A DNA stretch of 33,433 nt from Phycisphaerae bacterium (lineage in GTDB: Bacteria; Planctomycetota; Phycisphaerae; UBA1845): the NCBI GenBank assembly GCA_030429365.1, contig JAUIEW010000022.1, forward strand, positions 1-33,433, in the 5' to 3' direction. Below, one piece after another: positions 1 through 33,433 of this stretch (its first letter is position 1; every line of letters begins with the position of its first letter). The translations under genes were made by a program, and so were the position numbers. Below the pieces are notes generated by a model. The model was given only the letters and a program-made list of their open reading frames with translations. It ran no database searches and had not been told where the DNA came from.

Positions 1-260
1 TTGGTGTAGCCGCTGCCCTTCTTGTACGACGGCCAATGGGTCCAAGTGCGGCTTGATTGCATTTGGACCTTCAAGCCGGAAGGTTTGGTTTGACCGTGCG
101 TGTAGAATTCCGCACCGCCATGCCGCAGAAACACGTGGAAGTGACTCGCGCCATACATCACCAGCGACACACTGGCCACGATCCAACACGTCCCCAGCAC
201 GATGCACAACGCAACGCCGATCCGCATGAGCATCCGCCGAATGAAATAGGGCCGCCTCAT
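1..260 (-). CDS. Small membrane protein, N-terminal part only (runs off window)
   Basis: An open frame starts at an ATG (260-258) and stays open to the left edge, giving at least 86 residues. The ATG overlaps the TGA stop of the upstream gene in an ATGA arrangement, which points to translational coupling and fixes the start. The N-terminus begins MRRPYFIRRM and continues into a hydrophobic stretch (about residues 12-38, including GVALCIVLGTCWIVASVSLV), so it is probably a signal anchor or single membrane helix with arginines on the cytoplasmic side. The part after the helix is polar, with several Trp and Tyr residues. I do not recognise the family, and the C-terminus lies outside the window. 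The coupling suggests it works with the zinc-ribbon membrane protein upstream. Confidence 0.6.
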   Translation of the reverse strand, partial: MRRPYFIRRMLMRIGVALCIVLGTCWIVASVSLVMYGASHFHVFLRHGGAEFYTHGQTKPSGLKVQMQSSRTWTHWPSYKKGSGYT

Positions 261-610
261 ACCGAATCCCCGCACTCCGGGCAGATGCCGCTGGTGTTGC
301 CTGTGAGGTCATAACCACATGCCGCGCAGTATCGTCCATCCGGCGTAATCGGTTTGCGGCGAAGGTCGCGATAGAAGATGACCAGACACGCGGCTACGAG
401 TATCAGTGTGACGGCAATCCCGATGGTCTCGAACACGAATTCGTCCACATCGGCCAGTCCGGGCCAAACCCATGACAACAGTGCGACGACAACCGTCAAC
501 ACCATGAGCACCGCAATCCTGGTGAGCAACAGGAAGCAGGGCAGAAGAACGAACACGGCAAGCAATGGAACAAGTCTCGACTTGCGCTCGATGACATTGG
601 TTCTGGGCAT
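257..610 (-). CDS. Membrane protein with C-terminal planctomycete-type zinc ribbon
   Basis: A 117-residue protein with two or three hydrophobic segments (about residues 13-52 and 58-80) followed by a C-terminal zinc ribbon. The ribbon has two CxxC knuckles, in CAACGYDLTGN and in GICPECG. This spacing with a central YDLTGN is a recurrent C-terminal module in planctomycete proteins; its role is unknown and I do not assign one. The protein probably sits in the inner membrane with the ribbon in the cytoplasm. Its stop overlaps the start of the next gene (ATGA), so the two are probably co-translated. A related protein lies just upstream at 713-1165, separated by a palindromic repeat. The gene is real on the strength of the ribbon and the coupling, but the function is hypothetical. 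Confidence 0.75.
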   Translation of the reverse strand: MPRTNVIERKSRLVPLLAVFVLLPCFLLLTRIAVLMVLTVVVALLSWVWPGLADVDEFVFETIGIAVTLILVAACLVIFYRDLRRKPITPDGRYCAACGYDLTGNTSGICPECGDSV

Positions 611-651
611 GGATCAATCCAACCTACTGATCATTTCCGCAAAAGCGCCCG

Positions 652-716
652 GTAGGGTGGGCCGTGCCCACCGCCGTTAATGTGCTCAAAAACTAGGTGG
701 GCACGGCCCACCCTAC
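652..716. repeat. Perfect 21-bp inverted repeat (REP-like pair)
   Basis: The arms at 652-672 (beginning GTAGGGTGGGCCGTG) and 696-716 are exact reverse complements over 21 bp, with a 23-bp spacer. Each arm is itself partly palindromic (GGTGGGC/GCCCACC core). The right arm contains the stop codon of the zinc-ribbon gene at 713-1165. Diverged copies occur at 1132-1223 and 21077-21141, so this is a dispersed extragenic repeat family. In RNA the pair would form a long hairpin, but no U tract follows on either strand. Confidence 0.85.
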
Positions 717-1165
717 GAATTACTTGTCACGATCGGCGTTCCGCATTCGGGGCAAACGCCGCTTTCGTTTCCCGTCAGATCGTAGCGACACTGATGACAA
801 ATGTGCCCGTCTGGAATCACCTTCGTCCAGCGGCAAGCGAGGTAGATGCGCTTAGCGGCCAAATATGTGGTCAACACACCGATGGAAAAAGCGAACACAA
901 TTACCACCAGATCGGGCACGGCATCGACATCGAATCCCAAAACATGCACAAGGTACAACACACCCTGCACAAAGATCGCCGTGAAGCCAATGATGATGTA
1001 ACTCAAAGGCCACAGCAAAAATGCCGTCGTACCGACACTCGCCGCGAAGGACCATCGCTCTACCTTGTATTTGGCGGGCTTGGGCGATTCCACTTGTAGA
1101 TTTCCAAAGTCCGATTGCACTAGGTCCGCCCGCCGGATGCGCTGTGCCCACCGCCGTTTGACCAT
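713..1165 (-). CDS. Membrane protein with C-terminal planctomycete-type zinc ribbon
   Basis: A 150-residue protein with two hydrophobic segments (about residues 43-68 and 83-105) and a C-terminal zinc ribbon with CxxC knuckles in CHQCRYDLTGN and GVCPECG. It resembles the 257-610 product in layout and ribbon, so the two are likely diverged paralogues. The start is uncertain. The ATG at 1165 places the first residues inside sequence derived from a palindromic repeat; GTG codons further in, before the VQSDFGN or VESPKP segments, are alternatives. The stop codon also lies in a repeat arm, so repeats bracket the whole gene. No function can be assigned beyond membrane location and probable zinc binding. 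Confidence 0.7.
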   Translation of the reverse strand: MVKRRWAQRIRRADLVQSDFGNLQVESPKPAKYKVERWSFAASVGTTAFLLWPLSYIIIGFTAIFVQGVLYLVHVLGFDVDAVPDLVVIVFAFSIGVLTTYLAAKRIYLACRWTKVIPDGHICHQCRYDLTGNESGVCPECGTPIVTSNS

Positions 1166-1223
1166 CTAACGACTCGGTGCGCACAGTGCACCCTACATAC
1201 TTGGTGGGCATGGCCCACCCTAC
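1132..1223. repeat. Three diverged copies of the 21-bp palindromic repeat
   Basis: A left-type arm at 1132-1152 matches the 652-672 arm at about 16 of 21 positions, and the GCCGTT that follows is also shared. Right-type arms lie at 1176-1196 (about 17 of 21) and 1203-1223 (20 of 21, one C-to-T change). The second right arm breaks the simple paired layout and suggests local duplication. The cluster lies at the 5' end of the zinc-ribbon gene and overlaps its annotated start. Confidence 0.8.
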
Positions 1224-1253
1224 CTGATGATACGCGGGTTGGACTGCTTGCAA

Positions 1254-1292
1254 CAAAAAAAGCCGCCGTCTCACTTTTACGTGGACGGCGGC
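1254..1292 (-). terminator. Rho-independent terminator after the giant secreted protein
   Basis: Read on the minus strand, a 9-bp GC-only-but-one stem (GCCGCCGTC at 1292-1284 pairing with GACGGCGGC at 1270-1262) is extended by CAC/GTG inside the loop. It is followed by a run of eight T residues (1261-1254). It sits about 35 bp past the stop at 1327, that is, after the out-of-frame dockerin tail. That position supports the view that the transcription unit was built to include the tail. Confidence 0.9.
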
Positions 1293-1326
1293 GATTGGGT
1301 TTTTGGGATTTGACGACTACCGGCTC

Positions 1327-1580
1327 TTACGGCGTCTGGCAGCCGGCGATCTGACCGTCGGGGCCAACCATGGCTTCGTAGGCGCCGTAGTCATTCACGT
1401 CGACGTCGCCATCGCCATCGGTATCGAAGCAGACGCAACCCGTCGCGTAGACCGGCGTGCCCGAACCGATGTCACCCGTGAAGCACTGCTGCATCAACAG
1501 GTAGTCCGCAAGGTCGATGTCGCAATCTTCATCGCCATCGCCAAACGTCGTCGCACAAACCGCACGGACGTCCGCGGCCT
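1327..1580 (-). pseudogene. Out-of-frame dockerin-like C-terminal tail of the giant secreted protein
   Basis: In the frame one base off from the giant gene the sequence reads ADVRAVCATTFGDGDEDCDI and continues into two EF-hand-like calcium loops (DGDEDCDIDLAD and DTDGDGDVDVNDYG) before ending GCQTP and a stop at 1327. Paired DxDxDGDVD loops of this kind form the usual C-terminal dockerin-like module of large secreted planctomycete proteins. It has no start codon of its own in a sensible place. The parent frame instead runs into unrelated Arg/Trp-rich sequence and stops at 1529. Removing one base within 1572-1582 (GC-rich CCGCGGCCTCC) would join the two frames as DTGGADVRAV. This is either a genuine frameshift mutation, a sequencing indel, or less likely programmed slippage. 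Confidence 0.8.
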
Positions 1581-4500
1581 CCGGTATCCGACAGGAACGC
1601 TTCGATGTTCGCATAGTCCTGCTGCGTGTATTCCGGATGCGCCCCACCGGGGTGATTGGTCGGTGGCGTCAACTTGTTCCAGATGAACACGCGCGAACGA
1701 TTGCGAATGTTCGGACCGGGCAGCGATCCGCCGCCCATGCCCGTCGGTCCGTGGCAACCGCTGCAGGTGTTAGCCAAGATGATTTGACCCTCTGCCGGAA
1801 TGCCCACCGGTCCGCCGTCGCAGTCGCTGCTGGTCGGGCCCTGGATGTCGCACTCGTCGGGCACGTCGTTGCTGTTGCAGTCAGCCGCGGACCCACCGGC
1901 GATTTCGTCGGCGTCTTCGATACCGTTTGAGTTGCAATCGGCGTCGAGTCCGCAGGGCGTCGTCACCGAAACGTTGTCGATCGCCATCTCGACAATGCTG
2001 CCCGCGCCCGAACCGTCAGCCGCACCAAAACGGAACTTCACCGTCGACGTGAGGCTGATGAAACTCTCAAGATCAAACGAGCGGGCGGTCCAACTGTTGG
2101 CGTCCGACTGATTGTCGATCGATTCCAACTCAACCCATGACGAACCGTTGTTGTCGGAAACCTCGGCCACATAGAAGTCGCCGCTGTCCGCACCGAGATC
2201 ACGCAGGTAGTACCAGCGAACGAATGAAAGATCGGCTTCGGTTTCACCGCTCAGGTCGATCGTCGGTGATTCGAGATAGACCACACCGCCGTCGATGTCA
2301 TCGGTCCCCAGCGCACCGCCCGGATTCTGACCGGTGAACAGACAACCCGTGCCTTCAAACGCATCTTCCGGCTGGGCAGGGTCGCCGCCGTTGGAAGTAC
2401 CGACCGGATCACCGATCACACCGTCGCCGGTCGATGCCGTCGAACCGGGTGCGTAGAGATTCCAGCCAGCAGCGTTACCGTTTTCAAAGTCGTCTTCGAA
2501 GAGGACGTCTTCGCAAACGATTGCCTGGCAACTCGCATCACAGGTGACGCCATCGGGCGGATCGCATTCTTCACTGCCTTCAACCACACCGTCACCGCAC
2601 ACCGTGCAAGGTCCGCCGTCGTTGGAAATGCTGACCGTACCGGAGCCCTGCTCGCCATCGTTCCAGCCGCCAATACGGATCAGGTATGAATTGCCCGCAA
2701 CAACTGGCGCGGTCAGCAGCGATGAGAACCCACCGCATCCCGCCCCGTCATCGTTGCACGCCAGAAAACTCAGATTGCCGCAATCGGTGTTGTCGTAGAT
2801 CACCAGATCGCTGTCGTAGTTGACCGTATCACACGTGCTGATTGTCAACGTTCCGCTGCATTCTGCGGTGTACTCGTACCAAATGTCGTGGTACGTCTGA
2901 CCACCGTCGCCAGAAACGACACACGAAGCATGAGCCGGCCCGTCCGTCGTCGCGCCAACCGTGCTGTATTCATGCACGCCATCGGTAATCGGCGGTGCAT
3001 CTTCGCAGTCGTCAGCCGTCTCGACCTGGCAGTTCTCGTCGCAACCGTCGCCCGGCGTCGTGTTGCCGTCGTCGCAACCTTCGCCACCGTCGAGATTTCC
3101 ATCACCACAAACACCTTCGAACTGGCAATTCTCATCGCAGCCGTCACCCGGTGTGGTGTTGCCGTCGTCACATTCTTCGCCGGTTTCGACGATGTTGTTA
3201 CCGCAAACGATGCCGGTGTCCGGCACAATCTTGTAAACGCTGCCAGCCGTGCTGACGACATACAACTCGCCATCGGCGTCTTCACCAAACGCCACCGGTG
3301 AACTGATCGAACCCAACTCAGCCGTTCGATTCACGCGATCGGTGATCGTCGAACCGTCGTAACGCAAGCTGAAAATCCAGTTGCCGCAGTAGTCGCCATA
3401 GAAGTAAGTGCCCTGCAAACCGGGCATCGCGCACCCGCGATACACGTATCCGCCGATGATGCTGCAAATGAAACCGGGGTGAATCGGATCGCCGCTGTGT
3501 CGCACGTCGAAGATCGGATCGGTCAACGTCGGGTCGCTGGCAACGCAGCCATACCCACCACTGCTCGTGGGCGTTGCGATCAAACCTTCGCGACAGTCCC
3601 AACCGTAGTTGACGCCACCGGCAGAACCAGCAGGCTCGAAGTTGATTTCTTCGCGTGCGTCCTGACCGACATCGGCGATGTACATATCGCCGGTCGTACG
3701 ATCAAAACTGAAACGCCACGGGTTGCGCAGGCCATACGCCCAGATTTCGTCGGCGAACGGATTGTCGACAGGGATATACGGCGCACCTGCATCGACATCG
3801 AGTCGCAGCATCTTGCCAAGCAAGGAACCAAGGTCCTGTGCACGGTTGTTGGGATCGTCGCCCGATCCACCGTCGCCCAACGCGACATACAACATGCCAT
3901 CCGGACCGAATGCAATTCCACCGCCGTTGTGATTTGAGAAGTCCTGTGTAATGGTTTTGATGATCACACCGCTGCCCGCGTCAGCGATGTTTGGATCGCC
4001 CGAAACGGTGTAGCGCGCGACGACCGTGTTGCCCGACGTGTTCGTGTAGTTCAGGAAGAAGTGACCGTTGCTGGCGTAATCCGGGTGGAAGGCCATCCCC
4101 AAGAGACCACGCTCACCACCGAAACTGATCAAGCCGCTGATATTGAGGAAAGGCGTGCCCAGCACCGAACCGTTTTCAATGATCTTGATCTGTCCGGAGT
4201 TTTGTTCGATCACGAACATCCGCGATGCATCGGTCGGATCGCCGAACACACCGACCGGCGTATCCAGTCCCGAAGCGATTTCGATCGTCGTCATCGGCAC
4301 GTCGGCAAACGTTTCGCATTCGTCGGGAATGGTGTTGCCATTGCAGTCGTTGCTGTCGCCGTTGGCGATGTCGATGGAGTCTTCAGTCCCGTTGGAGTTG
4401 CAGTCCTGCGGACCGGTGGCTGGCCCGGTCGTCGATGCCGTCACGCTGTTGGGGCTGCCCGGTTTGAAGATACCGAGCGTCACGTTGGTCGGCTGAGGTC

Positions 4501-6184
4501 CGACGTTGGCGTCAAAGCGGAAGTTGTACATCGTGCCCCAGCGAATCGCGTTGGCGTCGGCATTGGTCGCGAAGGTTTCGGTTGACCAGGTGACGTTGCC
4601 GCCAATTTTCGACCCGGGCCAATCCAAGTCGCTGTACGGCTCGCCACTGTGATAGTCAACGTCCCTGAAACCGATGTTGGTAACGACCGCACCCGAATCG
4701 ATCGGCACGGTAAACGAACCGATCGAGCGATCGGAGTTAAGGTTTTGCACGGCGTATTCATAATGCCAGATGCCACCGCCCAGCGACGTGGCTTTCGCGG
4801 CGAGAATCACCAGACCTTCACCGGGAACGCGTACATCCGTTTCCACGACCGAAGCGTCGTTGTCCTGCCAGGCGCGAATACCCGACTGCTCGCGCTGCGT
4901 GGATGACGCCAGCGAGATCGACCAACTGCTTCCGCTTCCCGAAACCGTCACTTCACGATACGACGCGTTGTTGTCCTGGTTGCCAGCCGCTGCGTCGTCT
5001 TGCGTTACATAATGTCCCTCAACGAAGTAAGTACCGCCGCCATCCTGTGCCGGATCGAGATCGGAGATCGCCACCTGCAATCGTTTGTACGTCGAATCGC
5101 CGGTCGAACCCTGGTCACCATGCGTAAACGGATAATTGAAAATACCGGTGTGGGCGTTGACTTCCGAGCGCGGGCCGAGTCCCGACTGCTGGCCGTTAAG
5201 TCCGCAGCAATACGGATCTGAACAACCGACGCCCAGCACACTACCGCCCTGTCCATTGCATCCGCACCCGCAGATATTTTCGGTGAGCGCGGTGAATCCG
5301 TGCTTGAGCCAGCTCTGACCGATCTGCTCGAGGCGTCCGTCTTTGAGACGATACATGTTCTGGCCGATGACCGGATGCTGGTTGGTATTCGCAATCCACA
5401 GAAGATTCTGATCGCCAATGTTGCAGGAATTTGTCCCGACCGCGAACGCTTCAATGCCGCCCAGGCTGCTGTAGTTCGAAACATCCAGCAGGTCACCGAC
5501 AATCACATCAACGCCCGGCAACCCGCAAACCGTCCCGCCATTGCCGCCGCGAACAGCCGCATCTTCATTGCCGCGACGAAACTCGTCCGGCACATCACCG
5601 CCCGACCACGACAACGCGGCTTGGATCGTAAAGGACCCGATCACCTTGCCAGCCAGCGACGCATCATCAAGCGCCTCCGCCAACTCACGACCGATGCTGA
5701 TCTCGGCGCCTTCAAACAAAATCTGTTCGCCTTCCTGGTCGAAGCCAACCTTGGTGGCCGAGAGAACCAATCCGCTGCGCCGACCGGACGCATCGGTTGT
5801 CACCAGCGCCGATCCGAACAATCCGTCGGGAAGTTCGATGGCCAGATCCTCCAGCGTAGCCTCGCGATGTTTCGTGAAAATTCGCAATCCGCCGCCGTGG
5901 CGAATCTGTCCGGCATCGTTGTTCGACAAACCGGCGCGGGATTCGATCAACGTTAGATTCGATCGCGCGTCCACATCGAGCCATACATTGTTGTCCTGAT
6001 GCGATGCGCCGCTGCGATCGATTACCGCAACGCCCAGACCGATCTCATTCAGCGCCGTTACATCAAATGAAAGCTTGGTGGTCCCGTGGGTGACCGTCCA
6101 CTCCACGTCGGCGCTGGCGGTGTGCACCAAGCCCAATGCGCCAATCAGAACAGCCATTGCCCGAATCATGCCCGTTGGTTTCAT
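1529..6184 (-). CDS. Giant secreted multidomain protein: PQQ sugar dehydrogenase-like propeller, Cys-rich repeats, cytochrome c (frameshifted at 3' end)
   Basis: Translation from the ATG at 6184 (AAGGAG five bases upstream; an in-frame GTG at 6187 is too close to it) gives 1551 residues. Domains in order: signal peptide 1-25; a long beta-rich region to about 590; a DCNSNG/DCNGN calcium-type spacer 594-623; a soluble glucose/sorbosone dehydrogenase propeller about 630-990 (GERGLLGMAFHPDY with the conserved His near 700, NHNGGGIAFGPDG, YGLRNPWRFSFD); two near-identical Myxococcus-type disulfide repeats 994-1055 (EECDDGNTTPGDGCDENCQ); a pre-peptidase-like beta domain to about 1190; a third Cys repeat; a jelly-roll region 1226-1408; a second calcium spacer; and a cytochrome c motif CSGCH at 1474-1478. 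The likely role is extracellular or periplasmic sugar or aldehyde oxidation passing electrons to its own heme. This is inferred from domains, and the substrate is unknown. The C-terminus is disrupted (see the tail entry). Confidence 0.88.
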   Translation of the reverse strand: MKPTGMIRAMAVLIGALGLVHTASADVEWTVTHGTTKLSFDVTALNEIGLGVAVIDRSGASHQDNNVWLDVDARSNLTLIESRAGLSNNDAGQIRHGGGLRIFTKHREATLEDLAIELPDGLFGSALVTTDASGRRSGLVLSATKVGFDQEGEQILFEGAEISIGRELAEALDDASLAGKVIGSFTIQAALSWSGGDVPDEFRRGNEDAAVRGGNGGTVCGLPGVDVIVGDLLDVSNYSSLGGIEAFAVGTNSCNIGDQNLLWIANTNQHPVIGQNMYRLKDGRLEQIGQSWLKHGFTALTENICGCGCNGQGGSVLGVGCSDPYCCGLNGQQSGLGPRSEVNAHTGIFNYPFTHGDQGSTGDSTYKRLQVAISDLDPAQDGGGTYFVEGHYVTQDDAAAGNQDNNASYREVTVSGSGSSWSISLASSTQREQSGIRAWQDNDASVVETDVRVPGEGLVILAAKATSLGGGIWHYEYAVQNLNSDRSIGSFTVPIDSGAVVTNIGFRDVDYHSGEPYSDLDWPGSKIGGNVTWSTETFATNADANAIRWGTMYNFRFDANVGPQPTNVTLGIFKPGSPNSVTASTTGPATGPQDCNSNGTEDSIDIANGDSNDCNGNTIPDECETFADVPMTTIEIASGLDTPVGVFGDPTDASRMFVIEQNSGQIKIIENGSVLGTPFLNISGLISFGGERGLLGMAFHPDYASNGHFFLNYTNTSGNTVVARYTVSGDPNIADAGSGVIIKTITQDFSNHNGGGIAFGPDGMLYVALGDGGSGDDPNNRAQDLGSLLGKMLRLDVDAGAPYIPVDNPFADEIWAYGLRNPWRFSFDRTTGDMYIADVGQDAREEINFEPAGSAGGVNYGWDCREGLIATPTSSGGYGCVASDPTLTDPIFDVRHSGDPIHPGFICSIIGGYVYRGCAMPGLQGTYFYGDYCGNWIFSLRYDGSTITDRVNRTAELGSISSPVAFGEDADGELYVVSTAGSVYKIVPDTGIVCGNNIVETGEECDDGNTTPGDGCDENCQFEGVCGDGNLDGGEGCDDGNTTPGDGCDENCQVETADDCEDAPPITDGVHEYSTVGATTDGPAHASCVVSGDGGQTYHDIWYEYTAECSGTLTISTCDTVNYDSDLVIYDNTDCGNLSFLACNDDGAGCGGFSSLLTAPVVAGNSYLIRIGGWNDGEQGSGTVSISNDGGPCTVCGDGVVEGSEECDPPDGVTCDASCQAIVCEDVLFEDDFENGNAAGWNLYAPGSTASTGDGVIGDPVGTSNGGDPAQPEDAFEGTGCLFTGQNPGGALGTDDIDGGVVYLESPTIDLSGETEADLSFVRWYYLRDLGADSGDFYVAEVSDNNGSSWVELESIDNQSDANSWTARSFDLESFISLTSTVKFRFGAADGSGAGSIVEMAIDNVSVTTPCGLDADCNSNGIEDADEIAGGSAADCNSNDVPDECDIQGPTSSDCDGGPVGIPAEGQIILANTCSGCHGPTGMGGGSLPGPNIRNRSRVFIWNKLTPPTNHPGGAHPEYTQQDYANIEAFLSDTGGRGRPCGLCDDVWRWR

Positions 6185-6649
6185 CACGTCTCCTTCAATA
6201 CCGTTTCACGTATGACAAGCGCATCGCCCATGCAAGGGTGCCACGTCAAGTCACGCAACATCGACTGATTCACTGCCCAAAGATTGGATATGCTAAGAAT
6301 TGGAACGTTGCTGCAGATCGGTTTGATTGCGTCGGCTGGCTCTGCCCGAGTCATGCAAACCAGAGCAAAACCACACACACGTACCCGGCAACAATCCCCT
6401 CCTCGGATCACTTCACATTAGCGGGTTGAAATCGGCGATACAAGCGCGACTTTCGGTGACATCAAGCGATAGTTGACGTGGCCACACCCTGGAAACACGC
6501 ACGATAAACCGCGGACAGAAGATCAGCCCGCAGCGTTGTTTTGAATTGCTTGCGCCCCGCTCGAAGGTTGCGTCTTGGCACGCGAACACGCCGTTCTCGG
6601 GAAACCCCCGACGTTTCTGGACGCGAAAACCGCCATCCGGCAAAAACGT
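6185..6649. other. Gene-free stretch between divergent genes
   Basis: About 465 bases lie between the start of the giant secreted gene and the promoter of the J-domain gene. Short open frames on both strands have no recognisable motifs, ribosome sites or codon character. The minus-strand leader next to 6184 holds the clear AAGGAG site. No good -35/-10 pair for the giant gene was found by eye, and no RNA gene or repeat was recognised. Confidence 0.5.
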
Positions 6650-6678
6650 TTGGCTCGCGCATGCAATCCCGATAAAAT
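6650..6678 (+). promoter_or_regulatory. Sigma-70-type promoter for the J-domain gene
   Basis: A -35 TTGGCT (6650-6655) and -10 TAAAAT (6673-6678) are separated by exactly 17 bp. The predicted start of transcription near 6685 leaves a leader of only about 11 bases before the ATG at 6696. The upstream in-frame ATG at 6546 would lie before this promoter, which supports the later start. Confidence 0.6.
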
Positions 6679-6695
6679 CGTCCCGGATTTTGGTC

Positions 6696-7295
6696 ATGAA
6701 TACCTTTGGCACCAACGATAACGGCGATCGACAAAACGCGCCGATTCGCTCTCGCGCTCAAGCCTTTGATGCACTGGGTTTGAAACCCGATGCGAGCCCG
6801 CAGCGCATCCACCGGCGCTATCGCCGATTGGCATTCGCCTATCACCCCGATCGCAACAAGTCCCGCACCGGCGTCAAGTTATTCAATCGCGTGTCTCAGG
6901 CTTACCGATTCCTGAAGACGTTCAACACCAGCAACGCTGCCCTACATGTCGATGATGGCGTCGAGCACGTCTGCCGAAAATGCAATCGCGTGTCCGAACT
7001 TCATGTCGGACTGGATCGCAACCTCTACTGTCGAGATTGCCTGCTTTCGATTGACGGGCATCGCGGGTTGCCGTCGCCCCCTGTCGTCTTTGCATCGTTC
7101 GCATTTGCGATGGCCACGCTTTTCGGATCGTGTGCGACGCTGGCGGCCCACTTCGTGACGGGGCACAATGCGTTGGCGTGGATGGCTATCGTGCTCGCCA
7201 GCGTGTCTTTTCTGTCAGTCGCATTGACCGCCGTCGCAGTGGGGTTAGCCGCCCAGCCCAAGCGCGAACGCCACCGCAGGACATTCTTCATATAA
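6696..7295 (+). CDS. Membrane-anchored J-domain protein with zinc ribbon
   Basis: A 199-residue protein with an N-terminal J domain (about residues 22-78) containing the invariant HPD at 50-52, so it should stimulate an Hsp70 (DnaK) ATPase. A four-cysteine ribbon follows (C93, C96, C112, C115), then two hydrophobic helices (about 129-151 and 161-186) and a short basic tail. It lacks the Gly/Phe region and the CxxCxGxG repeats of true DnaJ, so it is a specialised J protein that would recruit Hsp70 to the inner membrane. The ATG at 6696 is chosen over one at 6546 because a promoter lies between them and the extension has no domain character. No strong ribosome site is visible, fitting a very short leader. 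Client proteins are unknown. Confidence 0.82.
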   Translation: MNTFGTNDNGDRQNAPIRSRAQAFDALGLKPDASPQRIHRRYRRLAFAYHPDRNKSRTGVKLFNRVSQAYRFLKTFNTSNAALHVDDGVEHVCRKCNRVSELHVGLDRNLYCRDCLLSIDGHRGLPSPPVVFASFAFAMATLFGSCATLAAHFVTGHNALAWMAIVLASVSFLSVALTAVAVGLAAQPKRERHRRTFFI

Positions 7296-7358
7296 GCACT
7301 ACAGGTCAACATCATCCGCGCACAACGTCGGCGGTATCTAGCCCAGAAGAACGGCAGA

Positions 7359-7388
7359 CTGGAACGTCTCGCACCTGCCGACTATATT
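7359..7388 (+). promoter_or_regulatory. Promoter placing transcription start at or next to the acyltransferase ATG
   Basis: A good -10 box TATATT (7383-7388) is preceded by a weak -35 CTGGAA (7359-7364) with an 18-bp spacer. Only seven bases separate the -10 box from the ATG at 7396, so the transcript would start at or within a base or two of the start codon. No Shine-Dalgarno sequence is present. This is a leaderless mRNA candidate. Confidence 0.5.
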
Positions 7389-7395
7389 CTGCGCC

Positions 7396-8352
7396 ATGAC
7401 CGAACAGACCATGCAAGCCCCCGCACGCCAAGCCGAATCGCCCGAAGTTCACCCGCAGTCTGAAGTCACAAAGTGGGAAGCGTTTTCGTTTGCATCGATG
7501 CGTTTGTTTCTGGGTGGGCTGCTGCGTGTCGTCGGGCTTGGCGGACTCTATCACCTGTCGCGCGGGTTTGGCGGACTCGAATACCTCATCGATTACAAAC
7601 GCCGGCGGCGCGTCGGCAAAATGCAGTCCATCGTCTTCGATGACAGCACCCCCAAACGCGTTCGCCGCAAATGGGTTTGCGAGCAGTTCATGCGCGCCCG
7701 CTGTGACAAGGTCTTCTATCTGATCTTCGACCTGCTACCCAAAGAGAAGTTGGCCGACTGTTTCGAAATCGTCAATCGCGACATCCTCGATGCCGCGCTG
7801 GTACGCGGCAAGGGTGTGTACGCCATGACGTCGCATATCGGTTCCGGTCACGTCATCGGAATGCTCATGTCGTTTATGGGCTATCGCGTCTCGGGTGTGC
7901 GCAGCCCCAAGGAAGGCAACATCCGCCGATACATGCAGAGTAAATGGGCGGAGAAATATCCCGACCATCCGCCCATCACCCTGTTGTATACCGGCCACTT
8001 CCCCCGACCGATTTATCGATTGTTCAAAGACAACTTCATCCTCGGCAGTTCGTCGGATGTCTCAAAGATTCCCGATAAGAAGATGCGAACCATACCGGTC
8101 AAACTGTTCGGGCATGAACTTGAATTTCTGCTCGGGCCGCTGCTCATCGCGATTCGCTGCAAAGCCACCGTGCTCCAGGCATTCACGCTGAGTTCGCCCG
8201 GATTCAAGTATCGCATCGAATTCCTCGGGCCACTGACCGACCCCGACTCGGGCGACGAATCACCCGAACTGCTGGCCAAGGTCATGCAACAGTACGCCGA
8301 CAACATCGCCGAGTACGCCCGCAAGTATCCCGATCACATCACCAAGCGCTAG
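7396..8352 (+). CDS. LpxL/HtrB-like lysophospholipid or lipid A acyltransferase family protein
   Basis: The 318-residue length and layout match the LpxL/LpxM (HtrB) family of membrane-bound acyltransferases that add secondary acyl chains to lipid A or related lipids. It has a polar N-terminus, a hydrophobic segment near 35-55 ([20 protein letters not shown]), and the signature region [20 protein letters not shown] at 140-159. In the family the catalytic pair is HxxxxE or HxxxxD. Here H147 is kept but the acidic partner position is H152, so activity or chemistry may differ. Later features include [10 protein letters not shown] and a C-terminal [15 protein letters not shown] helix typical of the family. 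It is monocistronic and convergent with katA; the two stop codons share a CTAG. A role in outer-membrane lipid assembly is likely, with the exact acceptor unknown. Confidence 0.75.
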
Positions 8353-9800
8353 TTGCCCTTGCAACGCTTCAGCGCTTCGCGGACGCCGTCGGCATACGCG
8401 GGATCGATCTTTTCGAAATGCCCCAACTGCCGCTCGACGATTTCATCGGACACGTCGGCCATCGCTTCGGCGAGGTTTGAAAACAACCGCCCCTTCTGAT
8501 CGGCATCGAACAAATTGAACAGTGCCCGAGGTTGGCTGTAGTCGTCATTGCCTTCGCGGTGGTTGTAGCGATCCGCATCACCCGAGATTTTCAACGGCGG
8601 TTCTGCCGCTTCCGGCTGCTCAACAGGGCCACCAAACGAGTTGGGCTCGTAGTACGCGTCGGCGTTCTCAGCGTTCGGGAAGAACCGCATCGCGCCGTCT
8701 TTGTGGTAGTGGTGCACCGGGCACTTCGGCGCGTTGACCGGCAGCGCCTCGTAGTGCGTACCGAGACGATAACGATGGGCGTCGGCGTAGGAGAAAATCC
8801 GAGCTTGGAGCATCTTGTCCGGTGAGAAACCGATACCGGGCACGATGTTCGACGGCGAGAATGCGGCTTGCTCAATGTCGGTGAAGTAGTTTTCGGGGTT
8901 GCGATTCAACTCCATCACGCCAACATCGATGAGCGGATACTCACCGTGGGGCCAAATCTTCGTGAGGTCAAACGGGTTGTACGATGTCTTTTCCGCGTCG
9001 GTTTCTGGCATGATCTGCACGCAAAAGCGCCACTTGGGATAGTCGCCGCGCTCGATCGCCGAATACAGATCTTCCTGCGTGGACTCACGCGTCTTGCCGA
9101 CAACCTCTGCGGCTTCCGCGTTGGTCCAGTGCTTGTGACCCTGCATCGTTTTGAAATGGAACTTCACCCAGAAGCGTTCGTTCTTGGCGTTGATGAAGCT
9201 ATACGTGTGGCTGCCATATCCGTTGATGTTTCGCACGCCCACCGGCAGACCGCGATCCGAAAAGAGAATCGTGACCTGGTGCAGTGATTCGGGCGACTGT
9301 GACCAGAAATCCCACATCGCCGTCGTCGAGCGCAGGTTCGTTTTCGGATGACGCTTCTGCGTGTGAATGAAGTCAGGGAACTTGTACGCGTCGCGAATGA
9401 AGAACACGGGCGTGTTGTTGCCCACCATGTCCCAGTTGCCGTCGTCGGTGTAGAACTTCAAGGCGAAGCCGCGCACGTCGCGCTCGGCATCTGCCGCGCC
9501 CAACTCGCCCGCCACCGTCGAAAACCGCGCGAGCATGTCGATCTCTTTGCCCACCTCGGCGAACACCTTGGCCTTCGAGTACTTGGTGATGTCGTGTGTG
9601 ATCTTAAGCTTTCCAAACGCCCCCCAACCCTTGGCGTGTACCACCCGCTCGGGGATGCGCTCGCGATTCTGATGGGCGAGTTTCTCGAGCAGTTGATAGT
9701 CCTGCATGAGCACCGGTCCGCGCGCACCAGCCGTCATCGAGTTCTGGTTGTCAGAGACCGGCGCACCAGCCGTCGTCGTCAGTTTGGGATTCTTGGACAT
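8349..9800 (-). CDS. katA: Monofunctional heme catalase
   Basis: A 483-residue small-subunit (clade 3 type) catalase that converts hydrogen peroxide to water and oxygen. The signature residues are all present: distal His55 in [10 protein letters not shown], Asn128 in [11 protein letters not shown], and the proximal heme ligand Tyr338 with Arg334 in [14 protein letters not shown]. The conserved [16 protein letters not shown] segment ([17 protein letters not shown]) is also present. The ATG at 9800 is preferred because AAGGAG lies eight bases before it; an in-frame GTG at 9809 overlaps that ribosome site. It is transcribed divergently from oxyR, and the shared intergenic region carries an OxyR box, so peroxide induction is expected. 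The protein has no signal peptide and should be cytoplasmic. It converges on the acyltransferase gene with overlapping stops. Confidence 0.96.
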
Positions 9801-9903
9801 CTGCGTCACTCCTTGTTGCGAGCGTTCCTATTCAATGGCACAAACCCGTCAGCGCAATTCGTGATTGCGGCTTGACGGACGAATCTTTTTGATTTCGTTA
9901 GAG

Positions 9904-9932
9904 ATCTTAACCCTCGAATTGCTATAATCCAA
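9904..9932 (-). promoter_or_regulatory. katA promoter next to the OxyR box
   Basis: On the minus strand, TTGGAT (9932-9927) and TAAGAT (9909-9904) are separated by 17 bp. Both hexamers are imperfect, as expected for an activator-dependent promoter. The -35 abuts the OxyR box at 9933, the usual geometry for OxyR contact with RNA polymerase. The leader would be about 97 bases. Confidence 0.55.
9923..9928 (+). promoter_or_regulatory. Consensus -10 box for oxyR
   Basis: A perfect TATAAT with no convincing -35. Transcription would start near 9935, so the OxyR box would cover the start site and leader, fitting autorepression as known for E. coli oxyR. Confidence 0.5.
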
Positions 9933-9969
9933 AGACATAGTATCTATTGGATTGATAGGGATAGCCTAT
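9933..9969. promoter_or_regulatory. OxyR binding site (ATAG-N7-CTAT type)
   Basis: The established OxyR consensus is ATAG-N7-CTAT-N7-ATAG-N7-CTAT. Here CTAT (9944-9947), ATAG (9955-9958) and CTAT (9966-9969) are perfect with exact seven-base gaps. The first quarter-site at 9933-9936 is AGAC, matching two of four bases. The last half-site overlaps the oxyR ATG (9968-9970). Confidence 0.8.
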
Positions 9970-10846
9970 GGAATTGCACCAACTGCGATATTTCGTCACG
10001 GTGGCTGACAAAGGGGGATTTACGAGGGCAGCAGAGGCCTGTTTCGTATCCCAGCCGTCGCTTAGCCAGCAGATCATCAAGCTCGAACGCGAGTTGGGGC
10101 ACCGCCTTTTTGACCGCCTGGGACGAACCGTGAAGCTCACAGAAGCCGGTCACGCGGCTTACGCCCACGCCATCGCCATCCTTCGCTCCGTCGACGAAAT
10201 CGAAGACAGCGTCATCGCCGCCACCGCGCCGGAAAAAGGCACCATCACCATCGGCGCAATCCCGACCATCGCCCCCTACCTCATGCCAGCGATCATCAAA
10301 CGATTTGCCAAAACCTATCCCGAATCGGTCATCTCGATCCACGAGGACCTGACAGCCGAAACCGAACGACGCTGTGCCGTTGGCGAAATCGACATTGGCA
10401 TCATCGCCACACTGCCAGCCAACAACGCCCTGCGCAGTCAGGAATTGTTCACCGAAGAAATGCTGCTCGCGCTGCCGCCAAAGCATCGCCTTGCGAACAA
10501 GAAACGGATCGGCTTGGAAGATGTTGCCGAAGAACCGTTCGTGCTCATGAACGAGTTGCACTGTCTCGGCGAACAGGTGGTGGGCTTCTGCCACAAGCAA
10601 GGCTGTCTGCCAGTCGTGCGCTGCGTCGGCGTACAGCTTCTGACCATTCAGCAACTCGTTGCATTGGGGCGCGGCGTATCGCTCATCCCCGCGATGGCCG
10701 CCCAGGCCGACAAACGCTGCGCCTACCGATCACTGACCGCGCCGAAACCGCAGCGCACGATTCGCATGATCTGGCACAAGGATCGCTATCAATCTCAACT
10801 GGTTCGGGCGTTCTTGGACGTACTGGCCCGATTCGGAAATGTGTAA
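9968..10846 (+). CDS. oxyR: OxyR-type peroxide-sensing LysR-family regulator
   Basis: A 292-residue LysR-type regulator. The N-terminal winged helix (1-60; FTRAAEACFVSQPSLSQQI) is followed by a linker helix and a periplasmic-binding-like effector domain from about residue 91. Both redox cysteines of E. coli OxyR are present at the same numbers, C199 and C208, in HCLGEQVVGFC, and the IPTIAPYLMP segment matches OxyR's IPTVGPYLLP. It should sense hydrogen peroxide through a C199-C208 disulfide and activate the divergent katA. AGGGA lies six bases before the ATG and inside the OxyR box. The gene ends directly against the convergent diguanylate cyclase gene: stops at 10844-10846 and 10847-10849 with no gap. 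Symbol based on the cysteine pair and context. Confidence 0.93.
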   Translation: MELHQLRYFVTVADKGGFTRAAEACFVSQPSLSQQIIKLERELGHRLFDRLGRTVKLTEAGHAAYAHAIAILRSVDEIEDSVIAATAPEKGTITIGAIPTIAPYLMPAIIKRFAKTYPESVISIHEDLTAETERRCAVGEIDIGIIATLPANNALRSQELFTEEMLLALPPKHRLANKKRIGLEDVAEEPFVLMNELHCLGEQVVGFCHKQGCLPVVRCVGVQLLTIQQLVALGRGVSLIPAMAAQADKRCAYRSLTAPKPQRTIRMIWHKDRYQSQLVRAFLDVLARFGNV

Positions 10847-12157
10847 CTACGAATTGGAAGTCGCGTCGGTGTGTTCGCCAAACACGAGCACGCGGTTCTT
10901 GCCCGCGCCCTTCGCCCGCAAGAGCGCCTCGTCGGCTTGGGCGATTAACTCTTCTGCTGTCGATGCATCCCACGGGAAACTCGCGAGTCCGCCGCTGATG
11001 GTGATCGAACCGGGGGCGTGGTCGACGAGCGACTCGCATTGCCAACCGAGCAGATCCTGCTTGAATCGCTCCAACACGCTCAGCGCATCAAGCGGATGAT
11101 TGCTGCCAGCCACCCGCGGTTGATCTGCATCCCAGAAAATCACACAGAATTCATCACCGCCATAGCGCGTCACAATGTCGTGATCGCGGCAGTGCGATTG
11201 GAACATCTTGCCAATGCAGCGGATGATTTCGTCGCCAGCCGCATGACCGTAGGCGTCGTTGTAACCCTTGAAATCATCGATATCGAACAGCAACACCGTC
11301 ACGCGGAACCGATCGCGCCGCGCCTTCTCCAACAGATCCGTCAGCAGACGAAGGGCATAACGCCGATTGTGCAACCCGCTCAACTCATCCGTCAGCGCTT
11401 CTTTGCGCCACGAACGATGGTTGGCAGCCGCATCCAAGATGTGGGAAGACAATCGTCCATAATGCGCGAGCTTATCGATGTCAGCCGGTCGATACGGCAT
11501 GCGTCGCGGACCGACACTGATCTGCCCGATCGTCTGCGTACCGCGTTTGATCAGCTCAACAAGCACGGGCTCAGCCACCGTTCCGCCGCTCGATGCCGTC
11601 GAACCGTCGGCAACAATCGTCACCGATTCACTTTGCATCGCCAGTCGGACGAGGTCGGCCAACCTTGTCAGCGTTGAAAAATCGTCGCGTCCCAAATGCG
11701 CAAGCAAATCACTCAGCGCCGCGATTTCATCCATCGACGCGGTTGCGCACTTCTCGCCGTCGCGCGAAAGATCCGTCCGCGTCACAAATCCCAGCGCCGT
11801 ATCGAACTCAGCGTGATCGACCGGAAGAAGCAGATAGTCATCCGCACCGGACGCCGCGATCGGTTTGACATGCGGTTCCAACTCAACTGTGCAGCAAAGA
11901 ATAACCTTCGTGTGTTCGCCAGCCGCTTCCCGCAAACCGCGCAGCGCCGGCAGAAGTTGCGGATCGTCATCGGTCACATGCACCAGCACCGCCCGAACGT
12001 TGCTGTGCGCCAACTCATCGATTCCTTCCAGAAAACTCGTTGTCTTCACCACCACGCAGTTCTGGTAGCGATCACGCAGAAAACCCGACAACTCGTCGGA
12101 TGACTCGATGAGCAACAACCGGTCGCGTTCGAGAATGTTGGGCGATGAAGAGATCAA
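10847..12157 (-). CDS. Diguanylate cyclase with degenerate receiver and GAF-like middle region
   Basis: A 436-residue protein. Residues about 10-125 have a receiver fold pattern, but the phospho-acceptor Asp position (VRAVLVHVTDDD) and the conserved Lys (DDYLLLPVD) are lost, so it is probably a pseudo-receiver. Residues about 150-245 look GAF-like. The C-terminal GGDEF domain (about 255-430) keeps FDIDDFKGYNDAYGHAAGD, the active site GGDEF at 333-337 and an inhibitory-site RxxD (RDHD, 324-327) five residues before it. It should therefore make cyclic di-GMP with product inhibition. The start codon is TTG at 12157, with AGG about six bases upstream. It lies 60 bp downstream of a second receiver-like gene and is probably co-transcribed with it. 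The input signal is unknown. Confidence 0.9.
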   Translation of the reverse strand: MISSSPNILERDRLLLIESSDELSGFLRDRYQNCVVVKTTSFLEGIDELAHSNVRAVLVHVTDDDPQLLPALRGLREAAGEHTKVILCCTVELEPHVKPIAASGADDYLLLPVDHAEFDTALGFVTRTDLSRDGEKCATASMDEIAALSDLLAHLGRDDFSTLTRLADLVRLAMQSESVTIVADGSTASSGGTVAEPVLVELIKRGTQTIGQISVGPRRMPYRPADIDKLAHYGRLSSHILDAAANHRSWRKEALTDELSGLHNRRYALRLLTDLLEKARRDRFRVTVLLFDIDDFKGYNDAYGHAAGDEIIRCIGKMFQSHCRDHDIVTRYGGDEFCVIFWDADQPRVAGSNHPLDALSVLERFKQDLLGWQCESLVDHAPGSITISGGLASFPWDASTAEELIAQADEALLRAKGAGKNRVLVFGEHTDATSNS

Positions 12158-12217
12158 TGAAGCCTGCTTTCGTTGCTGTCGATTCCGTGATCGAAACGAT
12201 TCAATGGGTTGCGCTCG

Positions 12218-13282
12218 CTATTCACCAAGCAGCAAACTTAATTCTTCCGGCGAAAGAAGCGGCGGATCATCCGACATCGCTTCGGCATCGTCTGCCCCTT
12301 GTCCATCCTGACTGCCTGCCGCGTCCTCAACCGGAGCGGCTGGCGGTGTTGGCCCAGTTCGAGTCGGCCCAGTTCGCGTTGGCGGCGTACGCCTCGTTTC
12401 GCGGCTTGACTCGGACCAAGGGACAATCACGGGCCGACAATCGTCGGGACTGTCGTCATCAAATCCGGATTCGTCGGTCGGCTCACCTGGGGCCCGGTCG
12501 GAGTCGCAGTCTGAATCGTACCGGTCCGAAGCGTTATCTACGTCCAGGTCAGCCAAGGGTTCTTCGCCAACGTCCGCCAATTCCGGCGATCGGTCTGCGG
12601 GCGGATGACTTGGAATGCCCCCGGAAGATGTCCCAACCCCACTGGTTTCTATGCCCCCCGAAATGCCGGGGTCAACTGCAGCTTTGGTATTCGCTTCACT
12701 GGCGTCGGCGACGTCCGAATCCCAAGCCGCGTCAGCGGAGACCCCAGAAACGGGTCCTACAGTTTCAGCATCCAATTCATTATCGGGAGAGGCAAATGTT
12801 TCCGAATTATTTTGCGGCTCATCTCCATCCGCGATGTCAGTCGGAAAATCGCCCCAAACGTCGTTTTCGGCAGAGCCAGCGTCGGCAATTGCCCCTTCGT
12901 CACCGAACTCGGCCAATATCCCTTCAACCGCCTCGGACGAAAGTCGCGCGGCAGCGCCGGCTTGTATGGCCCGATCGATCTTCGCAACGCAGCGGTCTTC
13001 ACCCACCACAAAGATGCAAAGCTCGGGATACGATCGCGTGCAGATCGAAAAGAACTCAAATTCAGGCGTGGTCAGCCAATCCACCCGAACCAGGGCGATC
13101 ACCGGCTTGACCGTCTTGATCCGCGCCAGCGCCTCATACACCGACGGGCAATGCACCAACGCAAAGGCATGATCCCCCATCAACCTCTGGATTGACGGCG
13201 GCAGTTCGTCGGCATCGATGTCGACGCACAGAATCACCTCTTTGGATTCGGGATTCGTCTCTGCCAAATTCATCTCGAACAC
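12218..13282 (-). CDS. Receiver-like protein with long acidic disordered tail
   Basis: A 354-residue protein. Residues about 15-130 resemble a receiver domain (VILCVDIDADE at the N-terminal acidic pocket, VIALVRVDWLTTPE at the phospho-Asp position, CIFVVGEDR), although the conserved Lys is not evident (AGAAARLSSE). From about 130 to the end it is rich in Asp, Glu, Ser, Pro and Gly and should be disordered. It includes a tandem RTGPTRTGPT stretch and ends in LLSPEELSLLLGE, which resembles the short LSxxEIDALL peptide at the FliM N-terminus. It lies upstream of the diguanylate cyclase on the same strand. Start choices are GTG 13282 or ATG 13273, neither with a strong ribosome site. Predicted role: signalling adaptor for the cyclase; this is inference. 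Confidence 0.7.
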   Translation of the reverse strand: MFEMNLAETNPESKEVILCVDIDADELPPSIQRLMGDHAFALVHCPSVYEALARIKTVKPVIALVRVDWLTTPEFEFFSICTRSYPELCIFVVGEDRCVAKIDRAIQAGAAARLSSEAVEGILAEFGDEGAIADAGSAENDVWGDFPTDIADGDEPQNNSETFASPDNELDAETVGPVSGVSADAAWDSDVADASEANTKAAVDPGISGGIETSGVGTSSGGIPSHPPADRSPELADVGEEPLADLDVDNASDRYDSDCDSDRAPGEPTDESGFDDDSPDDCRPVIVPWSESSRETRRTPPTRTGPTRTGPTPPAAPVEDAAGSQDGQGADDAEAMSDDPPLLSPEELSLLLGE

Positions 13283-13305
13283 CGACCAGTGAATTAAGAT
13301 CTGAT

Positions 13306-13404
13306 CTATTTCGTCAGCAACTTCGCCCCGTCCAACTGCCCTGGAGACAAATCGCCGAAATTCGCGATCTTGCCCAGCTTACAGGTGGCACAGGTGATGG
13401 TCAA
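13306..13404 (-). CDS. Possible 32-residue CxxC micropeptide
   Basis: A TTG at 13404 opens a frame of 32 codons ending TAG at 13308-13306, reading LTITCATCKLGKIANFGDLS and continuing PGQLDGAKLLTK. It sits 23 bp before the receiver-like gene and 62 bp after the tRNA-binding gene, on the same strand. The composition looks protein-like and it has one CxxC pair, but there is no clear ribosome site. It may be a real small gene or a remnant of a longer one. Low confidence. Confidence 0.25.
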   Translation of the reverse strand: MTITCATCKLGKIANFGDLSPGQLDGAKLLTK

Positions 13405-13466
13405 CGATTCAGTTTCAAGTGATCCGACGGCTCAGAATGCCGCCCAACGTTGCTGCAGCCCCCATG

Positions 13467-13868
13467 TCAGCCGACCGAACTGCCCGGTTCGATGCTGTCG
13501 TCGGTGGTGACGAGGATCACCTTCGAGCGATCTTCCGAAGAAGCGGCGAGCAACATGCCCTGGCTGACCTCGCCGCGCATCTTGCGGGGGGCAAGGTTGG
13601 CGACGACGACAATGTTCTTACCCACCAGGGAAGCGGCTTCGTAGTGCCCGCGCAACCCGGCGCAGATCTGCCGCTGCTCGGTTCCCAGATCAACCTTGAG
13701 CACGATGAGCTTGTCGGCATTGGGATGGTCGAAAGCTTCGACCACCCGCGCGACCTTCAGACTCACCTTGAAAAAGTCGTCGATGCTGATCAAACCCGAA
13801 TCGTCAGCTTTGGGAGCGGCTTGGGGTTCTGCTTTCGGTTCAGATGCCTGTGGTTTTTCTTCAGTCAT
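13467..13868 (-). CDS. tRNA-binding OB-fold protein (MetRS beta-subunit / Trbp111-like)
   Basis: A 133-residue protein. An Ala/Pro/Lys/Glu-rich N-terminal extension (1-25) precedes the OB-fold tRNA-binding domain. The domain shows ISIDDFFKVSLKVARVVEAF, HPNADKLIVLKVDLG, RQICAGLRGHY, NLAPRKMRG and SQGMLLAA. This is the module found at the C-terminus of many methionyl-tRNA synthetases and as free-standing MetRS beta or Trbp111 proteins, which bind the tRNA outer corner as dimers. No synthetase catalytic domain is encoded next to it, so it is free-standing here, either as a separate subunit of MetRS or a general tRNA chaperone. AGGAG lies ten bases before the ATG, and a 17-bp-spaced promoter sits just upstream. 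Divergent from manA. Confidence 0.9.
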   Translation of the reverse strand: MTEEKPQASEPKAEPQAAPKADDSGLISIDDFFKVSLKVARVVEAFDHPNADKLIVLKVDLGTEQRQICAGLRGHYEAASLVGKNIVVVANLAPRKMRGEVSQGMLLAASSEDRSKVILVTTDDSIEPGSSVG

Positions 13869-13891
13869 GATGCGTTTCTCCTAGGCGCGAA

Positions 13892-13920
13892 AGTGTATCG
13901 AGCCCCCGAAAAAACGCCAA
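13892..13920 (-). promoter_or_regulatory. Promoter of the tRNA-binding protein gene
   Basis: Minus-strand TTGGCG (13920-13915) and TACACT (13897-13892) are separated by 17 bp, followed by AGGAG and the ATG at 13868. The leader would be about 17 bases. Confidence 0.55.
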
Positions 13921-13981
13921 TCATTGCGGCCATACGCACCGACTTTCGCGTTGCGCGGGTAGTTCATTGGCAATCACGCGT

Positions 13982-13987
13982 TACAAT
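13982..13987 (+). promoter_or_regulatory. -10 box immediately before manA
   Basis: TACAAT ends ten bases before the manA ATG, so transcription would start about three or four bases before the start codon. No Shine-Dalgarno sequence fits in the remaining space. The -35 is weak. Leaderless or near-leaderless mRNA candidate. Confidence 0.45.
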
Positions 13988-13997
13988 AGCCGTCATC

Positions 13998-15005
13998 ATG
14001 AAGCCTTGCCCACTTATCTTCAGACCCATCTTCAAGCCCAGAATCTGGGGCGGGCGCAAGATCCACACGCGGTTCGACAAGCCCCTTCCCCCCGGCGAAA
14101 ACTTCGGTGAATCGTGGGAGCTTGCCGACCTTGAAGACGATCAATCGGTGGTTGCGTCGGGCCCGCATCAGGGGCGCACGTTGCGTGAACTGGTGGTCGA
14201 ATGGGGCGATCAACTCCTCGGCGGCATTGCGCTGTTTGAAGGGCGATTCCCGCTGCTGATCAAATACCTCGACGCCCGCGAGCATCTCAGCGTGCAGGTT
14301 CATCCCGATGCCAAGTTAGCCGCCCAACTCGGCGGGACCGTGCGGGTCAAGAACGAAGCGTGGATGGTGATCGATGCGGAACCGGACGGCTGCATCTATC
14401 GCGGGCTGGTCGACGGCGTCACCCCCGACCAATTCTCGAAAGCGTTATCGGACGGCGGCGTTGAGAAACTTCTGAAGCGCATCCCCGTGCGCGCGGGCGA
14501 CGCGTATTACCTTCCGAGCGGAACGATTCACGCGTTGGGCGGCGGCGTGCTGGTGGCTGAGGTGCAAACGCCATCCGACACAACCTATCGCGTTTACGAT
14601 TGGGACCGCGTCGACGCCGCAACGGGCAAACCGCGCGAACTGCACATCGACCGGGCGATGCAGTGCATCAACTTCGGCGACCAGACGATCGACGGCGAAG
14701 AGCGCTCCCACGTCGCGAGCGTGTGGACGACGATCACGCGACTGGTGACGTGCGAGTCGTTTATCATCGAGCGCGTCCGCATGGTTGAAGGGCTCGACCA
14801 GGACATCCCCTACAAGCAGCTCGTCGTGTGGATGGTGCTGGAAGGTCGGGCGACCATTACATGGGATAATGGCCAATCACGTCTCGACGTCGGCAAGGGC
14901 GACACCGTTCTCATCCCTGCCGGCGCGAATGACTGTCGCCTGCAGACCGAGACCGATTGCGTCTGGCTCGAAGTCACCGTCCCCGGGTCCGCACAATCGG
15001 AATAA
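13998..15005 (+). CDS. manA: Mannose-6-phosphate isomerase, class I
   Basis: A 335-residue cytoplasmic zinc enzyme interconverting fructose-6-phosphate and mannose-6-phosphate, the entry to GDP-mannose and mannose-containing polysaccharides. It is the short bacterial form. Zinc ligands expected for the family are visible: Gln100 and His102 in LSVQVHPD, Glu120 in RVKNEAWMV and His178 in LPSGTIHALGGG. The active-site Arg198 lies in TTYRVYDWDR. The N-terminus FRPIFKPRIWGGRKI is typical. The open frame extends upstream to 13419, but that part is antisense to the tRNA-binding gene and lacks homology, so ATG 13998 is the start. The product may feed the exopolysaccharide genes at 27580-32559. Confidence 0.94.
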   Translation: MKPCPLIFRPIFKPRIWGGRKIHTRFDKPLPPGENFGESWELADLEDDQSVVASGPHQGRTLRELVVEWGDQLLGGIALFEGRFPLLIKYLDAREHLSVQVHPDAKLAAQLGGTVRVKNEAWMVIDAEPDGCIYRGLVDGVTPDQFSKALSDGGVEKLLKRIPVRAGDAYYLPSGTIHALGGGVLVAEVQTPSDTTYRVYDWDRVDAATGKPRELHIDRAMQCINFGDQTIDGEERSHVASVWTTITRLVTCESFIIERVRMVEGLDQDIPYKQLVVWMVLEGRATITWDNGQSRLDVGKGDTVLIPAGANDCRLQTETDCVWLEVTVPGSAQSE

Positions 15006-15172
15006 TCCACAGGCCAAACAACCCGCTGCCACTTGCCACGCGCCTGAATCTCCTCGCCCCCATTGAGCCTCCCCCCCAAAAATCGTTAGGATGGCTTACC
15101 GTTGGAATGGAGAAGCTGGTGAGCGTAGGCTAGACAATGCGCCGCCATCCGCGAATCACCCAGGGCAGCAGA

Positions 15173-15880
15173 ATGAGCAAGCGGCATGACTACGTAGACG
15201 ATGCGCTGGAGGACAAGCTGCGCATTGGCGAAACAATCCTATGGGTCTACGGGTGTTTGCTGGTGCTCGCAGGCGGTGGTTTTGTGATCGCCAAATGCCT
15301 CGTCGCAGAGTTCGGCGCGGCGTTCGTCGGGTTCGTCGCCACGATCACGGGCGGCGTATTGATTGCCCTTTGCTGGCTGGTATCGCGCATGCTGCGGACC
15401 GTGCGATCAAACGTCTTTCGCATCGAACGGTTGAAGCAGCGTATCGACGAGTTGGAACTGGAATTCGACGCGGGCATGTCGGGCATCGCACCGACCCAGC
15501 CAGCGCTATCCGCCGACGAACCCTTGGATACCGAAAGCGAAAAAGAATTGTTTCGTTTCGAGCATGCCTTGTCGTTTCGCGACATCGAGACCTGCCGCCA
15601 ACTCTGGCCCATCGTCAAGGAATCGGTCGATGAAGATCGAGCCAGCCAGTACGAAGCCGCCCTCGCCGACATGGAACACCAGGCAGCCGAAACCCTGCGA
15701 AGCGAATTCGCCGTCCAACTGCGCGAACACGACTACGCCACCGCGCTGCAAACCGGTCAACGCATCGCGGAGTTGTTTCCGACCAGTCGGATGTCATCCG
15801 ATTTCAAAGCGATTCGCGAGCGCGTCGAATCGCTGGCCCAAACAATCAGGAACGAAAACAATCATTCGGGCCAGCAGTAA
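15173..15880 (+). CDS. Membrane protein with coiled-coil cytoplasmic region, function unknown
   Basis: About 235 residues from the ATG at 15173 (MSKRHDYVDD); an upstream in-frame ATG at 15137 would add 12 residues, and neither has a strong ribosome site. Two adjacent hydrophobic helices (about residues 22-45 and 50-75, including FVGFVATITGGVLIALCWLV) form a hairpin. A basic, heptad-like stretch follows (RTVRSNVFRIERLKQRIDEL), then a largely helical acidic C-terminal half with TPR-like composition (ALSFRDIETCRQLWPIV, YATALQTGQRIAELFPTS). The last part resembles planctomycete proteins with a short tetratricopeptide-like tail, but I do not recognise a named family. Probably an inner-membrane protein with a cytoplasmic helical domain. 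Confidence 0.65.
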   Translation: MSKRHDYVDDALEDKLRIGETILWVYGCLLVLAGGGFVIAKCLVAEFGAAFVGFVATITGGVLIALCWLVSRMLRTVRSNVFRIERLKQRIDELELEFDAGMSGIAPTQPALSADEPLDTESEKELFRFEHALSFRDIETCRQLWPIVKESVDEDRASQYEAALADMEHQAAETLRSEFAVQLREHDYATALQTGQRIAELFPTSRMSSDFKAIRERVESLAQTIRNENNHSGQQ

Positions 15881-15932
15881 AGGCAAGCGAACACCGCGCC
15901 CGGCGATCACACCGAACGCGTCAATTCTTAAG

Positions 15933-17420
15933 CTATTCTGACGCCGCCCCCGATCCCGACAGGAATCCGACGATCGTATCGATGAACTTGCGGTTCTCTT
16001 CGACATAAGGGAAGTGACCGCTTTGCTCGAAGACTGCCAGCTTCGCGCCGGGGATGCCGTCGGCGATGGTCTTGGCGATGGGCGGCGGTGTGATCAAATC
16101 GAATTTGCCGGAGATGACCAACGTTGGGATACCGGTGATCTTGGACAGTTCCGGACGCAGATCCACCGTGCGGAAAACCTCTTTGTCCATCACGATGTTG
16201 ACGAACGAACTGACTTCAGCGTGTCGAAGCCAATCTTTGCGGAAAGCGTCGTCCACTTCGCCAAAGAAAATTCCCGGCAATTGCAAACCGACCAGCGCCA
16301 TCAACTCCCGATCGTTGGGCCCGCGCATTGCCTTGCGCAATTCGCCGATCAGCCAGTCGTATTTCTCGTGGTCGGACTCGGCCATCACCGACACCAATAG
16401 CGGAATGTACTTTTGAAACTCTTCCGCACTCGCCCAACCCGACACCAACACCATCTTGTCAACGCGATCGGGATACGCGAGGGCATACTTCATCGCAATC
16501 AGGCTCCCGCTCGATTGGGCAATCAGCGAAATCTTTTCATCCTCAGCCACCTCGCGAAGCGCCTCCAACTCGTCGGCTTGTCGCTGGAGCGTGTACGCCT
16601 CGGCGAATTGCGGTTTGCTTGACCCACCGCATCCGACCTGATCGTAATAGACCAACTTGTTCGTCTTCGAGATTTCGTCGAGGTAGGGTCGAAACATCTT
16701 GTGCGATTCACCGGGCCCACCGTGGATCACGTAGACTGGCGAACCTTCGCCCATCAACCTCACGTTGAGGGACTGCGCACCAATGTTGGCTGTCGTTTGT
16801 TTCGCGTGCAGATCGTTGTCTGCAATGGGCATCGCCTTGACCTTGGGCAACTCATCCAACTCCGACACCAACAGTTTCATGTCCTTGTAGAAACCCGGCA
16901 GCTTGGTTGGCGAAAATCCACCTTCGACCGCTTCATTGAGCGCGTCGGCAAAACTCCACCCGTCCACAATCACACGATGGGCAAACCGCATGAACCCAGC
17001 GCGATCGCGTCCTGACTGACAGTGAACGTATACCGTGCCATCGGTCGTCGCCCGGATTTCGTCGATGATGCTCCGCGCCACATCGCGATTGACGCGGGCT
17101 TTGTCGAGCGGCCCATCAAGCCCGATGGCCAACGGTCTGCTCTCAAACGCAACGCCCAAGTCCTTCGCGATCGCGGATTCTTCTTCCACCTCGGCAGACG
17201 GATCGAGCAGGCTGATCACCTTGGTGATGCCGCGCGACCGAGCCAGGAACGCAAGGTCTGCACGACTCGGCGCTCCACCGCATACCATATGATCCGAAAG
17301 CTTCGAAAGTTTGAGACGCTTTTCGAAGCGGGCAATCTCTGCATCGTCGCCGCGCAGGTCGGCAGAGATCAAAAGAACGATCGCCATGAACAGTCCGGCG
17401 GTCAGTTTGGGGGCAGACAT
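15933..17420 (-). CDS. Exported fusion of dual-specificity-type phosphatase and alpha/beta hydrolase
   Basis: A 495-residue protein with an N-terminal signal peptide (1-24). Residues about 28-190 form a cysteine phosphatase domain with the P-loop HCQSGRDR (His133, Cys134, Arg140), as in dual-specificity or tyrosine phosphatases. Residues about 215-490 form an alpha/beta hydrolase of the proline iminopeptidase type: oxyanion motif HGGPG 233-237, nucleophile Ser303 in IAQSSGS, Asp441 in ISGKFDLITP and His469 in QSGHFPYVE. All catalytic residues of both halves are present. The natural substrates are unknown; peptide or ester hydrolysis and phosphate removal outside the cytoplasm are inferred. 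AAGGAG lies nine bases before the ATG. Convergent with the coiled-coil membrane gene and divergent from the nfeD operon. The fusion is unusual. Confidence 0.88.
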   Translation of the reverse strand: MSAPKLTAGLFMAIVLLISADLRGDDAEIARFEKRLKLSKLSDHMVCGGAPSRADLAFLARSRGITKVISLLDPSAEVEEESAIAKDLGVAFESRPLAIGLDGPLDKARVNRDVARSIIDEIRATTDGTVYVHCQSGRDRAGFMRFAHRVIVDGWSFADALNEAVEGGFSPTKLPGFYKDMKLLVSELDELPKVKAMPIADNDLHAKQTTANIGAQSLNVRLMGEGSPVYVIHGGPGESHKMFRPYLDEISKTNKLVYYDQVGCGGSSKPQFAEAYTLQRQADELEALREVAEDEKISLIAQSSGSLIAMKYALAYPDRVDKMVLVSGWASAEEFQKYIPLLVSVMAESDHEKYDWLIGELRKAMRGPNDRELMALVGLQLPGIFFGEVDDAFRKDWLRHAEVSSFVNIVMDKEVFRTVDLRPELSKITGIPTLVISGKFDLITPPPIAKTIADGIPGAKLAVFEQSGHFPYVEENRKFIDTIVGFLSGSGAASE

Positions 17421-17617
17421 TGCGAAGGTCTCCTTGGAATAGGAAGCTCATAACATACGTCCAAGCGATTAAACGCCACGCACACCGAATGTGGCGTCCG
17501 CTCGGCTTGGCGATGGAAGCCATTGTAGCGAATTGTAAGCCTCTGGTGAATTGACCCAGCCGCGACGATTTCTGGGCATCAAGAGAGCTTGACTATAATC
17601 TGAGTCGTTCTTTCAAC
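17421..17617. other. Upstream region between divergent phosphatase-hydrolase and nfeD genes
   Basis: No gene, repeat or RNA structure is recognised. A TATAAT (17594-17599, in GACTATAATC) has no -35 at a normal distance but could act as an extended -10 for the nfeD operon. The minus-strand ribosome site of the fusion gene is at its left edge. Confidence 0.4.
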
Positions 17618-17646
17618 TTGCCGCTCCATCCAGCGCGAATTAGAAT
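17618..17646 (+). promoter_or_regulatory. Promoter of the nfeD-floA operon
   Basis: TTGCCG (17618-17623) and TAGAAT (17641-17646) are separated by exactly 17 bp. Transcription from here would give a leader of about 120 bases before the ATG at 17773. Confidence 0.55.
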
Positions 17647-17772
17647 TACATTGGGTTATTAGCTCGCCCGAAGTACGACGACACTTCAACGAATTCGACG
17701 GACGATGGTTGGGTGCTGAGGAGGGCAGCCTGATCACTAAGGCCTTCCCAAAGCATGCTCAAGAGGACGATC

Positions 17773-19470
17773 ATGAACCGTTACAAACTCTTAAAGATCA
17801 ATCAAATGGGTGGGTTGGCGTCGATTGTTGCGATCTGCGCGGGCGTTTTCATCAGCCCCGCAACCGGTGCCTCCTCTAACAGCAAGTCCAGAGATGGCAA
17901 GGCAGAAGATACGTCAGCAGCCTTGATCGAAAAAGAGGCTGCAATCAAAGGCACCGCACCGACCGAGACATTCAAGAACGGTTTCATCATCCCGATCCGC
18001 GGTGAAATCAACGACGTCATGTTCGAGAGCCTTGAGCGCCGCATCGAAACAGCCAAGCAAGCCGACGCCAAGCTCATTATCTTCGAGATGGACACGCCCG
18101 GCGGCGCGGTTCACAGTGCCCTGGACATTTGCGACCTCATCAAATCGCTGACGGAGATCAAGACCGTCGCGTGGGTTCACACCGAAGCGTACTCGGCTGG
18201 CTCGATGATCTCGCTCGCCTGCGACGAGATCGTCATGAGCACGGCCTCCACGATCGGCGACTGCGGTGTGATCCTCGGCGGTCCGACCGGTCCCTCGGAA
18301 GTCCCGGAAGAACTTCGTGCCAAAGCGGAAAGCCCGGTGATCGAAGAGTTTCGCGACTCGGCCAACCGTCGCGATTATGACCTTCTGTTGTGTGAGTCGA
18401 TGGTCGTCAAGGAGCGCGTGGTCTACTGGATCGAAAACATCCACACGGGCAAGCGCAAGTTCGTCGACGAACAGCAGAAGATTCAACTCGTCGGCGGAAA
18501 GATCGACGAAGACTCCTTTGCGACATCCGACGGCAACGAAAAAGAGTACGAATGGAAATTGGTCACGTCCTATTCGGACATCGTTACCGGCAAAGATATC
18601 AAAATCACCCAACCCGTCGTGCCCGCCACCGAACTGTTGACCATGCGGCAGAGCAAAGCCGCCGCTTTCGGTTTCTGCAAAGCGATCTGCTCAAGCCAGA
18701 CTGACTTGAAGATTCGTTACAACGTCGACGAAGCGCTCACCATGTTGACATCCAACTGGTCGGAGCGTTTCACCAGTTGGCTCACATCGATGCCGGTGCG
18801 CATCTTCCTGTTGGCGCTGTTGCTGCTTGGAGCTTATGTCGAATTCCATACGCCGGGCGTCGGGGTAGCCGGTTTGGTATCGCTGATCTGCCTGGTGATC
18901 TTCGTCGGTGCACCGTACATGACCGGCTTGGCGAACGTATGGGAAATCGTGATCGTCTTCATCGGGTTCGCGCTGATTGCGTTGGAAGTGTTCGTCATTC
19001 CCGGATTCGGCGTCGCGGGCATCAGCGGTATGCTCTGCGTGGTGGTTGGCCTATTGGCGACGTTCGTCCCCGAAGAACCTGGGCGGACGCTGCCCATCTA
19101 TTGGCCGCAATTCGAACCGGGCCTGCAGGGTTTGAAAATCGGCGTGACCACGCTCGGGTCGGCGCTGGGGGCGTCGATTCTTGGCATGATCATGATCAGC
19201 CGCATGCTCCCGCATATCAGTTGGCTGCACGGTGCGATGCCGCTCAACCCGACAGCGGATGAGGTTGGTATCGTCGATCCTTACAACGGTTATGCACGCG
19301 AAGGCGACGTTGGTGTGGTCGAGTCGCCGTTGCGACCGGCTGGCAAAGTTAGATTTGGAAACATGCTGGTCGACGTGGTCACCCAAGGCATGTTCGTCGA
19401 TCCAGGCACAGAAGTCGAAGTTTGCGAACGTCAGGGCAACCGCGTTGTGGTTCGCCCGATTCAAGCATAG
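17773..19470 (+). CDS. NfeD-family membrane-bound serine protease (ClpP/SppA-class)
   Basis: A 565-residue protein. Signal peptide or anchor 1-33; ClpP-class protease domain about 68-200 (FIIPIRGEIND, MDTPGGAV) with probable nucleophile Ser141 in AYSAGSMISLACDEIVM and probable general-base Lys184. A charged insertion spans about 200-290. Several membrane helices lie at about 340-480 (IFLLALLLLGAYVEFHTPG, the typical NfeD turn), and a C-terminal NfeD OB-fold (VGIVDPYNGYAREGDVGVVE) ends the protein. NfeD proteases of this class cleave hydrophobic stretches of membrane proteins such as stomatin or flotillin relatives. AGAGGA five bases before ATG 17773 makes this start better than the ATG at 17755. 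First gene of an operon with the short NfeD and FloA. Confidence 0.9.
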   Translation: MNRYKLLKINQMGGLASIVAICAGVFISPATGASSNSKSRDGKAEDTSAALIEKEAAIKGTAPTETFKNGFIIPIRGEINDVMFESLERRIETAKQADAKLIIFEMDTPGGAVHSALDICDLIKSLTEIKTVAWVHTEAYSAGSMISLACDEIVMSTASTIGDCGVILGGPTGPSEVPEELRAKAESPVIEEFRDSANRRDYDLLLCESMVVKERVVYWIENIHTGKRKFVDEQQKIQLVGGKIDEDSFATSDGNEKEYEWKLVTSYSDIVTGKDIKITQPVVPATELLTMRQSKAAAFGFCKAICSSQTDLKIRYNVDEALTMLTSNWSERFTSWLTSMPVRIFLLALLLLGAYVEFHTPGVGVAGLVSLICLVIFVGAPYMTGLANVWEIVIVFIGFALIALEVFVIPGFGVAGISGMLCVVVGLLATFVPEEPGRTLPIYWPQFEPGLQGLKIGVTTLGSALGASILGMIMISRMLPHISWLHGAMPLNPTADEVGIVDPYNGYAREGDVGVVESPLRPAGKVRFGNMLVDVVTQGMFVDPGTEVEVCERQGNRVVVRPIQA

Positions 19471-19483
19471 AGGCGCGTGTTCA

Positions 19484-19981
19484 ATGGACTCGGTGGGCGC
19501 GATTGTATTGCTGTACCTCGCTGGTGTCGTGTTGATCACGGCGGAGTTGGTGTTGCCGTCGCATGGTCTGCTGACGATCGGATCGCTCGTGTGTTTTGGC
19601 TTGGCGGTCTTCGCGACGTTTGGCCACAACCGCACGCTTGGTGCAGTCGCAGCCGTCGGTTGCGTCGTGTTCGTGCCGACGATGCTCTTTTTGGGTATCA
19701 AGTTTGTGACGTACCTTCCGCTGGGCAATCAATTCGCGCCGCCCAATCCCACGCGCGAAGAAGCTGGCCCCGCGTTTGATCGCAGCGAATGCGAACAGTT
19801 TGTCGGCGTGAGCGGTAGAGCCGTCACCCCGCTGCGACCCATCGGTATTTGTGAGTTCAACGGACGACGCGTACAATGCGTTTCCGAATCCGGAATGATC
19901 GATGTCGGGCAACCCGTCAGTGGTGTCGGTCTTCAAATGAATACGCTTGAGGTTCGACTGGACGAATCCCAGCCGGCCTAA
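19484..19981 (+). CDS. Short NfeD-like membrane protein
   Basis: A 165-residue protein starting at ATG 19484, 13 bp after the protease gene. Two or three hydrophobic helices occupy about residues 5-75 ([20 protein letters not shown] at the start). The C-terminal soluble part (about 105-160; [30 protein letters not shown]) is the NfeD OB-fold. This is the truncated NfeD form without a protease domain that is commonly paired with a flotillin gene. It probably docks on FloA at the inner membrane. The position between the full-length protease and floA matches the known nfeD-floA pairing. The frame is open further upstream to 19232, but that overlaps the protease gene and is not coding. Confidence 0.85.
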
Positions 19982-20018
19982 CCAAGCTACAATCGAAGCA
20001 TATCGAAAGGATCAAGCA

Positions 20019-21074
20019 ATGATTCTAGGCATGAATACGCCGTCAACCCTTATGTCACCACTGCTGGCCAACACCGGCTACTGGATCATCGGTGGCTTCG
20101 TGATCCTTGTATTGCTTGTCTTTTTCTTCTTTATCCTGAACGTGCTTAGCCTCTGGATTCAGGCGCAGCTGACCCGCGCACGGGTCGGTTTGCTCGACCT
20201 GGTGACCATGCGCTTTCGAAAAGTCAATCCAGCGACGATCGTGAATAACAAGATCACGCTGGTCAAAGCCGGTTTGACCGACACGACCACAGAGCAGCTT
20301 GAAAGTCATTATCTTGCTGGCGGTCGCGTGCCCAACGTCTGCAAAGCGATGATCGCTGCCGACCGCGCCAAGATCGATCTCGACTGGCGGACCTGCACCG
20401 CGATCGACCTCGCGGGCCGCGATATTCTCGACGCGGTCCACACCAGCGTGAATCCCAAGGTCATCGACTGCCCGAGTCCGCAGTCGGGCAAGACCACGAT
20501 CGATGCCGTCGCGATGGATGGTATTCAGCTTCGCGCCCGTGCCCGCGTGACCGTGCGAACCAACATCGCCCAACTCGTCGGTGGTGCGACCGAAGACACG
20601 ATCATCGCCCGCGTCGGTGAAGGCATCGTCAGCGCGATCGGCTCGTCGACCACGCACGCCGAAGTGCTTGCCAACCCCGATCGCATCAGTAAAGCCGTGC
20701 TCGCCCGCGCCCTCGATGCCGGTACCGCTTACGAAATCCTATCCATCGACATCGCCGACGTGGACGTCGGTGCAAACATCGGGTCGCGCTTGCAAGCCGA
20801 CCAAGCCGAAGCAGACACCAAGCGTTTCAAAGCAGAAGCCGAAAAGCGCCGCGCGATGGCCGTCGCCCTCGAACAGGAAAACAAAGCCAAGATCCAGGAA
20901 AACCGTTCGCTCGTCGTCCTCGCAGAAGCCGAAGTCCCGCGGGCGATCGCTGAATCATTCCGCAGCGGCAACCTCGGCATCATGGACTACTACCGCATGC
21001 GCAACATCGAGTCCGACACCAGCATGAGAAACTCGATCGGCGGAAATGACGCTGGCAACAAGCCAAGCGCATAA
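20019..21074 (+). CDS. floA: Flotillin-like protein FloA
   Basis: A 351-residue protein. One N-terminal hydrophobic hairpin (about residues 20-48, with [20 protein letters not shown]) anchors it to the membrane, followed by the SPFH-like domain ([57 protein letters not shown]). An Ala/Glu/Lys-rich helical stretch follows ([20 protein letters not shown]). FloA proteins form oligomers in functional membrane microdomains and influence membrane fluidity and protein assembly. AAAGGA seven bases before ATG 20019 sets the start; the frame is open from 19947, but that overlaps the NfeD gene. Third gene of the nfeD operon. Palindromic repeats follow directly after the stop. Confidence 0.93.
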
Positions 21075-21076
21075 TA

Positions 21077-21141
21077 GCATGGTGGACCATGCCCACCATG
21101 TCGCAGGTAATCGAACAACCGGTGGGCACGGCCCACCGTAC
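21077..21141. repeat. Palindromic repeat pair downstream of floA
   Basis: The left arm 21077-21097 matches the 652-672 arm at about 16 of 21 positions. The right arm 21121-21141 matches the 696-716 arm at 20 of 21. The layout (left arm, 23-base spacer, right arm) is the same as at 652-716, about 20 kb away. Confidence 0.8.
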
Positions 21142-21191
21142 AATGTGTCACCATGTGGCACTTGAAATTAGCCTTCGGAAAGTAACCGACA

Positions 21192-21893
21192 ATGCTCCTA
21201 GCCAGCTTCAACACAATCAACCTGCCTGGCGCAAACCTGCTCGCCCAGAGTCAGGATTGGGACTGGGAGAACCTGATCTATTTGGGCGTCATTGCATTGT
21301 TCACGGTTCTGAACTGGATCGTCGGAAAATACAAGGAATGGACGGGCAATAAGGACGACGAACCGGCAAGCCCCGGCACATCCGAAGGCGACGTCGTTTA
21401 CGACGTAACCCTCGACGATGATGACGACTTCGTCCTAAAACGACGAAGCGCAGACACCGCGGCGCCCGTGCCCAGTCGCCAGGCGCCACCACGCCAACCG
21501 ATGCAACCCAGGCAACCAACGAAACCGCGAGCGCCGGCCAGACCAGCCCAACCTGTCGTTCAACAGGCGCCGCGACCGCCAGCGCCTCGACCCGCCGCTC
21601 CAAGACCAGTCGTCGCTCAACCGGTTCAGAGGCAGCAGGCCCAGCCGCCCAGGCAAACCCGAAGCGCGCAATCTCAATCAAGTTCAAGAAAGCGAAGCTC
21701 GCAGCAGACTTCAACGCGCAAACGTAGCGTCGTCGTCGACGCAATCCTCGAGGAACCGGCGACCATGAACATCGCGGGCGTCCCCGTCCGCAGTCTCCGC
21801 GATGCCGTCATCCTAAGCGAAGTGCTCGCCCCACCGATCGCCATCCGCCAAATCGAAGGCCGCAGCAGCGGATTCGATCGCCCGAATCTATAA
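21192..21893 (+). CDS. Proline/glutamine-rich membrane protein downstream of floA
   Basis: A 233-residue protein. One hydrophobic helix near the N-terminus (about residues 27-45, NLIYLGVIALFTVLNWIVGK) is followed by an acidic patch (DVTLDDDDDFV). A long low-complexity Pro/Gln/Ala/Arg stretch runs from about 90 to 175. A compact C-terminal segment ends the protein (VRSLRDAVILSEVLAPPIAI). The last segment, around LRDAVILSEVL, looks conserved in style rather than random and may be a docking helix. I know no function. Co-orientation with floA and the membrane anchor suggest a partner of the flotillin/NfeD system, although the palindromic repeat between them could separate the transcripts. Confidence 0.7.
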   Translation: MLLASFNTINLPGANLLAQSQDWDWENLIYLGVIALFTVLNWIVGKYKEWTGNKDDEPASPGTSEGDVVYDVTLDDDDDFVLKRRSADTAAPVPSRQAPPRQPMQPRQPTKPRAPARPAQPVVQQAPRPPAPRPAAPRPVVAQPVQRQQAQPPRQTRSAQSQSSSRKRSSQQTSTRKRSVVVDAILEEPATMNIAGVPVRSLRDAVILSEVLAPPIAIRQIEGRSSGFDRPNL

Positions 21894-21902
21894 ACCGATC
21901 AA

Positions 21903-22514
21903 CTAAAGTGTTGGCTCGATACCGAAATTCGCGAGCATTGAGTTGACGAGGTCTCTGGGGAGTCCGACGACATTCGTAAAGCTGCCGTCGAGTTGTTTGA
22001 CGAATTGATCGTCGTGATCCTGCACGCCGTATGCGCCGGCTTTCCCTTGCCACAGGCCGCTTTCGATGTACGCGTCGAGTTGCGACGGGGTCATCGGCGT
22101 CATGGTGATCAGGCTTTCGTCAGCCGCAACCTCGCGCCGCCCGCTCCTTCCGTCAATGATCGCCACGCCGGTGATAACTTCGTGCGTGTGGTGCATCAAC
22201 GTCGACAAGATGCGCCGGGCATCGTCGGCGTCTTCGGCTTTTCCGTACAACGTGCCATCGAGCGCGACGACCGTATCCGCACCGAGAACGATCGCATCCG
22301 GATGCATTCGCGCGACCTCGTCGGCTTTGAATTCCGCGAGCGCCTTCGCCACCTCTGCCGGCGACCCCTCCTGCAGCCCCGCATCAGGTTCGTCCACGGG
22401 CGAAGGAACCACGTCAAACGAAAACCCCCACTCAGCAAGCAAACCGCGCCGCCTCGGGCTGGCCGACGCCAGAATGAATCGGTTGTTGGAATGTGTCGCG
22501 TTTTCGTTTTTCAA
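21903..22514 (-). CDS. maf: Maf-family nucleotide pyrophosphatase
   Basis: A 203-residue cytoplasmic Maf protein, a family that hydrolyses non-canonical or modified nucleoside triphosphates to monophosphates and can inhibit septation. The N-terminal signature LASASPRRRGLL, central LGADTVVALDG and the C-terminal KAGAYGVQD and VVGLPRDLV segments are all present. The start is a TTG whose last bases overlap the TGA stop of the upstream gene (TTGA at 22514-22511), so translation is probably coupled. Last gene of a three-gene operon with a DUF2062 protein and an exported repeat protein. It ends nine bases from the convergent proline-rich gene. Confidence 0.93.
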   Translation of the reverse strand: MKNENATHSNNRFILASASPRRRGLLAEWGFSFDVVPSPVDEPDAGLQEGSPAEVAKALAEFKADEVARMHPDAIVLGADTVVALDGTLYGKAEDADDARRILSTLMHHTHEVITGVAIIDGRSGRREVAADESLITMTPMTPSQLDAYIESGLWQGKAGAYGVQDHDDQFVKQLDGSFTNVVGLPRDLVNSMLANFGIEPTL

Positions 22515-23875
22515 GAATCGTTCGATGCCACCTTAACCGCAAGGATTTCATCATCACCGACCGCGATCACCATCCACGACGAACCGTCATACGATCGAGC
22601 GACCGTCTCTCCGACCTTGGGCAGACAATAGCCCTCCGGTTTCAGCGACGCCAACCAATCGGGCAATTTCCCCGCATCCTCAGCCAACGGTTCAGCGCAG
22701 GGTACTTCGCGCCGGGCAGCCGCCCCGGAAAACGTCGACACCGGCATCCAATTCTGTAGCGTGCTTTCCTTGGCATCCGGGTCTCGATTGTCCGGTCCAT
22801 CCAGCGTCGCCCCACAGTGCTCGGCGTAGAGCTTGCGCACCTTCAGCGATGTCGTCGAGCCGTCGTGATTGAGGATAAACAACCGCTGATCGTTTTCGAT
22901 CTGATCGACCTGCCCCAGCGTGATCAGCGCATAGTCCTTTTCAACGCGAAAGATGCGCCCGACGGCTGGCTCAACCCCTTCGACATCCCCGCGCAAGGTC
23001 ACGGTGTCGCCTTCCTGCGGATCGGTTCGTTGAAACGCCCGGTTGGCTTCGATCTGCAAAAGTGGATCGACACCCACCACCTTGCCGTACGACACGTAGC
23101 AACCGTCGCGGATGATTTCCACCCGATCATCAAGCGCGAACCCAGAGTGCGAATCACCGGCGACAATCATTCTCGGCGTGTCGCCCGTCGCCACGATTGC
23201 GGCCACCCGACTTCGCACCCGGTCGGATCGCCCCACCTTGCCGATGGCTTCAATCGCGTCACCGCGGCGCGGCAATGCACCGTCCTCGCGCGTCCGATCC
23301 AGCGTAACCAGAGCGCTTCGGTCGTAGCAGTTGGCGACCATCCCCCAACCCAGGACAGCCGCCCCGCGCCGCACGAGCACCGAATCGCCCCTGCGCCAGC
23401 CGTCGCGCTCGCCGCCCGCAATCCAAAGTCGATCGCCCGCGGGCAACACCCGATCCACAAGAGCGGTCTTAAACAAAATCAACTCGCACGATTCCGAAGG
23501 CTTCGCCGCGTAAACGCCGCGAACCACGATGACCTTGTCGCCAACGATCGGCGTGCGATCACCGGTCAACGTGAATTCCAATCCGCACCGGTCGGTTTGC
23601 AGATGGTTCACCAGACCTGTCGCCACCACATCGCCGTCGCGCAGAATCACCGCGCGATCGTTTTCGCGAACGCCTGCATCCGCACCGACATTGATAGCCG
23701 CCACCGGCGCCTGCGACGAAACCACCGCAATGCGTCCGACTGCGACGGCATCATCGGCGCGGACATTGGCAATCGCAAAAAGCGAAACGATCAATGCGAC
23801 AGCAAAATGTGAATTGGAAATCACCGGGCGAGCCGGTCGGATAAGGAAAGCCAAACTAGAGAGACGTGGGTTCAC
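22511..23875 (-). CDS. Exported protein with repeated beta-rich units, function unknown
   Basis: A 454-residue protein. The hydrophobic segment at about residues 23-40 (HFAVALIVSLFAIANVRA) is followed by an export-type boundary. The mature part consists of recurrent units of the form (V/D)xVxV(R)xGxxVxxGxV, for example DRAVILRDGDVVATGLV, DSVLVRRGAAVLGWGMV and DRVEIIRDGCYVSYGKVV, spaced by about 80-100 residues. This implies a tandem small-barrel architecture, perhaps resembling the repeated domains of FlgT-like or secretin-associated proteins, but I do not assign a family. The GTG start at 23875 overlaps the DUF2062 gene by 20 bp; a GTG 17 codons further in would also give a signal peptide. 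Coupled to maf downstream. Confidence 0.68.
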   Translation of the reverse strand: MNPRLSSLAFLIRPARPVISNSHFAVALIVSLFAIANVRADDAVAVGRIAVVSSQAPVAAINVGADAGVRENDRAVILRDGDVVATGLVNHLQTDRCGLEFTLTGDRTPIVGDKVIVVRGVYAAKPSESCELILFKTALVDRVLPAGDRLWIAGGERDGWRRGDSVLVRRGAAVLGWGMVANCYDRSALVTLDRTREDGALPRRGDAIEAIGKVGRSDRVRSRVAAIVATGDTPRMIVAGDSHSGFALDDRVEIIRDGCYVSYGKVVGVDPLLQIEANRAFQRTDPQEGDTVTLRGDVEGVEPAVGRIFRVEKDYALITLGQVDQIENDQRLFILNHDGSTTSLKVRKLYAEHCGATLDGPDNRDPDAKESTLQNWMPVSTFSGAAARREVPCAEPLAEDAGKLPDWLASLKPEGYCLPKVGETVARSYDGSSWMVIAVGDDEILAVKVASNDS

Positions 23876-24473
23876 CGGCAGGAGCGATCATCTTGCGTCT
23901 GGGGTTTGCTTTCCGGGCAGCGCGTCGTTCTTCGCGTCGCTGCTGTTTGCGTTTCAAATGCTCTTCGTGTTTGACACGATACGTGGTGACCCCCCACCTC
24001 GTCAAAAAGTACATCGTCAAACCGCCAACCGCGCCAACGATGGTGCACCCCAACCACAGTTCACCGCCAAGTTCGAGCATGAGATGAAGAATGCCATACC
24101 AGAATTCAGCGTTGAAGAAATTCGCGAAGAACCCCCCGCCGTTTTCAAAGGCATGCAGTTTTTCGAGGACGGCAGCCTGACCACCCAGCGACTCCGAACC
24201 CGGCAGAATCATCGCCCCCAACCACCAGCAAGCCCCATAGATCGGCACGAAGGTCAGCGGATTGGTGACCCAGACGATCGGAATGCAGACGGCTTTGTTG
24301 GCTCGAAACAGGGCGGCCAACCCCAGCGCGATCGCCGTTTGCAGGCCCATGGTCGGCGTGAAGCCCACAAACGTCGCCAGCCCGACGCCCAACGCGATCC
24401 GATGGGGTGTGTCATTCGCGTGAAGTACGCGCTTGACCACGAAGGATCGAGCTGATCGCCACATGCCGCTCAC
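23856..24473 (-). CDS. DUF2062 membrane protein
   Basis: A 205-residue inner-membrane protein with the DUF2062 pattern. A short basic N-terminus is followed by HRIALGVGLATFVGFTPTMG and the conserved NPLTFVPIYGACWWLG, with a second pair of helices around residues 130-160 and a highly basic tail (HLKRKQQRREERRAARKANP). The family's function is not established; members often sit near cell-envelope or polysaccharide genes. The GTG at 24473 is chosen because GGGAG lies ten bases upstream. First gene of the operon with the exported repeat protein and maf, driven by the promoter at 24692-24720. Confidence 0.85.
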   Translation of the reverse strand: MSGMWRSARSFVVKRVLHANDTPHRIALGVGLATFVGFTPTMGLQTAIALGLAALFRANKAVCIPIVWVTNPLTFVPIYGACWWLGAMILPGSESLGGQAAVLEKLHAFENGGGFFANFFNAEFWYGILHLMLELGGELWLGCTIVGAVGGLTMYFLTRWGVTTYRVKHEEHLKRKQQRREERRAARKANPRRKMIAPAGEPTSL

Positions 24474-24691
24474 GTTTGAGATTCTCCCTGCGCTGATACT
24501 TCTGAAGATTCTACTGAATTCGGCGGGTGTCCCGTCTCATTCCCAACCCGTCTGCCCCAAGGCGTCCATGCACGCGCCCGACACTGCAAACGCGGCTTAA
24601 CGCACCCAGTGAAAGCAAGAACCCCTCGCCAACCACCATTTGAAGCTGGAAACGGCAGATCATTGCACCCGGATTCGGGACGACTTTTTCT
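24474..24691. other. Leader region of the DUF2062-maf operon, no gene seen
   Basis: About 220 bases between the promoter and the DUF2062 start contain no recognisable gene, repeat or riboswitch. A minus-strand frame at 24511-24726 of 71 codons lacks motifs. Only the GGGAG ribosome site next to 24473 is supported. The long leader is unexplained. Confidence 0.4.
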
Positions 24692-24720
24692 ATTCTAGCA
24701 TTCGAACCGCCGCACGTCAG
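24692..24720 (-). promoter_or_regulatory. Promoter of the DUF2062-maf operon
   Basis: Minus-strand CTGACG (24720-24715) and TAGAAT (24697-24692) are separated by 17 bp. It lies between the end of the GT9 gene and the DUF2062 gene and predicts a leader of about 210 bases. Confidence 0.5.
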
Positions 24721-24787
24721 CCTCAAAGGGCCCGAATTGCCCCCGGGAAGCCGATCTCGCCGGGCGTTTCGCGGTATCCATCACGTA

Positions 24788-25924
24788 TCAATCATTCTTA
24801 TCGACGGATACCCGTTTTTGATCGAGCATCACCCCGACCCGCGTGTAGACCGTCTCAACCTCAAGCCCCTTCATGCAGGAATGGTCGTTTCTACACTGAG
24901 AATGTCGCTTCAGGTAGCACGGCGAACAGTCGAGATCACGCCGAACCACGCTGTCCTGGTGGCCATACGGACCGGTCCGCAGCGGATTCGTCGGTCCAAT
25001 GATGCTCACCATCGGTCGATCGAGGGCAGCGGCAAGGTGCATCGGACCGGAGTCATGGCAAACCACGACCGCGGCTTTCTCGATGATGGCAGCCAGCTCC
25101 CGCAAGTTCGTTGTCCCGGATATATCTACTGGCGAAGTCGTGCATCGGTTCGCAATCTTAGCGCACAACTCGCGCTCGTCGGGCGCCCCCATGATGACGC
25201 TTTGCATCCCTTGCTCGCGCGAAATGCGGTCGATCAATTCCGAAAAACGCTCGGGCAGCCACTGCTTCGTCTCCCACCGCGCCGAGGGCAGGATCGCCGC
25301 GAACGCGGTCCCCTTCGGCAGTTCAATGCCATCGAGAATCGATTGCGCCCGCGAGCGCTCGTCATCGGTGATCGCCAGGTCGATCGTCGGTTTCACCCGG
25401 GTGAAGCCCAGCGCCTCAGCCACCCGGTAGTTGTGCTCGACCGCGTGCTCGTCGGCTGGCCTTTTGGGCAAACGCTTGTTGTAGAAGATCGGCGCCAGTT
25501 CGCGGGCATCCGCAAAACCAACGCGGCATTTCGCCCCAGTGACCCAGGTGAAATATCCGCTGCGAAAAAGCCCCTGAAGATCGATCACCAGATCGAACCG
25601 AGCGGCTTTCAACTGGCGAGTGAATTCGCGAAACGCACGAAATGCCGCCGGCTGACAAAACCAGCGGGCGAGCTTCTTGCGATCGAATTCGATGATTTCA
25701 TCAACATCGGGGTGGTTGGCGACGAGCGGAATAAACGGACTTGCGACCATCCACGCGATGTGCGCTTCGGGAAAGCGCACGCGCAATCCATGCAAAACAG
25801 GAAGCGCGTGCACGATGTCGCCCAGCGAACTCGGTTTGATCAGCAGGATGCGCCGGGCGTCGACTTGGGAGAAATCATTCACGTGCGGCACGTCCTGAGC
25901 GAGTTCGTTGACGGCGAGGCTCAT
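24788..25924 (-). CDS. Glycosyltransferase family 9 (heptosyltransferase-like)
   Basis: A 378-residue GT9 enzyme with the GT-B fold. The N-terminus ILLIKPSSLGDIVHALPVL is diagnostic of heptosyltransferases of the WaaC/WaaF type, with the central ILPSARWETKQWLPERF and the nucleotide-sugar site VVCHDSGPMHLAAALDRPMV followed by GPTNPLRTGPYG. The C-terminal cysteine cluster (DCSPCYLKRHSQCRNDHSCM) is also seen in family members. It should transfer a heptose or related sugar to a lipid-linked core on the cytoplasmic face, which implies lipopolysaccharide-like glycolipids. The ATG at 25924 overlaps the stop of bpt (ATGA), so the start is set by coupling and an upstream ATG at 25954 is not used. Distal gene of the minus-strand run. 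Confidence 0.9.
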   Translation of the reverse strand: MSLAVNELAQDVPHVNDFSQVDARRILLIKPSSLGDIVHALPVLHGLRVRFPEAHIAWMVASPFIPLVANHPDVDEIIEFDRKKLARWFCQPAAFRAFREFTRQLKAARFDLVIDLQGLFRSGYFTWVTGAKCRVGFADARELAPIFYNKRLPKRPADEHAVEHNYRVAEALGFTRVKPTIDLAITDDERSRAQSILDGIELPKGTAFAAILPSARWETKQWLPERFSELIDRISREQGMQSVIMGAPDERELCAKIANRCTTSPVDISGTTNLRELAAIIEKAAVVVCHDSGPMHLAAALDRPMVSIIGPTNPLRTGPYGHQDSVVRRDLDCSPCYLKRHSQCRNDHSCMKGLEVETVYTRVGVMLDQKRVSVDKND

Positions 25925-26679
25925 TCGTAGTCGTTTCGGTCGAACGCCACCCATTCACATTGCCGGTCGAGAATTTCGGCGGGAGCAAAACGCGCCTTGT
26001 ACGACATGGTCTTCGAGCCGGGCACGTAGTACCCGAGATAATAATAAGCGATCCCTTCGCGCCGGCAATGCTCGATCTCCGCAAGGACCGAAAACGTCCC
26101 CAACGACCGCGCCGCTTCATCCGGATCGAAGTACATGTACACCGAGCTGAGCGCGTTCGGCAGATCGTCGGCGATGCTCACGCCGATCAATCGTTCGCCG
26201 AGCTTGTAGCAAAACTCCTTCGCGGTGACCGGCGAACCGTAGAGAAAATCCTTGAACGATTCCCACTCGCGCGACATCGTGTCATCGTGCTGTCCCTCGA
26301 GGTAACGAACGAACAGGTCGAACTTTGCCTTGGTCGGTTTGTAGTCCCCTTCGACAACGGTGACGTCGTTGTTCTTACGCCAGATGCGGCGCATCGACTT
26401 GCTCTGCTCAAACGCCTCGACGGGAATCCGCATCGGAATGCAGCGATCACATTCCTCGCATGCCGGTCGATAGAAGACCCGACCGCTGCGCCGAAATCCG
26501 CGATCCATGAACGCGCGATAGATGTCGGCTTCCATCTCGGTATCGACGAAGAAACCTTCGCTGCTGGCAAGCTGCTCGGGCAGGTACGGGCATTGTTCGC
26601 GCCCGCTGACGGGGAGCGAAGACTCAGCCAGAAAACCATCGACAATGGCGTCGGATTCGTTGGGTTTGAACGGCTTCAT
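25921..26679 (-). CDS. bpt: Aspartate/glutamate leucyltransferase (N-end rule aminoacyl-tRNA-protein transferase)
   Basis: A 252-residue protein of the Bpt/Ate1 family, which transfers an amino acid (leucine in characterised bacterial Bpt) from tRNA to proteins with acidic or modified N-termini, marking them for ClpS/ClpAP degradation. Motifs: CPYLPEQLASSEGFFVD near the N-terminus, the cysteine cluster CEECDRCIPMRIPV, SSVYMYFDPDEAARSLGTFS, and YYYLGYYVPGSKTMSYK. Length is normal. It is translationally coupled to the GT9 gene downstream (ATGA overlap) and follows the DUF554 gene by 55 bp. The genomic link to glycan genes has no obvious functional reason. The transferred amino acid (Leu versus Arg) is assigned from the bacterial family, not from sequence proof. 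Confidence 0.92.
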   Translation of the reverse strand: MKPFKPNESDAIVDGFLAESSLPVSGREQCPYLPEQLASSEGFFVDTEMEADIYRAFMDRGFRRSGRVFYRPACEECDRCIPMRIPVEAFEQSKSMRRIWRKNNDVTVVEGDYKPTKAKFDLFVRYLEGQHDDTMSREWESFKDFLYGSPVTAKEFCYKLGERLIGVSIADDLPNALSSVYMYFDPDEAARSLGTFSVLAEIEHCRREGIAYYYLGYYVPGSKTMSYKARFAPAEILDRQCEWVAFDRNDYE

Positions 26680-26734
26680 TGCTGCATCATATCAACCCCG
26701 CCCGACCGGAAGTAGACACCCCTTTTAAAGCCCC

Positions 26735-27520
26735 TTACGGGTTTGTAATCAGCAATCCCGGCTTGATCTGCTCGACAATCCAGATGAGGCCAGGCGCGAC
26801 GAAAATCGCCGGCAGCATGTTGGCCACCGGTATCCGCTTGATGTCCAGAATCATCAGTGCCGTCGCCAACAACAGCACACCGCCCACGACGTTCATCATG
26901 TCCACCGACAACTGCGGAAGTTGATCGGCGCAGTAATACGCCGTCACCGCCAACCCACCCTGAAACAACACCACCGTCAAAATGCTGAAGGCCACGCCCA
27001 CGCCCAAGGAAGCCGTCAGCGCGATCGAACAGAATCCATCGAGCAGCGACTTGATGTACAGGTAGCTCGGATCGCCAGCCCCTCCGTTCTTCAGACACCC
27101 GAGCATCGTCAGTGGCCCGACGCAGAAGATCACGCTGGCCGTCAAGAACCCTTCCGCGAACGTCTTGCCATCACCGGTGGCGAATCGCTCGTGAATCTTT
27201 TCGCCCAAACGTTCGATGCCCTCGTGCCAACGCATCAACGTGCCCGCGATCGACCCGATGATCAGCGATGCAACCATCACCAGACCGAGCATTGCGCCGT
27301 AGGTCTTGCCCGCATCGCCCGCAGGCATGTTCGTCTGCACCATCGTGCTCATGCCTAGTACGCCCGCATCGACGCCCAGCGTGATGGTGATCAGACCAAG
27401 CACATCCAGAATGATCCGCTGAATGCGCTCGGGCAGACGATGACCCGCGAGAAGCCCGACGGCGCATCCGCCAGCCACCGCGAGGGCATTGATGATCGTA
27501 CCGTTGAGAATGTTCCACAT
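26735..27520 (-). CDS. DUF554 family membrane protein (possible transporter)
   Basis: A 261-residue polytopic inner-membrane protein. The family N-terminus NGTIINALAVAGGCAVGLLA is present, with later segments GEKIHERF, FLTASVIFCVGPLTMLGCL and GDPSYLYIKSLLDGFCSIAL that match the DUF554 (YdfK-like) pattern; about seven hydrophobic helices. The function is not established. The ATG at 27520 has GAGG six bases upstream; a longer frame reaching 27682 contains no conserved sequence. It lies between the glycosyltransferase (60-bp gap) and bpt (55-bp gap) on one strand, so it is probably in the same transcript. Confidence 0.88.
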   Translation of the reverse strand: MWNILNGTIINALAVAGGCAVGLLAGHRLPERIQRIILDVLGLITITLGVDAGVLGMSTMVQTNMPAGDAGKTYGAMLGLVMVASLIIGSIAGTLMRWHEGIERLGEKIHERFATGDGKTFAEGFLTASVIFCVGPLTMLGCLKNGGAGDPSYLYIKSLLDGFCSIALTASLGVGVAFSILTVVLFQGGLAVTAYYCADQLPQLSVDMMNVVGGVLLLATALMILDIKRIPVANMLPAIFVAPGLIWIVEQIKPGLLITNP

Positions 27521-27579
27521 AACCCGCCTCGAACCATCGGTCGCGCCACCGTGGGCGTCATTGCAATCGAGGTTAGCTG

Positions 27580-28782
27580 CTATTGGGAGGCGAGACAAAT
27601 CTGCGGGATGGGTGATGGTTCGGGCGATGCAGCCGGCTGCGTCATCACGATGTCGCAGAGGCGATTGGTCACCGACTGCCACGATTCGCCGGCCATCGCT
27701 TTGCTTCGCTTCCGGCGGGCGTCGTCGTTGTTCGATTCGATCGCCGAGCGGCAGGCATTTGCAAACGCGTCGGGGGCGTCGGTCAGCGAAACGAATTCGT
27801 CGTATCGCCTGACTTCGGGCAGGTCGGTCGAAACCACCGGCAGGCCAGCCGCCAGGTACTCGCGCAGCTTGATCGGGTTGACGCTTTCAGTGAGTTGGTT
27901 GCGCACGAAAGGAATCAGACCCACATCAAACGACGCGAGGTATCCCGGCAGCTCAGCGTAGGGCTTGCGCCCCAGCAAATGCACATTGGAAAGGTCGGCC
28001 AGCCCCCCTGCGTCAACGCGAACGTCACCGATTAAGACGAACGACATATCGGGCATCCGGGTCGCCACTTCGCTGACGAGTGGCACGTCAAACCAATGAT
28101 CGATCAGACCGACAAAACCGGCGATGGGCCGTGGAATGTTCTGCAATGCTTCGGGTTGTGCGCGATGATCCAGCGCAGATGCGAAGTGATCATAGTCAAC
28201 GCCGTGACGAACGAGATGCACGTTGGAATGCAGTCGTTGGCATTTCTTCAGCAGCGGTTTGGATGTGGCTAACACGACATCGGCTTTGCTTGCCAACCGC
28301 GCTTCTGCCGCGTTGATCGCATCGGCATCAAAACCCTCAAACGCCGCGAAGTCATCGACGCAGTAATAAACCAAACGCTCCTCGTCGAAACGGCCCGCCA
28401 GAAAATCCACGTCGGGGGCGAACGTCCAAAGCTGCACGGGCTGATTCGGTTTTCGCATCGTGCGGACAGCCCGCTTGATCTGCGACACAACGAGACGCTC
28501 ATTCAGCTTGCGTACACGACGATCGCGCGCCCCGGGAATCACCAGCGGCGTCAGTTGCGACATGCGCTCGTGAATGGGGCGAAGACCACTGGCCACCCGC
28601 TTCAGCGCTCCCAGCGCCGAACGGGCATCCTTGCGATTCAATGAGGGCCTGCGCGAACCGTGATAGTTCACCCACAGGACATCGTTCGTTTGTGAGAGGA
28701 TGCGCATCACCTGGTGCTTGCTCGTGGGATCAATGTCCCACGAACTGGCGATGCAGATGATGAGTCGGTCTTTTAGAGGCAT
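27580..28782 (-). CDS. GT-B glycosyltransferase of exopolysaccharide type
   Basis: A 400-residue protein with the two-domain GT-B (GT4-like) layout. The N-terminal acceptor domain contains IICIASSWDIDPTSKHQVMR, and YYCVDDFAAFEGFD is a segment shared with TuaH/EpsH-like transferases. The C-terminal donor domain has IAGFVGLIDHWFDVPLV, LLGRKPYAELPGYLASFDVG and the sugar-nucleotide motif ESVNPIKLREYLAAGLPVVS, where the first Glu of the E-x7-E pattern is visible. It should add a sugar to a lipid-linked glycan at the inner membrane. It follows the tyrosine kinase gene by 36 bp, so it belongs with the export genes. No strong ribosome site is visible at ATG 28782. Confidence 0.87.
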   Translation of the reverse strand: MPLKDRLIICIASSWDIDPTSKHQVMRILSQTNDVLWVNYHGSRRPSLNRKDARSALGALKRVASGLRPIHERMSQLTPLVIPGARDRRVRKLNERLVVSQIKRAVRTMRKPNQPVQLWTFAPDVDFLAGRFDEERLVYYCVDDFAAFEGFDADAINAAEARLASKADVVLATSKPLLKKCQRLHSNVHLVRHGVDYDHFASALDHRAQPEALQNIPRPIAGFVGLIDHWFDVPLVSEVATRMPDMSFVLIGDVRVDAGGLADLSNVHLLGRKPYAELPGYLASFDVGLIPFVRNQLTESVNPIKLREYLAAGLPVVSTDLPEVRRYDEFVSLTDAPDAFANACRSAIESNNDDARRKRSKAMAGESWQSVTNRLCDIVMTQPAASPEPSPIPQICLASQ

Positions 28783-28818
28783 GGTGGGCGCAGATGTTTC
28801 CGGCGCGGGCCTATGGAA

Positions 28819-29733
28819 TTAGCGCGGGTTCCTCGACTTACCCGGACCACTTCGCGAATAACCGTAGCGATAGTAATCGTAAGCGTAGCGGTAACCGTAT
28901 CCGCCGGACGGGCGCTCGTCCTGGCCAATCAGGAGACATCCGAGGATCGGAATCTTGTTGACCCGAAGCAGACGCACCGCGCGGCGGGCATATGCCTCGG
29001 GCGTAAATTTCAAACGCACCAGCAGAATCACGCCATTGCACATCTGCCCGATGATGCCGACGTCGGTCACTGTCGTCGCGGGCGGTGTATCAATGAACGT
29101 GTAGTGGAATTCGGATTGGAACCGGCGCAAAGTGGCAGCCGACTGCGGCGTCGCCAGCAACTCTGCGGCAGATCGTCCGTTGGTCTGTCCTGCATTGGCA
29201 AGATAAAGGTTCGGAACACAGGTCGGCTGAACGACGTCTTCATAAGTCGCAGCCCCACGAAGCAGGTCCGCAAGTCCCGGGCGCTTCTGCGAATCGAAAA
29301 GAAGTCCCAGACGACTTCGCCTGAAGTCGCAGTCGACGATCAAAACCTTGAAGTGACGGATTTCGGCCATGATCATGCCCATGTTGGCCGTCGTCACGCT
29401 CTTGCCTTCGCGCGGAATGGCGCTGGTAATCGCCAACACGCGATGGTCGTTTTGCGGATTCTGCGTGAGCAGTCGGGTGCGCAGCGAGCGATACTGTTCG
29501 GAGATTGCCGACGAGCGGCTGTAATACGCGACAACCGACTCATGAATGCCCTGCTCCAACATGAGTTCGGGCGTTGGCGGTTCGACGACGCGAAAGTCGC
29601 TCACCTGCTCGTCTGACTGGACGTGCTCGCCACCGGGCGGGTCGAGTAGCGCCGTTGCGGTTCCGCCTTCTTCGGCCAACCGCCGGCGTCGTTCGTCTTC
29701 TGCTCGCTTCAGTGCTTCCGCGATTCTTCCCAT
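28819..29733 (-). CDS. Cytoplasmic BY-type tyrosine autokinase for polysaccharide synthesis
   Basis: A 304-residue stand-alone kinase domain of the CapB/CpsD/Wzc-C type. Walker A SAIPREGKSVTTAN (around residue 110), Walker A' VLIVDCDFRRS (around 130) and Walker B YTFIDTPP are present. The extreme C-terminus is a tyrosine cluster (eight Tyr within 16 residues, GYGYRYAYDYYRYGYS), the expected autophosphorylation tail. The N-terminal EALKRAEDERRRR is typical of the XrtA-associated and CpsD-like forms. No chain-length (Wzz) domain is fused or encoded next to it. ATG 29733 is preferred to the TTG at 29766. It should regulate polymer length and export with the Wza-like lipoprotein immediately upstream. 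Confidence 0.92.
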   Translation of the reverse strand: MGRIAEALKRAEDERRRRLAEEGGTATALLDPPGGEHVQSDEQVSDFRVVEPPTPELMLEQGIHESVVAYYSRSSAISEQYRSLRTRLLTQNPQNDHRVLAITSAIPREGKSVTTANMGMIMAEIRHFKVLIVDCDFRRSRLGLLFDSQKRPGLADLLRGAATYEDVVQPTCVPNLYLANAGQTNGRSAAELLATPQSAATLRRFQSEFHYTFIDTPPATTVTDVGIIGQMCNGVILLVRLKFTPEAYARRAVRLLRVNKIPILGCLLIGQDERPSGGYGYRYAYDYYRYGYSRSGPGKSRNPR

Positions 29734-29802
29734 TCTCGAATCTCTCACTGGTGACGACGACTTCAAGTCGAGTCAATCGTCAAAGGTCAATCCTCAAACC
29801 GA

Positions 29803-30591
29803 TCAATCGTCTTGGTTGCTGTACTCTTCCGTCGAATCGATGAGACCCGCGGGCGTGTTGTACGCCTGGATCACCGGCTGGAATGGGAAAAGCACTTCCT
29901 GGACGCGCAGTCCAAGCCATCCCAGCGGCGTCGGTGGCACAAGCACAATATCATTGGGCTGCAGGAGCACGTTTTGGCTCGTATCGCCCGTACGGATCAT
30001 GCGGTCGATGTCCACCACAATCTTGTGGCGTTCCTCTTCATTGGGACTGCTGCGGATGACCTGCACCTTGTTGCGCCACGCAATGAACGACATGCTGCCT
30101 TTGGCGAGCACATCCAATACCGTGTCACGACCGGTGTATGGCATCGCCGTCCACGAATCTGCGACCACGCCGCCCTGACCGTTTGCATTGCCCCCGCGCA
30201 CCTGACCCGCGAGGTAAATCTTCTTGGACAAGTGACTGGCAACTCGGACCTGAACTTTCGGATCTTCGTAATACGGTTCGAGCAGTCGGGTGACCTTGGC
30301 CGCGATCTCTTTCTCGGTCATGCCCACAACTTTGACCGGACCGAGCAACCGAAGGGCGATCTTTCCGTCCGGACGAATCGTCTGCCGAACGCGATCAATC
30401 TCCAGCACCTGCGGCGCAGAAATCTCAATGACATCGGGGATGCCAACGCGATACTCGATCGCGGAGACTTCGTGCTCATGCGCTTTGAGAAACGAAACAA
30501 TGTCGTGGTGTTTCGATTGGCATCCCGTCACGGTCGCCAAGCAAACCAACCCCAACACGAGCAGCACCGGATTTCGACGAAGTAACTTCAC
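29803..30591 (-). CDS. Polysaccharide export outer-membrane lipoprotein (Wza-like)
   Basis: A 262-residue lipoprotein. The GTG at 30591 (GGAG nine bases upstream) gives an ideal lipoprotein signal peptide, MKLLRRNPVLLVLGLVCLAT followed by VTGC with Cys24 as the lipidation site; a GTG at 30606 is the alternative. The Poly_export domain starts at YRVGIPDVIEISAPQV and contains the IRPDGKIALRLLGPVKVVGM and KVTRLLEPYYEDPKVQVRV segments. A SLBB-like repeat follows (IYLAGQVRGGNANGQGG, TVLDVLAKGSM) before NVLLQPNDIVLVPP. It should form the outer-membrane channel for exopolysaccharide. First gene of the minus-strand run with the tyrosine kinase. Confidence 0.93.
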   Translation of the reverse strand: MKLLRRNPVLLVLGLVCLATVTGCQSKHHDIVSFLKAHEHEVSAIEYRVGIPDVIEISAPQVLEIDRVRQTIRPDGKIALRLLGPVKVVGMTEKEIAAKVTRLLEPYYEDPKVQVRVASHLSKKIYLAGQVRGGNANGQGGVVADSWTAMPYTGRDTVLDVLAKGSMSFIAWRNKVQVIRSSPNEEERHKIVVDIDRMIRTGDTSQNVLLQPNDIVLVPPTPLGWLGLRVQEVLFPFQPVIQAYNTPAGLIDSTEEYSNQDD

Positions 30592-31017
30592 GGATGGTAT
30601 CTCCACCGAAGTTGCACGCCCGTTGCCTGCAATTGCCAGGCGGGCGTATGTATCCTCTTTGGACCAACCGCTCGACGTAGTTACCGGTCTTCGGCGTCAT
30701 CGCCACCGGCGCGAGATATCGGTCGTCCGCAGGATTTATCGGGAGAAGACGCGTCGCGCTGAACCCGAGTTGCGAATATTCGCGATGATTTCGGACGTTC
30801 ACCCTCAAACCGTCGTATCTCGCTGAACAACCCACAATTATTGGCCGTCCTTATCTTCAGGGCGTATGCCCTACGACCGATATTCCTAGGACCTATATGC
30901 GCCCGTTCGATGGCGAGATCACAGTGATCGCCGGATTTCGGGGCAGTGACCTGATCGACGCAGTTGAATGCATGAGGGTGAGCGACCGCGTTTGCCCGCA
31001 GCTATGAGGCACAGCCA
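30592..31017. promoter_or_regulatory. Divergent control region between the Wza-like and ExeA-like genes
   Basis: About 425 bases with no convincing gene; a minus-strand frame at 30476-30835 overlaps the lipoprotein gene and lacks motifs. The GATCAC-A-GTGATC palindrome (30917-30929), flanked by GGC/GCC, is the clearest possible operator and lies about 90 bp before the plus-strand start. A second short inverted repeat, AGGGCGTATGCCCT (30859-30872), is nearby. A TATATG at 30894-30899 could be a -10 for the plus-strand gene. No confident promoter for the minus strand was found. Confidence 0.45.
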
Positions 31018-32559
31018 ATGTACGCATCTTTCTTCGGACTCCGTGAACTGCCGTTCAACAACACGCCTGATCCGAGGTTCTTCTTCTCGACACCCGATCA
31101 TGAAGAAGCGCTGGCATCGCTGATCTACGCCATCGCAGAAGGTAAAGGGTTTGTCGTGCTGACCGGTGAAGTCGGGGCGGGCAAGACGCTCGTCACCCGT
31201 TTGATGCTGCGCCATTTTGGCACGGGCATCGCATTCGCCAGCGTCAACAACTCGCAGATCAACGCCAACGAACTGTTGCACACGGTTTGCAGCGAATTCA
31301 ACATCGACGCGCCGGCCAGCGCCACCAATGTTGAATTGACGCGCATGCTTCAGGACTTCTTGCTCTCAAGCTTTGCGATGAACAAACCTGTCGTGCTGAT
31401 GCTCGACGAAGCGCAGGCCCTGACCCGTGAAGCATTCGAACAAATCCGCATGATCGGAAACCTCGAAGCCGACGACGCCAAGCTCTTGCAGATCGTCATC
31501 GTCGGTCAGCCCGAACTCAAGGAAATGTTTGAAGCCAACGACATGCGCCAGTTGCGACAGCGCATCTTCCGCAGCTTTCACCTCGGCGCGCTCACCCGCT
31601 CGCAAACCGAAGGCTACATCTTCCATCGACTCAGCGTTGCCGGTGCAACCTTTCCGGAAAAAATTCTCAGCGCTTCGGCAATCGATGCCATCTTCGAATA
31701 TTCGCAGGGTCTGCCGCGTTTAATCAACACGCTTTGCGACAACGCGATGCTCAGTTCATACGCAGCCGACACGACCGAAATCGATGGCCCGTTCATCAAG
31801 AACGTCATCGCCCAGATGATGACCGTGGCGCAAGGCGGATCGAAGTTCGCCTCGCCGCGCGTGAAGCCACCAGCCAACTGGCAATCGGGCAGCACCGCTT
31901 CTCAACCAACCGAAATCGTGCCATCGACAATGACACCGGCGGCCAAAGCCAAAGAAGAAGCCGCCGAGTTTGAACAGCGACTTCACGCACCGATCACGGC
32001 ATCGGAGATTGATTCGGTCGTTTCGCCAACGGCGGCTACGGGCGGGACCGAACAGGTCGCCACCACTGCCGACACCGCTCAGATGCGACGCCTGGCTGTT
32101 TTGGTGCGACGCTTGTTGGCTGAAACGAAGGCGGCCACCGAAGACGTACGCTCGGTCGTCAGTGAATCCCGGACAGCAAAGCAGGCAGCCGAACGGACGC
32201 TGACGCGCCTCAGCGAGCAGACCGCCCGCACGGGTCGCCTGACAATCTCGCTCCGCAACGTGTTCGATAACCTCGAGAATCGGGCGATGCGACTCAGCCA
32301 GCGAAGCGGCGATACAAACGGCAAGAATTCCGCCAAGGCCATTGATGCGACGCAGCGTCGCGCCAACTCCAAGTCATTCGACCAGGCGCTGCTGCGAAAC
32401 CGGCGGTCACTCGATGAAATCCGCTCGATGATCGAAAGCGCACGCAAAGGTGACGCTGCTTCGGATGCGGAGTCCAAGAGCAAATCAGCACCGTCCAGCG
32501 ATCTGGCCAAACAGGTGCGCGAACTGGCAGACATGTGCCGCGGCGCCGCCATGTCGTAG
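31018..32559 (+). CDS. ExeA/GspA-type AAA+ ATPase with C-terminal coiled coil
   Basis: A 513-residue protein. The N-terminus MYASFFGLRELPFNNTPDPR is characteristic of ExeA-like ATPases. Walker A GEVGAGKT is at 50-57, Walker B VVLMLDEAQ with Asp130-Glu131, then IVIVGQPEL and FRSFHLGALTRSQTEGYI, and the AAA+ part ends near 270. A Pro/Ala/Thr linker leads to a heptad-rich region (about 350-500). Unlike ExeA itself it has no obvious peptidoglycan-binding domain. Related ATPases occur in exopolysaccharide/XrtA-type loci beside Wza-like and BY-kinase genes, which matches this neighbourhood. GAGG lies eight bases before the ATG. A strong terminator follows, so it is a single-gene unit divergent from the export genes. 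Confidence 0.9.
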   Translation: MYASFFGLRELPFNNTPDPRFFFSTPDHEEALASLIYAIAEGKGFVVLTGEVGAGKTLVTRLMLRHFGTGIAFASVNNSQINANELLHTVCSEFNIDAPASATNVELTRMLQDFLLSSFAMNKPVVLMLDEAQALTREAFEQIRMIGNLEADDAKLLQIVIVGQPELKEMFEANDMRQLRQRIFRSFHLGALTRSQTEGYIFHRLSVAGATFPEKILSASAIDAIFEYSQGLPRLINTLCDNAMLSSYAADTTEIDGPFIKNVIAQMMTVAQGGSKFASPRVKPPANWQSGSTASQPTEIVPSTMTPAAKAKEEAAEFEQRLHAPITASEIDSVVSPTAATGGTEQVATTADTAQMRRLAVLVRRLLAETKAATEDVRSVVSESRTAKQAAERTLTRLSEQTARTGRLTISLRNVFDNLENRAMRLSQRSGDTNGKNSAKAIDATQRRANSKSFDQALLRNRRSLDEIRSMIESARKGDAASDAESKSKSAPSSDLAKQVRELADMCRGAAMS

Positions 32560-32635
32560 CGCACGAGCGCTCAGCCCCATCGTCTTCTAGCTTCTCAGTT
32601 CGTTATTCTCTGGATACGTCAGTGCTTCAGAATTG

Positions 32636-32682
32636 AGGGGCGTGGCCCATCGAACCTGCGATGGACCACGCCCCTTTGTTTT
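32636..32682 (+). terminator. Rho-independent terminator after the ExeA-like ATPase gene
   Basis: A 17-bp stem with one mismatch (arms 32636-32652 and 32659-32675, loop AACCTG) is followed by TTTGTTTT. On the opposite strand no T tract follows the stem, so it acts for the plus strand. Confidence 0.9.
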
Positions 32683-32727
32683 GCGTTGCGCGCTATCTAT
32701 TTCGTCGCTACCTAATTCGTCGCCCGC

Positions 32728-33433
32728 TTAGTCGTTGTCGCCGTAGTCGACATCTTCGCCGGCAGGCTCTTCGCGCATGTCTTCGACATCCGGCTCGCCT
32801 GATTCCTCGACCTGGTCATCAATCGGTTCTTCGACGGCTTCAACCTTTGGGCGGTCGGCGCCGCGGCGTTTGCGTTCCTCACGTCGATCTTTTGGCCCGC
32901 GCGTCTGGAGTCTCTCCATTTCTTCGACCTTTTGGGCGAATTCGCGGGCCTGGTCTTCGTCAAGCTCATCGATGATCAAGTCATACAATTCGGCGTCGGC
33001 TTCTGCGGTTGCGCTCTTGGCGCCGCGATTTTCCTTAGCGAAATCAACAAAGATGCGGCGGATGTCACTCAACTGATCCTCCGGCAAGTTGATGGCATTG
33101 ACGGCTTTCTGGTAGATCCGAAGCTTGGATTTCTCCTGTTTCTTCGGGCCCTCCAACCGCTTTTTGAAGCGGTCGGCGAGGGGATCGAATTTCTCGATCT
33201 GGTCCTCAGTCAGCACTTCGCGCAAGATCTCGAAGAGTTCTTCGGGATCAAATGATTCATCCGCACTGGCGTGTTCGGAACGCAGGGCGCTGATTTCTTC
33301 ACGGATCTCGCGAACACGCTCCATATCGCGGTCCTGCTGCGCTTCCCTCATTTCATCCACGAGTTCGCGAATCATCTCGGCGTTTTCACGCTGAACTTCG
33401 CGGCGATCGTCCACCTCAGCATTCAAGTCCTCG
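32728..33433 (-). CDS. Highly charged protein with repeated LTxxQ-like motifs (5' end outside window)
   Basis: The frame is open through the right edge (codons GAG GAC TTG precede the first possible TTG start), so the real start and any signal peptide lie outside. At least 235 residues are seen. The visible part is helical and rich in Glu, Asp, Arg and Lys, with three motifs LTEDQIEKF, LPEDQLSDI and LDEDQAREF at intervals of about 45-50 residues. These recall the LTxxQ motif of Spy/CpxP-like periplasmic proteins that sense or chaperone misfolded envelope proteins. The last 60 residues are acidic and probably disordered (EEPIDDQVEESGEPDVEDMR). The assignment to that family is tentative. Convergent with the ExeA-like gene. 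Confidence 0.65.
   Translation of the reverse strand, partial: EDLNAEVDDRREVQRENAEMIRELVDEMREAQQDRDMERVREIREEISALRSEHASADESFDPEELFEILREVLTEDQIEKFDPLADRFKKRLEGPKKQEKSKLRIYQKAVNAINLPEDQLSDIRRIFVDFAKENRGAKSATAEADAELYDLIIDELDEDQAREFAQKVEEMERLQTRGPKDRREERKRRGADRPKVEAVEEPIDDQVEESGEPDVEDMREEPAGEDVDYGDND

Follow-up and report, generated by a model that had tools for sequence, protein, structure and literature searches.

A fusion of a DSP-type phosphatase and an S33-like alpha/beta hydrolase found in one genus of Phycisphaerae

A gene on contig JAUIEW010000022.1 of a Phycisphaerae bacterium joins sequences resembling two unrelated enzymes, which raises the question of whether the fusion is a genuine gene and, if so, what its two halves do together. 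Within the 33,433-nucleotide stretch of DNA analyzed here (the window), the gene occupies positions 15933-17420 on the minus strand, as do all of its features given below. It is a single uninterrupted open reading frame of 495 amino acids that runs from ATG to stop without an internal stop codon. The predicted product is a DSP-type phosphatase followed by an S33-like alpha/beta hydrolase and is probably exported. Its N-terminus, MSAPKLTAGLFMAIVLLISADLRGDD, looks like a Sec signal when judged by eye, and this segment (residues 1-25; 17346-17420) keeps its hydrophobic character in each of the five orthologs while evolving under relaxed constraint. The reading that we favor, with slightly less than even confidence, is that of an exported protein whose two active sites share a substrate or a place.

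A sequence-only reading of the window had described the product as an exported cysteine phosphatase fused to a proline-iminopeptidase (PIP)-like hydrolase, and had considered that the fusion might be an assembly artefact. The description is supported by the open frame, the residues, the domain matches and the orthologs, with export predicted from the N-terminus. The catalytic residues that it had named were found in HCQSGRDRAG (Cys134/Arg140), AQSSG (Ser303), GKFDL (Asp441) and SGHFP (His469). Further, the full-length fusion was present in all five genus genomes sampled (the window genome and four others from separate assemblies), with 65-86% identity and in the same gene neighborhood, and this agreement rules out an artefact of assembly. 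Cys134, Asp139, Arg140, Ser303, Asp441 and His469 did not vary among the five fusions. The pN/pS of the orthologs was 0.10-0.30 in the DSP half and 0.13-0.30 in the hydrolase half, with synonymous sites almost saturated between the most divergent pairs. It was higher in the signal segment (0.50-0.66) than in both halves, and the linker exceeded both halves in three of four comparisons. Both halves are thus under purifying selection and, because the protein is also conserved at full length, the fusion is a maintained gene. One of the contigs that carry it (L033; JANQQE010000024.1; 72% identity, with the gene order of the window) is titled 'Alphaproteobacteria bacterium isolate IP29b_bin.190'. 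It seems to be identical with contig G004:C1, a member of the window's genus by grouping, and the title looks wrong.

We searched for the fusion beyond these genomes. With a fusion profile, the full-length protein was confined to the genus among 114 genomes of the order, and the other 109 matched one half. No fusion was detected at 1e-30 in 391 further genomes of the phylum, in each of which the best three candidates were scored. These absences led us to reject an older fusion common to the family or order. Eleven other long frames that appeared to join a DSP and a hydrolase proved, on reading, to be read-through of non-coding sequence before a separate DSP. Phyla outside Planctomycetota were covered solely by a pattern scan that detects close relatives, and no plasmid or phage record covered 80% of the fusion protein. 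A shallow literature search found no published description of such a fusion and nothing usable on Swiss-Army-Knife phosphatases. As far as searched, the protein is therefore a new domain architecture of known families that is limited to one genus.

Each half nevertheless has separate relatives. Matches to the DSP half occurred in 45 of 150 relatives (the genus itself included) and in 59 of 392 genomes of the phylum. In the window's own genome, the sole match to the phosphatase half was the fusion itself; two members of the genus possess an extra, separate TpbA-like gene (HCHHG[SA]DRTG) with a lipoprotein-like start. We aligned 44 separate exported or anchored DSPs of Planctomycetota, which comprise the same domain as the first half of the fusion but have no second domain and no adjacent hydrolase gene. 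Across 48 DSP loci and 25 hydrolase loci with flanks of about 1.5 kb, the two were never neighbors; an origin from an earlier gene pair was rejected for this reason, and the loci give no independent sign of a shared substrate. The same lack of adjacency would fit a chance joining of two unrelated exported enzymes, kept for the sake of single export and expression while each retained its own substrates. Both domain types occur as separate genes in the order, often with a hydrophobic N-terminus, and the linker between the halves (residues 193-215) is poorly conserved, as might be expected in that case. Against such a joining, every member of the genus has retained the fusion, down to 65% identity, and no re-splitting was seen. 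We consider chance joining possible but on the whole unlikely.

The first half (about residues 27-192; 16845-17342) scored below the gathering thresholds of Pfam for DSPc (20.0 vs 33.5 bits) and PTP-SAK (21.9 vs 27 bits), and the phosphatase half alone fell just below that of Y_phosphatase3 (21.4 vs 22.2 bits). A profile of the five orthologs matched TpbA (4r0s) with an E-value of 4.2e-7, the best sequence match among solved structures. The predicted fold of this half (pLDDT 83) matched PTP/DSP structures at Z 15-17, including TpbA at Z 15.5 over 149 residues (rmsd 2.9). The profile match and the predicted fold together confirm the assignment of this half as a putative DSP with the PTP/DSP fold. 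Its P-loop, HCQSGRDR (residues 133-140; 17001-17024), contains Cys134, Asp139 and Arg140 and is invariant in the five fusions. His133, Cys134, Gly137 and Arg140 are also invariant in the 44 separate relatives, and the CX5R arrangement of DSPs, formed by Cys134 and Arg140, is thus found in all of these proteins. In Pseudomonas aeruginosa, TpbA (PA3885) is a dual-specificity tyrosine phosphatase located in the periplasm, and it removes phosphate from peptides derived from the periplasmic domain of TpbB (PMC4409338). The fusion resembles it in the PTP/DSP fold, the HCxxGxxR P-loop, the RxG...R...GW region that follows and, by prediction, export. In contrast to the fusion, TpbA is a single-domain protein of 218 amino acids with the P-loop HCKHGNNR.

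The two proteins may also differ in the general acid. In TpbA, whose HCKHGNNR loop contains Cys132 and Arg138, this acid is probably Asp105, the D105A substitution costing 53% of catalytic efficiency (PMC4409338). In the fusion, the corresponding acid-loop segment is residues 102-108 (DGPLDKA in the window; 17097-17117), and the HMMER alignment with 4r0s, which in this loop is uncertain by a few residues, places Ala108 at the position of Asp105. One ortholog has Asn in place of Asp102, and each of the five has either Asp or Glu at position 106. Within this segment or immediately ahead of it, the fusions fill about seven alignment columns that are gaps in all 44 separate relatives, many of which also lack Asp at the TpbA Asp105 position. 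An acid may come from the P-loop instead, as in MptpB-type atypical lipid phosphatases, whose signature HCXXGKDR[TA]G supplies its own catalytic Asp (PMC3091653). HCQSGRDRAG of the fusion fits all positions of this signature except the defining Lys, which is Arg; strict membership of the MptpB family was rejected on this account, and the Y_phosphatase3 match, as noted, is below the cut-off. Because the P-loop Asp is catalytic in MptpB-type enzymes and Asp139 is invariant in the fusions, Asp139 is the most plausible general acid, with residue 106 as an alternative candidate. The separate DSPs have Asp (17 of 44) or Asn (16 of 44) before the P-loop Arg and differ in their acid loops, and possibly represent two catalytic types.

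The claim that the phosphatase half keeps complete catalytic residues accordingly holds for Cys134 and Arg140, which are invariant, but apparently not for the acid of TpbA, as Asp105 aligns with Ala108 and Asp102 varies. Without a canonical acid aligned at the TpbA position and with a variable Asp102, phosphatase activity could be weak. The half might even serve as a phospho-binding domain of little or no activity, whose role would be to sense a phosphorylated ligand and to regulate or position the serine hydrolase. Ala108, the Asn at position 102 in one ortholog and the extra acid-loop residues absent from the 44 relatives would suit such a sensor. However, Cys134 and Arg140 never vary, which is the pattern of active enzymes, and the invariant Asp139 could act as the acid in the MptpB manner, which makes a purely sensory role somewhat more doubtful than chance joining.

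The second half (about residues 216-490; 15951-16775) was assigned to the S33-type alpha/beta hydrolases on the basis of PF00561, TIGR01250 and structure matches. PF00561 matched at 2.1e-24, well over the cut-off. The match of the window protein to TIGR01250 had an E-value of 2.6e-38, yet reached 132-135 bits vs a curated cut-off of 167.65. The modeled core resembled PIP (factor F1) and esterases at a structural Z of about 20-21; the whole-protein model has a pLDDT of 65 and its hydrolase cap is unreliable. The likeness to tricorn interacting factor F1 (1mt3; Z about 20.7), a member of the S33 PIP family, extends to the HGGPG and DQ.G.G.S motifs and the Ser/Asp/His triad, and the general features of PIPs (alpha/beta hydrolase fold, triad and HGGPG) are thus all present. 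The oxyanion-hole motif HGGPG (residues 233-237; 16710-16724) and the nucleophile elbow AQSSG with Ser303 (16506-16520) are invariant in the five fusions. The same holds for Asp441 (16098-16100), whose aligned counterpart in factor F1 is the Asp of GEYDEVTP, and for His469 (16014-16016), which aligns with the factor F1 His.

Factor F1 binds the N-terminus of its substrate through Glu213, which lies in the cap motif GPxE[FY], and Glu245; PDB titles list the two among active-site mutants. All five fusions lack GPxE[FY], which an annotated PIP from Enterococcus and one planctomycete relative possess. The position of Glu245 is occupied by Leu442 in the fusion and likewise by Leu in the Enterococcus PIP, so the loss of GPxE[FY] alone is telling. 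The fusion further departs from the PIP family in its elbow, which starts with Ala. The second half is therefore closest to PIP-type hydrolases by sequence, but a peptidase label is not supported, given the TIGR01250 score below the cut-off and the missing GPxE[FY]. The peptide-cleaving role suggested by the sequence-only reading is likewise not supported and appears less likely than hydrolysis of an ester, lactone or amide.

The fusion gene forms a single transcription unit. A gene encoding a small putative membrane protein (15137-15880) converges on it, an NfeD gene (17755-19470) diverges from it, and its neighbors have no evident link or pathway to it. The NfeD1b-like protease/membrane protein gene and the adjoining gene for the flotillin FloA (17755-21074) were linked in 13 of 13 sister-genus loci examined. 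There, neither the fusion gene nor the other neighbors were found to have a counterpart, so the place of the gene is a feature of the genus. A link of the fusion gene to NfeD-FloA was rejected, since the pair persists in sister genera that lack the fusion gene while the other neighbors change. Elsewhere in the window, positions 1529-6187 (minus strand) encode a 1552-amino-acid protein with a glucose/sorbosone dehydrogenase domain, DUF4215 and a galactose-binding-like domain. Genes for a catalase and a LysR-type regulator (8349-10846) lie between two conserved neighbors; in a comparison of L032-L034, the catalase was present in L034 and neither gene was at that place in L033, and the module thus appears to be variably present among members of the genus.

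A functional link to a GGDEF gene 3.8 kb from the fusion gene was also rejected, as its product has no obvious membrane segment. A TpbA-like envelope signaling phosphatase that acts on a membrane protein, while the hydrolase degrades a linked signal such as a lactone, is very improbable: no solved structure is closer in sequence than TpbA, the hydrolase resembles an enzyme that degrades acyl-homoserine lactones (5egn, Z 19.8, one match among many) and a GGDEF gene is near, but the GGDEF protein has no obvious exported domain either, the whole gene block is conserved in the genus so that proximity says little, and the hydrolase match reflects the fold in general.

We return to the exported two-site enzyme, a reading in which we infer that the protein is exported, that each site is active and that the two share a substrate. 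In the mechanism proposed, the TpbA-like domain would remove phosphate through a thiophosphate intermediate on Cys134, with Arg140 holding the phosphate and the general acid probably supplied by the P-loop Asp139. Cleavage of an ester, lactone or amide would fall to the S33-like serine hydrolase (Ser303/Asp441/His469). Most likely, both sites would work in the cell envelope or periplasm and be tethered because they serve a common compound or location, for example in the scavenging of a phosphorylated ester or lipid-derived molecule. This reading is supported by the full-length orthologs in all five genomes, the five invariant catalytic residues and the low pN/pS of both halves. The periplasmic location of TpbA and the hydrophobic N-termini of several related hydrolases and DSPs in related genomes are consistent with export, the near-match of the P-loop to HCXXGKDR[TA]G suggests activity, and the modeled likeness of the hydrolase to esterases and PIP points the same way. 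The apparent lack of the canonical acid at the TpbA position and the variable Asp102 may count against it, and the absence of a pathway gene beside the fusion gene counts against a shared substrate. That both sites serve one substrate is conjecture prompted solely by their fusion, and the two-step breakdown that the sequence-only reading had raised is possible. In its strongest form, a genus-specific envelope enzyme would remove phosphate from and cleave an ester or lactone in one compound, a compact and so far undescribed pathway that handles a phosphorylated ester or signal; we regard this form as a long shot.

The fusion joins two very common but largely unassigned classes of exported enzymes in Planctomycetota and thereby gives a direct way to approach their substrates. 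Should one compound require both sites, the fusion would identify a pathway that applies to the separate genes as well; otherwise it would be a lineage-specific curiosity.
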